Source: Streptomyces diastatochromogenes | GTDB lineage: Bacteria > Actinomycetota > Actinomycetes > Streptomycetales > Streptomycetaceae | DNA: 64,000 nt | Assembly (NCBI GenBank): GCA_026913215.1 | Contig: JAPTYK010000001.1 | Location: 806,001 to 870,000, forward strand | Direction: 5' to 3' | Shown here: positions 1 to 64,000 of the stretch, piece after piece | Numbering within the stretch: position 1 is the first letter of the stretch | Layout of the letters: each line of letters opens with the position of its first letter | Position numbers and translations under genes: made by a program | Notes under the pieces: model-generated | What the model saw: only the letters and a program-made list of their open reading frames with translations | Database searches by the model: none | Told to the model about the DNA's origin: nothing

Positions 1-999
1 GTGGTGAGGGATTCGAAGGCGCTGCCTGCGTTGATTCGGCGCCGGTACCGTGAGGGCGCCAGTATCGCCGTGGTGGCCAGGGAGCTGGGGGTGTCGAAGG
101 GCACCGTCCAGCGGCACGTGCCCGCTCAGGAACGGCGCGATGCGGCGGCCGCCGCTCGGCAGCGGCACCAGAACCGAGCTGAGCAACCGTACGAGAAGGC
201 TCTGCGTGCCCAGGTCGTGCGTCTCTACCGGTCGGGGATGCCGCAGCAGCGTGTTGCGGCCACGCTCAAGATCTCGGTCCAGGCGGTGACCGCACGGCTT
301 GACCCGTCCCAGCGCCGCTCGCGGCAGGAAGCGGCACGGCTTGCTGTCCGGCAGCAGGGTGAGCTTCTGCCGCAGGACGAGATCATCGCCCGGTACCTGG
401 AGGGTGCCACCATCGCCGAGCTCGGACAGCTCTATCAGGTTCACCCCTCCACGGTCCGCCGCCGGATCCCCGGCAATCTGATCCGCCCCCGTGGCCAAAC
501 CCCGAAACCCCGGCCCCGGCCCCGGCGGATGCTTGCGGACGAGGAGATCCGCCGCCGCTACCGGGCCGGGGAGAGCTCCTATGCGCTCGCGCGCGAGTTC
601 GGCGTATCGCCCCACACCATCCGGGCACGGATCCCCGACGCCGACTGGCGCGGCCGCCCGGCCAGGAAAGTCCCGCCCCCGCCACCCCGTCCCCTGAAGC
701 CGAGGACGGCACGCAACCGGATGACGCTGCCGATCCCGGACGAGGAGATCCTCGCCCGCTACCGGAGCGGGCGTTCCGCATCGGCCATCGCCCGCGAGCT
801 CGGCGTGGACTGCAGGACGATCCTGCGCCGCATTCCCCAAGCCGAACGGCGCACCCATCTCCAGGCCCTGCAGCTGAACCGGCCGGCCCCCGGCATCGAT
901 GCGGCATCCATCCAGGCTCTGCGATCCCGGGGCCTGACCTGGGTCGCGATCGCCGCCGAAGTCGGCCTGTCAGTGAAAACGGTCCGTGCCCGCGGGTGA
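1..999 (+). CDS. Protein of six tandem helix-turn-helix units
   Basis: Probably a DNA-binding protein. The 332 residues are almost entirely repeats of one unit of about 40-60 residues. Each unit has a charged helix (RRRYREG, VRLYRSG, ARYLEG, RRYRAG, ARYRSG, QALRSRG), then a short alanine-rich helix and a recognition helix of the type GVSKGTVQRH, KISVQAVTAR, QVHPSTVRRR, GVSPHTIRAR, GVDCRTILRR or GLSVKTVRAR. I count six units, at about residues 8-40, 70-100, 122-155, 175-210, 245-280 and 298-331. Linkers are rich in Pro and Arg. There is no catalytic domain, so this is not a complete transposase or resolvase, although the unit resembles the HTH of those families. The reading frame is open at base 1 (GTG GTG), so the true start may lie outside the window. 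Function not recognised. Confidence 0.7.
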   Translation: MVRDSKALPALIRRRYREGASIAVVARELGVSKGTVQRHVPAQERRDAAAAARQRHQNRAEQPYEKALRAQVVRLYRSGMPQQRVAATLKISVQAVTARLDPSQRRSRQEAARLAVRQQGELLPQDEIIARYLEGATIAELGQLYQVHPSTVRRRIPGNLIRPRGQTPKPRPRPRRMLADEEIRRRYRAGESSYALAREFGVSPHTIRARIPDADWRGRPARKVPPPPPRPLKPRTARNRMTLPIPDEEILARYRSGRSASAIARELGVDCRTILRRIPQAERRTHLQALQLNRPAPGIDAASIQALRSRGLTWVAIAAEVGLSVKTVRARG

Positions 1000-1132
1000 A
1001 ACGGTCCTGGAGCCGTATCAAGCTCGGCCAGCTGCGCGGCTTCGCCTGAGCGGGAAGAGCTTTCCGTAACGTGGATGTGGCGGCTCGGTGCCGTGGCAAG
1101 GCCGGACGAACGCGTGATGGAGGGGCTGGCAC

Positions 1133-1252
1133 GTGATAGACACCGGCGGCATCGACGTCTTCCTCGGCCTGGACGTCGGCAAGGGCAAGCACCACGCCAC
1201 TGCCGTCACCCCGGCCGGGAAGGAGGCGTTCGACAAGCGGATCAGCTTCGTG
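1133..1252 (+). pseudogene. IS110-family transposase, N-terminal fragment
   Basis: A GTG start at 1133 opens with MIDTGGIDVFLGLDVGKGKH followed by HATAVTPAGKEAFDKR, the characteristic RuvC-like (DEDD) N-terminus of Streptomyces IS110-family transposases; the first catalytic Asp is in LGLDVGK. Homology stops after about 36 residues. The rest of the protein (usually around 400 residues) and the serine-containing C-terminal domain are missing. The sequence then runs into unrelated DNA, so this is a deletion remnant with no activity. The fragment marks past insertion-sequence activity in this accessory stretch. IS110 elements lack long terminal inverted repeats, so no ends can be drawn. Confidence 0.7.
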
Positions 1253-1299
1253 GCCACGACAGGCTGCCCCTGGCGGCGGCTGCCGTCAGGGCCGACAGC

Positions 1300-1539
1300 G
1301 ACCCCGCCACCATCCCTCCCTCCCTGCCGGACGACGCCGGCCCGGTCGGCTTCCCCGCGAACACCGGACCCAGCATTATCGGCCTGCTTATCGGCGGGGC
1401 AGCCCTCCTGGCCGGCGGGGTCGCAACTTTCCGCTTCTCCTGCCTCCGCATGACGAGGGGCGGCGCACAGAGGGCCGCCGGTACCGGCGGGCAATGGATG
1501 CCGCCCCAGCAGCAACTGCCCCAAGCCCGACCGAAGTGA
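1300..1539 (+). pseudogene. Possible C-terminal tail of a cell-wall-anchored protein (fragment)
   Basis: This frame encodes a Pro/Asp-rich stretch, then GFPANTGPS, then a hydrophobic run of about 17 residues (IIGLLIGGAALLAGGVA) and basic residues (R at FRF, LRMTR). The order motif-hydrophobic-basic is that of a sortase sorting signal (LPxTG or LAxTG class), with FPANTG in the motif position. No upstream secreted domain is joined in frame; the sequence begins just after the IS110 remnant. I read it as the surviving end of a surface protein. A non-canonical motif and a tail extended by about 40 residues weaken the call. A strong terminator follows at once. Confidence 0.35.
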
Positions 1540-1572
1540 AAGGCCCCGAGAACCGGCAGTTCTCGGGGCCTT
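1540..1572 (+). terminator. Rho-independent terminator
   Basis: A perfect 14-bp inverted repeat (AAGGCCCCGAGAAC, with its complement ending CTCGGGGCCTT) around a 5-base loop directly follows the stop at 1539. There is no clear T-tract, which is common in Streptomyces terminators. Confidence 0.8.
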
Positions 1573-1747
1573 CGGCATGCTCGACAGCGAGACCTGCAGT
1601 GCCGCAGCAGGAGGCAGGGCGCGCGGTGGTGTTCGGCACGGCCGAGTACACGCCCCCCGGGGGGCAAAACGGCAACAGCCCCCTGAGGTGTGCGTGTGAG
1701 GGGTGCTGGTCGATGCGGTGTTCTCAGCCGTGCGGGGGGGAAGGTCT

Positions 1748-2638
1748 TCACGGGGTGAAGACCTTCACGGAGTCGTCTGCCCCGTCGTTTCGGTTGATGC
1801 CGATGAAGAAGTCGCTCCCGATGTGGGTAATGTCTTCGATCTCGTCGAGCAGGTCTCTGCCTGGAATGCCGATATCGCTCTCCACGTCACCTCCGGACCA
1901 GTTGTACTGGTACACCCAGTTCCACCCGGTCACGGGCGTCGAGCTGTTGATGGACTTGGTGTTCCAGATGTAGTTCTCGGAGCAGTCAGTGCCCTGGTCG
2001 GAACGATTGTCGTGGCTTGTCAGGTTGCTCTTCACCAGCGTCCATCCGCTCGTGAGCGAACCGGTGCCGGGATGGGTCCACAGGTTGCCTTCGCGGCGGG
2101 CGGCGTATTTGCCGGCGCCTCCGGCCGCCGTCGCGCTGTAGCAGAGGCCGCTGATGTTGCCGATGGGCAGGTGGACAACCTCGCTGGCGCCGACAGCTCC
2201 CGCCGAGTCCAGGTGGACGATCGTCACATCGTCGCTCGGGAATGCTGATTGACTTCCCTGGGTCGCGATCAAGGCAGGGCCCTGACCTTGGTAGTTCGGA
2301 TGGTAGGCGAGATCGTTGCCGTGGCCGAGCGCGGGTATGGAGGCCGGTGCCCCGGCACAGGTCCAACTGGTTCCGTCCCAGGTTGAGCCGTCGCGCAACC
2401 ATCTGGAGAGGACCGGATCCGCCCCACCCGCCTTGGTGAAAATGATGTAGAGCTGGCCGCTCGGCCCCGCGACCATGCCCTGCATGACGGTGCGGCCCGC
2501 CCTGCACGCGCTGCTGGTCGGGATGGTGAGCCGTTCCTCGCCGCTCCTGTCTGTAGCGGCGTAGGCGGGCGTCGTCGAGGTAGTGGCGATTGCGGCCACG
2601 ACCGCCAGTGCAGACGCGAAACCCAGTAACTTCTTCAC
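1748..2638 (-). CDS. Secreted protein of unknown function
   Basis: The 296-residue product begins at GTG 2638 with a typical Sec signal peptide: VKK, then a hydrophobic core (LLGFASALAVVAAIATT), with likely cleavage after AYAA. A good ribosome binding site (AAGGGGG) lies about 8 bases upstream, which decides this start over longer in-frame options. The mature part is rich in Gly, Ser, Trp and Asp, with several W-containing strands (SRWLRDGSTWDGTSWTC, GWNWVYQYNWSGG) and repeated IPxLGHGND- and IGNISGL-like blocks, suggesting an all-beta, perhaps propeller-like extracellular fold. I do not recognise the family. It stands alone on the minus strand. Confidence 0.75.
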   Translation of the reverse strand: MKKLLGFASALAVVAAIATTSTTPAYAATDRSGEERLTIPTSSACRAGRTVMQGMVAGPSGQLYIIFTKAGGADPVLSRWLRDGSTWDGTSWTCAGAPASIPALGHGNDLAYHPNYQGQGPALIATQGSQSAFPSDDVTIVHLDSAGAVGASEVVHLPIGNISGLCYSATAAGGAGKYAARREGNLWTHPGTGSLTSGWTLVKSNLTSHDNRSDQGTDCSENYIWNTKSINSSTPVTGWNWVYQYNWSGGDVESDIGIPGRDLLDEIEDITHIGSDFFIGINRNDGADDSVKVFTP

Positions 2639-2937
2639 TCGGTACCCCCTTGTGACTGGGGAGGACGCTAGCACTGTGCGTGCAACTTGCATCCGGGCTG
2701 GCGTCGACCAACGAGCTCGTGCACGGTAGGCCCGGGTTCCGGCGGCCAGAACCGCGATCCGCCGGCCCTCGTGTGCAGCAGCAGCCAGTCCCACGCCCCA
2801 GACAACACGTTCGACCACCAGCTGCGGCTCGGAGTGCCAGGGTCCGTGGTGTGCGGGCGGCAATGCCGGCGGTATGACACGCCCTCAAGCGAGTGACCTG
2901 CACCGATGTGCGGGGAGAGGGCCGCTATGCATAGGGC

Positions 2938-3609
2938 ATGATCATTTCTCGTGGGTGGCTTCGCGCCGCCACATCCCTGCTCGGTCTCTCCACGGTCCTC
3001 CTCCCGGCCGTCGCACCCGCGGCCGCGACTGCGCCGGCTGTCTCGGCCCACCGCCGTGTGCTGCCGGAGGCTCCCGGCGCCGACGAGGTGCGTACCGAGC
3101 TCGACACGCTCACCATCGAGGCCCCGCACGCGATGACGGGCTACTCCCGGGCGAAGTTCCCGCACTGGATCAAGCAGTACGGGGAGTGCGACACCCGGGA
3201 GGTCGTCCTGTCCCGTGACGGCGAGGGTGTCACCCAGGACTCGCTGTGCCGCGCCATCGAAGGCACCTGGTACAGCCCCTACGACGACAAGACCCTCGAC
3301 TCCGCCTCGAAGATCGACATCGATCACATCGTGCCGCTGGCCAACGCTTGGCGGTCCGGTGCCGACACCTGGACCACCGCCAAGCGCAAGGCGTTCGCCA
3401 ACGACCTCGACGACAGCCAGCTCATCGCCGTCTCCGCCTCGTCCAACCGGTCCAAGGGCGACCAGTCCCCCGACCAGTGGTCGCCGCCCAACACGGACTA
3501 CTGGTGCACCTACTCCCGTGCCTGGGCCCACATCAAGTACCTGTACGGGCTGAGCGTCACCCAGCCCGAGAGGGACAAGATCATCTCGATGCTGAACACC
3601 TGCGACTGA
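2938..3609 (+). CDS. Secreted HNH-family nuclease (DUF1524/GmrSD C-terminal-like)
   Basis: Predicted secreted endonuclease of 223 residues. Residues 1-35 form a signal peptide (a basic start MIISRGWLR, a hydrophobic core, then APAAATA). The catalytic block is DIDHIVPLANAWRSGA, with the paired D-H of the HNH/DUF1524 nuclease fold, followed by KRKAFANDL and SVSASSNRSKGDQSPDQW, which supplies the later Asn and Asp of the metal site. CDTRE, CRAIEG, WCTYSRAW and a final NTCD suggest disulfides suited to an exported protein. Its stop overlaps the start of the next gene (TGATG), so the two are translationally coupled. A paralogue with the same arrangement lies at 6684-7409. The family is common in Streptomyces as secreted nucleases; the target (DNA or RNA) is unknown. 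Confidence 0.85.
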   Translation: MIISRGWLRAATSLLGLSTVLLPAVAPAAATAPAVSAHRRVLPEAPGADEVRTELDTLTIEAPHAMTGYSRAKFPHWIKQYGECDTREVVLSRDGEGVTQDSLCRAIEGTWYSPYDDKTLDSASKIDIDHIVPLANAWRSGADTWTTAKRKAFANDLDDSQLIAVSASSNRSKGDQSPDQWSPPNTDYWCTYSRAWAHIKYLYGLSVTQPERDKIISMLNTCD

Positions 3610-3890
3610 TGGACGCCGCACACGATGCCGCCCGGTTCCGCGACCAGGTCGTCGCGGGACCCGGGGGAGCGATGACCGACGAGGCCGGCGTCATCACCGG
3701 CGACCTCACCCTCACCACCGCCGGCCGGCCCGACGGCCTGGCCGACATCCGCATCGAGTACACCGGCGCCGAGGAGACCTACACCCTCACCGGCAGCCCC
3801 GTCCCCATCCCGCCGGACGGCCTCCACACTCTCCACGAACGCACCCTCGCCCACATCCGGGAAGGCGGCGCAGCCCAGGCACCCCAGTGA
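3609..3890 (+). CDS. Small cytoplasmic protein coupled to the secreted nuclease
   Basis: A 93-residue protein without signal peptide or membrane segment. Its ATG overlaps the nuclease stop by one base, so it is made with the nuclease. The core GPGGAMTDEAGVITGDLTLT, then YTGAEETYTLTGSPVPIPP and GLHTLHERTLAHIREG, is closely shared with the protein at 7406-7693, which sits in the same position behind the second nuclease. I do not recognise a described family. Conserved pairing with an exported nuclease, cytoplasmic location and coupling would fit an immunity protein, but that is inference; a regulatory or chaperone role is equally open. Confidence 0.75.
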   Translation: MDAAHDAARFRDQVVAGPGGAMTDEAGVITGDLTLTTAGRPDGLADIRIEYTGAEETYTLTGSPVPIPPDGLHTLHERTLAHIREGGAAQAPQ

Positions 3891-4377
3891 CCCACAAGGG
3901 CAGAGCGAAGCCCGCTTTACCCCCGCGGTGGGCCAGGACCCCGCCAGGCCGCGTCACCGTGGCCACCCAGGTCGCTTCCCCGCATGACCGCTCGCCGCGT
4001 GCTTACCCCCATGCGCCTTGCCGTCACCTGGAAGACCTGCGTTGTCGGCGTTTGCGGGAACACGGTCGTCCACTGCGGCCCGGCGGTCTGACCGCATGCG
4101 GGCCCCGCCGATCCGACGGGGCCCGCATGCCCCTGCGGGGCGTTCGGTGTGGCTAGTCGTAGCAGGGTGCGTGACGGGGGAGGCGTGGCGTCCGCCTGGC
4201 GGCCACCCTTCTGAAGGCCAGGGTTTCGCCTCCCGCCGTACGGAGCCGAAGGCGGGCAGCAGGTCAGGGCCGATGGCGTGTCCTGCGCCCTGGCAGACTC
4301 CCGTGCTGTCCTCAGGGCCCCGGCTCAAAGAGCCTGCGGGCACCCGTCGCGGAGCGGCAGGGAGTGTGTCGGCGGTG
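3891..4377. other. Intergenic region between convergent genes
   Basis: No coding sequence with convincing composition or start site is seen here. The only clear element is the hairpin at 4094-4130. Confidence 0.5.
4094..4130. terminator. Bidirectional hairpin terminator
   Basis: GCATGCGGGCCCCG and its exact complement surround a 9-base loop. It lies between the plus-strand nuclease operon and the minus-strand gene at 4378, so it can serve both. Confidence 0.7.
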
Positions 4378-4968
4378 TCAGGGGTGGACCTGGCCGATCA
4401 CCTTGGCGACGACGTCGGTGATCAGCGGGCCGCATCCGCCGGGTGCGCGGCCGGCGAACTCCAGGGTGAAGTGGTCTTCACCGGCGATGAACTGCAGGCT
4501 TCTGCTGATCGAGGCGAAGCGGGGGCCGATGGGCGTGTAGGAGTCGCCCACGGGGTCCGAGCTGGGAGGGGGGATCACCTGGGCGCTGTAGGACTGGTCG
4601 CCCATGTCCTTGGCGCATGCGGGGTCGGTGTTACGGGCGTGCTTCCAGGTGACGCTGACCACGGAGCCCGAGTCCGCCTCGAAGTCCTGGGAGAGGGTGC
4701 CCGGTCCGATGTCGACGGCCTGGTAGGTGTACTGGGTGAGGGCGCGGCTGTAGAGCGTCACCCCGCCACGCGGGGTGGACGCGCCGACCTGCCAGGGGCC
4801 GATGTTCTCGCCGTCCTCGTACTCCACGTAGCCTCCGGCCGGGGCGTTCGGCTCGGAGAAGGTGCCGTTCTTGATGAGGTTCCCGGCCGCCGCCGCAGGG
4901 GTGAGAGCGGCGGTGGTGGCCAGGACGGTGGCGCCCAGCAGGGCACCGACAAACATGCGCTTGGTCAT
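4378..4968 (-). CDS. Secreted protein with carbohydrate-binding-like (DUF642-type) fold
   Basis: A 196-residue exported protein. Residues 1-28 are a signal peptide (MTKRMFVGALLGATVLATT, cleavage near AAAA-GN). The mature part starts NLIKNGTFSEP and continues through GPWQVG, YTYQAVDIGPG and FTLEFAGRAPGGCGPLITDV, the pattern of DUF642 and choice-of-anchor galactose-binding-like domains: an N-terminal NGxFE-like motif, a W, and a late GCGPLIDDV-like motif. Such domains bind cell-surface glycans or act in extracellular matrices. The length fits one domain. A single Cys pair (Cys in DPACAKD and in GGCGP) could form a disulfide. It stands alone on the minus strand. Confidence 0.75.
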   Translation of the reverse strand: MTKRMFVGALLGATVLATTAALTPAAAAGNLIKNGTFSEPNAPAGGYVEYEDGENIGPWQVGASTPRGGVTLYSRALTQYTYQAVDIGPGTLSQDFEADSGSVVSVTWKHARNTDPACAKDMGDQSYSAQVIPPPSSDPVGDSYTPIGPRFASISRSLQFIAGEDHFTLEFAGRAPGGCGPLITDVVAKVIGQVHP

Positions 4969-5392
4969 GCGTTTCCTTCATGCGTCGGGAGATGGTTCCG
5001 CCGCTTCATGGGTGCAAGGACGGCGGTTGGGACGGGATCCGCCCACGCGGGCCGCGACCTGTGGCCGGGCTGATGCCCGGGCCAGGCCCCGGGCGGCTCG
5101 TACGGGGCGCCGCCGCAGGCGTGTGGGCAGCCATGCCGATGGCGTTGCGGCGCCTTCGGCAGTCGGACGTGCCGCCCGGAGGCCGACTCGCGGAACGCGT
5201 CGGCCGCCCACGCTCGGGCGGGCCCGGTGCAGGGAGTCCGGGCGGGGATCACGGGTGAAGGCGGCGACGGCGCAAAGAACGCCGGCGGGTCAGATCGGCG
5301 GGCTCACCGGCACGGCCGCCGCCGGGGGTGCGGTTACTGACCGCCGTGAGGGAGAGGATGGATGCCCTCGCCTCACGGCCGGCACCCGCGCG

Positions 5393-5800
5393 TCAGCTGC
5401 CGATGTCGAACAGCGGGACGACACGTCCGTGGTCTTCGGAGGGCAGGTACTCGTCGTTGCCCAGGTACTTGACCGAGTACCCGCCGATCTCGCCCATGAT
5501 GGAGGTGAAGATGCCGCTGATGCTTCCGCCCTCCATTTCGGCGATTCCCCTCGCGTCGGTCTGCGAGGTGCCGAGGAGCTCACCGTGCTTGCCGGCGTAC
5601 CACTCGATGTCCTGCCAGGGCACAGGCTTTCCCTTGCACGTCAGACGGGCTCTGCCCTGTGCGGACAGCCCGCCCGCGAACTGGCCCTTCGTCGTCTCGG
5701 CCTTCAGGCTCGTGGGCTGAGGCGGCTGGGCCGGGGCTGGGGCCGGGGCCGGCTGCGACTTGGTGTCCTCGGGTGAAACCCTCTTCGGCGACATAGTCAC
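5393..5800 (-). CDS. Hypothetical protein with Ig-like beta domain
   Basis: A 135-residue protein with a Pro/Ala linker (APAPAPAQPPQP, about residues 17-28) and a C-terminal beta domain: LTCKGKPVPWQDIEWYAGKH, then LLGTSQTDARGIAEMEG and YSVKYLGNDEYLPSEDHGRV. That order, a cap, then GxxLGTxxTDxxGxA, then YxVxYxGNxxY, is typical of bacterial Ig-like or prealbumin-like repeats used as spacers on surface proteins. No signal peptide is seen at either in-frame start (5800 or 5794), so it may be cytoplasmic or a detached piece of a larger surface protein. The real function is unknown. Confidence 0.6.
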   Translation of the reverse strand: MTMSPKRVSPEDTKSQPAPAPAPAQPPQPTSLKAETTKGQFAGGLSAQGRARLTCKGKPVPWQDIEWYAGKHGELLGTSQTDARGIAEMEGGSISGIFTSIMGEIGGYSVKYLGNDEYLPSEDHGRVVPLFDIGS

Positions 5801-6683
5801 TCCAAGTGATCGGATTGGACTGCCTCACACGGACAGCTACCGAATAAATCGCACATGGAGACCCGCATCAGATCCATATTCGATTCAGCTCACTACGATG
5901 TGTAATCAAGGAGTGAGAGGGTGAGCCCGTCGCACGCCGGAGCGAATCCACCGGCGCAAACCCCCACCTCCCGCACAGAGCCACCCCACCGCCGCCGACC
6001 GCGAGCACATCCCACACCACCACCCCAGGCGCACCCCGGACTATGCGCCCCGCCAGACGGGCGCTCACATGAACCCCGAACTATGGGAGACGTACACGAA
6101 CGACCGGAACACCACCAGCTCCGCCCCGGTACCTCACGGCGTCCTCGTCGACGTCGCCATCCAGCCCACCGACGCCGACGAGCGGTCACCAGCAGCCGCG
6201 CCCTGTCCCCGGCACAAGGTCGTCCGGCACCGGAACGCCGGACGCGAAGCTGCGGCACGCCCCTTCGCCCGGCGCTGAGCGCTGAATTCATCCACACGAA
6301 ACGCAGCCAGCTCTTCGGCGGACTCGGGAGCCACCTCCCGAACCTCAAGACGGCAGCAGGAGAAGGTATCTGCGCAGCTCAGACTGTTGCTGTCTGCGGG
6401 GGACCAGCGGCTGAGGCGGCTTCAAAACTCGGCGGAGAGGTGGCTCCCGCAGACCTCGAAGAACTCAGGCTCCGCTGTACGGGGCGGTGTTGGTGGACGA
6501 GGCCGGCTCCGGGGTCTGGGCGGTGTGACGGTTCGCGGCGGGTCCCTGCGGCGCCCCGCTCTCGGAGGCGCCGGCCCGACCCGGCGGGGCGAAACGGGAA
6601 GTTGTGGAGCCTGTCGGCATGCTGGAGCCGATAGGCTCCGCAGAGCATTTTTAGCCGCGAATTGTGGGGAGAAAGGTCAGGTC
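5801..6683. other. Long stretch without a supported gene
   Basis: Bases 5860-5920 are comparatively AT-rich and may hold the promoter for the minus-strand gene at 5800. Short open frames (for example 6069-6278) have no ribosome binding site, no recognisable motif and Arg/Pro-rich shadow composition. I see nothing else I can support. Confidence 0.4.
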
Positions 6684-7409
6684 ATGGCGGGTCAGCGTGG
6701 TGGGTGGGGGCAGGCGTTGGCGGCCGTGGCGGTACTCGCGGTGGCCGGGTGCTCGGCGGTCGATCAGGCAGCGCCGCCCGCGGCGAGGGACGGCAAGCCG
6801 TCAGCCTCGGCCGGGGCTGGGGCTGGTGGCGGGCAGGTGGCCGGCACCACCACGATGCTGCCCGGTGTGCCCAGTGCCGGTCAGGCGCGGCGGGCTCTGG
6901 CCGGGCTGAAGGTGGCTGCCCAGGGTTCGATGGCCGGCTACAGCCGGGCCAAGTTCCCTCACTGGGCCTCGCAGGGCGAGTCCTGCGACACCCGCGAGAG
7001 GGTTCTGGAACGCGGCGGCACCGGCGTGAAGCGGGATGCCGCGTGCCGGGCCGTGTCGGGCAAGTGGGTCAGCGTCTACGACGGCAAGACGGTCACCGAC
7101 GCCGGCGACCTGGACATCGACCACACCGTGCCCTTGGCCAACGCCTGGCGCTCCGGGGCGAAAGCGTGGACGCAGGACAAGCGCAAGGCGTTCGCCAACG
7201 ACCTGACCCACCCGCAGCTGCTGGCCGTCTCCGCGGCCTCCAACCGCTCCAAGGGCGACCAGGGACCGGATGAGTGGCAGCCGCCGTCCAAGACGTACTG
7301 GTGCACCTACGCCCGCTCCTGGATCTCGGTGAAGGCCACGTACGGGCTGTCGGTGACGCAGGCGGAGAAGAACACGCTGGGCGAGATGCTGGATACCTGC
7401 GCCTCATGA
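6684..7409 (+). CDS. HNH-family nuclease lipoprotein, paralogue of the nuclease at 2938
   Basis: This 241-residue paralogue keeps the full catalytic block (DIDHTVPLANAWRSGA, KRKAFANDL, AVSAASNRSKGDQGPDEW) and the same Cys positions (CDTRE, CRAVSG, WCTYARSW, final DTCA). Its export signal differs: LAVAGCSA near residues 15-22 is a lipobox, so the mature enzyme would be lipid-anchored on the outer face of the membrane, behind an Ala/Gly-rich tether (about residues 30-65). The ATG at 6684 follows AAAGGTCAGGTC and places the lipobox at the right distance. The stop overlaps the next start (ATGA). Anchored and released versions of one nuclease in one locus are notable. The substrate is not known. 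Confidence 0.85.
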   Translation: MAGQRGGWGQALAAVAVLAVAGCSAVDQAAPPAARDGKPSASAGAGAGGGQVAGTTTMLPGVPSAGQARRALAGLKVAAQGSMAGYSRAKFPHWASQGESCDTRERVLERGGTGVKRDAACRAVSGKWVSVYDGKTVTDAGDLDIDHTVPLANAWRSGAKAWTQDKRKAFANDLTHPQLLAVSAASNRSKGDQGPDEWQPPSKTYWCTYARSWISVKATYGLSVTQAEKNTLGEMLDTCAS

Positions 7410-7693
7410 CCGCATACGACCCCATGCAGCCGCAGCCCCTGGTGGACGACGTCAAGGCCGGGCCCGGCGGGGCCATGACCGACGAGGTCGGCGTCATCAC
7501 CGGCGAGCTGACCGTTTCCACCAGCATCCGCCCCGACGGACACGCCGGCATCGCCGTCCAGTACACCGGCGCCGATGAGTGGTACACCCTCACCGGCAGC
7601 CCCGTACCACTGCCGCCGTCCGGACTGGACACCCTGCACCGCGACATCCTCGACCGCATCCGCCACGGAAACGCCGCACAGGCCACACCCTGA
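7406..7693 (+). CDS. Small protein coupled to the lipoprotein nuclease
   Basis: A 95-residue cytoplasmic protein, paralogous to that at 3609-3890. They share GPGGAMTDE-GVITGEL, the YTGADEWYTLTGSPVPLPPS block and a C-terminal helix (LHRDILDRIRHGNAAQA). Its ATG lies inside the nuclease stop codon (ATGA), so expression is coupled. No described family is recognised. As with the other copy, the fixed partnership with an exported nuclease allows an immunity or control role, which is inference only. Confidence 0.75.
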   Translation: MTAYDPMQPQPLVDDVKAGPGGAMTDEVGVITGELTVSTSIRPDGHAGIAVQYTGADEWYTLTGSPVPLPPSGLDTLHRDILDRIRHGNAAQATP

Positions 7694-7862
7694 TCGCACC
7701 ACCGCCCAGACCGCCTACATCCAAGCACGCCCACGAGCCCTCGAAGCCGACCGCCAGCCCACCACTCGATGATCGTTTCTGCAGTGAAAACCACTACCCG
7801 ACCGGTTGAGTTAGCCCTGGAGCGCCTTCCGCGCGGACGGCCTGCGCAGCTATACGCGGGGC

Positions 7863-8420
7863 ATGATCACCCATCTGATGCGGCGCGCCCTGCCCGCCCT
7901 CGCACTCGCTACCCTGCCCGTCCTCGCAACGTCCCTGCCGGCCGCTGCCGACGTCTCTCATGCGCCGCAGCCGCCCCGGGGCCGTCAGGCCGGGTACTGC
8001 TGCCGCTGTTCGAAGCGATCGAGCAGATCCCCGTCGCGGCCGAGCATGCTGACGGGCGGGTCCTGGCTCAGCAAGTACGACAACGTCGTGGTCACCGACG
8101 CGGCCCACCTCGACGTGGACCACTTCGTACCGCTCGCCGAGGTGTACGACTCGGAGCAGACTCCCTGGAGCCCGGCGCGGCGGGAAGCGTACGCGAACGA
8201 CCAGGACAGCCCCGACACCCTGAAGGCCGACAAGGACCCGGCCGAGTGGCTGCCCTCGAACACCTCCTACCACTGCGCCTACGCCGCGACCTGGGTCGCA
8301 ACGAAGCTGCGCTGGGACCTTGCCGCGGACGAAGCCGAACGTCAGACGCTGTTCGGCCTGGCCGGGCACTGCCCACAGCCCTCGTCAGCTACGAGCCGGT
8401 TCCGTAGGGCACGCTCCTAG
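7863..8420 (+). pseudogene. Decayed third copy of the secreted HNH nuclease
   Basis: The frame from ATG 7863 starts with a good signal peptide (MITHLMRRALPALALATLPV, then LPAAADV). Around 7985-8040 the homologous reading (LPLFEAIEQIPVAAEHADG) is in another frame, and the following segment, including the CDTRE region, is missing. From about 8055 the signal returns in the first frame: SWLSKYDNVVVTD, then HLDVDHFVPLAEVYDSE, REAYANDQ and YHCAYAATWV. The DH pair is kept, but the Asn-rich block is shortened. Frame change plus internal deletion indicates a pseudogene. The bases before the start (gctatacgcggggcATGATC) resemble those before the 2938 gene, so promoter and gene were copied together. No small partner gene follows. 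Confidence 0.75.
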
Positions 8421-8448
8421 ACTGCGCCCAGGAGCGCCGCTGAAGAGG

Positions 8449-8484
8449 AAGGCGCCCCTCGGTTCTCGCTGCTGGGGGCGCCTT
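8449..8484. terminator. Hairpin terminator
   Basis: AAGGCGCCCC pairs with GGGGCGCCTT across a 16-base loop, just past the decayed nuclease gene. Confidence 0.6.
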
Positions 8485-8540
8485 CGTCACGCATCCCTCT
8501 GGCGCCACGAACCCGCCCGAGATCTCGTGTCCGACAGAAC

Positions 8541-8700
8541 CTAGTTGACCAGCTTGTCCAGGCAGGCGCGGTAGGCATCCGGGGCGGGCCGCACCGCCTT
8601 CGCGGCCTTCGGTAACTCGGTTCGGGCGGCGTCCAGGTCGGCCTGGCGGGCCTCGACCTTGTTGCCGCGAGGCCTGCTCAGGGGCCTGGCGCCACACCCT
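8541..8700 (-). pseudogene. Remnant or very short minus-strand gene
   Basis: On the minus strand one frame ends VRPAPDAYRACLDKLVN before a TAG at 8541 and reads upstream as KVEARQADLDAARTELPKAA, a normal helical composition. No start codon with a ribosome binding site is seen and the upstream part loses protein-like composition. It looks like the end of a truncated gene; no family is recognised. Confidence 0.3.
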
Positions 8701-8877
8701 GGTGCCAGGACCTGCGGTGCCCTTCCTGCCAGAGCGACCCTGTCACTCGCCCGTGGAATATGCGCGGATTCGCCTGCGCCCGCCCCACCGCATCAGTCAC
8801 TGTGAGGGATCCGGAGACTGCCGCCGGCTCGTGCAGCGGCAGCCTGACCGATACACGACAGAAGGGGAGATCGGATC

Positions 8878-9453
8878 ATGTGGGAACCGGACGGGGCGGA
8901 AGGGCACGTGGGCAAGGTCGGGGTGCTGCTGGAGGACGGCACGGTGCCGGGCCCGGTGTACATCGACCTCGGCAGCAGCGGACACGTCCCCAGCTTCACC
9001 GACTGGTGGTTCTACAACGGGGAGGGCCACGCACCGCTCGCGGAGCGGATGCGCGCCGTGTGCGCCTGCGGCTGGTACGGCGAGAGAGCCTACCCGATCG
9101 ACTGGACGCGGGTCCCGCACCGCGAGCCCCACCTCTACGACACCTCGGGCCCGGAGAAGGACTGGGAGAACCACACCCGACAGGTGAACGCCCGAACGGT
9201 GCCGCTGCCCGAGGACATCGCACGGCTCCTCTCACAGCTCCGCGAACGTCTGGACGAGATCGAGGACGACGATCCCCTGACCGCGCTGCGGATCATCGGC
9301 GAGCTGGACTCGATCGTCGACATCAACAGCTCCTACCTGGCCCGCCTTGCCACCAGGAAACACACCGACGAGGAAATCGCAGCGGCGCTCGGCAGCACCG
9401 AGAAAGCCACGACTGCCCGGCTGCGCCGGTACGACAACCGCAGGCGCTACTGA
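8878..9453 (+). CDS. Hypothetical protein
   Basis: A 191-residue soluble protein with a clear ribosome binding site (GAAGGGGAGA, 8 bases before the ATG). The N-terminal half is beta-rich and aromatic (VGVLLEDGTVPGPVYIDLGS, SFTDWWFYNGEG) and has a CACGWYGERAYPIDW motif with two nearby Cys. The C-terminal half is helical (LSQLRERLDEIEDDDPLTALRII, then DEEIAAALGSTEKATTARLRRY), the last part resembling an HTH. Proteins of this appearance occur on actinobacterial plasmids and integrative elements, which would fit the accessory setting. No function can be assigned. Confidence 0.7.
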   Translation: MWEPDGAEGHVGKVGVLLEDGTVPGPVYIDLGSSGHVPSFTDWWFYNGEGHAPLAERMRAVCACGWYGERAYPIDWTRVPHREPHLYDTSGPEKDWENHTRQVNARTVPLPEDIARLLSQLRERLDEIEDDDPLTALRIIGELDSIVDINSSYLARLATRKHTDEEIAAALGSTEKATTARLRRYDNRRRY

Positions 9454-9560
9454 CCCTGCAGGGGCAAGCACCAGTTTCGGGGTTCCGGCTCGGACGCAGA
9501 CGCCGATCGATGGGAGCAAGGTGAGGTCCATGTGCCGCCGATCCTTTCGAGGAGTCGCTG

Positions 9561-10049
9561 ATGCCCTCCCCCTCGTCCCGTGGTCTCGACGAGGCCCTCG
9601 ACAACCTGGCCGAGGTCGCCGGCCGGTTCTTCGCCGGCCAGGACTTGGACGGTGTGCGCCGCACGGACGCGACGTTCTGGCGGCCCGGCCGCCGGGTCGT
9701 GGTGGAGAACGCCGACGGCCCGGTCCGCCGCGCCTCCTACCGGGCCGGCTGGCACCGGCTCACCGTCCGCATGGCCGCCCTTACCGCCGCCGCGGGCGGA
9801 GCGTACGGCTACCTCCACCACCCCGACGCCGTCACCCAGGCCCTCACCTACGACGCCCCGATGGCCGCGCTCGCCACGGCGACCTGCGGCGCCACGTACC
9901 GGATCAAGGGCCGCGAACGGCGCGAGCTGCTGCAGGAATGGGTCGACCCGCTGCACCAGGCGCTCGCGGTCGACGGCAGCCCAGGCGCCCGCGACCACCC
10001 CGCCGGGCGCGACCGGCTCGGCACCGCAGGTCTGCCGGAGCCAGGGTAG
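9561..10049 (+). CDS. Hypothetical helical protein, 3' end truncated
   Basis: From ATG 9561 the product is an alpha-helical protein (LDEALDNLAEVAGRFFAGQD, then RMAALTAAAGGAYGYLHHPD, MAALATATCGATYRIKGRER and LLQEWVDPLHQAL) with even, natural composition for about 140 residues. After roughly 9980 the frame runs antisense into a sheath-like gene fragment and the residues become Arg/Pro/Gly-rich shadow. I conclude that the original 3' end has been replaced at a recombination junction near 9957-9985. No family is recognised. Confidence 0.5.
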   Translation: MPSPSSRGLDEALDNLAEVAGRFFAGQDLDGVRRTDATFWRPGRRVVVENADGPVRRASYRAGWHRLTVRMAALTAAAGGAYGYLHHPDAVTQALTYDAPMAALATATCGATYRIKGRERRELLQEWVDPLHQALAVDGSPGARDHPAGRDRLGTAGLPEPG

Positions 10050-10484
10050 TACACCGCCGCGTACGGCCGTACCCTCCTCCAGATCCCAGGCGCCGACGGC
10101 CGCTGCGGCCCGCTCGGAGCTCTGCTCTCGGTCGGTGTGCAGGATGGCCATGGCGTTGTTGTCAGCGGCCCAGCCGGTGAGCGCGCGAGCCCACTCGCCA
10201 GCGCTCTGCGTGCCCTGGCCCCACAGGCCGGGGGCAATCCCGATGGTCACGTCAGACAGCATGCTCAGTACCTCCAAGCCCTCAGCGAGAGTGGATCCGG
10301 CGGTGCTGACGAGGTAGCAATCCGCCCTGTCGCCGTTCCGGAAATAGCCCTTGAGTACCGGCCCCAGCACCCGCCGCGCATCCCTCTGACCGTCCTCGTC
10401 GGCGAGCTCGTTGAAGCGCCGCCAGCTATCCCCCCTCACCGACCCCGCGGGCAGGCCCGCGAAGCCGCCGATGAACGCCGTCAC
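9957..10484 (-). pseudogene. Contractile tail sheath-like protein, fragment
   Basis: On the minus strand from GTG 10484 the frame reads TAFIGGFAGLPAGS, WRRFNELADEDG, LKGYFRNGDRADCYLVSTAG, a middle part VLSMLSDVTIGIAPGLWG and ADNNAMAILHTDREQ, and then PGGVVAGAWAAVDRERL. This is the order seen in the first half of phage and contractile-injection-system tail sheath proteins: a TAFIGF-like start, YFxNGGxxCYVV-like, xVTIVxxPGL, xxRxAILDxP-like, and the PPSGAVAGVxARxDxxRG-like block. A stop lies a few codons upstream, so the usual first 20 or so residues are lost, and the C-terminal half is missing. A contractile-injection sheath is the best guess; no companion genes are present. Confidence 0.5.
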
Positions 10485-11202
10485 GGCGGCGCGTGTTTCG
10501 CAGCGCTACGCTCAGCCTCGCTGATCTATATGACACACGGGGAGATGGCCGCAGCAGCCAACCCGGAAGTCACTAAACCCTTAAAATCGAACAAATTGCC
10601 CCTTGTCGATTTCTCATACAGTTTGACTGTTGCGTCACCCTCCCTTGCACCTACGCGTCTCCTGCTTTCCGCGTGCCACAGGCGCCCGGCAACACCTGCG
10701 GCTGCAAATGATTCCCGCACCACCCCCGGCACCCTGCGCTTTCGCTACGCCACCACAACCATGATTCGCTTATGCACATTCGCACTTTTCCCATCTGCAC
10801 AACCAGCTTCCGAAGGACGTGACGGCTCCACTTAGGAGGTCGGAAGGCGCTTGAAGATCAACCGCATCACAGGCTATCCACCTGCATCTTTTTCAAGAGA
10901 TACCTGTTTCGATCAAAAAGAAAGCGCAGTATGCGTCAGAAAACTCCGGAGCTGGAAACGAATCGATCATCGCTTCAGCGAATAGTCGATCAGTGGCGCT
11001 CATTTAGTGAAGTTGTTGCAGGAGAGAGATGTTCCCACGGAGAGAATGATGCGTAACGCGATGCGAATGGACTGGGTGTGAATATATGGTGGGCCTCGAG
11101 CACGCAGTCCGATGATGGCTGCCAGCGTGCAGATGGCCCCGGGAGGCACCCCGGGGCCATCTTGATCAGGCCATCAAACCTCAAGATGGAAAGAGGAATT
11201 TC
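10485..11202. other. AT-richer intergenic stretch
   Basis: Bases 10500-11100 have clearly lower GC than the surroundings and no supported gene on either strand. Long A/T tracts (for example around 10570-10620 and 10880-10925) suggest imported or promoter DNA. A hairpin lies near the right end. Confidence 0.45.
11131..11162. terminator. Hairpin terminator-like element
   Basis: AGATGGCCCCGGG pairs with CCCGGGGCCATCT around a short loop, followed by TGATC. No gene is visible directly upstream, so it may belong to a lost gene or a small RNA. Confidence 0.5.
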
Positions 11203-11484
11203 ATGACCTTCGGAGCGAACCGGGAGCCTGCTACGACTTCCCCGGCTCACCCCCAGGGCATTATCCCGTTCAAGGGCGCGGGTGAAACCCGTTGGTCCTC
11301 GCTGATCGACTTCCGCCTGTGCGGAAGCTTCCTGCTCGTCGTCGTGCTGACGGTCGTCATCGTCGTCGTGCTCTCCGGGCCGTACGCCGCTGACTTCTGG
11401 CCCTTTCTGCTGCCGGTGGTGGCGGTGTTGGTGAAGGCCAGCCGCCGGAGCATGGTGCGCGTGGTGCGCGTCTACCAGGTCTGA
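11203..11484 (+). CDS. Small membrane protein
   Basis: A 93-residue protein with two predicted membrane segments: FLLVVVLTVVIVVVLSG (about residues 48-64) and, after a short loop, FWPFLLPVVAVLVKA (about 69-83). It has a basic C-terminus (SRRSMVRVVRVYQV). Preceded by GGAAAGAGGAATTTC at a good ribosome-binding distance from ATG 11203, and followed directly by a strong terminator, so it appears to be a single-gene unit. No family is recognised. Confidence 0.6.
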   Translation: MTFGANREPATTSPAHPQGIIPFKGAGETRWSSLIDFRLCGSFLLVVVLTVVIVVVLSGPYAADFWPFLLPVVAVLVKASRRSMVRVVRVYQV

Positions 11485-11491
11485 CCCCTTT

Positions 11492-11527
11492 CCGGGTGCG
11501 GGCCGCTTCACGGCGGCCCGCACCCGG
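11492..11527 (+). terminator. Rho-independent terminator
   Basis: CCGGGTGCGGGCCGC pairs with GCGGCCCGCACCCGG around a five-base loop, seven bases after the stop at 11484. Confidence 0.85.
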
Positions 11528-11591
11528 CCTTGGCCGCTGAAGCCCTGACGCGGTGGGCGACCGCCCTCGGGGCAGCGAAGGGAGAACACCG

Positions 11592-12605
11592 ATGGCGACG
11601 CCATCACCGGAGGCCCGGTGCGAGTACTGCCTGGGTCCCCTCAAGCGTTCGAAGAGGGGCGGACGTCCCCGTATCTACTGCCGGCCCCTCTGCCGGCGTC
11701 GAGCCCAGCGTGAACGGGATCATGCATCAGGTGTGCCCCGCTCCGCGCGTCTGTCGTGGCACCCGATCGCCGACGACCTGGTCACCAATGCCCGATACCT
11801 GCACAGCAACAAGCAGTTGCCGCTCAAGGACGTCCTCGCGCTCGCTGGCAATGTGGGCAGGGACGCGGAGTGTCTGGCGGCCGTAGCGGTCGCCGCCGCC
11901 CGGAGCGGGGTGGCGGCTGGTCCGAGATCGCCGCGGAGGCGGGTCGCAGCGAAGCGTCGGCGAGGGCGAAGTGGGGCGGTTCCCAGGTCTCCCGCCTGCT
12001 GGCCGCACGCCAACCGGCGCTAGCAGAAATCGAGTGGGACCCGGCATCGGTCTCGGCGAAGGCGCCCCTCGTCCCGCGCCAGGGCGGACGAACCGCAGTC
12101 TCTTCGGAAGACCACCGGGGGCTCGGGTCCGCCCTGCGCACGCTGTACAGGAAGACGCGGACGAGCCTCGTCCGGGTGTCGGCCGCCACCGGTCTGCCCG
12201 TCTCCATGGTCTCGGCCCTGCTGGAGGACCGGACGGTGGCCTCCTGGCCGGAGGTCTACGCCCTGCCCATGCACTAGGCGGGGAGCCGGAGGACCTGCGG
12301 CATCTGTGGGAGTGCGCTGTGGAGGACAAGGCTCTCTCGAACCGAACAGGGACAGCGAACGGTTGGCCTCGGCGCTGCGCGGTGCCCGGCTGGCGGCCGG
12401 GGCACCGGAGCTCGCGACCGTGTGCCCTCCCGGCATCAAGGTCAGCGTCATACAGGCAGCCTTGCAAGGAAGGGCTGTTCCGCCTTGGTCGGTCCTGCGG
12501 ATTTTCCTCGCCGCCCTGGAAGCGGATCCGAACTCCTACGAGGCTTTGTGGCTGGCCGCGCGCGTGGCGGACCTGGCTGGGCGGGAAGGAGAAGTACGGC
12601 CATGA
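11592..12605 (+). pseudogene. Cys-motif plus HTH regulator-like gene, broken by three frame changes
   Basis: From ATG 11592 the product starts with CEYCLGPLKRSKRGGRPRIYC and CRRRAQRERD, a small CxxC...CxxxC zinc-binding-like head known from actinobacterial DNA-binding proteins, then a helical part. Protein-like reading continues only by changing frame near 11910 (to WSEIAAEAGRSEASARAKWG), again near 12270 (ALGGEPEDLRHLWECAVEDK) and near 12330 (RLASALRGARLAAG, SYEALWLAARVADLAGREGE), ending at 12605. The middle contains an XRE-like segment (LRTLYRKTRTSLVRVSAATG). Each change needs one missing base, so this is either a decayed gene or one hit by sequencing errors. The next gene starts four bases before its stop (ATGA). 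Confidence 0.55.
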
Positions 12606-13026
12606 GGCGGGCCCGCATCTGCGATACCCGGATCGGGTTCGAGGCGTTCTGCGAGGCGAACAGGGAGTCCTACATCCGGTATGCCGAGAAGTGGGTCGAC
12701 GACCGCGCGGAGGCAAGGCTCTGCGTCGAGGCCGTGTTCGACGCCCTGGAGCCCCAGTGGGTGAGCGTGCTGGGCACGCAGTCCCCGCAGCACGGGTCTG
12801 GGAGGACCTGCGGGCCGAGGCCGCTCATCGCACAACGGATGCCGGCAGTCCGGCGGAGAAGTTCCATGCCGTTCTTCGCAACGACCAGGCCGACATCGTC
12901 CTGCTCCACCACGACCTGTGTCTGCCGCTGGATCGCGCTGCCCGTCTGATGGGCCTGCCCGGACCTATCGCGCAGGCCCTCCTGCGCGGAGCCGAACGCG
13001 ATCTCAGCAAGCAGTTCGAGGCGTAA
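12602..13026 (+). CDS. Sigma-factor-like DNA-binding protein, one frame break
   Basis: Starts at ATG 12602 inside the upstream stop. The N-terminal part (FEAFCEANRESYIRYAEKWV, then EARLCVEAVFDALEPQWVSV) resembles region 2 of ECF-type sigma factors. After about 12785 the frame must shift by one missing base to reach VWEDLRAEAAHRTTDAG and then DLCLPLDRAARLMGLPGPIA and ALLRGAERDL, a region-4-like HTH. The total is about 140 residues, close to the size of these small sigma-like proteins. Coupling to the upstream HTH gene suggests a shared regulatory pair. If the frame break is real, only the first domain is made. Confidence 0.5.
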
Positions 13027-13028
13027 AG

Positions 13029-13069
13029 ACGCCCGGCGCACACCCGAAGACCGGGTGTGCGCCGGGCGT
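13029..13069 (+). terminator. Rho-independent terminator
   Basis: A perfect 17-bp stem (ACGCCCGGCGCACACCC and its complement) with a 7-base loop, followed by TTCG; it starts two bases after the stop of the sigma-like gene. Confidence 0.9.
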
Positions 13070-13202
13070 TTCGTGCCCCACTCCTCGCGTATCTGACCAT
13101 CACTGCACTCATCAGAGTGACTAGCCGTCAGTGACGCCCCTCCTAGGATGAGTCCTTACATTCAGGCAGAGTTGGCCCCGGCCAGGGCTCAGGGGAGCAC
13201 GT

Positions 13203-14036
13203 ATGACCTACGGGGAGAAACCCCAAACTCACGTCATCGACAGCAGTCATGCCAGCGCGGCACGCATGTATGACTGGCTCTTGGGGGGAACGCAGAACTA
13301 CGAGGTCGACAGGTCCGCCTGCGCGGAGCTCCTGAAGATCGCGCCGAGCACCCAGCAGCTGGCCCGCAACAACCGTGACTTCCTCCGGCGGGTCGTACGC
13401 TTCCTCGCCGAGGAAAAGGGCATTACCCAGTTTCTCGACCACGGCAGCGGTCTGCCGACCCAGGACAATGTCCACGAAGTCGCCCAGCGCGTCCACCACG
13501 ACGCCAAGGTCGTGTACGTCGACAACGACCCGATGGTCCTCGCCCACGCCGAGACCTACCTCGACGACAACGAGAACACCATGGTCGTCGACCTCGACAT
13601 GCGACGCACGCAGGACATAAGGAACGCCACCAGCGGCTTCCTCGACTGGGACGAGCCCATCGCCGCCCTGTTCGTCTCCGTCCTGCACTGCATCCCCGAC
13701 ACCGAGGACGAGAACGATCCGGCCGCTGTCATAAGGACCATCTCCGAACAGCTCCCGGCCGGCAGCTACATGGTCATCTGCCAACTCGTCAGCGAGGACG
13801 AGAAGGTCCGCGACGGCGTCACCCAGCTCATGAGAGACGCAACCGAAGGAAGATGGGGACGTGTACGCGAACCCGCCGAAGTAAGACGCTACTTCGACAC
13901 ACTCGACATCATCGATCCCCCCGGCCTGGTCGACGTGATCGACTGGCGTCCCGACTCCCCGCCACCGCCCAAGGACATGCGGCTGACCGACTGGATCGAG
14001 TGGGGCGGCGTCGGTAGCGTCAAGACGACCCGGTGA
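13203..14036 (+). CDS. SAM-dependent methyltransferase, DUF574 family
   Basis: A 277-residue protein of the actinobacterial S-adenosylmethionine methyltransferase family often called DUF574. Visible landmarks are the early SSHASAARMYDWLLGGTQNY, FLDHGSGLPTQDNVHEVAQR (SAM-binding loop), KVVYVDNDPMVLAHAETYL (acidic end of strand 2), FVSVLHCIPD and a conserved DWIEWGGVG near the C-terminus. The length is normal and the frame intact. The family's substrate is not established. It converges on an XRE regulator with a DUF397 gene next to it, a frequent neighbourhood in Streptomyces. A TAGGAT sequence at 13144-13149 could be the -10 box. Confidence 0.9.
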   Translation: MTYGEKPQTHVIDSSHASAARMYDWLLGGTQNYEVDRSACAELLKIAPSTQQLARNNRDFLRRVVRFLAEEKGITQFLDHGSGLPTQDNVHEVAQRVHHDAKVVYVDNDPMVLAHAETYLDDNENTMVVDLDMRRTQDIRNATSGFLDWDEPIAALFVSVLHCIPDTEDENDPAAVIRTISEQLPAGSYMVICQLVSEDEKVRDGVTQLMRDATEGRWGRVREPAEVRRYFDTLDIIDPPGLVDVIDWRPDSPPPPKDMRLTDWIEWGGVGSVKTTR

Positions 14037-14069
14037 CCCCACGCGGAGCAGCCGGCCCGAAACCCGCCT

Positions 14070-14987
14070 CTAGCCCGGCTGCTCCGCCGCCAGCTCTTCC
14101 CAGTGGGCAACGGCACGCTCCAGCGCCTCGGTGTTCTTCTTTCCCTTGTGGACGTTGGCCCGGAGATTGTCCAGCAGCTTCCGGGTACGGTCCAGCTGGG
14201 GCTTGTTTGTGATGTAGTTCGCCCCGTCCGCGTGCTCCGAGTACGCCAGCTCCTGGCTCTGCCCTTCTTCGAAGGTCATGTGGTAAACCGACGTGGGGGG
14301 AGCCATGTACCAGTCCGGGAGGATTCGCACGCTGACGTTCCTGGTCGCGTGTGCTTTACGGAGGAAGCGCATCTGTTCCGCCATCATGCCGGCGGGCCCG
14401 TAGGGCTGGTAGAGAACCTTCTCCCAGATCAGCGCCACGAAGTTGGGCCGCCGCTGGCCGAGCATCAGCTGACGCTGCTTCCTGAGCCCAACGATGAGTT
14501 CGATCTCATTGTCGGGGCGTTCCAGCTCTATCATCCGGGTCAGCGCACGAGCGTAGTCCTCGGTCTGCAGGAGCCCGGGAACCACACGAGACTCGTAGAC
14601 GGTGATCCAGTCAGCAGACCGCTCCAAGCGAATGAGCCGCTTGAGGTAGTTCGGCGTCACATCGGCGAACCTCGCGAAGAGGTCCTCATTCCCCGTCTGC
14701 TGGTGAAGCTGATCGAGGAGAGCGCGATCCTGCCGGGAAACACCGTAGAACAGCGCCAGATCGTTCAAGTCCCGGTACTTGACGGGGCTCTGGCCCCGTT
14801 CCATCCGGCTGATCTTCGACGTGGAACCGCGGATCACCCGCGCCGCGTCCGCCAGCGTGTAGCCCCGCCGCTCACGATGGGCCCGAAGCTCGTCGCCCAG
14901 CATCCTGTCGCTGAGGCGGTCCCCCCCGTCCTGCATCGGCACTACCGGCGCGTCACGGTCGGGCTGACGCATGTGGGCGGCGGGCAT
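14070..14987 (-). CDS. XRE-family regulator with C-terminal DUF5753-like domain
   Basis: A 305-residue regulator. Residues about 30-85 form a helix-turn-helix (LGDELRAHRERRGYTLADAA, RVIRGSTSKISRMERG), followed by the typical sensor domain: WITVYESRVVPGLLQTEDYA, then LRKQRQLMLG, LWEK-like ALIWEKVLYQPYG, and VSVRILPDW. These proteins work with small DUF397 partners in Streptomyces developmental or secondary-metabolite control (WhiJ-like systems). A DUF397 gene lies directly upstream on the same strand. I chose ATG 14987 because it gives the usual length; a longer in-frame start at 15065 would add a Cys/Gly-rich stretch not seen in the family. Confidence 0.88.
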   Translation of the reverse strand: MPAAHMRQPDRDAPVVPMQDGGDRLSDRMLGDELRAHRERRGYTLADAARVIRGSTSKISRMERGQSPVKYRDLNDLALFYGVSRQDRALLDQLHQQTGNEDLFARFADVTPNYLKRLIRLERSADWITVYESRVVPGLLQTEDYARALTRMIELERPDNEIELIVGLRKQRQLMLGQRRPNFVALIWEKVLYQPYGPAGMMAEQMRFLRKAHATRNVSVRILPDWYMAPPTSVYHMTFEEGQSQELAYSEHADGANYITNKPQLDRTRKLLDNLRANVHKGKKNTEALERAVAHWEELAAEQPG

Positions 14988-15085
14988 ACAGTCTCCGGCA
15001 GATAGTGAACAGTCATTTATCCACAGAATGCAGGAGGGATACCCGCCGCCACAAATTATGGCCAAAGCCTCACCCGGCGCTTACC

Positions 15086-15319
15086 TCAGACGTCAAGGCG
15101 GTCGAACTCCTCCGCCTTGGCGCCCACCAGGAAGGCACTCCACTCCGCCGGCGTGAATACCAGCGCCGGCCCCTCGGGGAACCTCGAGTTCCGGAGAGCG
15201 ACCGCGCCGCCCTTCAGGCCCGCAGCCTCGACGCACTCGCCGGCGCCGATGCTCGCGCTCGCCTTCCTCCACGTAACACCCTGGATGGCATTCGCCGAAA
15301 TCCCGTTCTCCACCACCAT
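15086..15319 (-). CDS. DUF397 protein
   Basis: A 77-residue DUF397 protein. Family marks are VTWRKASASIGAGECVEAAG, VALRNSRFPEGPALVFTPAE and WSAFLVGAKAEEFD. Members pair with XRE regulators such as the next gene downstream (14070-14987, 98 bases away), and several pairs resemble toxin-antitoxin or WhiJ-type control modules. The frame is intact and full length. Confidence 0.9.
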   Translation of the reverse strand: MVVENGISANAIQGVTWRKASASIGAGECVEAAGLKGGAVALRNSRFPEGPALVFTPAEWSAFLVGAKAEEFDRLDV

Positions 15320-15499
15320 CGCCGCGACCTCCCTCTCTGTCGACTTTCATCGGCCGCGACCCTTTCTGCCCAATTCCCATACGGGAACCCGAAGAGCCGC
15401 AGATGCAAGACTAGAAGCCTGCACCTTGCATGGTCATTTCCCGAAAGAGTGCAGTTCGATTCCTTTTTTCGAATAATCCGATCTTCGTCAGATGTCTGA

Positions 15500-15746
15500 A
15501 GTGGAGCCTTCCCGCAGGAGCTACCCAGTTCCCACGCTGTCCTCCCGAGGAACCTTCTGTTCTGCTATCAGGCAGGGCAGGGGCCTCGAAGCTCTCTGGA
15601 ATCCACTGGCGGTGGAGCCAAGTTCCGGCATCGGAACCGGGAGGCTGACAGACTCTCCGCAGCAGCGAGGGAGGCTTCGTGGGTTTCGGTTCCCGCATCG
15701 GCGTGCCGGGCCCGAACGTGCGCGTCTCGGCCAGGGGTGTACAGAC
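15500..15746 (+). repeat. Roughly 240-bp segment, copy 1 of a direct duplication
   Basis: This segment is about three-quarters identical by eye to 32705-32945, in the same orientation. Exact shared blocks include CTCGAAGCTCTCTG, CTCCGCAGCAGCGAGGGAGG, GTGCGCGTCTCG and the start GTGGA-CCTTCCCGCA. No frame reads as a protein in both copies. In this copy a canonical I-E type repeat follows at once (15747), so the segment could be an old CRISPR leader; that is inference. Confidence 0.65.
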
Positions 15747-15775
15747 ATGGTCCCCGCGCGAGCGGGGGTGATCCG
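15747..15775 (+). repeat. Orphan canonical type I-E CRISPR repeat
   Basis: The 29 bases contain GTCCCCGCGCGAGCGGGGGT followed by GATCCG, the classic Streptomyces I-E repeat. It differs from the repeats of the two arrays here (CTCTCCGCGCAGGCGGAGGT core) and reads in the opposite direction to array 1, whose degenerate last repeat starts 29 bases further on. Confidence 0.7.
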
Positions 15776-15804
15776 AGCCCCGGCAAGTAGCCGGACAGCT
15801 GGGA

Positions 15805-17114
15805 AGCGTGCTCCTCGCATGCGCGGAGAGCACCAAACCATCTCAGCCTCCTCCAGCGCCTAGATCGACCCACCTCCGCCTGCACGGAGAGCACCACTCG
15901 CCCGGTCGCGCGATCTGGGCGATGTGCGACCCACCTCCGCCTGCGCGGAGAGCACCCCTGCTGCTCGATCTTGTGTGGTGCCCGGAACCGACCCACCTCC
16001 GCCTGCGCGGAGAGCACTGTGATCTAGGTCACTCCGATTTTCACGTTTGCGACCCACCTCCGCCTGCGCGGAGAGCACACGTCGATCCACGAGATGGTGG
16101 TGTGCGACTTCGACCCACCTCCGCCTGCGCGGAGAGCACGGCGTCGACACCCCGCAGGAAAAGCGCGACCTCGACCCACCTCCGCCTGCGCGGAGAGCAC
16201 AGCAGACCGTCCAGGGTGACTAGGAGGCCGGCCGACCCACCTCCGCCTGCGCGGAGAGCACCTCGCGGGAGACCACCCAGTTCTTCTTGGCGGCGACCCA
16301 CCTCCGCCTGCGCGGAGAGCACTCGGAGTGCAGCTGATACGCGATCTTCGTGTGCGACCCACCTCCGCCTGCGCGGAGAGCACTCAGGTCAGCAGGGGCG
16401 ACCCGAGAAGCACGGCGACCCACCTCCGCCTGCGCGGAGAGCACGTCTTGCCGGCGGCGTCGATGGTGACGGGGAGCGACCCACCTCCGCCTGCGCGGAG
16501 AGCACAGACCCGCCCGCAGTCGCAGGAGCGCGAGCCGCGACCCACCTCCGCCTGCGCGGAGAGCACGCGGCATCAGTGATGTCGGTGCGCATCTGCTACG
16601 ACCCACCTCCGCCTGCGCGGAGAGCACCCCGGACCGTCGAACCCGGACCACGAGAACGCCGACCCACCTCCGCCTGCGCGGAGAGCACGCCTTGGTGCCC
16701 TTGAGTTGCTTGACCAGGTACGACCCACCTCCGCCTGCGCGGAGAGCACGGGTCTAGGTCCGCCGCGAAGACGGTCCGAGCGACCCACCTCCGCCTGCGC
16801 GGAGAGCACGCGGTCGACATCATGACCACCGACAAGGACTGCGACCCACCTCCGCCTGCGCGGAGAGCACGTGATCCACCTCCTCCGCCTGGCCCCCTGT
16901 GCCGACCCACCTCCGCCTGCGCGGAGAGCACGACACGAGGGCGAGCCTCCCGGCCGCCATGTGCGACCCACCTCCGCCTGCGCGGAGAGCACTCCTGGTC
17001 CTGTTGCTCCCCAGGGTCCTCGATCGACCCACCTCCGCCTGCGCGGAGAGCACTCGACACCGGCTGAACGCATCAGCTCAATGGCCGACCCACCTCCGCC
17101 TGCGCGGAGAGCAC
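15805..17114 (-). CRISPR. CRISPR array 1 (type I-E, about 22 repeats)
   Basis: The 29-bp repeat, read on the minus strand, begins GTGCTCTCCGCGCAGG and ends GGAGGTGGGTCG. Twenty-one good copies start every 61 bases from 15866 to 17086, with 32-nt spacers (one of 33 and one of 31). A degenerate terminal copy lies at 15805-15833 (TGCGCGGAGAGCAC end kept), and 15866 has one change. The decayed end is on the left and the perfect copies are next to the leader at 17115, so transcription is on the minus strand, away from cas3. Repeat and spacing match Cas6e/Cascade of type I-E. No spacer target can be named without a search. Confidence 0.97.
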
Positions 17115-17158
17115 CCTTCCTGAGCAGGCATTCTAAGAGGGCTTTGCCGTTTCTTGAC
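17115..17158 (-). promoter_or_regulatory. Leader box of array 1
   Basis: On the minus strand this 44-bp box, GTCAAGAAACGG...TAGAATGCCTGCTCAGGAAGG, directly abuts the first repeat. The same box, with a few changes, abuts array 2 at 26881-26924 in the opposite orientation. Conservation next to both first repeats marks it as the integration-proximal leader. The adjoining AT-rich bases (17159-17185) are likely to hold the array promoter. Confidence 0.85.
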
Positions 17159-17200
17159 GATTCTTTTCTTTCGAAAGGAACGTCAGCACGTCTGCCTCCA
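17133..17200 (-). pseudogene. Vestigial 3' end of a second cas2e
   Basis: On the minus strand one frame reads ADVLTFLSKEKNRQETAKPS before a TAG at 17133. The intact cas2e at 26595-26906 ends DGLTLMAFEKKSQGMEKPF before its TAG, at the same position relative to the leader box. Shared residues (D-LT, EK, Q, KP, stop) and equal distance to the array indicate that array 1 once followed a cas2e copy, of which only about 20 codons can be recognised. Confidence 0.6.
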
Positions 17201-17338
17201 CAAGCCTGGTCACAACGGCCAAGCCTACGGGACATCAGCCGGAGCAGTACGCCCTGCTGCAGTGCGCCGAGGCAGGCGTCGCACCACGAGGGCTTGCAGA
17301 TCGGGGCGTTGTCAGTGCCGCCTGATACCTGTGGTGTC

Positions 17339-20205
17339 GTGACAGAACTTGATGTCGTCTCCGCATGTGCCGCCAGCCCCGACTGCCGTCTGTGGGGTAA
17401 GGAACGCGGCTTGGAGCGTCCTTACCCGGTCATCTGCCATCTTCTGGATGCGGCGGCTGTGTTCGGCGTGCTGTGGGATGTGGTGCTGAGTTCCCAGATC
17501 CGGGCACGTATCGCGGATGCCGTGCAGCTGTCCGAGCCGGAGGCTCGGCAGGTCCTGTCGTTCTGGGCGGGCCTGCACGATCTCGGAAGATCACTCCGCC
17601 TTTTCAGGCTCAGGTGCCTGCGGCTTTCGCGGCCGTGCGGAAGGAGCCGGCGTACTTCGCCGTTCCGGGGGCCGAGCACGAGACCGCTTTCCGGCATGAG
17701 GTGGCGACGCACTGGGCGGTGACCTCGCTCCTGGACGAGATCGGTTACCCGGGTGACCTCAATCGGATGCGGCGAGCGGTGAGTCATCAGGTGGCCCAGT
17801 TGCTCGGTGGTCATCACGGCGTGTTCGGTAAGCCGTTGTTGAAGCGGAAGCTGAGTGCCGGGAGTGTCTATGCACCAGGTCTCGGCGAGCAAGGTTGGGC
17901 CGATCAGCGCCGTCAGCACTTCAGCGAGCTGCGGCGGGTGGTGGGGGCGGTGGCCTTGCCGAAAGGTGGGCTGCCGGCTGAACTCTCCGTTGTCGTTGCC
18001 GGTCTGATCGTGGTGGCGGACTGGCTGGCGAGCCAGGCCGACTGGATCAAGCCGCTTCTGCCCGCGGCAGGGTGGAAGGCGACGCCCCGGGCGCTGGACG
18101 AGCACTGGGCCAGGGCGTCTTATGCCGCTCCCGGCGTAGTGAGGGCCGCACAGCTGGGCCGGGCGGATTTCGCTCTCCAGCAGTTCGAGGGGATGTTCCC
18201 GTTCTCTCCCAATCCCTTGCAACGGGACTTGGTGGAGCACCTTCCCGGGCTGGCGGCAACGCGGGGTTCCGGTCTGCTGCTGGTCACTGCCCCCACCGGT
18301 GACGGAAAGACCGAGGCCGCGCTGTATGCGGCTGCGGTGCTCGGGCGGGTGGCGGGGGCGCGCGGGCTGTATTTCGCGTTGCCGACGATGGCGACGGCGG
18401 ACGGCATGTTCCCTCGGGTGGCCGCTTTTGCCGATCAGGCATTGTACGGGGAGCGTGCGCTGACGCTTTTGCACTCCATGGCCTGGCTCGGGCCCGCCAA
18501 CGACAGTTCTACCGGCACCGGTTCGGCGGCAGCGGGCGGGGGTGCGGTGGTTGCGGAGCAAAGCACGGCGACCACTGCCGGAACCTGGCTGCGGGGGCTG
18601 AATCGCGGCCTTCTCGCGCCGCTGGGAGCGGGGACGATCGATCAGGTGCTGGCCGGTGTGCTTCCCCTGCGGTACAACGTGCTGCGCCTGCTGGGTGTCT
18701 CGGACAAGGTCCTGGTGATCGACGAGGCCCATGCGTACGGACCGTGGATGCACAGCCTGATGACCCGGTTGCTCGAGTGGCTCGGGGCGTTCGGCGCTCC
18801 GGTGGTGCTGCTGTCGGCGACTCTGACGGGTTCCACGGCGGGTTCGCTGGTGAACGCCTACCGGCGGGGCGCCGGTTTCCTGGAGCCGGCGGAGGTGAGG
18901 CCGTGCTACCCGGGCTGGCTGTTCGCGGACGCGGCGAGCGGCCGGGTGTCCACGCCGCGCGCGACGCTGACTGAGCGGGCTCGGACCGTGGACGTCGAGG
19001 TCCGGGGTGTGAGTTGGGACAGCCTGGACGCTCCGGATTCGGCTGTCCGCAGGGGCGGGAGACGCGAACGGCTGCGGGCGCAGTTGCGGCAGGTGGCAGA
19101 CGAGGGTGGGACCGCTCTGGTGTGCTGTACGACTGTCACTGAAGCCCAGGCGACCTACCGGGACTTGTGTGCGGCGTTTCCCGAACTGAACCGGCGAGAG
19201 GGCGGGCTCCGGATTCTGCACTCGCGTTACCAGGCCCGGGAGCGCCGGCGGATCAGCAGGGATTGCGAGAAGGCGTACGGCAAGCCCGCCGCGGGCGAGG
19301 AGATCGGGGTGCGGGCGGGATCGATCCTGGTGGCGACCCAAGTAGTGGAGCAGTCACTGGATTTCGACTTCGATCTCGTCATCAGTGATCTCGCTCCGCT
19401 CGCCCAGCTGTTGCAGCGAGTGGGCCGGGGCCGGCGGCACCGGCGGGGGCCGGAGGGGCGGCCTTCCTGGGCGCAGGCGGAGGAGCGTCCCAAACTGGTG
19501 GTCCTGGAGCCGGTAGACGGTGAGGGCCGCACGAAGGTTCCGCCGGTCTGGGGCACGGTGTACGACCACGGGCTGCTTGTTCGCACCGCGGAGCTACTGC
19601 GCCGGGAGCAGGCGGGCGGGATCGAGGTTCCCGGCGATGTGCAGCGGCTGGTCGACGCCGTGTACGCGGCGGACTTCGTCGAAGGTCTGGATGCGGCGGT
19701 GAAGCAGGAGCTGGCGCGGATGGATCTGGAACGCGCGGCGAAGGAGACGGCCGAGTCGCACCTGGCTCGGATGGCGACGATCTGCGGGCCGCACGATGTC
19801 GAGGGAGACCTCGGCAGGCTCAGCGCACTCCAGGACGGTGTGACCGAGGAGCTGTTGACGACCCGGCTGGGAGCGGACACCGGACGTGTCCTGCTGCTGT
19901 ACACCCAGTCCGGTGGGGAGTTGACGCTCGACGAGGAAGGCACCATGAGTCTGTCCGCTCTGGCGCGTAGATCGACGCCCACGCGCGAGGAACTGGGCTT
20001 GATCATGTCCCGGGTCGCTCCTGTCCCCGGGTCGTGGCTGCCTGAGGGCGAAGGCATTCCTCATCCCGCCGGCTGGGAGAAGCAGGCGGTTCTTCGCGGG
20101 CTCGTTCTGGTGGCCGTGAACCGCGAACCGGACAGTACGAGCTGGCGCGGGCGTCACGGGAAGCGATCAATTTCTGTCTCATCAGTGGGCCTTGAGATCA
20201 ATTGA
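17339..20205 (+). CDS. cas3: Cas3 helicase-nuclease (type I-E), one frame break in the HD domain
   Basis: Cas3 is recruited by target-bound Cascade, unwinds DNA and cuts it. From GTG 17339 the HD nuclease domain is seen as YPVICHLLDAAAV and FWAGLHDLG; near 17583 one base is missing (GG-AAG), after which the protein continues as KITPPFQAQVPAAF. The HD domain goes on to QLLGGHHG. The helicase has Walker A TAPTGDGKTEAAL, DEAH (VLVIDEAHAYGPW), motif III LSATLTG, VATQVVEQSLDFDFDL and QRVGRGRRH, and a C-terminal accessory part. About 955 residues in all, normal for I-E. If the break is real the HD start is lost and Cas3 could not cut, which would leave a binding-only system; more likely it is a sequencing error. 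A 225-base gap separates it from cas8e. Confidence 0.93.
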
Positions 20206-20228
20206 AGCCAGCTACCGGCAAAGCATTT

Positions 20229-20247
20229 CCCCAGTGGCAGCAGGCTT
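20229..20247 (-). promoter_or_regulatory. Partial protospacer with AAG PAM between cas3 and cas8e
   Basis: On the minus strand this reads AAG-CCTGCTGCCACTGGGG. The 16 nt after AAG equal the first 16 nt of the spacer in the repeat-spacer-repeat at 20310-20401, except at position 6. AAG is the standard type I-E PAM and lies on the correct side. The site is 24 bases past the cas3 stop and about 185 bases before cas8e, where bound Cascade could block transcription of the downstream operon. Confidence 0.6.
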
Positions 20248-20309
20248 GGTGAGATTCATCCAGCAAGGCACGCATCACCCGACGGGCCGAAGGGTGGCGT
20301 CCCCTGTCG

Positions 20310-20401
20310 GGCAGTACGCCCGCTTGCGCGGGCACAGGGGTGGGTTGACCCGATTGCCCCAGTGGCGGCAGGCGAGTCACCTCCGTCTGCACGAAGACCC
20401 C
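20310..20401 (-). ncRNA. Candidate crRNA-like regulatory RNA (degenerate repeat-spacer-repeat)
   Basis: On the minus strand, antisense to the operon: first repeat 20401-20373 (ends GGAGGTGACTCG; 22 of 29 bases equal to the array repeat, with the 3' TCG kept), a 34-nt spacer (20372-20339, starting CCTGCCGCCACTGGGGC), then a second, weaker repeat 20338-20310 with the hairpin GCCCGCGCAAGCGGGC (19 of 29 equal to the canonical I-E repeat). Element sizes fit the 29/32 rule within 2 nt. Cas6e processing would yield a guide matching 20229-20247. Regulatory crRNA-like RNAs inside cas loci (CreA, CreR) have this form. Transcription is not shown. Confidence 0.6.
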
Positions 20402-20430
20402 CGTCGCATTGTGACTCCTGAGAGGCATTG

Positions 20431-22063
20431 ATGCCCGCACGTTCGCACAGCACAGCAGAAGCGCCGCTCTTCCCGGTCATCTGGGCGCCGCACGCGCACA
20501 GCAGTACCTCCGAACCTCTCCCCCGGATGCTGGGCTTTCGTGAGCTACTGCTGCGCAGCCACGACATCACGGGGCTCGCGGTCGCCGAACCGCCCGCGCA
20601 CTCGGCTCTGCTGCGCATCCTGTACGCCCTGACCGCTCGGGTCACCCGGCTCGACGAAAGCGGTCCCGGTGACTGGGGCGAGCGCCGCATGGACGTAGTC
20701 GAGGCGGGACGGCTTCCCGCCGAGGCGATCGAGGAGTACTTCGCCGCCTGGGGGCACCGCTTCTTCGTCTTCGACGGTGAAGGGGGACGGCCCTGGATGC
20801 AGGACCCGCGCCTGGCGGAGCAGTGCGACGCCGACAACACCGCGGGCGTGAACAAGCTGATCGTGACCCGGCCCGCGGGCAACAACCACTCCTGGTTCAC
20901 CCACGTCAGCCCCCTGTCCCCCACTCTCCCGACGGTGTCCGAGGCCATTCTCAACCTGCTGGTCTGGCACTTCTACGGTCCCTCCGGCAGATGCTCGGCC
21001 CGTGACGTGGGGTGTGAAGAGTGCCAGTGCCACCGCCGGTCCGCTGAGGACCGCACTGTCGTACCATCCTGAGGGCGAAACTCTCTTCCAGACCCTGCTG
21101 GCAGGGCTCACCCCGCCGGAGGCCACGGTCCGCCGTGATGTCGATCTGTGTCCGTGGGAGTGGGAGGAACTGCCCGATCCCGAGAGCCCGCCCACTGACA
21201 GAACCGGCCCGCTGGCACTGCTCACCGCCTGCTCCTCACATGCCCTGCTGCTCGTGGCGGACGAGGAACGACCGGATACGGTGGCGGACGCGTTCATCAC
21301 GTGGGCATACCGCGGCGAGCGCATCCCCCGGGACGACGCCTATCTGATCTGGCAGATCAGCCAGCAGGGCAACCGCTACCCGCGGCCCGCGGACTCACGT
21401 CGGGGGCTGTGGCGTGATGTGGACGCCCTGCTGCTGTACGAGGCGGGCGGGCCGGCGCAGCCACGGCGGCCGAAGGTGTTCGACACCGCCTTCGAGGTCG
21501 CCGAGATCCTGCGGGTAAGAGCGCTGGGATTCGAACAGGAGGGCCAGGCCAAGGACCGGCAGTTCGTCGAGGGGTCCACCCCTCCCCTGCTGGGCTTCGT
21601 GGAGGAAGACGCCCCGCGCACCGAAGCCGCGGTGGGCCGACTGCGCCGACTCGGTGAGCTGTATGGCCACAGGCTGGAGCGCGCGGTGCGCAAAGCCTGG
21701 TCCCTCTACGTCGACGACCCCAAGGCCGAGCACTCCACCTGGTCCGCCGAGGCCGGCGCCCGCTACTGGCCGCAGGCGGAGACGGAATTCTGGTCGCGCT
21801 ACCGCCGGCTCGACCGCTCCTCGGCCTCGCTCGAAGCGGGCCTGGACCGAAAAGCGACGCGCAAGGCATTCCTCGCCCTGGCAGAACGCAGCTACGACAC
21901 GGTCACCGCACCCCTCGCGTCCCATGCGCGCGGTGCCAGAGCTGTGGCCGAGGCCCGTATCGAGCTGTACGGGGGTCGGCGCACCACTAAGGGCGCAGGA
22001 AGCGGCATCGCGGCCGGTTCCGGCCTCGAGCCCACCGGATCGGATCAGGGAGTGTCCGTATGA
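20431..22063 (+). CDS. cas8e: Cas8e (CasA, Cse1), Cascade large subunit, one frame break
   Basis: The large subunit of Cascade reads the PAM and starts R-loop formation. ATG 20431 opens MPARSHSTAEAPLFPVIWAP, then LGFRELLLRSHDITGLAVAE, FFVFDGEGGRPWMQDPRL and LNLLVWHFYGPSGRCSARDV, all usual for Cse1. Within the G run near 21008 the frame changes by one base; the protein goes on GVKSASATAGPLRTALSYHP, then LFQTLLAG, the PEATVRRDVDLCPWE region and a C-terminal helical bundle. The total of about 540 residues is normal. The stop overlaps cse2 (ATGA). The frame change may be a sequencing error; if real, only the N-terminal third is made and Cascade would lack PAM recognition. Confidence 0.9.
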
Positions 22064-22859
22064 CCACCCAGCCACCACGAGCGGCTGTCGACCTTCGCCG
22101 AGAGCACCTGCACAAGTACGTCGCCTGGATCACGGACGCGTGCCGTGAGCCTGGTACCCGCAGCGCGCTGCGCGCGGGTTTGGGCCGGGACCTGGACCGT
22201 GTGCGTCCGATGCACCGGATCGTGGCTTCCTGGCTTCCCCGCCACCGCCCTGTGCCCGAGACGGAAGAGCGCGCCTTCTACCTGATCGCGTCGATGATCG
22301 CCGACCGACCGCGGCACACGTTCACGGCCGAGGACGAACCCGCCGAGGCCGCCGAGGAAGCCGCCCCTACGCCCCCTGCGGCAGATGGCCCCGGCTCGGC
22401 CCCGGCGCGAGAGGACGAGGACACATGGTCCGAGCGCTGGGGCCGGAGTCTGGGCCACTGTCTCGCGCAGGCTGTCGTCGAGGGCCCCGGGCGTGAACGC
22501 GAGATGCGCATCTCCAACGCCGAGGCCCGGCTGCACCTGCTGACCCGGCAGAGTGCCGCCGGGCTGCACCGCCACCTGCCGGCCACCGTGCGCTACCTGC
22601 AGCAGACCGGCATCGATATCGACTGGGTCCGGCTGATGGAAGACCTGATCGCCTGGCCGGCCCGTTCAGGGCGCATCAGTCGCCGCTGGCTCCAGGACTA
22701 CTACCGGGAGACCACCCGGTCCCGCAATGACAAAGCGACCAGGAAGACCAGGGAGACCTCCTGCACCCCGGCCCGGACAGCGCACCGTAACCGTCTCTCG
22801 CCCAGCTGTTTTACGGCCCGCCCTCCGTTGCACGCCACCACGACCGAAAGTGACCAGCC

Positions 22860-22863
<4 letters not shown>
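22060..22863 (+). CDS. cse2: Cse2 (CasB, Cas11e), Cascade small subunit
   Basis: The small Cascade subunit, present twice per complex, stabilises the displaced strand. It is 267 residues with an intact frame. The helical core is recognisable in LHKYVAWITDACREPGTRSA and RPMHRIVASWLPRH, in ERAFYLIASMIADRP and, after the linker, in RISNAEARLHLLTRQSAAGL, LPATVRYLQQTG and IDIDWVRLMEDLIAWP. A Glu/Ala/Pro-rich insert (about residues 90-122) makes it longer than the E. coli protein (160 residues), as is common in actinobacteria. The C-terminal 35 residues are low complexity. Start and stop overlap the neighbours by ATGA. Confidence 0.92.
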
Positions 22864-24904
<2,041 letters not shown>

Positions 24905-24908
<4 letters not shown>

Positions 24909-25581
24909 CCGTCTGGCTCACCCGTATCGCCCCCGACCCGCGCTCGGCCCAGGCCCGCAACGACACCGCCGGCACCCGCATGAGCCTCGCCCTCCACCAG
25001 CGCCTCATGGCCCTCTTCCCCCCGGACGCCGGGCCGGACCCGCGAGCCCGGTTCAACGTGCTCTTCCGCGCCGAGGACACCCCCCACGGCCTGCACCTAC
25101 TGATGCAAAGCACCCACCAGCCCGACCTGGCCCGGCTCCCCGAGAACTACGGGACCTCCCTCTCCCGCCCCCTCGACGCCCTCCTCAATGCCCTGCGCCC
25201 CGGTCTCACCGTCCGTTACCGCTGCATCGCCAACGCCGTCCGCCGCCCCGGACACACCACCCGCGCCCACTACAACCTCCCGCCGTCGTCCCCCTCCACG
25301 GCGCAGCGGCCGACACCTGGTGGGAAGGACAGGCACAAGCCGCCGGACTCACCCCCCACACCATCGAATCCACCTCCCTCGACGCCGCAGGCGGGCGCCA
25401 CGGCAAGCGCGGCACAACCACCACCCACGTCCTCGTCCGCCACGCCCGCACCCGCTTCGACGGCACCGCCACCATCGAAAACCCCGAACTGCTCCGCACG
25501 AAAATCACCGAAGGCATCGGACGCGGAAAAGCCTACGGATGCGGCCTGCTCACCATCGCCCCCGCCCGAGGGCCCCAGTGA
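24905..25581 (+). CDS. cas6e: Cas6e (CasE, Cse3), guide-processing endoribonuclease; one frame break
   Basis: Cas6e cuts the precursor RNA within each repeat and stays bound to the 3' hairpin. From GTG 24905: MTVWLTRIAPDPRSAQARND, then LALHQRLMALFP, whose His (residue 31) corresponds to catalytic His20 of E. coli CasE. The frame changes by a missing base near 25284; the corrected continuation is VVPLHGAAADTWWEGQAQAA, then THVLVRHARTRFDGTATIEN and GIGRGKAYGCGLLTIAP, the Gly-rich RNA-binding loop near the C-terminus, with TGA at 25579. About 225 residues. The operator-like repeat stem CCGCGCAGGCGG of this locus would be its substrate. Confidence 0.92.
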
Positions 25582-26581
25582 CCAATTCCAACCCCGCACC
25601 GAACGCCGCCCGTTCCCACGGGCGGCGTCGCCTTGCCTCACCCACAGTCGCCATGCTCCCGCGCGTCGCGGACTCCCTCTCCTTCCTCTACCTGGACATC
25701 GTCCGCATCCACCAGGACGACACCGGGGTGTGCGCCGAAGTCACCAGCGAACGACGCGGCACCGAAACCGTCTACCTCCCCACCGCAGCCCTCTCCTGCG
25801 TCCTCCTGGGCCCCGGCACCTCCATCACCGCCCGCGCACTGGCCACCTTCGCCCGCCACGGAACCACAGTCCTGATCACCGGCACCGGCGGCGTCCGCTG
25901 CTACGCCGCCACCCTGCTCGACTCCCTCACAACCACCTGGCTGGAACACCAGACACGGGCCTGGGCCGACGACACCCGACGACTCGCCGTCGCCACCGCC
26001 ATGTACGAAAAACGCTTCGGCCCCGGCACCGTCCCCGCCGGCGCCAACTTCGACCAACTCCGCGGCTTCGAGGGACAACGCGTCAAAGCCCTCTACCAAC
26101 TCCTCGCCCGCCAATACAAGATCGGCCGCTTCCGCCGCGCCTACGACCCGGACTCCTGGGACACCCAGGACCCCGTCAACCTCGCCCTGTCCTCCGCCAA
26201 CACCTGCCTGTACGGCATCGTCCACGCCGCGATCCTCGCCCTCGGCTGCTCCCCCGCCCTGGGCTTCGTCCACAACGGCAACCAGCAAGCCTTCGTCTAC
26301 GACATCGCCGACCTCTACAAAGCCGACCTCACCATCCCGCTCGCCTTCTCCCTCCACAATTCGCCCGACCCCGAAGCCACAGCCCGCCGCTCCTTCCGCG
26401 ACGGCCTGCGACTGTTCAAACTGCTCCCCCGCATCGTCACCGACATCCAAACCCTCCTCGCCCCGGTCACCCCGCCAACATCCCTGACCCCGAAGAGCAA
26501 CTCGTAGACCTCTGGGACCCCATCACCGGAACCGTCCCCGGCGGCACCAACCACACCCCGGCCCCTGACCACACCCCGTGA
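25578..26581 (+). CDS. cas1e: Cas1e integrase; frame break near the C-terminus
   Basis: Cas1 inserts new spacers at the leader end. GTG 25578 overlaps the cas6e stop. The active-site residues are present: the Glu in LRGFEGQRV, the His in LGFVHNG and the Asp in FVYDIADLYK (E. coli Glu141, His208, Asp221). The core also has SFLYLDIVRIHQDDTGVCAE, FARHGTTVLITGTGG and SSANTCLYGIVHAAILALGC. Near 26465 one base is missing; the corrected tail is HPANIPDPEEQLVDLWDPIT then GTVPGG, with a stop at 26581. Read uncorrected, the protein ends at 26507 with only the disordered tail changed, so activity would probably survive. Confidence 0.94.
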
Positions 26582-26594
26582 GAACCCCACCACC

Positions 26595-26906
26595 ATGCCC
26601 TCGATGATCGTCATCTCCGCCACAGCCGTACCCGCCCACCTCCGCGGCGCCCTCACCCGCTGGCTTCTCGAAGTCACACCCGAGCTGTACATCGGCACCG
26701 TCTCCGCCCGCGTCCGCGACGAACTCTGGACCTCCGTCACCGCCTGCACCGCCGACGGCGCTGCTGTCCTCGCCTATCCCGCCGCCAACGAGCAAGGTTT
26801 CACCCTCCGTACCGCTGGCAGCCGACGGCGCTCACCCATCGACTTCGACGGGCTCACACTGATGGCCTTCGAGAAGAAGAGTCAAGGAATGGAAAAGCCC
26901 TTTTAG
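26595..26906 (+). CDS. cas2e: Cas2e, spacer acquisition subunit
   Basis: Cas2 dimerises between two Cas1 dimers in the acquisition complex. The 103-residue product has the I-E type sequence MIVISATAVPAHLRGALTRW, LLEVTPELYIGTVSARVRD, ELWTSVTACTADGAAVLAYP and a final DFDGLTLMAFEKK. The frame is intact and the length normal. Its last eight codons and the TAG (26904-26906) lie inside the leader box of array 2, so gene end and leader cannot vary independently. Start at ATG 26595; an in-frame ATG at 26604 is also possible. Confidence 0.93.
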   Translation: MPSMIVISATAVPAHLRGALTRWLLEVTPELYIGTVSARVRDELWTSVTACTADGAAVLAYPAANEQGFTLRTAGSRRRSPIDFDGLTLMAFEKKSQGMEKPF

Positions 26907-26924
26907 AATGGCAGGTCAGGAAGG
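26881..26924 (+). promoter_or_regulatory. Leader box of array 2
   Basis: GTCAAGGAATGG...TAGAATGGCAGGTCAGGAAGG abuts the first repeat at 26925 and is the plus-strand counterpart of the box at 17115-17158. It overlaps the cas2e stop. Confidence 0.85.
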
Positions 26925-29900
26925 GTGCTCTCCGCGCAGGCGGAGGTGGGTCCTCGCCGACCCCACCCAACTCCGCGCCGCGATCGTGCTCTCCGCGCAG
27001 GCGGAGGTGGGTCGGAGAGGCAGTGACAGCACAGCCCGACCACCACGTGCTCTCCGCGCAGGCGGAGGTGGGTCGCTCAAGGACTTCGTCGAGCGCGAGG
27101 GCCACGCGTGCTCTCCGCGCAGGCGGAGGTGGGTCGTGCTCTGAGCTGGGGTGATGGGTGCGGTACCGGTGCTCTCCGCGCAGGCGGAGGTGGGTCGGTG
27201 AAGGGATGGATCGGAAGCCGCGGGCGCCCGTGCTCTCCGCGCAGGCGGAGGTGGGTCGTCCCTCCTCATCGAACAGGGACTTCCTTTGCCGTGCTCTCCG
27301 CGCAGGCGGAGGTGGGTCGCCCCTCCGCCGGTGCCTTCCGGTTCCGCTTCCGTGCTCTCCGCGCAGGCGGAGGTGGGTCGGCGATCCTGGCCCAGGCCGA
27401 TGCCGACCAGGCGTGCTCTCCGCGCAGGCGGAGGTGGGTCGGCGCCACACCGTGCCCCAGTCGTCCGTGACCCGTGCTCTCCGCGCAGGCGGAGGTGGGT
27501 CGGACCGGATCCGCGCGGCCCGCCGTCTGCGGGTGTGCTCTCCGCGCAGGCGGAGGTGGGTCGTCCTGGAGGAGCTCGCGGGTGGGTGGCGGCATGTGCT
27601 CTCCGCGCAGGCGGAGGTGGGTCGGGCGAAGAACCCCCGTGGATCTACACGTACCAGTGCTCTCCGCGCAGGCGGAGGTGGGTCGGGACCGTGGTCGCCC
27701 ACCAGGGCCACACCACCGTGCTCTCCGCGCAGGCGGAGGTGGGTCGGGAGTGTTCGCGTGAAGACGCTCGACACCATCGTGCTCTCCGCGCAGGCGGAGG
27801 TGGGTCGCGAGCGCCGGCGGACGCTGCTGAGGAGCGGCTGTGCTCTCCGCGCAGGCGGAGGTGGGTCCACGCGGGAAGGCCCGTGCGGGTGACGGTGACC
27901 GTGCTCTCCGCGCAGGCGGAGGTGGGTCGCCGGTGGCCTGCTGGCGGGCCAGGGTGTCGAGTGCTCTCCGCGCAGGCGGAGGTGGGTCCACGCGGGAAGG
28001 CCCGTGCGGGTGACGGTGACCGTGCTCTCCGCGCAGGCGGAGGTGGGTCGCCGGTGGCCTGCTGGCGGGCCAGGGTGTCGAAGTGCTCTCCGCGCAGGCG
28101 GAGGTGGGTCGGCGCAGCAGGGCGACCAGGAGGCACACCGGGAGTGCTCTCCGCGCAGGCGGAGGTGGGTCGCCGGTGGCCTGCTGGCGGGCCAGGGTGT
28201 CGAAGTGCTCTCCGCGGAGGTGGGTCGGCGCAGCAGGGCGACCAGGAGGCACACCGGGAGTGCTCTCCGCGCAGGCGGAGGTGGGTCGCTCGATACCCAG
28301 AAGCAGATCGACGCCGCCGAGTGCTCTCCGCGCAGGCGGAGGTGGGTCGCTCGATACCCAGAAGCAGATCGACGCCGCCGAGTGCTCTCCGCGCAGGCGG
28401 AGGTGGGTCGCTCCTGGAACCGCTTGGCGACCCACCCCGTGGAGTGCTCTCCGCGCAGGCGGAGGTGGGTCGCGGACCGGAGGAAGGCCCTCCGCGCCCA
28501 GCGCGTGCTCTCCGCGCAGGCAGAGGTGGGTCGGACCGACCGCCTGCGGCCCTGAGCGCGGGTGGGTGCTCTCCGCGCAGGCGGAGGTGGGTCGGCGACG
28601 ACGCAGTAGATGTCGATGCACACCGGGTGCTCTCCGCGCAGGCGGAGGTGGGTCGGATCGGCGGCGTGTCCTACCTGCACACCCTGGGTGCTCTCCGCGC
28701 AGGCGGAGGTGGGTCGATGTGGCGCACCTGGGTCACGGAGAACCCGGAGTGCTCTCCGCGCAGGCGGAGGTGGGTCGGCATCGCCGATCGCGCGGATCAC
28801 GTTCGCCGAGTGCTCTCCGCGCAGGCGGAGGTGGGTCGGGAGGGGAGGCTCCTCAGCCACCCCTCTGTATGTGCTCTCCGCGCAGGCGGAGGTGGGTCGT
28901 AGGCGCCGGTGATCCTCCGGGAGCACCGAGGTGCTCTCCGCGCAGGCGAAGGTGGGTCTACGCGTGGCCCAGGTGGTCGCGGGCGCCGGCCGTGCTCTCC
29001 GCGCAGGCGGAGGTGGGTCGTCCTGACCGGCCTTCGCCGCGTCCGCGAGCCAGTGCTCTCCGCGCAGGCGGAGGTGGGTCGGCCCGCGTGCACGCGCCGG
29101 AGGAGACCCTACGGTGCTCTCCGCGCAGGCGGAGGTGGGTCGTCACACCAGCCCCACAGGGGATTTCTGCACTTGTGCTCTCCGCGCAGGCGGAGGTGGG
29201 TCGCGCTCCAGGCTCCAGAGGGCGAGTCCGATGGTGTGCTCTCCGCGCAGGCGGAGGTGGGTCGCTCATGAGCGAGGTAATCGCGGATAGCCTCAAGTGC
29301 TCTCCGCGCAGGCGGAGGTGGGTCTACTCCCCTGGTCAGTCGGCCGCGGGCCTGCCCGTGCTCTCCGCGCAGGCGGAGGTGGGTCGGTGCTGCAGGAGGA
29401 GTCCGGGCGCCTCCACGAGTGCTCTCCGCGCAGGCGGAGGTGGGTCGGTGCCGGGCCGTTCCACCGACCAGCCGTTGTGGTGCTCTCCGCGCAGGCGGAG
29501 GTGGGTCGATCGACCCGTGGGGCCCCCAGGGCAACATGATGTGCTCTCCGCGCAGGCGGAGGTGGGTCGCCCTGTGCGAGTGGGTGGGTCGGGCTGTGGG
29601 GTGCTCTCCGCGCAGGCGGAGGTGGGTCGGACGGAGGTAAGGAGACCTTCGCGGTCTTCGAGTGCTCTCCGCGCAGGCGGAGGTGGGTCGGCGCGCTGAA
29701 TGGCCGGTGTGGTGCCGTCGAGGTGCTCTTCGCGCAGGCGGAGGTGGGTCGCGCCGGGGCATCAGCGTCTGGGACGGCGAGCAGTGCTCTCCGCGCAGGC
29801 GGAGGTGGGTCGGTGTCGGGAACACCGTGGCCACGGTCCTGAGCGTGCTCTCCGCGCAGGCGGAGGTGGGTCGACCATCAAGGTCGATGCCCTCGGTGCG

Positions 29901-31883
29901 GAGGCGTGCTCTCCGCGCAGGCAGAGGTGGGTCGACCATCAAGGTCGATGCCCTCGGTGCGGAGGCGTGCTCTCCGCGCAGGCAGAGGTGGGTCGACGGG
30001 ACGGGGCAACGTACAGGGCGCTCTTGCGTGCTCTCCGCGCAGGCGGAGGTGGGTCCAGATCGGCTGGTACCGCACCTGGGCCGAGAACGTGCTCTCCGCG
30101 CAGGCGGAGGTGGGTCGGTCACGTACTGGGCGCCGACGCGGCGAGCTTGTGCTCTCCGCGCAGGCGGAGGTGGGTCGGCCGTCGCACGGTGGGCCGAGGG
30201 CCGGTTCCAGTGCTCTCCGCGCAGGCGGAGGTGGGTCGGATCTCCTTGTCGGGGTACCGCGTCTTGATTTGTGCTCTCCGCGCAGGCGGAGGTGGGTCGC
30301 TTCATGACGCAGCTCTGGGCGGACGGCATGCGTGCTCTCCGCGCAGGCGGAGGTGGGTCGCTGGTACCGCGTCCGCCGTTCGGCAGGTGCAGGTGCTCTC
30401 CGCGCAGGCGGAGGTGGGTCGAAGTCGGCGCCGTGGCTGGTGACGACGGACGGGTGCTCTCCGCGCAGGCGGAGGTGGGTCGTCCTGGTAGATGATCTTG
30501 GCGTACTTGTCGCAGTGCTCTCCGCGCAGGCGGAGGTGGGTCGGTGCGCACGTCCGTTCGCCTGGCGGGTCTTGGGTGCTCTCCGCGCAGGCGGAGGTGG
30601 GGTGGCCGTTGCCGTCGACGATCAGGGTCGTCCGGCGTGCTCTCCGCGCAGGCGGAGGTGGGTCGGTCCAGCCCGGCCCGGAGTACGGCCGGGGCCAGTG
30701 CTCTCCGCGCAGGCGGAGGTGGGTCGGTCCAGCCCGGCCCGGAGTACGGCCGGGGCCAGTGCTCTCCGCGCAGGCGGAGGTGGGTCGTGGCCCAGGACCT
30801 CTCCGTCGGGAAGGGAGTCGTGCTCTCCGCGCAGGCGGAGGTGGGTCGCGGTGTCGCAACTACACCTTCGTGGCTCGTGGGTGCTCTCCGCGCAGGCGGA
30901 GGTGGGTCGCCGTCACGAGGAAGGGAGGGACGCACGGTGCCGTGCTCTCCGCGCAGGCGGAGGTGGGTCGGCGGGGACGGTGTTGGATATCGGCGCGCGG
31001 CAGTGCTCTCCGCGCAGGCGGAGGTGGGTCGGAATCCACAGCTTCTTCCAGCCGGGGCCGAACGTGCTCTCCGCGCAGGCGGAGGTGGGTCGGTGGCGCC
31101 GGCGACCAGCCCACCGCCCGATGCGTGCTCTCCGCCCAGGCGGAGGTGGGTCGCTGGAGAAGGAGCTGGAGCTCTGATGGACCCCGTGCTCTCCGCGCAG
31201 GCGGAGGTGGGTCGGCGGTGCGGCCCCTTCGTGTGTTGGGCGTGGAGTGCTCTCCGCGCAGGCGGAGGTGGGTCGTCGATGTTCCCGGAGCAGTTCGAGG
31301 CGTACCTGTGCTCTCCGCGCAGGCGGAGGTGGGTCGGCTTACGGAATGGAGGCCTCGAAGAAGGGCCCGTGCTCTCCGCGCAGGCGGAGGTGGGTCGGTC
31401 TCGGTCCGCGGCGCGAAGGGCACGGGCAAGTGCTCTCCGCGCAGGCGGAGGTGGGTCGCCTGACCGACGGCTGGTGGGCCGTGGGCGGAGGTGCTCTCCG
31501 CGCAGGCGGAGGTGGGTCGGAACGCGGGCCGTCCAGCATCGTGTCCCTGCGGTGCTCTCCGCGCAGGCGGAGGTGGGTCGTACAGCGCGCGGCCCGGGGG
31601 ACCTTGGCCGGAGTGCTCTCCGCGCAGGCGGAGGTAGGTCGTCGACGAGGGTCGCGCGGACTCAGCGAGTGGCGTGCTCTCCGCCCAGGCGGAGGTGGGT
31701 CGTTGCCGGGCCGCTGGGCCGCGTCCGCCGGGTGTACTCTCCGCGCAAGCGGAGGTGAGCCGCAGACATGGATACACTCTGCGGTGTAATCAAGGTTTCT
31801 CCGCACAGGCGGAGGTGGGCCGCAGGAGTACGACTAGGCGTACGAGCCCATTCAGTGCTCTCCGCGCAGGCGGAGGTGGGTCG
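26925..31883 (+). CRISPR. CRISPR array 2 (type I-E, 82 repeats, 81 spacers)
   Basis: The 29-bp repeat begins GTGCTCTCCGCGCAGG and ends GGAGGTGGGTCG, same strand as the cas genes. I traced repeat starts from 26925 to 31855: 82 copies, nearly all 61 bases apart. Exceptions are a 23-bp copy at 28205 (six bases lost from its centre) and a few 31- or 33-nt spacers. Several spacers occur two or three times (27870-28380, 29874-29966, 30666-30758). Point changes increase at the right end (31613, 31674, 31734, 31794), as expected for the oldest part. The leader lies at the left, next to cas2e. Confidence 0.98.
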
Positions 31884-31984
31884 CCCCGATAGATCAGGGC
31901 TTAGATCTCGATGAGGGTATAAAAACAATCGTCTCGCAAGGGATTTCCGATCCTTACGCTTTAAGTAATTTCGGATGATGGATC

Positions 31985-32131
31985 TCAGCCGTACTTGCTA
32001 CAGACCATCGCATAAATATCCTCCCCAGCCGCCGTGGCGGCTCCCTTCAACAGTCCGACCATCATCACGGTGACGGCCAGGAGCAGAAGGCGCTTGTACC
32101 GCTTCTTGAACCCATCAAACCACTTGCGCAT
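31985..32131 (-). CDS. 48-residue membrane peptide
   Basis: A short gene on the minus strand. ATG 32131 is preceded by GATAGAGGTAAGGCAC, a good ribosome binding site (GAGG, 8 bases away). The peptide has a strongly basic head (MRKWFDGFKKRYKR), a hydrophobic segment (LLLLAVTVMMVGLLKGAA) and a short tail ending YAMVCSKYG with one Cys. It has the form of small membrane toxins and regulatory peptides, but I recognise no family. It sits about 100 bases past the distal end of array 2 in AT-richer DNA, alone. No antisense RNA or partner gene is obvious. Confidence 0.5.
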   Translation of the reverse strand: MRKWFDGFKKRYKRLLLLAVTVMMVGLLKGAATAAGEDIYAMVCSKYG

Positions 32132-32704
32132 GTGCCTTACCTCTATCTCACGTACGAAGCCGACTCAAACCAGACGCCGCCAGCAACGAGAAGCAGGACT
32201 ACGAGTAGATGCAACGCTAGTGGAGCGAGTAGTTAAATTCGGTAGAGACTCACGCCACGGCGCGTCTCACGAATCCGGCAGAGCACAATGCGAACCGTCG
32301 AGGCGATCCTCCCTCCTTTTCTCCATACAATGCACTTTCTGTACAATATTCCTCCTGACACCTGCAAAAGATCGCAAAGCGCCCCGAACAGTAAACGCTC
32401 CCGTCTCGCCAAGGCTGCACGCTGCAGCGGAAGCCTGGAAAGCACCGCGTCCACCATCACAGCCCCTAGACGCGGAGCTCCGGCTACTGCCGACAGAGGC
32501 GTCACAGCCGCTATAGCGACGGATACGGATGGGTGGTCCTGACCAGGTGGAACACCCCACGAGCAGCGTAACGTTTGAGGCATCGGACGATTTCGCGCCG
32601 GGTCTTCCCCTACTGAATACGACGCTCGTAGTACTCCCGGGTGCGCGGGTCGAAACGCAGCGGGGTCTGCACGATCCGGTGCAGGGCAGCATTGGCCCAT
32701 CTGC
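32132..32704. other. Non-coding or decayed stretch
   Basis: No supported gene; moderate GC, several short open frames without ribosome binding sites. Confidence 0.4.
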
Positions 32705-32945
32705 AGTGGATCCTTCCCGCACGAGTCGTCCAGCTCCCACACCGTCCGCCGACGAGCCCTCTGGTCTACTACCAGGCAGAGGTCTCGAAGCTCTCTGCGA
32801 TCCGCCGACGACGGAGGCCAAGCTCCGGCATTGGAACCGGAAGGCCGACAGGCCCCTCCGCAGCAGCGAGGGAGGCTTCAGGGTTTCGAACTCCACGTTG
32901 GTGTGCCAGGCTCGAGCGTGCGCGTCTCGACCGGGGGGTACGGAC
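32705..32945 (+). repeat. Roughly 240-bp segment, copy 2 of a direct duplication
   Basis: Matches 15500-15746 in the same orientation (see that entry), with blocks such as GTCTCGAAGCTCTCTG, CTCCGCAGCAGCGAGGGAGG and GCGTGCGCGTCTCGACCGG. Together the copies bracket the whole CRISPR-Cas locus (about 17.2 kb apart). Confidence 0.65.
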
Positions 32946-33023
32946 ATCCATCGGACCTCGGATGGCAGGCGTGAACGTGGGCAGCGGCCGAGCAACGCTC
33001 TCTCCGGGCGTAAGGAGCGGTTC

Positions 33024-33113
33024 GTGGTCCCCTCGCCAGCGGGGGTGTCCCGCCGTTCGCGTCGAAGCCGGTCCAGGGCGGCCTATGATCCCCGCGCGAG
33101 CGGGGGCGTAAGG
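33024..33113 (+). CRISPR. Remnant canonical I-E array: two repeats, one spacer
   Basis: Repeat 33024-33052 (GTGGTCCCCTCGCCAGCGGG then GGTGTCCCG), exactly 32 nt of spacer, then repeat 33085-33113 (GATCCCCGCGCGAGCGGGGG core). The 29/32 spacing is exact. The repeats resemble the orphan at 15747 and the general Streptomyces I-E repeat, not the repeats of arrays 1 and 2. Confidence 0.65.
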
Positions 33114-33129
33114 ATCACAACTCGCGGCT

Positions 33130-33909
33130 CATCGTGACCATAAGGAGGCGGAGCTGAGCGGCTGTCGTCCTTCGGTGCGATGGTTCTGCATGGCGGTCGT
33201 TCTTCAGGGCTAGGGACGAGCCGCCCAAGATCCGGGCCACACGCGGGCCAGCCGCCTGCAGCCAGACCGAATCATGGCCGTTTCCGCTGGTCAGCGGCTA
33301 TGCGGGGCGTGTACCACCAGCAGACCAAGAATCTGCTGGTCGGCTACTCGCCGCAGTAGAGCAAGTTCTTCTGGGCGTCTTTGGCGACACACACCAGAGG
33401 AAGCTCACGAGATGACCGAGAGCGCGAGCTGCGGGCGCCGTCGTGATGCCGCCGCACGGCCTCTGCGGCTCCGGCGGCGGAACGGGCTGTCCCAGGCTGA
33501 TGAGGAAGCCCAGATCGGCCAGGTCCGTTGCGGTTCGTTTCGGTCACGCCGATGCCGAGCGTGACGACTCCGGTGCCGCCCAGGGAGCACAGCAGGAGGG
33601 GCTCACACAGGACCTGCATCCCCACGACTTCCCGCCGGCCTGTGAGCGTCACAGGCTACGGTGCCGAGACCGTCCCGCCGTCACCCTTGCCGAACCGTCG
33701 AGGCAGCGGATGACCTGTCAGTAAAGTCAGCAAAGGTCAGCATTCAGCTGACCAGACCTGCTCGCACACGAACACACCCTGGAAGCCCACCCGCCGACTG
33801 CGCGACTGCGGGAGGCCGCGATACGCCGCCTCCCGCAGTCGCGACGGCAGTCGCAGGCAGGAGCCCAGCAGCCCCCAACCCACATCGACTTCGGAGAGAA
33901 AACCGCAGC
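33130..33909. other. Decayed region without a supported gene
   Basis: Short protein-like pieces in changing frames, none with a start site and an identifiable family. Probably gene debris at the edge of the accessory region. Confidence 0.4.
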
Positions 33910-34098
33910 TCAGCGCACCCGCCCCCGCGCCTTCAGCTGGGTCGCCGGGACCTCCGGGGCGTCCAGGAGGGCGCCGTCGTAGCCCTTCACTTCGCCGAAG
34001 CGGTCGCCCGTCATCCAGTCCTCGCGGGCCTGGCGGATCTCGCCGTCGGTGCGGCCGACGAAGTTCCACCACAACACAGACATCCGTCCCGCCAACAC
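33910..34098 (-). pseudogene. Pirin-family protein, C-terminal fragment
   Basis: On the minus strand: VLWWNFVGRTDGEIRQARED, WMTGDRFGEVKGYDG, and the ending LDAPEVPATQLKARGRVR. WWNFVGR and RFGEVxGYDG are the hallmarks of the C-terminal cupin of bacterial pirins. The N-terminal two-thirds (normal size about 300 residues) is missing, the homology breaking off near 34090. The usual His/Glu metal site lies in the lost half, so it cannot be active. Confidence 0.75.
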
Positions 34099-34609
34099 AT
34101 GCAGGGCCGCAAAGTTCCGAGCAGGTCAGCGCCGGCTCCTCCCGCAGGCCGTGGACCCCAAGCCCCTCAGGCGGTGCCCACATGAACCTGCCTCCCCTCG
34201 CCACCGCGGGCACACGAGAGATCCCCCCAGGTCTGAAGCGGAATGATGTCGGCCGCTGCTACGGCGCCCGCGCCCGGTCCGCCCCATGTGCGCAGGTTCC
34301 ACCCTCCGTAGTCAGCACCAAGTCAGCACGGGAGAGGAGAACACGGGTGCTGACATGGGGTTTCAGTCAGCACGAAACCAGCACGGGAGTAAGCACCGCG
34401 CCACCAAAACGTGCCCGATCAGTGCAACCTGGACAGCCCCTCACCAGGCCCCTTGAACGCCTTCGCCAGGGTCGTCGCAGCAGGCCATGGAGGCCAGGCG
34501 CACACGGCCGACCCGAACTATGGTGTCCCACCACATACGCCCCTGACCTGCTCCTTCCTACGGTGTGGCGACACCGAAACGTCCCCGTACCTGCTTGGAA
34601 GTGGTACAC
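34099..34609. other. Boundary region between accessory and core DNA
   Basis: No supported gene. Contains a cluster of GTCAGCAC octamers at 34311-34373 and, near 34597, the ribosome binding site of the transporter gene. Confidence 0.4.
34311..34373. repeat. Cluster of GTCAGCAC octamers
   Basis: Direct copies at 34311, 34322 and 34366 and an inverted copy (GTGCTGAC) at 34347; two are followed by a shared CAGCACGGGAG context. Closely spaced octamers of this kind are typical of integrase arm-type sites or regulator operators. Their position, just before core genes begin, would suit an element boundary. Confidence 0.45.
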
Positions 34610-35977
34610 ATGGCCGCCGCAACAACCGCCCCCACACCCCCCGGTTCCCTCAAGCGCATCGTCGCCGCCAGTCTCATCGGCACGACGATCGAGTGGTACG
34701 ACTTCTTCCTGTACGGGTCGGCCGCCGCGCTGGTGTTCAACAAGCTGTTCTTTCCCGAGTCGGATCCGCTGGTCGGGACGCTGCTGTCGTTCCTGACCTA
34801 TGCGGTCGGGTTCGCCGCGCGGCCGCTCGGGGCGCTGGTCTTCGGGCACTTCGGGGACCGGCTCGGGCGGAAGAAGCTGCTGGTCCTGAGTCTGCTCCTG
34901 ATGGGTGGGGCGACGTTCGCGATCGGGCTGCTGCCGACGCACGCGACCGTGGGGTCCGCCGCGCCCGTGCTGCTCACCGTGCTGCGCCTGGTGCAGGGCT
35001 TCGCGCTCGGCGGGGAGTGGGGCGGGGCCGTGCTGCTGGTGTCGGAGCACGGGGACGCCGGGCGGCGCGGGTTCTGGGCCTCCTGGCCGCAGACCGGCGC
35101 GCCCGCCGGGCAGTTGCTCGCGACCGGTGTGCTGTCCGCGCTGACCGCGCTGCTCTCGGACGCCGCCTTCGCCTCCTGGGGCTGGCGCGTGCCGTTCCTG
35201 CTCTCCGGGGTCCTGGTGGTCGTCGGCCTGTGGATCCGGCTCTCGGTGGACGAGTCGCCCGTGTTCAAGGCGGCGCTCGCCGCCGCCGAGGAGCGCAAGG
35301 CCGTCGCCGGGCAGGTCGAGAAGATGCCCCTCGTCGCGGTGCTGAAGCACCACTGGCGGGACGTGCTGATCGCGATGGGCGCCCGCATGGCGGAGAACAT
35401 CTCGTACTACGTGATCACCGCGTTCATCCTGGTGTACGCGACCACCCAGGTCGGCCTGAGCAAGCAGACCGCCCTGAACGCCGTCCTCATCGCCTCCGCC
35501 GTCCACTTCGCCGTCATCCCCGCCTGGGGCGCGCTCTCCGACCGCATCGGCCGCCGCCCGGTCTACCTGATCGGCGCGGTCGGCGTCGGCGCCTGGATGT
35601 TCCCGTTCTTCCTGCTGATCGACGAGGGCAGCTTCGGCTCCCTGCTGCTCGCCGTCACGGTCGGACTCGTCCTGCACGGGGCGATGTACGCGCCGCAGGC
35701 GGCCTTCTTCTCCGAGATGTTCGCGACCCGGATGCGCTACTCCGGCGCCTCCATCGGCGCCCAGTTCTCCTCCGTGGCCGCCGGGGCGCCCGCGCCGCTC
35801 ATCGCGACCGCGCTCCTCGCCGACTACGGCTCCTCGACGCCGATCGCCCTGTACGTGATCGCCGCCGCGCTGCTCACCGTCGTCGCCCTGGTCTGCGCCC
35901 GCGAGACCCGCGACCGCGACCTGAGCGGGATCGAGGAGCGGAGCGCCGGGGGTGCCCGCGTCCGCGCCGACGCCTGA
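34610..35977 (+). CDS. MHS-family (MFS) metabolite:proton symporter
   Basis: Twelve-helix transporter of 455 residues, frame intact. The first helix carries SLIGTTIEWYDFFLYGSAAA, the signature of the metabolite:H+ symporter family (ShiA, KgtP, ProP relatives), and the loop between helices 2 and 3 has GHFGDRLGRKKLLV. RLVQGFALGGEWGGAVLLVS, ISYYVITAFILVYATTQVGL and FFSEMFATRMRYSGASIGAQ are further family blocks. Substrates are carboxylates, osmolytes or shikimate; which one cannot be told. ATG 34610 follows GGAAG and gives the normal N-terminus. The terminator at 36008 closes the unit. Confidence 0.9.
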   Translation: MAAATTAPTPPGSLKRIVAASLIGTTIEWYDFFLYGSAAALVFNKLFFPESDPLVGTLLSFLTYAVGFAARPLGALVFGHFGDRLGRKKLLVLSLLLMGGATFAIGLLPTHATVGSAAPVLLTVLRLVQGFALGGEWGGAVLLVSEHGDAGRRGFWASWPQTGAPAGQLLATGVLSALTALLSDAAFASWGWRVPFLLSGVLVVVGLWIRLSVDESPVFKAALAAAEERKAVAGQVEKMPLVAVLKHHWRDVLIAMGARMAENISYYVITAFILVYATTQVGLSKQTALNAVLIASAVHFAVIPAWGALSDRIGRRPVYLIGAVGVGAWMFPFFLLIDEGSFGSLLLAVTVGLVLHGAMYAPQAAFFSEMFATRMRYSGASIGAQFSSVAAGAPAPLIATALLADYGSSTPIALYVIAAALLTVVALVCARETRDRDLSGIEERSAGGARVRADA

Positions 35978-36007
35978 TCCGGTTCCTGATCCGCGTCCCG
36001 ATCGGAG

Positions 36008-36049
36008 AATGACGCAGGGGCCCCGCCGGCGCGGGGCCCCTGCGTCATT
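36008..36049. terminator. Bidirectional terminator
   Basis: A 19-bp perfect stem (AATGACGCAGGGGCCCCGC and its complement) with a 4-base loop between the convergent transporter and PucR-like genes. The stop codon of the minus-strand gene lies inside it. Confidence 0.9.
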
Positions 36050-37943
36050 TCCCGGTGACGGCGTCCGAGAGGGCGTGCAGGCGCAGGGCCAGCTGGATCT
36101 CCAGGGCGCGGGCCGGGGACTGCCAGTCGGGGCCGAGGAGGCGGCCGACGCGCTCCAGGCGCTGGGCCACCGTGTTGACGTGGACGTGGAGTTCGTCCTT
36201 CGTGCGGGCCGGGCTCATGCCGCTGCCGAAGTAGGCGTCCAGGGTGCGGACCAGGTCGGTGCCGCGCCGCCGGTCGTACGCGACGACCTGACCGATCGTC
36301 CGGCCCACGAAGCCCTCGATGTCCCGGCCGTCGGCGAGCAGCAGGCCGAGGAAGCCGAGGTCCTCGGCGGCCGCGCCCTGGCCCGAGCGGTGCAGCAGGA
36401 CGAGCGCGTCCAGGCAGCGGCGGGCCTCCTGGTACGCGACGGCCACCTGGTCCGGACGGTCGAGGAGCGTGCGTACGGGCGCGGAGGCGCCGACGGTGAC
36501 CGGCTCGCTCAGGGCGCCGCCGAGGCTCCGCGCGGTCTGCCGGGCGAGGTCGGCGGCGCTCTCCCCGGGCCCAGCGGCAGCAGCAGGACCGTGCCGCCGT
36601 CGCGTGCCGAGGCGAGTCCGTGCCGGGTGGCGGCCAGGTGCGTGGCGGCCGACCACAGGCGCTGGCGGTCGGCGCTCTCCCGGCGGCCGGCGTCGGGGTC
36701 GGCGGCGCCGGCGGCGGACCGGTCGATGCGGGCGGCGAGCACGACGTGCGGGGCCTCGCTGTCGGTACGGAGGCGGGCGGCGCGCTCGCGCAGCAGGAGG
36801 CGGTCCCGGTCGGGGCGTCGAGGAGGTCGTCGAGGAGCTCCCCGCGCACCCGCTGTTCGGCCTCGCCCGCCGAGCGGCGGGCGAGCAGCAGCAGGGAGGT
36901 CACCAGGGCGGCCCGCTCCAGGGTGCGCTGGTCGACGGGGTCGAGCTCGGGCTGCCCGTGGAGCACGAGCGCGCCCAGGGTCTCGCCGCCGGCGGAGACG
37001 GCGGCGACCCAGTCGTCGCCCTCGCGGACGGCGTGGCCCCGGCGCGGCGGGCGGCGCCGGCGCCCGCCTCGGTGAACTCGACGGTGCCGCCGAGGACCTC
37101 GGAGACGGCGTGGGCCACGTCGTGGACGCCGCCGCCGCGCAGGACCAGTTCGGAGAGCCGGTCGTGGACCTCGGAGGCCCGCTCGATGACGGCGCTGTGC
37201 TCGCGGATGATGTCGTTGGCCCGCTCCAGTTCGGCGAGGGCCGAGCGGGTCTCGGCGAGCAGGTTGGCGGTGTCGATGGCGACGGCGGCGTGCGCGGCGA
37301 AGGAACCGAGCAGGGCGACCTGTTCGCGTTCGAAGACCCTGGCCCTGCGGTCGGCGGCGAAGAGCACGCCGATGACCTGGCTGCCGAGGCTGAGCGGCAC
37401 GCCGAGGATGGCGACGAGGCCCTCGTCCCGTACGGCCGCGTCGATGGCGTGCGTGTGCTGGAAGCGGGGGTCCTCGAAGTAGTCCTCGGTGACGTACGGG
37501 CGGGCGGTCTGGGCGACCAGGCCGCCGAGGCCCTCGCCCATGCCGAGCCGGACCTGCTGGAACCGGGCGGAGACCGAGCCCTCCGTGACCCGCATGTAGG
37601 TGTCCCCGGCGGCCGGGTCGTTGAGGCTGAGGTAGGCGACCTCGGTGCCCAGGAGCGAGCGGGCGCGCTGGACGATGGCGCGCAGCACCGCGTCGAGGTC
37701 GCGGAGTCCCGCGAGGTCGTGGGCGGTGGCGAAGAGGGCGGAGAGCTCCGCCTCGCGGCGCCGCCGCCCCTCCAGCTCGGCCCGGACCCGCAGCGCCAGC
37801 TGCTTGGCCTCTTCGAGCCCGGCCAGTGCCTCGGGGCCCGCGCCGCTCGCGCGGGCGAGGAGCACGGGCCGGTCGTAGGCCTCCGACGCCGCTCCCCGGG
37901 CGAGGAGTTCCAGGTAGGGGACGTGTTCATGGGACATGGACAC
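36045..37943 (-). CDS. PucR/CdaR-type regulator with GAF domain, three frame breaks
   Basis: About 630 residues when corrected. The N-terminal half is a GAF sensor (FATAHDLAGLRDLDAVLRAI, then VSARFQQVRLGMGEGLGGLV and LVAILGVPLSLGSQVIGVLF), followed by a helical linker (LERANDIIREHSAVIERASE). The C-terminus is a PucR-like HTH: RTLDAYFGSGMSPARTKDEL and HVHVNTVAQRLERVGRLLG. The frame has to change near 37035, 36825 and 36570, each time by a missing base in G/C-rich sequence. This family controls catabolism of purines or sugar acids; here the neighbour downstream is a 3-hydroxybutyrate dehydrogenase, and the convergent MHS transporter could import the substrate, so local control is possible. Confidence 0.8.
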
Positions 37944-38005
37944 AGGGATACCTGCCGTACGTGTGGTCGCACCACCCCTGTGGACGAACGGTCCGGGGCA
38001 CCGGC

Positions 38006-38842
38006 TCAGTGGGCGGTCCAGCCGCCGTCGAGGGTGAGGGAGGTGCCGGTGATGAAGGAGGCCTGGGGGTGCAGAGGTAGAGGACGGCCTCGGCGACCTC
38101 CTCCGGTTCGATGAGCCGCTTGAGCGCCGAGTCCTTGAGGAGGACCTCGGCGAGGACCCGCTCCGGCGGGATGCCGTGGGCGGCGGCCTGGTCGGCGATC
38201 TGCCGTTCGACGAGCGCCGTGCGGACGTAGCCGGGGTTGACGCAGTTGGAGGTGACGCCGTGCGGGGCGCCTTCGAGGGCGGCGGTCTTGGAGAGGCCCT
38301 CCAGTCCGTGCTTGGCGGCCACGTAGGCGGACTTGAAGGCGGAGGCGCGCAGGCCGTGGACGGAGGAGAGGTTCACGATCCGCCCCCAGCCCTGCCCGTA
38401 CATGTGGGGCAGGGCGCCCCGGATGAGCCGGAAGGGCGCTTCCAGCATCACGGTGAGCACGGTGTGGAAGACGTCCGGCGGGAACTCCTCGATGGGGCGG
38501 ACCAGCTGGATCCCGGCGTTGTTGACGAGGATGTCGGTGCCGGCGGCGGCCGCTTCCGCCGCGTCCAGGTCGGTCAGGTCGAGGAGCCGGGGTTCGAGGC
38601 CGCCGGGGAGCGCGCGGGCCCTCCGCCAGGGTCTCCAGGCCCTCGGCGGCCCGGTCCACGGCTCTGACCCGGGCCCCGGCGGCGGCGAGCCGCAGCGCGA
38701 CGGCGCGTCCGATGCCGCCGGCCGCGCCCGTGACGAGCGCGGTGCGGCCGGTGAGGTCGAGGGCGAGGCCCGCGGCGCGGGGCAGGGGCGAGGCGACGTC
38801 CGCACCGGGCTCGGTGCCGGGGACGGTGATGGGTGCGCTCAT
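38006..38842 (-). CDS. 3-hydroxybutyrate dehydrogenase (SDR family), two frame breaks
   Basis: A short-chain dehydrogenase that interconverts 3-hydroxybutyrate and acetoacetate with NAD. Start GRTALVTGAAGGIGRAVALR (TGxxxGxG nucleotide site), then DILVNNAGIQLVRPIEEFPP, IVNLSSVHGLRASAFKSAYV and AAKHG, giving the catalytic Ser, Tyr and Lys (S-x12-Y-x3-K), and TSNCVNPGYVRTALVERQIA. The NAAG-IQ and HGLxAS blocks separate 3-hydroxybutyrate dehydrogenases from other SDRs. The frame changes near 38620 and 38070; corrected, it ends ASFITGTSLTLDGGWTAH. About 278 residues. It is the first gene after the divergent start of the PucR-like regulator region. Confidence 0.85.
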   Translation of the reverse strand: MSAPITVPGTEPGADVASPLPRAAGLALDLTGRTALVTGAAGGIGRAVALRLAAAGARVRAVDRAAEGLETLAEGPRAPRRPRTPAPRPDRPGRGGSGRRRHRHPRQQRRDPAGPPHRGVPAGRLPHRAHRDAGSALPAHPGRPAPHVRAGLGADREPLLRPRPARLRLQVRLRGRQARTGGPLQDRRPRRRPARRHLQLRQPRLRPHGARRTADRRPGRRPRHPAGAGPRRGPPQGLGAQAAHRTGGGRRGRPLPLHPQASFITGTSLTLDGGWTAH

Positions 38843-38897
38843 GTTCGGCACCCTATGAACGGGCCCCGCCCTCACCGATGTGCGCCGCACCCACAGT

Positions 38898-39380
38898 TCA
38901 GCCGGTGGCTGTGGTGCGGAACCATGTGGGTTCCTCGGCGAGCGCCTTCTCGATCCGCAGGTACGAGAAGCGCTTCATCTCGGGCAGCTCGTCCAGCCCG
39001 AACCAGCCGACCTCGGTCGACTCCTCGTCGTTGACCCGCGCCTCGCCGCCGACCGCGCGGCAGCGGAACGTGACGTCCATGTACTGGCAGATGTCGCCGT
39101 TGGCGTAGACGACGGGCTTGCGGAGGGTCTCCACGAGCACGATCCGCTCGGGCACGCAGTGCACGGCGGTCTCCTCGTGCACCTCGCGGACCACGGCGTC
39201 GGCGGGCTGCTCCCCGGGGTCGACGATGCCGCCGACGAGCGCCCAGAGTCCGTTGTCGGCCCGCTTGCCGAGCAGGACCCGGCCCCGGTCGTCGAGGACG
39301 ACGGCGGTGACGCCCGGCAGGAAGAGCAGCTGGTGACCGGCCGTCTCGCGCAGTTCGCGGATGAAGTCAGGAGTACCCAT
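38898..39380 (-). CDS. Nudix hydrolase
   Basis: A 160-residue Nudix pyrophosphohydrolase with an intact frame. The Nudix box is GGIVDPGEQPADAVVREVHE followed by ET, matching GX5EX7REUXEE closely, so magnesium binding and hydrolysis should work. The preceding VTAVVLDDRGRVLLGKRADN and the W-containing WALVGG are typical. The C-terminal EVGWFGLDELPEM is a frequent Nudix substrate-loop motif. The substrate (oxidised nucleotide, NADH or sugar nucleotide) cannot be told from sequence. Confidence 0.9.
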   Translation of the reverse strand: MGTPDFIRELRETAGHQLLFLPGVTAVVLDDRGRVLLGKRADNGLWALVGGIVDPGEQPADAVVREVHEETAVHCVPERIVLVETLRKPVVYANGDICQYMDVTFRCRAVGGEARVNDEESTEVGWFGLDELPEMKRFSYLRIEKALAEEPTWFRTTATG

Positions 39381-39426
39381 GCCCCGACCCTAGATCATCC
39401 GCCGGTCGGGACGGCCGGGGTCCGGA

Positions 39427-41020
39427 TCAGGCCGCCGGGGCCCGGCGGGCCCGCAGCGCGCGGGCGGCGGCCCAGCCGAGACCGGCCGCGGCGAGCGCCG
39501 CGAGCAGGGCCTCGGGCAGGGTGCCCAGACGGGTCGCGGGGGTCTGCGAGGAGCGCAGCGGCACCTTCTCGACGAGGACGTCCGGGGTGAACATCTTCGT
39601 CTGCGCGACGATCTCGCCGTCGGGGCGGATGATCGCGCTGACCCCGCTGGTGACGGGCACGACGACCGAGCGGCTGTGCTCGACCGCGCGCACCCTGCTC
39701 ATCGCGAGCTGCTGGTAGGTCATCTCGCTGCGGCCGAAGGTGGCGTTGTTGCTGGGGACGGTGATCAGCTGGGCGCCGTGGGTGACGGTGTCGCGCACGG
39801 CCCAGTCGAAGGCCGCCTCGTAGCAGGTCGCGAGGCCGACCTTCGTACCGGCGAGGTCGAAGACGCCGACCTTCTTGCCGGGGCCGAAGTCGCGGGCCAC
39901 CCGGTCGACGTTGCTGTTGAAGAGCCGTACGAAGGACCGCATCGGGATGTACTCGCCGAAGGGCTGGACGTGCCGCTTGTCGTAGGTGGCGACGGGGCCG
40001 CGCGCGGGGTCCCACTCGATGAGGGTGTTGCGGAGCTTGCCGGTCGGGGGGGCGATGACGGCGCCGATGACGGTGGGCACGCCGATCGCCTTGACGGCGC
40101 CGTCGATGACGTCGGCCGCGTCGGGGTTCGCGAACGGGTCGATGTCGGAGGAGTTCTCCGGCCACAGCACGAAGTCGGGCTGCGGCTCGCGGCCCTCCTT
40201 GACGGCCTTGGCGAGTTCGAGCGTGCGGGCCACGTGGTTGTCGAGGACGGCCCGGCGCTGGGCGTTGAAGTCGAGGCCGAGGCGGGGCACGTTGCCCTGG
40301 ACGGCGGCGACGGTGGCGGTGCCGTCCTCGGCGGAGTCGTCGACGAGGGGCAGCGCGGCGAGGGCGCCGGTGACCGGGACCAGGAGGGAGAGCGCGGCGG
40401 CGGCGAGCGGGCCGCGCGGACGGCGCCGGTGGCCCGGTACGCCCGGAACAGCCGGCACGCCTCGTACAGGCCGAAGCCGCAGAGGGCGACGGCGAAGCCG
40501 AGGACCGGGGTGCCGCCGACGGCGGCGAGCGGCAGGAAGAGGCCGTCGGCCTGCCCGAAGGCGACCTTGCCCCAGGGAAGCCGCCGAAGGGCACGCGCGC
40601 GCGTGCCCTCCCCGAGGATCCACACCCCGGCGGCGAAGAACGGCCACCACGGGAGCCGGGAGACGGCCGCGACGCCGAGTCCGACGGCGGCCACGAAGAG
40701 CGCCTCGACGGCGGCGAGGGCGAGCCACGGGCCGGCGCCGACCTCCTCGCCGGTCCATACGAGGAGCGGGAGCAGGAAGCCGAGTCCGGCGAGGTAGCCG
40801 AGGCCGAAACCGGCGCGGAGCCGGCGGCCCCGCAGGGTCCAGCCGAGGAGTGCGAAGGCGGGCAGCGCGAGCCACCACAGGGGCGCGGCGGGAAGCTCAG
40901 GTAGAGCAGGAACCCGGACAGCAGGGCCGTCCCGGGCCGCAGGAACCGCCGCAGCCGGGAGACCGGCGTGGGTGCGGTGTCGGGGCCGGGCGCGTCGACG
41001 GGGGTGATGGTGGCGCTCAC
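39427..41020 (-). CDS. lnt: Apolipoprotein N-acyltransferase (Lnt), two frame breaks
   Basis: Lnt adds the third acyl chain to lipoproteins at the outer face of the membrane. The N-terminal third is six or more membrane helices (ALLSGFLLYLSFPP, then LPWWPFFAAGVWILGEGTRA and PVLGFAVALCGFGLYEACRL). The periplasmic nitrilase-like domain follows: VAAVQGNVPRLGLDFNAQRR, PDFVLWPENSSDIDPF with the catalytic Glu in WPEN, KRHVQPFGEYIP with the Lys, and ATCYEAAFDWAVRD with the nucleophilic Cys. A final helix (LLAALAAAGLGWAAARALR) closes it. Frame changes near 40895 and 40420. About 530 residues. The upstream membrane part reads well only after correction. Confidence 0.88.
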
Positions 41021-41071
41021 CTTGGGGAGTCTACGTGCCGCCCCGTGCGCGAGGAGGGTGGGACGACCGGG

Positions 41072-41554
41072 TCACACGCCGGTCGGGGCGGGCGGGAGCG
41101 GCGGGGCCGCGTGGTGGAGGCGGGCGCGGATGACGCGCACCGCGGACTGGGCGTCGTCGACGGTCACGGTGAAGGTGAGGCCGTCGCCGAGGCGCAGGAC
41201 CAGGCCCTCGCCCCGCCGGACGATCACGGCCGTGCCCTTCTCGGGCCGCCAGCGGTAGCCCCAGCCGCCCCACTGGCGCGGGGTGACGCTGGGCGCGAAG
41301 TCGGCGCCGACGATCTGGGCGAGCGGGATGCGGCGGCGCGGCAGGCCGATGTGGCCGCAGCGGACCTCCATGGCCCGGTCGTCGACCTTCACGGCCACGT
41401 GGACGAAGGCGAGGGTTCCGAAGAGGACGAGCAGTCCGGCCGCGACGCAGCCGATCACCGCCATGAGCAGGGCGGCGACGCCGGAGGTCCACGGGGACTC
41501 GACGGCCAGGGTGACGCCCAGGGCCATGCAGGCGGCGCCGGCCACGGCCGCCAC
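41072..41554 (-). CDS. Small membrane protein with PH-like domain
   Basis: Two membrane helices (VAGAACMALGVTLAVESPW, then GVAALLMAVIGCVAAGLLVL followed by FGTLAF) are followed by a beta domain with HVAVKVDDRAMEVRCGHIGL, PRRRIPLAQIVGADFAPSV and GTAVIVRRGEGLVLRLGDG, the layout of bacterial PH (bPH) membrane proteins. The same frame stays open upstream to about 41660 with sensible residues (YEEHSRNP, VWTGRATNRLQW), but without an obvious start, so the protein is probably some 30 residues longer than from the GTG at 41554, or the start lies beyond a lost base. Function unknown. Confidence 0.6.
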   Translation of the reverse strand: MAAVAGAACMALGVTLAVESPWTSGVAALLMAVIGCVAAGLLVLFGTLAFVHVAVKVDDRAMEVRCGHIGLPRRRIPLAQIVGADFAPSVTPRQWGGWGYRWRPEKGTAVIVRRGEGLVLRLGDGLTFTVTVDDAQSAVRVIRARLHHAAPPLPPAPTGV

Positions 41555-41722
41555 CCACTGGAGGCGGTTGGTGGCGCGTCCGGTCCAGACGGCGGGCGCC
41601 GGCTCGGCGGCGCGCGGGTTCCGGGAGTGCTCCTCATACCGGAAGCGTACCCAGGATCCTCCGGGGCAGCGCGCCGGAGCGCGGTCGCCGGGTGACGCTC
41701 GGTGAGCGGCCCCGGGAGGCGC

Positions 41723-42504
41723 TCAGTGCGCGGCGGCCGTGGCGGTGAGGGCGCGGCCCTCGGTGTAGTCGAGGGCGGGGCGGGAAGCCGCCGGGGCGGC
41801 CGCTGAGGAGGACGGAGAGGGTGCCGGTGGGGCGGCCCTGGGGCGGGTTCGGCGCCGATCCGGCGGAGGGCCTGCGCGGCGACGGCCTCGGCGGAGCCGT
41901 GGAAGACGATCGGCGGAAGGCCGGGCGGCGGTGGGCCGCCAGGGCGGCGAGGATCCGCCTCGACCAGTTCGTAGTGGGTGCAGCCGAGGACGACGGCGCG
42001 GACGTCGGTCGGGTGAGCGCGGCCGCCGCGGCGACGGCGGCGTCCACGGCGCCCTGGTCGGCGTGCTCGACGGCGTCGGCGAGTCCGGGCAGGGCACCTC
42101 GGTGACCTCGGCGCCCTCGGCGAAGTCGCGGATGAGTCCGCGCTGGTAGGCGCTGCCGGTGGTGGCGGGGTGGCCCAGATGGCGATCTTGCCGCCGCCGC
42201 GGCGGCGGGCTTGATCGCGGGCACGGTGCCGATGACGGGGACGTCCGGTTCGAGGGCGGCGCGCAGGGCGGGCAGGGCGTGCACGGTGGCGGTGTTGCAG
42301 GCCACGATGAGCGCCTGCGGGCGGTGCGCGGCGGCGGCGAGGGCCACGTCGAGGGCGCGCCCGGTCAGGTCCTCGGGGTGCGGGGGCCCCACGGCATGCC
42401 GTCGGGGTCGTTGAGAGGAGGAGATCGGCGTCCGGCCGGAGCCGGCGCATCGCGGCCGCCGCCGGGAGGAGGCCGATTCCGGAGTCCATGAGCGCGATCT
42501 TCAC
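41723..42504 (-). CDS. Glutamate/aspartate racemase family protein, several frame breaks
   Basis: From ATG 42504 it begins MKIALMDSGIGLLPAAAAMR, the DSGIGG-like start of glutamate racemases (the Asp and Ser are at the active site). Further on LIVACNTATVHALPALRA carries the first catalytic Cys (ACNTA), and VLGCTHYELVE in a third frame the second (GCTHY). The C-terminus reads PALDYTEGRALTATAAAH. At least four single-base corrections (near 42420, 42195, 42090 and 41950) are needed. The family supplies D-glutamate for peptidoglycan (MurI), but streptomycetes have a separate murI, so a secondary racemase is possible. If the breaks are real it is a pseudogene. Confidence 0.65.
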
Positions 42505-42562
42505 CCGGTCACCCTAGCCGATGAGCCGTGTATCCCCCGCGATCTGGGGCAGACTGCCGCGA

Positions 42563-43730
42563 ATGAGCACCCTCGCCTGGTTCTCGATCGTCTCCCTGGC
42601 CGTCTGGGTCTGGCTGCTGCTCGGCCAGGGCTTCTTCTGGCGCACGGACCAGCGGCTGCCGCCGGAGCGGCGGGCGCCGGACCGCTGGCCCCGGGTGGCG
42701 GTGGTGGTGCCGGCGCGGGACGAGGCCGGGGTGCTGCCGATGAGCCTGCCGTCGCTGCTCGCGCAGGACTATCCGGGGTGGCGGAGGTCTTCCTCGTCGA
42801 CGACGGGAGCACGGACGGTACGGGAGGCTGGCCGTCGAGCTGTCCGGCCGGTACGGCGGGCTGCCGCTGACGGTGGTGTCGCCGGGTGAGCCGGAGCCGG
42901 GCTGGACGGGCAAGCTGTGGGCGCTGCGGCACGGGATGGCCCTGGCCCGCGCGCGGGGGCCGGAGTTCCTGCTCCTGACGGACGCGGACATCGCGCACGA
43001 GCCGGACGGTCTGCGGCGCCTGGTGGCGGCGGCCGTGGGCCACGATCTGGACCTGGTGTCGCAGATGGCCCGGCTCCGGGTGGCGAGCTTCTGGGAACGT
43101 CTGGTGGTGCCGGCGTTCGTCTACTTCTTCGCCCAGCTGTATCCCTTCCGCTGGATCAACCGGGCGCGGCCCCTGGCGACGGCGCGGCGGGCGGCTGTGC
43201 TGCTGCGGACGGAGACGGCGGTGGCGGCGGACGTGCCGGAGGCGATCCGGCAGGCGGTGATCGACGACGTGTCGCTCGCGCGGGCGGTGCGGCGGGCGGG
43301 GGCCGGATCTGGCTGGGGCTCGCGGAGCGGGTCGACAGCGTCCGCCCGTATCCGGGGCTCGGCGAGCTGTGGCGGATGGTCGCGCGGAGCGCGTACGCGC
43401 AGCTGCGGCACAGTCCGCTGCTGCTGGTGGGGACGGTGGCGGGGCTGGCGCTGGTCTATCTGGTGCCGCCGGTGGCGCTGGTGGCGGGGTGTGGACCGGG
43501 ACGCGCCGGCGGCGTGGGCGGGCGGGGCGGCGTGGGCGGTGATGGCGGGGACGTACCTGCCGATGCTCCGTTACTACCGGCAGCCGCTCCCGCTCGCCCC
43601 GCTGCTGCCGTTCACCGCGTTCCTCTACCTCCTGATGACGGTGGACTCGGCGGTGCGCCACTACCGGGGCCGGGGCGCGGCCTGGAAGGGCCGGACGTAC
43701 GCGCGCCCGGAGGCGGCACCGGACCGGTGA
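42563..43730 (+). CDS. Hopene-associated glycosyltransferase HpnB-like, several frame breaks
   Basis: GT2 family membrane glycosyltransferase. The start MSTLAWFSIVSLAVWVWLLL is a membrane helix; then PRVAVVVPARDEAGVLPMSL, EVFLVDDGSTDGT (first DXD-like site), LLLTDADIAHEPDGLRRLVA, and the late VIDDVSLARAVRRAG. WTGKLWALRHGM and the C-terminal helices (LLLVGTVAGLALVYLVPPVA, then LPMLRYYRQPLPLAPLLPFT) are characteristic of HpnB, linked to hopanoid modification. Frame changes are needed near 42785, 42830, 43305 and 43490. About 390 residues. No other hopanoid gene is in view. It is divergent from the racemase gene, with 58 bases between. Confidence 0.8.
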
Positions 43731-43745
43731 GCGCGCCGGGGCCGG

Positions 43746-45218
43746 TCAGAGGTCGTTCCCGGCGTAGGAGAGGTTGAAGCTCTTGTTGGTGAGGGGGAAG
43801 TCGGGAACGATCGTGTCCGCGAGGGCGAGCGGCAGGGCGGGCCAGTTGAAGAAGGACGGGTCCACGGGTTTGACGCGGCGGAGCCGGCCGTCGGCGGTGG
43901 TCTCGACGCGGGTGGTGATCGTGCCGCGCCATCCTTCGACGATCCCGGTTCCGGAGCCGCTCCGTCCGGCGAGGGGCGTGCGGATCTCGCCCGGGGCGGT
44001 GCCCTCGGCGAGGTGGTCGATCAGGGCGAGGGAGACGTCGATCTCCTCGGCCCGGACGAGGAAGCGGGCCAGGACGTCTCCGGTGTCGCGCACGGGGACG
44101 GGGAGCTCCGCGTCGTAGGAGAGGAACGGGTGGGCGACGCGGGCGTCGGTGCCGGTGAGGCCGCTCGCGCGGGCGACGTAGCCGAGGCAGCCGAGGTCCC
44201 GGGCGGCCCGCGGGCTCAGGACGGCGGTGCCGGTGAAGCGGTCGCGGACGGTGGAGTGGTGCAGGGCGAGGCCCGCGATCTCCCGGATGTCGCGGCCGAT
44301 CGCGGCGAGCGGGGCGGGTCGGGCAGCGTCCGCAGGACGGTGCCGCCGGGGACGACGCCGCCGCGCAGCAGCCGGTGGCCGGTGGTCTCGGCGTTCAGGC
44401 GCAAGAGCCGTTCCCGTACGCGCTGGGCGTGGGCGTGGAGGATGCCGTGGCCGACGTCGTTGCAGAGCATGCCGAGGTCGGCGACGTGGTTGTGGAGCCG
44501 TTCCAGTTCGAGGAGGAGGGCGCGGCCCCGGGCGGCGGCGGCCGGGACCTCGGTGCCGGTGGCCTCCTCGACGGCGAGGCAGTAGGCGAGGGCGTGGCCG
44601 ACGGCCGTGTCCCCGCTGACGCGTTCGGCGAGCGGCAGGCCGGTCTCGGTGGTCCGGCCCTCGAAGAGCTTCTCGACGCCGCGGTGGACGAACCACAGCC
44701 GGGCCTTGAGGCGGAGGATGGTCTCGCCGACGACGGAGAAGCGGAAGTGGCCGGGTTCGATGAGGCCGGCGTGGACGGGTCCGACGGGGATCTCGTACAC
44801 GCCGTCGCCCTCGACCTCCAGGAAGGGGTACGGGCCTTCCTGTTCGGCGAACGGCGGGGCGGCCCGGCGTCGGGCCGCATCGGGTACCAGCCCTGGGCCA
44901 GTGGTGGTGGCGGACCAGGCGGCGGGGCAGCGGGTGGTCGAGCGGTACGACGCCGTGCAGGTCCCGCATCTCCCGCTCGAACCGGCCCGCGGGGAAGGAG
45001 AGCGGGGCCAGGCTCGGGGCCTGGGGTTTGTCCGGGTCCAGGTGGACGTGGAGTTCGGTGCGGACGTCCGGCGGGCCGGCGGCGAAGAGGTGGACGACCC
45101 GGACCCGTTCCCCGTCGTCGTGGTGTGCGGCGACGAGCGCCAGGCGGTGGCCGGCGTCCAGCAGCTCGGAGACCCTGAGCGGGAGTTCGTCGATGCCGAT
45201 CTCGTGGATGGTGCGCAT
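43746..45218 (-). CDS. Complex-I/hydrogenase-4 large-subunit-like protein (Rv0087/HycE-like), two frame breaks
   Basis: Last gene of a six-gene operon. The N-terminal part is NuoC-like (LHVHLDPDKPQAPSLAPLSF, then FEREMRDLHGVVPLDHP), the rest NuoD-like (YPFLEVEGDGVYEIPVGPVH, LWFVHRGVEKLFEGR, ERVSGDTAVGHALAYCLAVE and LERLHNHVADLGMLCNDVGH). The places where [NiFe]-hydrogenases have two CxxC motifs hold no Cys pairs (LCNDVGHG; C-terminus DPSFFNWPALPLALADTIVP), so it should not bind nickel and iron. The frame changes near 44895 and 44315. About 490 residues, the size of Mycobacterium tuberculosis Rv0087. The role is probably electron transfer coupled to ion pumping; donor unknown. Confidence 0.8.
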   Translation of the reverse strand: MRTIHEIGIDELPLRVSELLDAGHRLALVAAHHDDGERVRVVHLFAAGPPDVRTELHVHLDPDKPQAPSLAPLSFPAGRFEREMRDLHGVVPLDHPLPRRLVRHHHWPRAGTRCGPTPGRPAVRRTGRPVPLPGGRGRRRVRDPRRTRPRRPHRTRPLPLLRRRRDHPPPQGPAVVRPPRRREALRGPDHRDRPAARRTRQRGHGRRPRPRLLPRRRGGHRHRGPGRRRPGPRPPPRTGTAPQPRRRPRHALQRRRPRHPPRPRPARTGTALAPERRDHRPPAAARRRRPRRHRPADAARPAPLAAIGRDIREIAGLALHHSTVRDRFTGTAVLSPRAARDLGCLGYVARASGLTGTDARVAHPFLSYDAELPVPVRDTGDVLARFLVRAEEIDVSLALIDHLAEGTAPGEIRTPLAGRSGSGTGIVEGWRGTITTRVETTADGRLRRVKPVDPSFFNWPALPLALADTIVPDFPLTNKSFNLSYAGNDL

Positions 45219-45222
45219 GGGG

Positions 45223-46804
45223 TCAGTGGCCTCCGATCGTGGCGGCGGCGTCGCGCAGGAGGCCGGTCAGGGGTCCGGTCGTGACGCCGAGCGCGGCGCA
45301 CGCGGCGAGTCCGAGGACGAGGGCCAGACCGCTCCCGCCCCGAAGGGCGCGGGGCGGGGCGGGCGGCGGGCCGAGGACCATGCGGGCCGTGCGGAGGGCC
45401 AGCGCGGCGAACGCGATCAGGACGAGCAGCAGGGCCGTCGCCGTCGCCCAGCCGAGGCCCGCGGCGAATCCCGCGCGGGCGATGCCGAGTTCGGAGGCGA
45501 AGAGGCTGAACGGCGGGAAGCCGAGGAGCGCGAGGACCGCGAGGCCGAAGGCGCCGCCGAGCCAGGGCAGCCGGGCGAGGAGTCCCCGCACCCGTCCCAC
45601 GAGCGTCGTCCCGGTCAGGTGCCGCACGTGGCCCGAGGCGCAGAAGGCGACCGACTTGGCCAGTCCGTGTCCGGCGATGTGCAGCAGGACGGCCGCCCGG
45701 GCGAGCGGGGTGCCGACGGCCGTGCCGAGGGCGATCAGGGCCATGTGCTCCATGCTCGAATAGGCCAGCATGCGGGTGTGGTCGCGCTGGGCGAGCAGCA
45801 GGGCCGTGGCGAGGGCCAGGGTGAGCAGGGCGATCCCGGTCAGGAGGGCGCGGGTCCAGCCGCCGCCGAGCGCCGCGTCCGCGATCACGTCGTACCGGAG
45901 GATCGCGGAGAAGGCGACGGACAGCAGCACGCCGGACATCAGCGCGCAGACGGGCGCGGGGGTCTGGCTGTAGGCGTCGGGCAGCCAGGCGTGGAGCGGG
46001 GCGAGGCCCGCTTTGGCGCCGAAGCCCAGGATGACCAGGGAGACGCCGAGCCGGGTGACGGAGGGGTCGAGGGCGTGCGCGTGGGCGACGAGCGTCGGCC
46101 AGTCCAGGGCGTGCGCCTCGTCGATGCCGGCCTGCCGGGCCGCGTAGTAGACGAGGACGGTGCCGAGGAAGGCGAGGACGATGCCGGCCGAGCAGATCAC
46201 CACGTACTTCCACGCGGCCTCGACGGAGCGGCGGGTGCGCCGGTGGCCCACCAGGAAGGCGGTGACGAGCGTCGTCGCCTCGATCGCCACCCACAGCACC
46301 CCGAGGTTCGCCGTCACCACCGCCAGGCAGGTGGCGCCCAGGAACGCCTGGACCAGGGCGTGGAGGAGCGCCGCGCCCCGGGCGGTGGGTGTTCCCGGCC
46401 GTCTGGGACGGCAGGGCGGCGCAGGCGATCAGGGCGACGGCGCCGACGACCAGCAGCATCCACGCCGTCAGCGCGTCGGCCCGCAGGAGCCCGCCGAGCG
46501 CCGGGAGCGCCCGCCGCGCGGCAGGGCCGAGGCGAGGACCGTGCCGCAGGCGAGGACCGCGAGCGGCGGGACGAGCCCCACCAGGGGAGACCCGTCCGGG
46601 CGCCGCGTCCGGGTCCGGCGGTGGCGGCATGCCGGTCTCCGGGCCGTACGGGGCGGGCGTCGCTCCGGCCGGTACGGGCACCGGGCGCGGCGTCGCCGGG
46701 ACGGTCCTGCGGGCCCCGGCGAGGGCGTGGACGTGGGCGGCCGCGACGGCGCAGGGGACGAGGACGGGGGCGGTCAGGAGGAGCGTGGTCGTGGCGGCGT
46801 CCAT
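45223..46804 (-). CDS. Antiporter-type membrane subunit (Rv0086/HycQ, HyfF-like), frame breaks
   Basis: A NuoL/M/N-related proton-channel subunit. ATG 46804 overlaps the preceding stop. After an N-terminal helix region (LLLTAPVLVPCAVAAAHVHA) the frame changes near 46600 and 46330, then reads cleanly: NLGVLWVAIEATTLVTAFLV, GHRRTRRSVEAAWKYVVICS, LGFGAKAGLAPLHAWLPDAY and SQTPAPVCALMSGVLLSVAF, MLAYSSMEHMALIALG and LLHIAGHGLAKSVAFCASGH. The Glu in IEATT, the Lys in GFGAKAGLAPLHAWLPDA and the Lys in HGLAKS are the conserved charges of the ion path. About 525 residues, slightly longer than Rv0086 because of a Pro-rich early part. Confidence 0.8.
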
Positions 46805-47496
46805 CAGTCGTGCAGCTCCCGCAGGTCGTCGAGGTCGGTCGTGCCGAACACGGCCCGCATCCGGGCGGTGAGCAGATGGAGCACCAGCACCGCGAACAGG
46901 ACGTCGAAGGAGACGCCGAGTTCGACGATGAGGGGGACGCCGGAGGCGGCGAGGAACGCGGTGGCGGTGATGCCGTTGTCGAGGAGCAGGAAGCCGACCA
47001 CCTGGGCGAGGGCGCGGCGCCGGGTGACGAGCACGAAGAAGCCGATGAGCACGACGGCGAGGCCCACGGGGAGGGCGCGGGTCGCCGGGGTCGGACGGAG
47101 CTCGACCAGGGGGCGCGCGACCGCGGTGGCCAGCAGGGTCAGGGCCGCCGCCGCGAGCAGCGAGGCGGCCGCGTTCACCAGCGGCCGGGTCTCGCGCGCC
47201 TCCGCGCCTCCGGTGTCGTACGGGTGGCGCTCGGCCGTCAGGGCGGTCAGGGCCCGGCGCATCAGATGCGGCAGGACTCCGGCCCGCAGCCCCCCGATGC
47301 CCACCGCGACCACGACGAGGTCCGTCCGGCCCTCGTGGAGCCCGAGCAGCGCCGCGATCGCGGCCAGGGCGATCCCCTGGAGGGCGAAGACCCGCACGAT
47401 CGAGGAGAGTTCGTGTCTCCACAGGATCACGGCGGCGGCCAGCAGGAAGGCTCCGCAGGCGAGGTCGAGGAGGTGGGTGTACGCGCCGTCGCCCAT
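46804..47496 (-). CDS. Membrane subunit (Rv0085/HycP, HyfE-like)
   Basis: About 230 residues with six or seven membrane helices: LLDLACGAFLLAAAVILWRH, IVRVFALQGIALAAIAALLG and VVVAVGIGGLRAGVLPHLMR, then LVNAAASLLAAAALTLLATA, GLAVVLIGFFVLVTRRRALA and VGFLLLDNGITATAFLAA, VSFDVLFAVLVLHLLTARMR. The FxLxxxNGI block is typical of HyfE and, more distantly, NuoK. As read it is fused in frame to the hycD-like gene upstream; I place the start at ATG 47496 because a one-base correction in that gene gives a natural stop at 47504, and separate genes are the rule in this operon. Confidence 0.75.
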   Translation of the reverse strand: MGDGAYTHLLDLACGAFLLAAAVILWRHELSSIVRVFALQGIALAAIAALLGLHEGRTDLVVVAVGIGGLRAGVLPHLMRRALTALTAERHPYDTGGAEARETRPLVNAAASLLAAAALTLLATAVARPLVELRPTPATRALPVGLAVVLIGFFVLVTRRRALAQVVGFLLLDNGITATAFLAASGVPLIVELGVSFDVLFAVLVLHLLTARMRAVFGTTDLDDLRELHD

Positions 47497-47503
47497 GTCC
47501 GGC

Positions 47504-48455
47504 TCACGCCCGCTCAGGAAGAAGGAGGAGGCGACCGCGAGCAGCGCCAGGAGGAAGGATCCGGCGAGCAGTTCGGGGACGCGGAAGAGGCGGATCTTGG
47601 CCCAGAGGACCTCGGCCGCCGCGAGCAGCGCCCCGAGCAGCGCGAGCTTGGCCGCGAGCGCCACCAGCGCCACGGCGAGGCCCGCCGCCGACGCGGTGGT
47701 GGCGATACCCCACGGGACGAACAGCGCGGCGAGCAGTCCGAGCAGCACGGTGAGCCGCATCTGGGCGCCGAGTTCGACGAGCGCCAGGTCCCGGCCGGCG
47801 TACTCCAGGACCATCGCCTCGTGGACCATCGTCAGTTCCAGGTGGGTGGAGGGGTTGTCCAGGGGCAGCCGTCCGGTCTCGGCGAGCACGGCGACGGCCA
47901 GCGCGGCCGCCGCGAGCGGTCCGGCGGGCGAGGCGAGCCGCCCGGGTCGTGGACGACGTCGGCGACGATCGTGGGCAGGTTGGTGGTCCCGGCCGGTGTC
48001 GACAGGGCGAAGACGGCCATCAGCAGCGTCGGTTCGACCAGGGCGGCGATGGTCATCTCCCGTGAGGCGCCCATGCCTCCGAAGGCGGTGCCGGTGTCGA
48101 GACCGGCGAGGGCGAGGGTCACGGTGCCGAGGGCGAGCAGCGCCACCACCAGGATCAGGTCGGCCCGTCCGGCGACCGGGGTGTCGGTCGCGAGCAGGGG
48201 GACGAGCGCGCCGACCACGAGGGTGGTCGCCACGAGGAGCGCGGGGGCCGTCCGGAAGGCCGGTCCGGTGCCGGCGGGCTCGACCGCTTCGCGGCGCAGG
48301 AGCTTGCGGAGGTCGCGCCAGGGCTGGAGCACTCCGGCGCCCGCCCGTCCTTCGAGCCGGGCCCGCACCTGGCGCATCAGCCCCGTGAGGAGGGGCGCGC
48401 CGCCGACGACCGCGCCCGTCTGGAGGGCGACCGCCGCGTATCCGAGCGTGCTCAC
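47504..48455 (-). CDS. NuoH-like membrane subunit (Rv0084/HycD-like), frame breaks
   Basis: The quinone-module membrane subunit related to NuoH. GTG 48455 overlaps the previous stop. It reads TGLMRQVRARLEGRAGAGVL, QPWRDLRKLLRREAVEPAGT, with the ARLxGRxGxxxxQPxxDLxKLL family block, then LGTVTLALAGLDTGTAFGGM and GASREMTIAALVEPTLLMA. Near 47940 one base is missing; then AETGRLPLDNPSTHLELTMV, HEAMVLEYAGRDLALVELGA with the acidic ExExR-like loop, and a final LLAVASSFFL. A second break near 47512 would give the natural stop. About 317 residues, as in Rv0084. Confidence 0.82.
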
Positions 48456-50479
48456 CGGCCCACCGCCAGGACGGCGAACAGGGACAGCAGGCCCAGGAAG
48501 CCGTATCCGAGGTAGAGGTGGACGCTGCCGCTCGCCAGCCGGCGGGCGGCCCGTCCGGTCCGGGCGAGCGCGCCGAGCACCGGTTCGTACAGCCGGTGTT
48601 CGATCCGGTCGGGCACGCGGTTGCGGAAGCGGACCCGTTCCACGAGGTAGGCCGATGCGGGGCGTGCGTCACGTCCACGTCCTGCTCCGGGGCCAGGACG
48701 TCGTCGAAGACCCGCTGGAGGGGTTCGGCGAACGAGGTCGCGGTGTACGCCATGCGGGTGTCAGGGCGCCGCCGCCGCAGTCCCACAGGCGGGCGTTCAC
48801 CCGGCGCCGCCGGGGCCGTACAGCCGGGGCGCGGCGGTGGCGAGGAGCAGGGCGCCGGTGAGCGCGGCGACCACCCACAGCGGCGAGAGCGTGGTCCCGA
48901 TGTCGTGGAGCCGCACGCCCAGTCCGTCGCCCGTCACGGGCGCGGCGACGCGGGGTCCGGCGGCGGCGACCGCCCGGTCGAGACCGGGGCGAGGAGTCCC
49001 GGCACCAGGGCCAGGCCTCCGCAGGCCACCGCGAGGAGGCCCATGCCGGCGAGCATCAGCGGGGGCGACTCCTGGGCGCGGGCGGCTCCTTCTCCCCGGG
49101 GCCGGGCGAAGAAGCCGACGCCGAGGGCCTTCACGAACACGGCCGCGGCGATGCCCGCCGACAGGGCGACGAGGGCGACGGCGAGCGGCAGCACGATCGC
49201 CACGGTCACGCCCGGCACCTCCAGGCCGTGGATGAGCGACTGGAGCAGCAGCCATTCGCCGACGAAGCCGTTGCCGGGCGGCAGCGCCACGGCGCCGAGC
49301 GCGCCGAGGGCGAAGAGTCCGGCGGTCACCGGCATCCGGGCCCGCAGGCCGCCGAGGCGGTCGAGGTCCCGCTCCCGGTGGCCCGGACGACCGAGCCGGC
49401 GGCGGTGAACAGCAGGGCCTTGAACGCGGCGTGGTTCACCAGGTGCAGCAGGGCGGCGGCGAGGGCGAACGCGGCCAGGGGGCCGTCGCCGGATTCGGCG
49501 AACAGGCCTGCCGCGCCGGTTCCGACGAGGACGAGTCCCAGGTTCTCCGCCGTGGAGCGGGCGAGCAGCCGCTTCAGGTCGGAGGCCATCGCGGCCTGGA
49601 GGATGCCGTACACGGCGGAGAGCCCGCCGACCGCCAGCACGCCCAGCCACCACCAGGCGGGTCCCCCGCCCAGCAGGTCGAAGCCGGTGCGGACGATGCC
49701 GTAGACGCCGAGGTTGACCATGGCGGCGCTCATCAGCGCCGAGACGGGCCCCGGCGCCTCGGGGTGGGCCCGGGGCAGCCAGGCGTGCAGGGGCACGGCG
49801 CCCGCCTTGGAGGAGAAGGCGGCGCCGGTGAGGACGAACACCGTGCCGCGTACGGCCGGTGGCAGTTCTCCGGCGTGCCGCCGGAGCCGCTCGAAGTCCT
49901 CTCCCCCGGCGTGCGCGGCGAACAGGGCGAAGCCCGCGAGCAGCAGCACCAGGCCGAGGTGGGTCATCACCGCGTACCAGACGCCCGCCGTCCGCACCGC
50001 CGCCCGTTCCCGGTGCTCGGTGAGGACGAGCAGGAGGGAGGAGAGCGCCATCAGTTCCCACAGGACGAGGAACGTGGAGACCGAGGCCGCGGCCGGCACG
50101 AGGATCAGGGTGAGGGCGAAGAGCGGCAGCACGGCCTGCGGCGTCCGGGAGGCCGGGCCGTGGTCGCCGTGGCCGGACGCGTAGCCGACGCCGTAGACCG
50201 CGACCGCCGTCACCACGGCTCCCGCCACCGCCATGAACAGGCCTGACAGGGCGTCGACGGACCAGGTCGTCCCCGCGAGCGGCAGCAGTGCGGGCAGTCG
50301 TGCGGACCAGTGGGCGCCGCCCAGGGCCGCCGCGCCGCCGCGCATCCGGCCGCGCCGACGCCCGCCGCGCACAGGCCCGCCACCGGCAGGCGGGTCCGCG
50401 TCGGCAGCGCGGCTCCCGTCACCGCGCCGAGACCGCCGAACCCGGCCGCGGCGCCGAGCCCGGCCGCGACCGCGTTCAC
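48452..50479 (-). CDS. Large antiporter-type membrane subunit (Rv0083/HyfB-like), several frame breaks
   Basis: A NuoL-like proton-pumping subunit of about 650 residues. GTG 50479 overlaps the previous stop. The best-preserved part (50372-49400) has WSVDALSGLFMAVAGAVVTA, STFLVLWELMALSSLLLVLT, SSKAGAVPLHAWLPRAHPEA, GPVSALMSAAMVNLGVYGIV and LLHLVNHAAFKALLFTAAGS. The Glu in WELMA and the Lys residues in SSKAG and HAAFKA are the conserved ion-path charges. Frame changes near 50330, 49390, 48985, 48790 and 48660 are needed to join the N-terminal Gly/Ala helices and the C-terminal part VRFRNRVPDRIEHRLYEPVL. Gene order and size equal Rv0083. Confidence 0.8.
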
Positions 50480-50963
50480 CGGCCCGTCACCCGCCGCAGC
50501 GCCGCCACGATCTCCGCGGGGACGGCGGGCATCCCGGTACGGCGAGGTCGACCGGTACGACCTCGGACACGGCGCCCTCGATCCCGTACCCGCCCGCGAA
50601 CTCCCCGCAGTCGACGGCGCAGTCGCCGACCGCCACGACGATCGGGGGCTCGGGCATGGCCCGGACCGTGCGGCGCAGCGGCTCCGCCATGTTCCGCGTC
50701 ACCGGCCCGGTCACCAGGGCCACGTCGGCGTGACGGGGCGAGGCCACGAGCCGGGCCCCGTACCGTTCCGCGTCGTACACCGGGTTGAACGCGGCCGCGA
50801 TCTCGATCTCGCAGCCGTTGCAGGAGCCCGCGTCCACGCAGCGCACCTGAGCGGAGCCGCTCAGCCGGGCCGCCTGCGGCAGGGTTTCGCCCGCGGGGGC
50901 CGGGGGCGCCGGTTCGGCCACCCGCCCGGTCGTCCGGATCTTGCGCAACAAGCCCATGAGCAC
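50476..50963 (-). CDS. NuoB-like iron-sulfur subunit (Rv0082-like), one frame break
   Basis: First gene of the six-gene complex-I-like operon, about 160 residues like Rv0082. It carries the ligands of one [4Fe-4S] cluster: DAGSCNGCEIEIAAAFNPVY (CxxC), VGDCAVDCG and AVPGCPPSP. The CxxC arrangement is that of hydrogenase small subunits, not the adjacent Cys pair of NuoB. A missing base in the C run near 50525 changes the end; corrected it reads AEIVAALRRVTGR, with a stop at 50476 overlapping the next GTG. Start at GTG 50963 or ATG 50957. Sixty-two bases upstream lies an ArsR-type regulator on the same strand. Confidence 0.85.
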
Positions 50964-51024
50964 CCCTCCCGCGTGGTCGCGAGGACCCTTACGGGGCGGC
51001 TAACGGCGCTTTCCCCGGGCGGAG

Positions 51025-51402
51025 TCACGGCACTTTTCCGGTGCTTTGCGCGTCTTGACGAGTCTTTGGGCGGGGCGTGGTGGCCCGTAGATCCGCCAGC
51101 AGCTCGGCCTGGCCCGCGAGCACGCCGGAGAGGATCGACCTCGCCACCGCGAGCAGCTCGGCCACCTGCGGATCGGTCAGCGAGTAGGACACGCCCGATC
51201 CCTCACGGCGTCCGACGACCAGGTTCGCCCGCCGCAGCACGGCGAGCTGCTGGGAGAGGTGCGCGGGCTCGACGCCGATCTCGGCCAGCATCTCCGAGAC
51301 GGCGTGCTCCCGGACGCTGAGCAGTTCCAGGACCCGGATGCGTACGGGATGGCCGAGCGTCTTGAAGAACTCCGCCTTCAGTTGGTAGAGCGGCGCGCTC
51401 AC
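51025..51402 (-). CDS. ArsR/SmtB-family regulator (Rv0081-like)
   Basis: Winged-helix repressor-type regulator of about 125 residues: APLYQLKAEFFKTLGHPVRI, RVLELLSVREHAVSEMLAEI, then EPAHLSQQLAVLRRANLVVG (recognition helix SQQLAVLRRA) and RREGSGVSYSLTDPQVAELL. It is close in sequence pattern to Mycobacterium tuberculosis Rv0081, which heads the same operon and links to hypoxia control. No metal-site Cys pair is seen, so it may sense something else. I prefer GTG 51402; a longer frame to 51474 adds an Arg-rich head absent in relatives. Confidence 0.85.
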   Translation of the reverse strand: MSAPLYQLKAEFFKTLGHPVRIRVLELLSVREHAVSEMLAEIGVEPAHLSQQLAVLRRANLVVGRREGSGVSYSLTDPQVAELLAVARSILSGVLAGQAELLADLRATTPRPKTRQDAQSTGKVP

Positions 51403-51483
51403 CGTGCGCACCGCCCGCGGGCGGGCAAGGCCGCCACGTCGTCGCGGGAACGCCGCGGCGCCCACGCTGTCCATCGCATCCGT

Positions 51484-53261
51484 TCAGCACTCTTCGCCAT
51501 GGGACCATCCTCGCGCCTGCGCGGGGGGCCGGACGATCAGCCGGCCGTACGACGGTCCGGCGGCGGCGTCATCGCGCGGCCTCCCGGTGGCGGCGGGCAG
51601 TATCCCGGCGCCTCTCAGGTGCGCGCGGGCGCCGGCGATCGCCTCGGGGGTGGTCGCGTACTCCCGGCCGTCCAGGCGCAGCAGGGCCAGGGCCCCGACG
51701 GACGCGAGGGCCTGCCGCTGGCCCTGCCGTATCCCCGAGATCATCACCGCGATCCCCCGCCGGTTCAGCTTCTCGACGGCGTCCTTGAGCACGAGCGCTC
51801 CGGTGGCGTCGACGGTGGTGACGCGGGACATGCGCAGGATGACCACCCGGACGTCGGCGACCTCGGTGAGCTCCAGGAGGAAGCGGTGGGCGGCGGCGAA
51901 GAAGAGGGGGCCGTCGATGCGGTAGGCCACGATGTGCTCGGCGAGCAGCGCCCGTTCCTCCTCGCCGTGCTCGCCGGGCAGGTCGGCGAGGAGGTCGACC
52001 TCGGCCAGGCGGGCCTGCTTCGCCACGGCGCGCAGGGCGAGGGCGCCGGCCACGGCGAAGCCGATGATCACTGCCCGGACGAGGTCGAGGACGAGGGTGG
52101 CGGCCGCGGTGAGGACCAGGACGACGGCGTCGGCGCGGGTGGCCTTCGCCATGGCGCGCAGCGAGCCGACCTCGACCATGCGGATCGCGGTGGCGATCAG
52201 GACGCCGGCGAGCGCGGCGAGCGGGATCTTCGAGACCAGGGGCGCGGCGGCGAAGACGATCACGGCGAGGACGGCGGCGTGCGTGAGGGCGGCGAGCCGG
52301 GAGGAGGCGCCGGTGCGCACGTTCACCGCCGTACGGGCGATGGCACCGGTGGCGGGGACGCCGCCGAACAGCGGCGCGGCCAGGTTCGCGAGGCCCTGGC
52401 CGAGCAGCTCCCGGTCCGGTCGTGCCGCTGTCCCGCGGTCATCCCGTCGGCGACCTGCGCGGAGAGCAGCGACTCCAGGGCGGCGAGCGCCGCGACGGCC
52501 ACGGCGGGGCGATCAGGAGCCCAGCGCGGAGAGGTCGACGAAGCCGAGGGAGGGGCGGGGAGTCCGGCGGGCAGGTCGCCGATCGGTGCCGCCGCGTCGA
52601 GGCGGAAGGCCTGCGCGACGACCGTGGCGGCGATCACCGCCACGAGGGAGAAGGGGACCGCGGGCCGCCACCGGGCGCCGCCCAGCATGACGGCGGCGAC
52701 GCCGAGCGCGAGCCCGAGGGCCGTCCAGTTCGGGGCCCGGACGAACTCCCCGACGGCGTTCCGGGTCACCTCCAGGACCCGCTCGCCCTCGGGCTCGGGG
52801 ACGCCGAGGGCGGCGGGGATCTGCTGGAGGCCGATGACGAGCGCGATGCCCAGCGTGAAGCCCTCCACCACGGAGGCGGGGAGGTAGGCCATGTACCGGC
52901 CGGCCCGGGCGAGGGCGAGCCCGATCAGCAGCGCGCCGGCGATCAGTCCGACGGTGAGGACACCGCTCGGGCCGTGCTCCGCCACGATCGGGACGAGGAC
53001 CACGGTCATCGCCCCGGTCGGCCCGGACACCTGGAGGTTCGAGCCGCCGAACAGCGCGGCGAGCGCCCCGGCCACCACGGCGGTCGCGAGTCCGGCCTCG
53101 GCCCCGAGGCCGGAGGAGACGCCGAAGCCGAGCGCGAGCGGCAGTGCCACGACCGCGACGGTCAGCCCCGCGAGGAGGTCGCGGCGCGGGGCGCGGGCCA
53201 TGGCGGTGAAGTCGGCGCGTACGGGCAGGAGGGAGCGCACCCGGCGCAGGGCCCCGCTCAC
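51484..53261 (-). CDS. SulP-family anion transporter with STAS domain, frame breaks
   Basis: Inorganic anion (sulfate or bicarbonate type) permease, about 590 residues. The membrane domain has RRDLLAGLTVAVVALPLALG, FGVSSGLGAEAGLATAVVAG, FGGSNLQVSGPTGAMTVVLV and FTLGIALVIGLQQIPAALG. Near 52500-52550 and 52415 the frame is disturbed around ALESLLSAQVADGMTAGQRH, the conserved SulP region before helix 10. It resumes NVRTGASSRLAALTHAAVLA and PLAALAGVLIATAIRMVE. The C-terminal STAS domain (AYRIDGPLFFAAAHRFLLEL, then VVILRMSRVTTVDATGALVL) is intact. The start overlaps the stop of an ArsR-type gene, so the two form one unit. Confidence 0.82.
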
Positions 53262-53599
53262 CGCGCCGCGACCTCGGCCTCGCGCAGCTCCTCCAGGAGT
53301 TCGTTCCGCCCGGCCAGCATCTCGGTGAGGATGCGGCGCGCCGCCTGCATGAGGTCGGCGACGTCGCCTCCCGCGAGCCGGTAGACCACCGTGGAGCCCT
53401 CGCGCGTCGAGGTCACGATCCCCGAGCGCCGGAGCACCGCCAGTTGCTGCGAGAGCGCGGGCGGTTCGACCTCGATCGCCGCGAGCAGGTCCCGTACCGC
53501 CCGGGGACCGTCCTGGAGGAGTTCCAGGACGCGGATGCGGACCGGGTGTCCCAGCATCCGGAAGAACTCGGCCTTGGCCTGGTACAGCGGAACCGCCAC
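53258..53599 (-). CDS. ArsR/SmtB-family regulator, paralogue of the one at 51025
   Basis: About 113 residues: PLYQAKAEFFRMLGHPVRIR, VLELLQDGPRAVRDLLAAIE, EPPALSQQLAVLRRSGIVTS, then TREGSTVVYRLAGGDVADLM. Very close to the regulator at 51025 through the HTH, so both may recognise similar operators. Its stop overlaps the sulP start (ATGA), hence the SulP transporter is its likely target. GTG 53599 gives the family length; an in-frame start at 53674 adds a charged, unlikely head. Confidence 0.85.
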   Translation of the reverse strand: MAVPLYQAKAEFFRMLGHPVRIRVLELLQDGPRAVRDLLAAIEVEPPALSQQLAVLRRSGIVTSTREGSTVVYRLAGGDVADLMQAARRILTEMLAGRNELLEELREAEVAAR

Positions 53600-53750
53600 G
53601 GTCGCGCCCTCCTCCCCCACCTCGCGCGGGCGCGGGCGTCGATCGGCGCTGTGCCCGCGGCTACCTGCGGGCACAGCGGATCCATCATGTAGTGAATTGC
53701 CAAATTATGCAATTCATAGAGAGCAGAAAACCGTGGCTCCCCGGCGCCGG

Positions 53751-54108
53751 TCAGGCCTTCTTGACCACGCTGGACTTGAGCTGCATGGGCCCGAAGCCGT
53801 CCACCTTGCAGTCGATGTCGTGGCCGTCGACGCCGTCCACGAGCCGGATGTTGCGGACCTTGGTGCCGGCCTTGATGCCGGAGGGGCTGCCCTTGACCTT
53901 GAGGGTCTTGACGACGGTGACCATGTCGCCGTTGGCGAGGACGTTGCCGACGGAGTCCTTGATCACCTTCTCGCCGGGGCGGCGGTCTCGCCGGAGGCGT
54001 CGGTCGCGGCCGCCACTCGTGACCGCATTCGGGGCAGACGAGCAGGGCGCCCATCTCGTAGGTGTAGGCGCCGGAGCACTCGGGGCAGGGCGGGAGGTTC
54101 TCGTTCAT
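53751..54108 (-). CDS. PhnA (YjdM)-type zinc-ribbon protein, one frame break
   Basis: About 118 residues. The N-terminal zinc ribbon has four Cys ([20 protein letters not shown], then CPECGHEW). After a missing base near 53985 the C-terminal barrel is clear: [40 protein letters not shown] and [20 protein letters not shown], ending [11 protein letters not shown]. The family carries the PhnA name from an early link to phosphonoacetate use; the true role is unsettled. ATG 54108 overlaps the stop of the upstream permease, so the two are coupled. Confidence 0.85.
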
Positions 54109-55622
54109 GCGTGGAATTCTAGGTCGGACCGGGCGGGCACCCTCGCACCGGAGGCTGCCCGCGGGTGCCGGTCGCGGCAGGTCAGAGGGAGATCCGGGCC
54201 GGCCTCTCCGCCGCCGGGGCCGTGGCCGTGGGGCGCCGGCGGGGCGGTGGCGGCCGTGGGCCGGTGCGGGCGGCGGCGGAGCGCGAAGTGGTGGACCGCC
54301 GTGAGGAGGGCCAGCCAGACCACGCCGACGACGAGCGCCACGCGCGTGCTCTCGTGGAGGCCGAGCAGGACCAGCACCGCGGCCATGAAGAGGAGGGTGA
54401 CGATCTGGCCGTAGGGCCAGAACGGGGCCGGGAACTTCAGGGACGCGGCCTCCTCGGCGGACATCGAGCGGCGGGCCTTCAGCTGGGTGAGCAGGATCAT
54501 CACCCAGACGAAGACCGTGGCGAAGGTCGCGATGGAGGAGATGATCAGGAAGATCCTGCCCGGGACCAGGGCGTTCGCCAGGACGGCGAGGAGCAGGGCG
54601 CCGATCATGACGAGGGTGGTCACCCAGGGCACGCCGTTGCGGGTGGTGCGCCGCATGGCGGAGGGGCCGTGGCCGCGCTCGGCGAGGCCGTACATCGTGC
54701 GGCCCGCGGCGAAGATGTCGCTGTTGATGGCGGACAGGGCGGCGGTGAGGACCACGACGTTGAGGACGGCGGCCGCGGACTTGAGGCCCACCCCGGCGAA
54801 GATCTGCACGAACGGGCTGCCCGAGTCGCTGATCTGCTGCCAGGGGGTGATCGACATGATCACGGCGAGGGTCAGGACGTAGAAGAGGATGATGCGCAGC
54901 GGGATGGAGTTGACCGCGCCCGGGATGGTCTTCTCCGGGGACTGCGCCTCGCCGGCCGTGACGCCGATGATCTCGGTGCCGCCGAAGGCGAACATGACGA
55001 CGGCGAAGGAGATCACGAAGCCGTCGACGCCTCCGGCGAAGAAGCCGCCGTTGCTCCAGAGGTTGGAGAGGCCGATGTGGGCGTGGCCGCCGCCGATGCC
55101 GAAGGCGATCACCGCGATGCCGGCGACGATCATCGCGACGATGGCGACGATCTTCACGAGGGACAGCCAGAACTCCAGCTCGCCGAAGACCTTGACGCTG
55201 ACGAGGTTGAGCGTGCCGACGATGAGGACGGCGGCCAGGACCCAGATCCAGCGCGGGACTTCGGGGAACCAGAAGCCCATGTAGACGCCGATGGCCGTGA
55301 CGTCGGCGACGGCCACGATGACCATCTCGAAGGCGTACGTCCAGCCGGTGACGAAGCCGGCGAGCGGCCCGAGGTGGCGGTTCGCGTACTCGCCGAAGGA
55401 GCCGGCGCAGGGGGACGCCACGGCCATCTCGCCGAGGGACCTGAGGACGAGGAAGACGGCGGCGCCGCCGATCAGGTAGGCGAGCAGGACGGCGGGGCCG
55501 CCGGCCCTGATGGACTCGGAGGAGCCGTAGAAGAGCCCGGTGCCGATCGCGGAGCCGAGGGCGATGAAGCGGATGTGCCGTGCGTTGAGCCCGCGGCTCA
55601 GACCGGCGTTTTCGGTACGCAA
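54105..55622 (-). CDS. Amino acid permease (APC superfamily)
   Basis: Twelve-helix amino acid transporter, frame intact. The start [20 protein letters not shown] and [20 protein letters not shown], then [20 protein letters not shown], are signatures of the AAT family (AnsP, CycA, ProY, GABA permease). [20 protein letters not shown] and [20 protein letters not shown] are further family blocks. The TTG start at 55622, behind GAGGGAGACACTCG, gives the usual N-terminus; a frame to 55757 would cross the operator. The last 45 residues are an atypical Pro/Gly/Arg-rich tail. Substrate uncertain; the IclR gene next door, transcribed away, is the likely regulator. Confidence 0.85.
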
Positions 55623-55726
55623 ACGAGTGTCTCCCTCGTGGGGGCGGGCGTCGGGGGGCCTGGCCCGGGCGGGTGTGCCTCGCGGCGTCGGGCTGTCGTC
55701 CCGGACTCCCGACGGCGAATGCCAGC

Positions 55727-55748
55727 CTGTATATTCCTGTCTATACAG
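55727..55748. promoter_or_regulatory. Operator-like inverted repeat between permease and IclR gene
   Basis: CTGTATA-8 bases-TATACAG, a perfect 7-bp inverted repeat in AT-richer DNA, 20 bases before the IclR start and about 105 before the permease start. Size and position suit an IclR dimer site controlling both genes. Confidence 0.55.
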
Positions 55749-55768
55749 GTGCGTCAAGAGGTGGTCCG

Positions 55769-56648
55769 ATGAATGAACGCAAACCGACGCCCGGCACGGC
55801 CTCCAGCGCCTCCCCGGCGGTCGCCCGCGCCCTGGACATGCTCGTGTACCTCGCCGGCCGGCCCGGTCTCGTCCAGGCCGCCACGCTCGCCCGTGACCTG
55901 GGCATTCCGCGCTCGTCGGCGTACCACATCCTCACCGTGCTGACCGACCGCGGCTTCGTCACGTACGTCCCCTCGGAGCAGGCGTACGGACTCGGCGTGG
56001 CCTCCTTCGAGGTGGGCTCGGCCTATCTGCGCCACGAGCCCCTGGAGCGGCTCGCCCGGCCGATCCTGCGCACGGTCGCGAGCCGCCTCGGCCAGACCGC
56101 GCACCTGGGGATCCTGCACGGCGCGGAGACCGTCTACCTGCTCAAGGAGCGCCCGCCGGCCCGCGCGGGGACCTCGACATCGCACTCGTGACGGACGTCG
56201 GCGTGCGCCTGCCGGCCCATCTGACCGCCAACGGCCGCGCCATCCTCGCCCACACCTCCGAGGCGCAGCTGCGGGCGCTGTTCTCCCGCCCCGGCGATCT
56301 GACCACCCGCACCGGCCGCGGGCCGCGCTCCCTGCCCGAGCTGACCGGCGAGCTGGCCCGGGAGCAGGAGCGCGGCTGGTCGCAGGAGGTGGAGCTGGTG
56401 TCGCAGGGCTTCCGCTCGATGGGGTGGCGGCGTTCGACCACAACGAGCGGCCGGTCGCCGCGATCAGCACCACCTGGAGCCGCCACCACGGCCGGCACGA
56501 CACCGAGGAGGTCCGCCAGGCCCTGGCGCAGGGCGCGGCCCGGCTGACCGCCGCGGTCTCGGGGCACGCGCCCTCGGGCGCGGGGCGCGGACCGCCGCCT
56601 GAGCCGTGGGAGCGTCCACGGCCGCCTGAGCTTCCCGGCCCCGGCTAA
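55769..56648 (+). CDS. IclR-family regulator, two frame breaks
   Basis: Winged HTH at residues about 15-75 ([60 protein letters not shown]), then the effector domain [40 protein letters not shown] and, after the last break, [20 protein letters not shown]. The frame changes near 56165 and 56420 by missing bases. About 290 residues including a Pro-rich tail of some 30 residues. ATG 55769 follows AAGAGGTGG. Divergent from the amino acid permease, with an operator-like palindrome between. Confidence 0.85.
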
Positions 56649-56690
56649 ACGGCGGCTCGGCGGCGGCTCAGTAGGTGGCTCAATGACGCC

Positions 56691-57467
56691 TCAGTGGGTG
56701 GCGAACGCGCCTTCCAGGCGGTAGCGGGAGCCCGGGTGGAGCAGGCGGGCGATGCTCACCAGCTCGTCACGCGACCACGTGCGGCGCACGATCAGCAGGC
56801 ACGGCTCGGACGGCCCGATGTCGAGGGCCGCGCACTCCTCGGGCGAGGGCAGGACCGCCTCCACGATGTGCTCGCCCCGGCCGAGCGGCGCGACCTTCGA
56901 CAGGAACGTGTACGGCGTCTGCAGCGTGAAGTCCTGCTCCAGATAGCCGGGGGCGAAGGCCGGGTTCACATGGCGGTCCTCCAGCTGGAGCGGCACCCCG
57001 TCCTCGTAGTGCACCACCCGGGAGCGGAAGACCGGCCGCCCGGTGCCGAGACCGAGGTGCGCGCCGGTCCTGTCGTCGGCCTCCTCCTCGCCCAGGGACA
57101 GCACGCGGGCGGTGTAGCGGTGACCGCGCTGCCGCACCTCGTCGGCGATGTTGTGGACCTCCAGGAGCGCGGAGCTGGCCTTGCGCTGGGCGACGAAGCT
57201 GCCGACGCCCATGACGCGCCGGATGACGCCCTCGGCGGCGAGCTCGCGCAGGGCGCGGTTGACGGTCATCCGGGACAGGCCGAGGGCGTCGACGAACTGG
57301 CTCTCCGAGGGCAGGGCGTCGTCCTCCCGCCAGTGGCCGTTCCCGATCTGCCGCGTGACGAGCTCCTTGACGCGCTGGTACGCGGGGACGGCGCCGCCCG
57401 CGCCCTGCGCGTACCACCGGGCCAGCTCCGCCGGGTCCACGACCACGCCGCCCACCGTCCTCGCCAT
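56691..57467 (-). CDS. GntR-family regulator, HutC subfamily
   Basis: A 258-residue regulator with an intact frame. Winged HTH about residues 28-95 (VPAYQRVKELVTRQIGNGHW, ALPSESQFVDALGLSRMTVN, RALRELAAEGVIRRVMGVGS) and a C-terminal UTRA ligand domain (ARVLSLGEEEADDRTGAHLG, FRSRVVHYEDGVPLQLEDRH, VNPAFAPGYL). HutC proteins repress histidine degradation genes and respond to urocanate. It lies divergent from hutU, with 185 bases between, the expected place for its operator. ATG 57467 follows GGCAGGGGGAGC. Confidence 0.88.
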   Translation of the reverse strand: MARTVGGVVVDPAELARWYAQGAGGAVPAYQRVKELVTRQIGNGHWREDDALPSESQFVDALGLSRMTVNRALRELAAEGVIRRVMGVGSFVAQRKASSALLEVHNIADEVRQRGHRYTARVLSLGEEEADDRTGAHLGLGTGRPVFRSRVVHYEDGVPLQLEDRHVNPAFAPGYLEQDFTLQTPYTFLSKVAPLGRGEHIVEAVLPSPEECAALDIGPSEPCLLIVRRTWSRDELVSIARLLHPGSRYRLEGAFATH

Positions 57468-57652
57468 CCGCTCCCCCTGCCTCCTGCCTGGGAAGAATCC
57501 TAGGGGAGCGGTGCCCGCGGCGACCGGGCCGGCGGTCCCGCTCCGGGGGAAGCGTCTCGGATCCGAGAGATGCGGGCGCCGCCGCTGGTCCCGGCCCCGC
57601 CGCTCGCGTGTCATGAAGACGCACAACGGCTCGATCCCCCTGAGGAGCACAC

Positions 57653-59338
57653 ATGACCAGCCCTTCCCACGAAGCGCCGGGCGTCGTCCGGGCCCCGCGC
57701 GGCACCGAACTGAACTGCCTCGGATGGCAGCAGGAAGGCGCCCTGCGGATGCTCATGAACAACCTCGACCCCGAGGTCGCCGAGCACCCCGAGGACCTCG
57801 TCGTCTACGGCGGCACCGGGAAGGCCGCCCGCAACCACGAGGCGTACGACGCGATCGTCCGCACCCTCAAGACCCTCAAGGACGACGAGACCCTCCTCGT
57901 GCAGTCCGGCAAGCCGGTCGGCGTGATGCGCACGAACGAGTGGGCGCCGCGCGTGCTGCTCGCCAACTCCAACCTGGTGGGCGACTGGGCCAACTGGGAG
58001 GAGTTCCGCAAGCTGGAGGCCGAGGGCCTGACCATGTACGGCCAGATGACGGCCGGTTCGTGGATCTACATCGGTTCGCAGGGCATCCTGCAGGGCACGT
58101 ACGAGACCTTCGGCGCCGTCGCCCGCAAGAAGTTCGACGGCACCCTGGCCGGCACGATCACGCTGACCGCGGGCATGGGCGGCATGGGCGGCGCCCAGCC
58201 GCTGGCCGTGACGATGAACGACGGCGTCGCGATCTGCGTGGACGTCGACGAGACGCGCATCGACCGCCGCATCGGCACCCGCTACCTGGACGTGAAGGCC
58301 GACAACCTCGACCACGCCCTCGAACTGGCCGTCCAGGCCCGCGACGAGCGCCGCGGCCTGTCCATCGGCGTCGTCGGCAACGCCGCCGAGGTCTTCCCGG
58401 AGCTGCTGCGCCGCGAGGCCCCGATCGACATCGTCACCGACCAGACCTCCGCCCACGACCCGCTGGCCTACCTGCCCGTCGGCATCCCGGTCGAGGACTG
58501 GCACAAGGAGCGCGAGGCCGACCCGGCCGGCTTCACCGAGCGTTCGCGCAAGTCGATGGCCCTGCACGTCGAGGCCATGGTCGGCTTCCTGGACAAGGGC
58601 GCCGAGGTCTTCGACTACGGCAACTCGATCCGCGACGAGGCCCGCAAGGCCGGTTACGACCGGGCCTTCGACTTCCCCGGCTTCGTCCCGGCGCACATCC
58701 GCCCGCTGTTCGAGGAGGGCCTCGGCCCGTTCCGCTGGGCCGCGCTGTCCGGCGACCCGGCCGACATCGCCAGGACGGACGCGGCGATCAAGGAGCTGTT
58801 CCCGGAGAACAAGCACCTGCACCGCTGGCTGGACATGACCGGCGAGCGCGTCTCCTTCGAGGGCCTGCCCGCGCGCATCTGCTGGCTCGGCTACGGCGAA
58901 CGCCACCTGGCCGGCCTGAAGTTCAACGAGATGGTGGCGAACGGCGAACTGTCCGCGCCCGTCGCCATCGGCCGCGACCACCTGGACTCCGGCTCCGTGG
59001 CCTCCCCGTACCGCGAGACCGAGTCGATGCTCGACGGCTCCGACGCCATCGCCGACTGGCCGCTGCTCAACGCCCTGGTGAACACCTCCTCGGGCGCCTC
59101 CTGGGTCTCCATCCACCACGGCGGCGGCGTCGGCATGGGCCGCTCCATCCACGCCGGCCAGGTCTGCATCGCCGACGGCACCGAGCTCGCGGCCCGCAAG
59201 CTGGAGCGCGTCCTGACGAACGACCCGGGCATGGGCGTCATCCGGCACGTCGACGCCGGATACGAGTACGCCGCCTCGGTCGCCAAGGAGCGCGGCGTGC
59301 GCGTCCCGATGACGGAGACCGACGGCGGCGCGGCGTGA
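57653..59338 (+). CDS. hutU: Urocanate hydratase
   Basis: Converts urocanate to imidazolone propionate, second step of histidine breakdown, using tightly bound NAD. 561 residues with an intact frame. Landmarks are [60 protein letters not shown] (Gly-rich NAD-binding loop), [59 protein letters not shown] with the essential Cys region, and [23 protein letters not shown] 57653 is preceded by CTGAGGAGC. The stop overlaps the hutG GTG. Confidence 0.97.
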
Positions 59339-60313
59339 GCACCTTCCAGGAGACCGCTCCCCCGGTCACCGACGTCCCGGCCCGCCCCTGGTCGGGCCGG
59401 GACGACGGGCCCGGCGCGGAGCACCTGCGGTGGCACCACGCCGTCGCGCTCGACGCCGGGGCGACGGAGCCGGGCGACGTCGCGTTCGTCGGCTTCGCGA
59501 GCGACGAGGGCGTGCGCCGCAACAAGGGGCGGCAGGGCGCCGCGCAGGGCCCTGACGCCCTGCGGCGGGCCCTCGCCTCGATGGCGCTGCCGAAGCCCCT
59601 GCGGGCCTTCGACGCCGGTGACGTGGAGGTCGTCGGCGACGCCGACGACGCCCTGGAAGCCGGTCAGGAGCGGCTGGGCCGCGCGGTCGCGCGCCTCGTC
59701 GACGCGGGCCGGCGGGTGGTGGTCCTCGGCGGCGGCCACGAGGTCGCGTTCGGGACGTACAGCGGTCTGGAGCGGATGCGGGCGGTGCGCGCCGGCGGAC
59801 GGCTCGGGGTGCTGAACCTCGACGCGCACTTCGACCTCCGCGAGGACGTGCGGCCCAGCTCGGGCACCCCGTTCCTGCAGATGGCGCGGAGCGAGGCGCG
59901 GCACGGCCGCGAGCTGAACTACCGGGTCCTCGGCATCAGCCAGGCCGCCAACACCGAGACCCTGTTCCGCACGGCGGAGTCGCTCGGGTGCGGTACCTGG
60001 CGGACACCGAGTGCGGGCTGCTCGACGTGGCGCGGGTGGACGCGTTCGTCGACGAGTTCCTCGCGGGCTGCGACCTCGTGCACCTGACGATCGACCTGGA
60101 CGTGCTGCCGCGGCCGTCGCCCCCGGGGTCAGCGCGCCCGCCGCGTACGGCGTGCCGATGGAGGTCGTCGAGCGGGTCTGCACCCGGGTCGCGCGCAGCG
60201 GCAAGCTCGTGGTCGTCGACGTCGCCGAACTCAATCCGGAGTACGACGTCGACCAGCGCACGGCGCGGGCCGGCGCCCGTCTGGTGCACCGGACGGTCAC
60301 CACCTGGGCGTGA
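59335..60313 (+). CDS. hutG: Formimidoylglutamase (HutG), arginase fold, two frame breaks
   Basis: Hydrolyses N-formimidoyl-glutamate to glutamate and formamide, last step of the pathway. GTG 59335 overlaps hutU. The manganese ligands are recognisable: the His in [17 protein letters not shown], the D-H-D set in [12 protein letters not shown], and, after corrections, the D-D of LTIDLDVLP. It starts [20 protein letters not shown] with the arginase-family QGP-like motif (AAQGPDALR). One base is missing near 59987 and one near 60115; the end reads [20 protein letters not shown]. About 325 residues. The C-terminal metal ligands depend on the corrections. Confidence 0.9.
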
Positions 60314-60328
60314 CGCCCTCCCCGAACA

Positions 60329-60371
60329 GGCCGCCAGGCCGCCCGGCACCGAGAGCCGCGGCCTGGCGGCC
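60329..60371. terminator. Terminator between convergent hutG and hutD
   Basis: GGCCGCCAGGCCGC pairs with GCGGCCTGGCGGCC across 15 bases, 16 bases after the hutG stop; symmetrical, so usable from both sides. Confidence 0.75.
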
Positions 60372-60414
60372 GCGGCCGTTCGGCCCGTATCCGCTCCGAT
60401 CCGCTCCGATCCGC

Positions 60415-60981
60415 TCAGCGGACGTCGGTGAGGTGACGACCGCGAGGACCCCGTCGACCATGGCGTCGACGGGGTCCTCGTCGTCGTGGAGCAGGACCGC
60501 GTCGAGCCGGCCGAGGCGGACCGACCCCGGCCCAGGGCGGCGGTGCCGTCGAGGACGATCGCGAGGACGCGGGTGGCGGGGCGGGGCGCAGCACGGTGGA
60601 GCCGCGCTCGACGGACACCTCGGCCTTCGTCCCGGTGCGCCGCACCATGACGTTGAAGTCGACGATGGGGCCGTCGAGCAGCCGGCAGTCGGTGGTGGCC
60701 TCGCCGGAGAAGGCGAGGGGCGCGTAGCGGGTGTCCACGAGGTGTTCCGTGCCGTCGACGGTGAGGGCCATGCCCGGTCCCTCGACGACGGTGATGATCC
60801 GGTCGACGCCCTCGAACGTGGAGAAGGGGCCGCTGCTCGCGACGTCGGCGACGCTGATCCGCCACGCGAAGTCCTCGGTGCCGGCGCCCCGGGGGTGTGC
60901 CACGACCTCGGTGGTGATGCCGCCGCCGTTCTTCCACGGTGCGGGGGTCCGGTCGCTCGCGCGCAGGATCTGGGGTGCCAT
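60415..60981 (-). CDS. hutD: HutD-family protein, frame breaks at the C-terminus
   Basis: A cupin-fold protein of the histidine pathway, about 190 residues. It starts with the family block ILRASDRTPAPWKNGGGITT then EVVAHP, followed by FAWRISVADVASSGPFSTFE, GVDRIITVVEGPGMALTVDG, YAPLAFSGEATTDCRLLDGP and IVDFNVMVRR. Frame changes near 60570 and 60525 give a C-terminal reading VLAIVLDGTAALGRG and LGRLDAVLLHDDEDPVDAMV. HutD is thought to buffer or sense formylated pathway intermediates; biochemical proof is limited. Converges on hutG. Confidence 0.85.
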   Translation of the reverse strand: MAPQILRASDRTPAPWKNGGGITTEVVAHPRGAGTEDFAWRISVADVASSGPFSTFEGVDRIITVVEGPGMALTVDGTEHLVDTRYAPLAFSGEATTDCRLLDGPIVDFNVMVRRTGTKAEVSVERGSTVLRPAPPPASSRSSSTAPPPWAGVGPPRPARRGPAPRRRGPRRRHGRRGPRGRHLTDVR

Positions 60982-61062
60982 GAGGGGTGCTCCTTCGGGA
61001 AAACGCGATCTCTCCCCGCTGCCCGGGGCCGCGGAGGAGGAGGGGTCGGAGGTCGGGCCGGG

Positions 61063-63779
61063 CTAGCGCTCGGCGGTGTGGCGGGTGTCGAGGGCGGTCT
61101 CGGTGAAGACCCGGTACCCGGCCGCCGGGTCGTACCCGTGGATCTCGCGGGTGTCGAGGGCGGCCATGTAGGTCAGGACGTCCTTGCTGACGACCTGTCC
61201 GGGGACGAGGACGGGGAAGCCGGGCGGGTACGGGGTGACGAAGGTGGCCGAGACCACCGTACGGCCCTGGGCCATGGCGTCGGCGAGGGCGTCCGTCGAG
61301 AGGTGCTCGCACTCGGTGTCGTCGTAGGCGAGGAAGAACGCGGCGCGCATGTCGCCCTCGGGGGTGCGCGGGCTCGGCCGGAACGCCGGGTGGAAGGCGC
61401 TGAAGTCGGGGAGGGCGGCGGAGCCCGCGTCGAGTCCGGTGACGGCGCTGTCGTGGACGGCGCGGTCGTACGGGCTCATCTCGCCGACGCGTTCCTCCAG
61501 GTCCTCGACGATGCGGACGAGCACCTCGATGAGGTAGGCGACGGAGCTGCGGGTGGTGCCGATGTTCGTCATGAACAGCAGCGTGTTGCGGGTCGTCTTG
61601 TTGACCTGGATGCCGTGCCGGTCCATCAGGAGGTCGTGCTTGAAGGTGTCCCCGTCGATCCCGGTGAGCCCGATGTGCAGGGTGGCGCGGGTGGGGTCGA
61701 GGACGAACTCGTCCTCCTCCCAGGCCTGTTCCATCCGGGCGAGGCCGGTGGTCAGGGGCTGTTCGATGCCGGAGGGGCGGAAGCGGTGCGGGACGAGCTC
61801 CGGGGTGGTGAGGACGCGCAGGTAGCGGCTGAGCAGCGGGTGCTGGGCGACGGCGTCGCGGAGCACGCCGGCCTGTTCGAGCTGCTTCTGCACGAGGGCG
61901 AAGCCCTCGAAGACGGCCTGCCGGCGGCCGAGGTCCATCGAGGCGAGGATCTGGTAGTTGGGCGACGTCGAGGTGTGCGTCATGTACGCCTCGTGGAACA
62001 CCTCGGCGACCTTGTGGCGGAAGTCCTGGTCGAAGACGTGGACCATGGAGCCCTGGCGCATCGAGGTGAGCGTCTTGTGCGTGGACTGCGTGGCGTAGAC
62101 GCGGACGCGGACCCGCTCCGGGTCGGGCATCAGACGGGTGGCGACGAGGGTCTCGTCGTCCGGGTCGTCGCCGAGGTCCGCGCGGTGGGCCGCGTAGGCG
62201 TCGGCGTACGCGGGGTCCCGGTAGCGGTCGGTGAGGGTGCGGGCCGCGGCCATGGCCGTGCGGCGGCGGTAGACGGGGTGGAAGCGGGCGAAGGCGAACC
62301 AGGCCTCGTCCCACAGGAACGCCAGGTCCGGCTTGAGGGCCAGGCACTCCTCCATCACCCGCGAGGGGTTGTAGACGATCCCGTCGAAGGTGCAGTTGGT
62401 GAGCATGAGGAGCTTGACGCGGTGCAGGACGCCCTCGCGCTTGAGCATCAGCAGCTTCCGCTTGATCTCCTCCACCGGCACGGCCCCGTACATGCCGTAC
62501 TCGTCGAGGGGATAGGCGTCGAGGTAGACGACGTGGGCGCCGGCGAGGACGAGTCCGTAGTGGTGGGACTTGTGGCAGTTGCGGTCCACGAGCACGATGT
62601 CGCCGGGGCGTACGAGTGCCTGCACGACGACCTTGTTGGCGGTGGACGTGCCGTTGGTGACGAAGTACGTCCGGCGGGCGCCGAAGGCCTCGGCGGCGAG
62701 GTCCTGGGCCTCGCGCAGCGGGCCGGTGGGGGCGAGCAGGGAGTCCAGGCCGCCGGAGGTGGCGGAGGTCTCGGCGAGGAAGATGTTCAGGCCGTAGAAG
62801 TCCGCGATCTCCGGGATCCAGGGCGAGTGGAGCACCGAGGCGCCGCGCGAGACGGGCAGGGCGTGGAAGACGCCGGTGGGCTTGCGGCTGTGGGCGCGCA
62901 GGGCGGTGAAGAAGGGGGCGCGGTGGCGTTCGGCGATGCCGTTCAGGATCGACAGGTGCAGTTCGAGGAGGCCTTCGCGGGCGTGGAAGACGCGCCGGAA
63001 GCGGCGGCCGACGCGGCCGGCGGTGGACTCGACGGCCCGTTCGGACACGAGGTAGAGGTCGAGTTCGGGGCGCAGGGCGAGGAGCCGGTCGCCCAGGGCG
63101 TGGATCCGTTCGCCGTCGTCCCCGGGCGTGGCGGCGCCGGTGCCGGCGGTCTCGTCGAAGAAGCGGCGGACGACGCTGAGGTCGTGGCGGGAGCGGTCGG
63201 TGAACCGGTCGCGGATGACGACGGCCTGGAGGCCGGAGTTGACGAGGGACGTGATGACGGCGTCCTCGAAGCTCGGGGCGACGACGATCTCGTAGGCGAA
63301 CTCGTCGTCGGGGCGGCGCAGTCGGCGCAGCTCGCCGCGGAGCGCCTGCTCCTCGGCGGCGTCCAGGTCGCCGACGACGAGGACCTCGAAGTACGGGGCG
63401 GAGGGCGCGGGGAGGGGTGCGCGGGGTCCGCCGTCTCCTCGGGTGCGGCGCCCGGTCCCGCGACGGTGTGCGGGGCGGCGCGGTGCCGGTGGCCCGCGAG
63501 GGCTCCGTACAGCTCTTCCGCGCGGTGGGCGAGTTGACGGTACTCGTGCTGGTCGTGCAGCCCGCGCAGCTCCTTGAGGGCGGCCGTGCCGGGGAAGGCC
63601 CAGCAGTGCTCGATGGGCGTGAGGAGGTCGATGAGCTCCCGGATGCGCGCGGCGGTGTCCGGGCGGCCGTCCGCGCCCTGCGCGGCGAGGCGGTGGGTGA
63701 GGTCCGTCAGCGAGCTCCAGGCGTCGGCGCGCAGGTGGCCGACGCTGTTGTGCACCGTGGCGGTCGGCAGGTCATTCAC
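61063..63779 (-). CDS. Orn/Lys/Arg decarboxylase, PLP-dependent, one frame break
   Basis: A large fold-I amino acid decarboxylase of about 905 residues. The N-terminal wing domain (63779-63000) includes EYRQLAHRAEELYGALAGHR and, after a missing base near 63410, FEVLVVGDLDAAEEQALRGE and a response-regulator-like segment. The catalytic domain has FVTNGTSTANKVVVQALVRP, DIVLVDRNCHKSHHYGLVLA, PDLAFLWDEAWFAFARFHPV with the PLP-ring Asp, and STHKTLTSMRQGSMVH with the PLP Lys. The C-terminal domain has TPYPPGFPVLVPGQVVS. Whether arginine, lysine or ornithine is the substrate cannot be read from this. It sits between hutD and hutH, unusual company. Confidence 0.9.
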
Positions 63780-63827
63780 CGGGAAACGGCTCCTTCTGAG
63801 GGCTGGGCATGCGCGGCGGGGCCTGCC

Positions 63828-63865
63828 GCGCCTTCCGGGTCCCCGCGCGGGGACCCGGAAGGCGC
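63828..63865. terminator. Terminator after hutH
   Basis: GCGCCTTCCGGGTCCCCGC and its full complement form a 19-bp stem with almost no loop, directly past the stop of the minus-strand gene entering from the right. Confidence 0.85.
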
Positions 63866-63881
63866 GAGGACTGCGTCCCGG

Positions 63882-64000
63882 TCAGACCAGGGCGCCGGTC
63901 ACGGACTCGGCGGCGGCCAGGGCGCGGCCGGAGGTCACGTACTGGACGGCCTCCTCGATCTCGGGGGCGAGCCAGCGGTCGGTGCCGGGGCCCTCGACGG
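63882..64000 (-). CDS. hutH: Histidine ammonia-lyase (HutH), C-terminal end only
   Basis: The minus strand reads VEGPGTDRWLAPEIEEAVQY, VTSGRALAAAESVTGALV and then TGA at 63882. VEGPGxDRxLAPxL and the VTGxL ending are the C-terminus of actinobacterial histidine ammonia-lyase, the first enzyme of the pathway (histidine to urocanate). The rest, with the MIO-forming Ala-Ser-Gly, lies beyond the window. Its place beside hutU, hutG and hutD supports the call. Confidence 0.8.
   Translation of the reverse strand, partial: VEGPGTDRWLAPEIEEAVQYVTSGRALAAAESVTGALV

What the first reader, a model, noticed from the sequence alone, without database searches (positions are those of the whole stretch)
20229..20401. 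Self-targeting crRNA-like element between cas3 and cas8e: degenerate repeat-spacer-repeat with its own AAG-flanked target
Seen in the sequence: on the minus strand, a repeat with 22 of 29 array-repeat bases (20401-20373), a 34-nt spacer (20372-20339) and a weaker hairpin repeat (20338-20310). The first 16 spacer nt, CCTGCCGCCACTGGGG, recur at 20244-20229 as CCTGCTGCCACTGGGG. The single mismatch is at position 6, the base that type I Cascade flips out and ignores. The three bases before the target are AAG, the standard I-E PAM on the correct side. Beyond nt 16 the match ends, which should allow binding without Cas3 cleavage. Known precedent: CreA/CreR RNAs inside cas loci repress a toxin RNA or cas genes through such partial matches. 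Inference: Cascade loaded with this guide represses transcription into cas8e-cas2e, or guards a small toxin RNA in the 20206-20310 gap. I know of no described Streptomyces I-E case.
Basis: partly seen in the sequence, partly recalled or inferred. Interest (0 to 1): 0.95.

Follow-up and report, generated by a model that had tools for sequence, protein, structure and literature searches.

The report
Self-repressing guide RNA in Streptomyces CRISPR
The CRISPR immune gene cluster of this bacterium, likely a Streptomyces, contains a worn-down two-repeat CRISPR unit whose guide sequence matches a site beside the likely promoter of the same cluster; the match recurs in relatives with different letters, so the unit is predicted to make an RNA that would turn its own immune genes down.

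Summary
Between cas3 and cas8e the minus strand carries a degenerate repeat (22/29), a spacer and a second hairpin repeat. The first 16 spacer bases recur 128 nt downstream behind AAG, mismatched only at position 6: the only exact AAG-plus-seed site in the genome.

In 201 distinct cas8e upstream regions, a repeat-anchored, PAM-blind search put the best spacer match (score 9 or more of 11) behind AAG in 29 of 34 cases. Across 35 loci, spacer and target agree at 1-5, 7-11 and, more weakly, 13-16, but not at 6, 12 or 18. Seeds differ among 21 groups yet match within loci, with compensated changes. A -10-like TANNNT follows the PAM complement in 17 of 35, against 3 of 206 other CTT sites.

Best reading: CreR, a known kind, a Cascade-loaded guide that represses its own cas operon. 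CreR is in print for type I-E; my searches showed no Streptomyces case, but the primary paper is not held. No shared mini-ORF supports a toxin. Transcription, processing and repression are untested, and cas3 and cas8e are frame-broken in this assembly.

The parts
20373..20401 (-). Pseudo-repeat 1: hairpin CTTCGT-GCAG-ACGGAG and 8-nt handle GTGACTCG
   Evidence: 22/29 to the array repeat; the six stem pairs are standard in 23-25 of 26 loci, with C-G/T-A exchanges
20339..20372 (-). Spacer (guide); matches the target at nt 1-5 and 7-16 (20372-20357)
20310..20338 (-). Pseudo-repeat 2: diverged hairpin GCCCGC-GCAA-GCGGGC (possible Cas6e site for the 3' end)
   Evidence: 15/29 to the array repeat; a hairpin of 6 or more pairs begins 33-41 nt after the spacer start in 25 of 26 loci, no shuffle control run for it
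20408..20413 (-). CACAAT, likely -10 element of creR; would start the RNA at about the first base of pseudo-repeat 1
   Evidence: CACAAT begins 10-15 nt before the repeat in 15 of 26 loci
20229..20244 (-). Target, 15 of 16 identical to the spacer, mismatch at position 6
   Evidence: unique exact site in the genome
20245..20247 (-). PAM AAG
   Evidence: AAG in 29 of 34 PAM-blind best targets with score 9 or more
20251..20256 (+). GAGATT, weak -10-like element of the likely cas8e promoter, at the offset (3) where TANNNT is commonest in relatives
   Evidence: TANNNT 0-8 nt after the PAM complement in 17 of 35, against 3 of 206 other CTT sites; the window's own copy lacks the first T
20272..20317 (-). 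Predicted 3' hairpin, possible creR terminator (weak in the window)
   Evidence: fold (z -1.38 for the whole 133-nt RNA); inverted repeat 10 nt against 8.9 in shuffles here, 12-16 nt in 14 of 25 loci; no T-run terminator
17473..20205 (+). cas3; its 5' part lies in another frame (about 17222-17581)
20431..22063 (+). cas8e (cse1), first gene downstream of the target; frame break near 21010 in this assembly
   Evidence: TIGR02547 on both halves; one open frame of 547 codons in L002
22060..26507 (+). cse2, cas7e, cas5e, a stretch where cas6e would be expected, cas1e; further frame breaks near 24009, 24421 and 25278
15816..17111 (-). CRISPR array 1 (20 exact 25-nt core repeats)
26925..31883 (+). 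CRISPR array 2 (70 exact 25-nt core repeats)

Best explanation
The cas3-cas8e gap holds a degenerate repeat-spacer-repeat whose first 16 spacer bases match, except at position 6, one AAG-flanked site beside the likely cas8e promoter, and it is predicted to be a CreR-type gene: its RNA would be cut by Cas6e, loaded into Cascade and used to repress the cas8e-cas2 operon. Shown: repeat, seed, target and PAM in the window; the seed-target match and AAG recurring in relatives with changed letters; no excess of matches at positions 6, 12 and 18; pairing that fades after nt 16-17; a -10-like element next to the PAM in about half of the loci. Inferred: transcription from CACAAT starting at the first pseudo-repeat, Cas6e processing, Cascade binding, block of RNA polymerase, and sparing from Cas3 because only the PAM-proximal half pairs. 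By analogy with CreR as reviewed, array crRNAs or anti-CRISPR proteins would draw Cascade off and raise cas expression.
For: Window anatomy. Chance: 1 of 20,000 random gaps reach 15/16, 0 with AAG. One exact site in the genome. 201 distinct regions gave 48 repeat-like hits in 44 loci; PAM-blind best-target scores of 10-11 in 24 of 48, against 0 of 48 for the same spacers on the reversed sequence; AAG in 16/16 at score 11, 7/8 at 10 and 6/10 at 9. 35 pairs: positions 1-5, 7, 8 and 11 matched in 34-35; position 6 in 5 (8.0 expected from non-cognate pairs), 12 in 10 (8.9), 18 in 7 (7.1). Positions 9, 15 and 16, not used to choose targets, in 29, 23 and 21 (10.8, 9.8 and 10.6 expected). Compensated changes, e.g. 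window against L069 at 5, 10, 11 and 15 with none one-sided. -10-like element 17/35 against 3/206. CACAAT upstream of the repeat in 15/26. In S. avermitilis cse1-cas2 are co-transcribed, cas3 is a separate operon, and a completely conserved AAG PAM is reported (passages of PMC4762764). The label 'pair present' is clustered on the Cas8e tree: 13 changes against a shuffled mean of 32.6.
Against: No RNA or repression data. At score 9 the reversed-sequence control does nearly as well (8 of 48 against 10 of 48), so the score-9 members rest on their PAM. Targets were chosen as best matches to their own spacer, so the permutation result (432 against at most 222) is partly built in; the unselected positions and the PAM are the fair tests. 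The window's own -10 lacks the first T; the sigma-70 scan finds no promoter. In the nine loci with the other arrangement only one (L173) shows TANNNT after the PAM (sequences printed). 166 of 201 regions have no scored pair, including near kin L071, L072, L074-L076, L080 and L207. cas3, cas8e and other cas frames are broken in this assembly (completeness 88.96%). Between window and L002, two non-flip positions changed on both sides with pairing kept (9, 15) and two on one side only (14, 16). The fold of the whole putative RNA is unremarkable (z -1.38).
Confidence: 0.82

Rival explanations
1. CreTA-like addiction module: the guide represses a small toxic RNA started from the same site rather than the cas operon itself.
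For: Same anatomy and the same core pairing (1-5, 7-11) as published CreA (passages of PMC8501985). The leader from the target to the cas8e domain start is 174-378 nt and holds hairpins.
Against: 21 of 26 leaders have no Shine-Dalgarno-led ATG/GTG mini-ORF; the five that do (L069, L079, L084, L134, L136) do not share one of the same position and length. A transcript from the site would run on into cas8e unless ended. Acinetobacter CreT is described as a bactericidal small RNA (abstract listing of PMC10097628), so a toxin without ORF is not excluded.
Confidence: 0.1
2. Accidental self-targeting: a leftover mini-array whose spacer was acquired from the neighbouring DNA, without regulatory role.
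For: The spacer resembles a nearby site with the acquisition PAM AAG; cas genes are frame-broken here.
Against: The same arrangement with different letters in 21 seed groups, compensated changes and a kept PAM point to upkeep by selection. Pairing fades after nt 16-17, whereas a spacer acquired from there would match throughout.
Confidence: 0.03
3. In this strain only, a fossil: a formerly working CreR in a decaying cas locus.
For: Frame breaks in cas3, cas8e, the cas7/cas5 junction, cas5e and before cas1 relative to L002.
Against: Of the five breaks listed, three are 1-nt, one 2-nt and one 8-nt; several lie at C- or G-runs, in a 7-contig genome of 88.96% completeness, which fits sequencing error. 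The window's seed match (15/16) is closer than that of L002.
Confidence: 0.2
4. Plain antisense RNA: the minus-strand transcript pairs with mRNA, without Cascade.
For: creR lies antisense within the likely cas8e leader in 26 of 35 loci.
Against: A kept AAG beside the target and freedom at every sixth position are what is known (recalled) of Cascade R-loops, not of RNA-RNA pairing. The target lies upstream of the likely start site.
Confidence: 0.04

Closest known systems
CreR (cas-regulating RNA; types I-B, I-E, V-A; Liu et al. 2023, Cell Host Microbe, not held; seen only through passages of PMC12737573, PMC13131331 and PMC12948488)
   Same: crRNA-like mini-CRISPR in a cas locus, degenerate repeats, partial PAM-flanked match to the likely cas promoter, no linked toxin gene found.
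   Different: Not shown here to be expressed or to repress. In 26 of 35 loci the unit lies antisense between its target and cas8e; in 9 it lies on the other side of the target. Whether published CreRs are placed like this I could not check.
CreTA / CreA (haloarchaea type I-B, Acinetobacter type I-F)
   Same: Two degenerate repeats; core pairing 1-5 and 7-11 as in H. hispanica and H. hubeiense CreA (passage of PMC8501985); seed-only pairing with a promoter.
   Different: No toxin ORF found; pairing extends to nt 16-17 in many loci, to 16 in the window; the likely promoter faces cas8e.
Type I-E CRISPR-Cas of Streptomyces avermitilis (PMC4762764)
   Same: AAG PAM, 29-bp repeats, cas3 transcribed apart from cse1-cas2 (passages).
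   Different: The passages I read describe no creR-like element; I did not examine that genome by name.

Membership tests
CreR | crRNA-like repeat-spacer-repeat outside the arrays, in the cas locus | tested here: met
   relatives
CreR | Partial, PAM-flanked match of the spacer | tested here: met
CreR | The matched site is the promoter of the cas operon | tested here: inconclusive
   -10-like element in 17/35 against 3/206 controls, weak in the window, sigma-70 scan empty; S. avermitilis operon data
CreR | No coupled toxin gene | tested here: inconclusive
   No SD-led mini-ORF in 21 of 26 leaders; non-coding toxins not excluded
CreR | RNA processed by Cas6 and bound by Cascade | not testable with these tools
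   Needs RNA data
CreR | Represses cas transcription, relieved by crRNA competition or Acr | not testable with these tools
   Needs experiments
CreTA | Toxin RNA/ORF under the targeted promoter | tested here: inconclusive
   No shared mini-ORF; a transcript would enter cas8e
Type I-E CRISPR-Cas | Cas3, Cse1, Cse2, Cas7e, Cas5e, Cas1e families in one locus | tested here: met
   NCBIfam hits for Cas3, Cse1 (two frames), Cse2, Cas7e, Cas5e (first half) and Cas1e; no Cas6e hit in the frames submitted, Cas2 not submitted

The most novel reading that the evidence does not exclude
In 26 of the 35 loci creR is placed antisense inside the likely leader of the operon that it represses: the cas8e promoter reads through creR head-on, while the creR product shuts that promoter. 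That would make a double-negative, possibly bistable switch between a quiet state (creR on, Cascade scarce) and an alarm state (cas on, creR silenced by antisense transcription), flipped by array crRNA load or anti-CRISPRs, a circuit beyond simple autorepression.
Probability: 0.25. Interest if true: 0.82.

Novelty: new member of a known kind. Interest (0 to 1): 0.64.

Why it matters
If true, it gives a sequence-defined, directly testable regulator of type I-E immunity in a genetically tractable genus, present in several Cas8e clades. The 35 natural guide-target pairs are also an evolutionary read-out of which guide positions matter to Cascade in the cell: 1-5 and 7-11, and less so 13-16, under constraint, with 6, 12 and 18 drifting. 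A regulatory guide can evidently change its letters many times while keeping its match, so more such units can be sought by spacer-target covariation rather than by repeat similarity alone.

Tried and rejected
The whole-gap DNA search in 392 genomes gave only weak local hits apart from the window itself (next best E 3.3e-5), so I switched to cas8e-anchored regions.

Scans without the repeat motif were swamped by arrays and GC-rich chance matches: AAG led with only 31 of 526 pairs. They hint at further pairs (L047, L091, L092, L220, L241), not verified; the output was cut.

Rfam gave nothing for the gap. Sigma-70 and T-run terminator scans gave nothing. For mini-array 33024-33113 and single repeat 15747-15775 no exact own-genome AAG-plus-seed site was found (one 1-mismatch hit with CAG); one search looked in the window for the mini-array only.

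Error found and corrected: genome-search loci on the minus strand are not turned. therefore used the wrong flank for part of L035-L064, L105-L134 and L175-L198. Orientation was corrected; final counts are. The 26 member loci were correctly oriented, so its CACAAT counts and the stem counts stand.

Dropped and added rows: L237 (score 9, PAM CTG) was left out of the 35. L069 and L086 are not among one search's hits of score 9 or more and were added, whose score also used position 9. Membership required AA at the first two PAM positions, so only the PAM-blind count is evidence on the PAM. The loci are a sample, not a census: the match lists were capped, and I fetched the regions plus the loci that came with the searches.

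The genus is inferred: G562 and G434, listed as the same genus as the window's genome, have contigs of exactly the lengths of the named Streptomyces contigs of L002 and L005.

Full report
What is there. Between cas3 (ending 20205) and cas8e (starting 20431) the minus strand carries a repeat-like element (20401-20373, 22 of 29 identical to the array repeat), a spacer beginning at 20372, and a second, more diverged hairpin repeat (20338-20310, 15 of 29). The spacer's first 16 bases recur at 20244-20229 with one difference, at position 6, behind AAG. The spacer copy itself follows TCG, so it lacks the PAM. With the spacer fixed, one of 20,000 random gaps of like composition reached 15/16 and none had AAG as well. 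AAG plus the seed occurs once in the 9.27-Mb genome.

Relatives. I looked for a hairpin followed by GGTG-type handle letters and then, without regard to PAM, for the best match to the following spacer at 11 seed positions on the same strand. Of 48 repeat-like hits (44 loci), 24 scored 10-11 and 10 scored 9; the same spacers against the reversed sequence never reached 10 but reached 9 in 8 of 48. So scores of 10-11 stand out by themselves, and the score-9 group is carried by its PAM. Of the 34 with score 9 or more, all on the minus strand, 29 best targets follow AAG, 3 AAC, 1 AAT and 1 CTG: 16/16 AAG at score 11, 7/8 at 10, 6/10 at 9. None of the 14 hits below 9 has AAG.

Covariation. I took 35 pairs: 33 of those 34 (all but the CTG one) plus L069 and L086 (found). 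Spacer and target agree at positions 1-5 in 35, 34, 35, 35 and 34, at 7-11 in 35, 34, 29, 31 and 34, and at 13-16 in 26, 26, 23 and 21 (16.6, 11.0, 9.8 and 10.6 expected from non-cognate pairs). They agree at 6 in 5 (8.0 expected), at 12 in 10 (8.9), at 17 in 12 (8.2) and at 18 in 7 (7.1); beyond that counts lie near expectation, the largest excess being 15 against 9.2 at position 25. Positions 9, 15 and 16 were not used for choosing targets. The spacers fall into 21 seed groups. Cognate pairs total 432 matches against at most 222 in 20,000 permuted pairings, and 261 against 158 with one locus per group; because targets were picked as best matches this excess is partly built in, and the unselected positions and the PAM are the fair tests. 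Within groups, changes are often compensated: window and L069 differ at 5, 10, 11 and 15 on both sides and nowhere on one side only; window and L002 are compensated at 9 and 15 and one-sided at 14 and 16; other comparisons range from none compensated (L066-L201, L206-L210) to four (L003-L199). The published core of haloarchaeal CreA is 1-5 and 7-11 (passage of PMC8501985). In a separate clade here (L173, L174, L253, L254, L256) pairing likewise stops at about 11-12 in most, while in the window it goes on to 16.

Promoters. On the plus strand the complement of the PAM is followed within 0-8 nt by TANNNT in 17 of 35 loci, against 3 of 206 other CTT sites in the same regions, mostly at offset 3-4. 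In the nine loci where creR lies on the other side of the target only one (L173) shows it. The target thus likely covers the stretch between -35 and -10 of a promoter that faces cas8e. The window itself has GAGATT at offset 3, a weaker fit, and a sigma-70 consensus scan finds nothing. On the minus strand CACAAT begins 10-15 nt before the first pseudo-repeat in 15 of 26 loci, which would start the RNA at about the repeat. In S. avermitilis, cse1 to cas2 are co-transcribed, cas3 is a separate operon and a completely conserved AAG PAM is reported (passages of PMC4762764).

Structure. The first pseudo-repeat's six stem pairs are standard pairs in 23-25 of 26 loci, with C-G/T-A exchanges at several pairs. 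A second hairpin of at least 6 pairs begins 33-41 nt after the spacer start in 25 of 26 (55 nt in L232); no shuffle control was run for it. Between it and the target, 14 of 25 loci have a 12-16-nt inverted repeat (one mismatch allowed; shuffles give 5-10), a possible terminator; in the window it is little better than shuffles (10 against 8.9), and the fold of the whole stretch is ordinary (z -1.38).

Spread. On a FastTree tree of 201 Cas8e N-terminal pieces (local support only) the presence of a pair needs 13 changes, against a mean of 32.6 for shuffled labels (0 of 500 as low). The window's clade has it in 15 of 22, another in 7 of 9, others in 5 of 6, 3 of 4 and 2 of 2, and three loci stand alone (L085, L100, L138). 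Seven kin in the window's clade were not scored as having it (L071, L072, L074, L075, L076, L080, L207).

Reading. This is what a CreR gene looks like: a crRNA-like RNA that would lead Cascade to the cas promoter, pairing only in the PAM-proximal half and so likely sparing the site from Cas3 (the last point rests on recalled knowledge of Cascade). CreR is in print for types I-B, I-E and V-A (passages of PMC13131331; also PMC12737573; PMC12948488); the primary paper is not held. I saw no Streptomyces case in nine paper searches, which cover open papers only. A toxin instead of the operon is less likely: 21 of 26 leaders have no Shine-Dalgarno-led mini-ORF, and the other five (L069, L079, L084, L134, L136) do not share one.

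Caveats. Nothing here shows RNA, processing or repression. The cas3, cas8e and further cas frames are broken in this assembly relative to L002, by small indels in a genome of 88.96% completeness: either sequencing error or decay. The family-level claim does not depend on this strain.

Noticed in passing
window 17581, 21010, 24009, 24421, 25278: Frame breaks in cas3, cas8e, the cas7/cas5 junction, cas5e and the stretch before cas1 relative to L002 (indels of 1, 2, 1, 8 and 1 nt). Assembly error or decay is not settled.
   Followed up: partly
window 33024-33113 and 15747-15775: A two-repeat mini-array and a single repeat of another repeat type (GTGGTCCCC...GGGGGTG), each next to a duplicated flank (15495-15740 and 32700-32937, 77-79% alike). 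No exact AAG-plus-seed site in the own genome.
   Followed up: partly
L086, minus strand of the cas8e upstream region: Two tandem AAG-flanked targets for one spacer, 24 nt apart, as if a double operator.
   Followed up: no
L173, L174, L253, L254, L256: A separate clade with creR on the far side of the target (about -130 nt), PAM AAG, AAC or AAT, and pairing mostly limited to positions 1-5 and 7-11.
   Followed up: partly
L047, L091 (minus), L092, L220, L241 (plus): Further candidate guide-target pairs in other cas8e loci, seen in the noisy generic scan, three of them on the plus strand; not verified.
   Followed up: no
window 27840-28290: Array 2 holds an exactly duplicated 121-nt block (27840-27960 and 27961-28081) and one repeat that is 6 nt short near 28206.
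   Followed up: no
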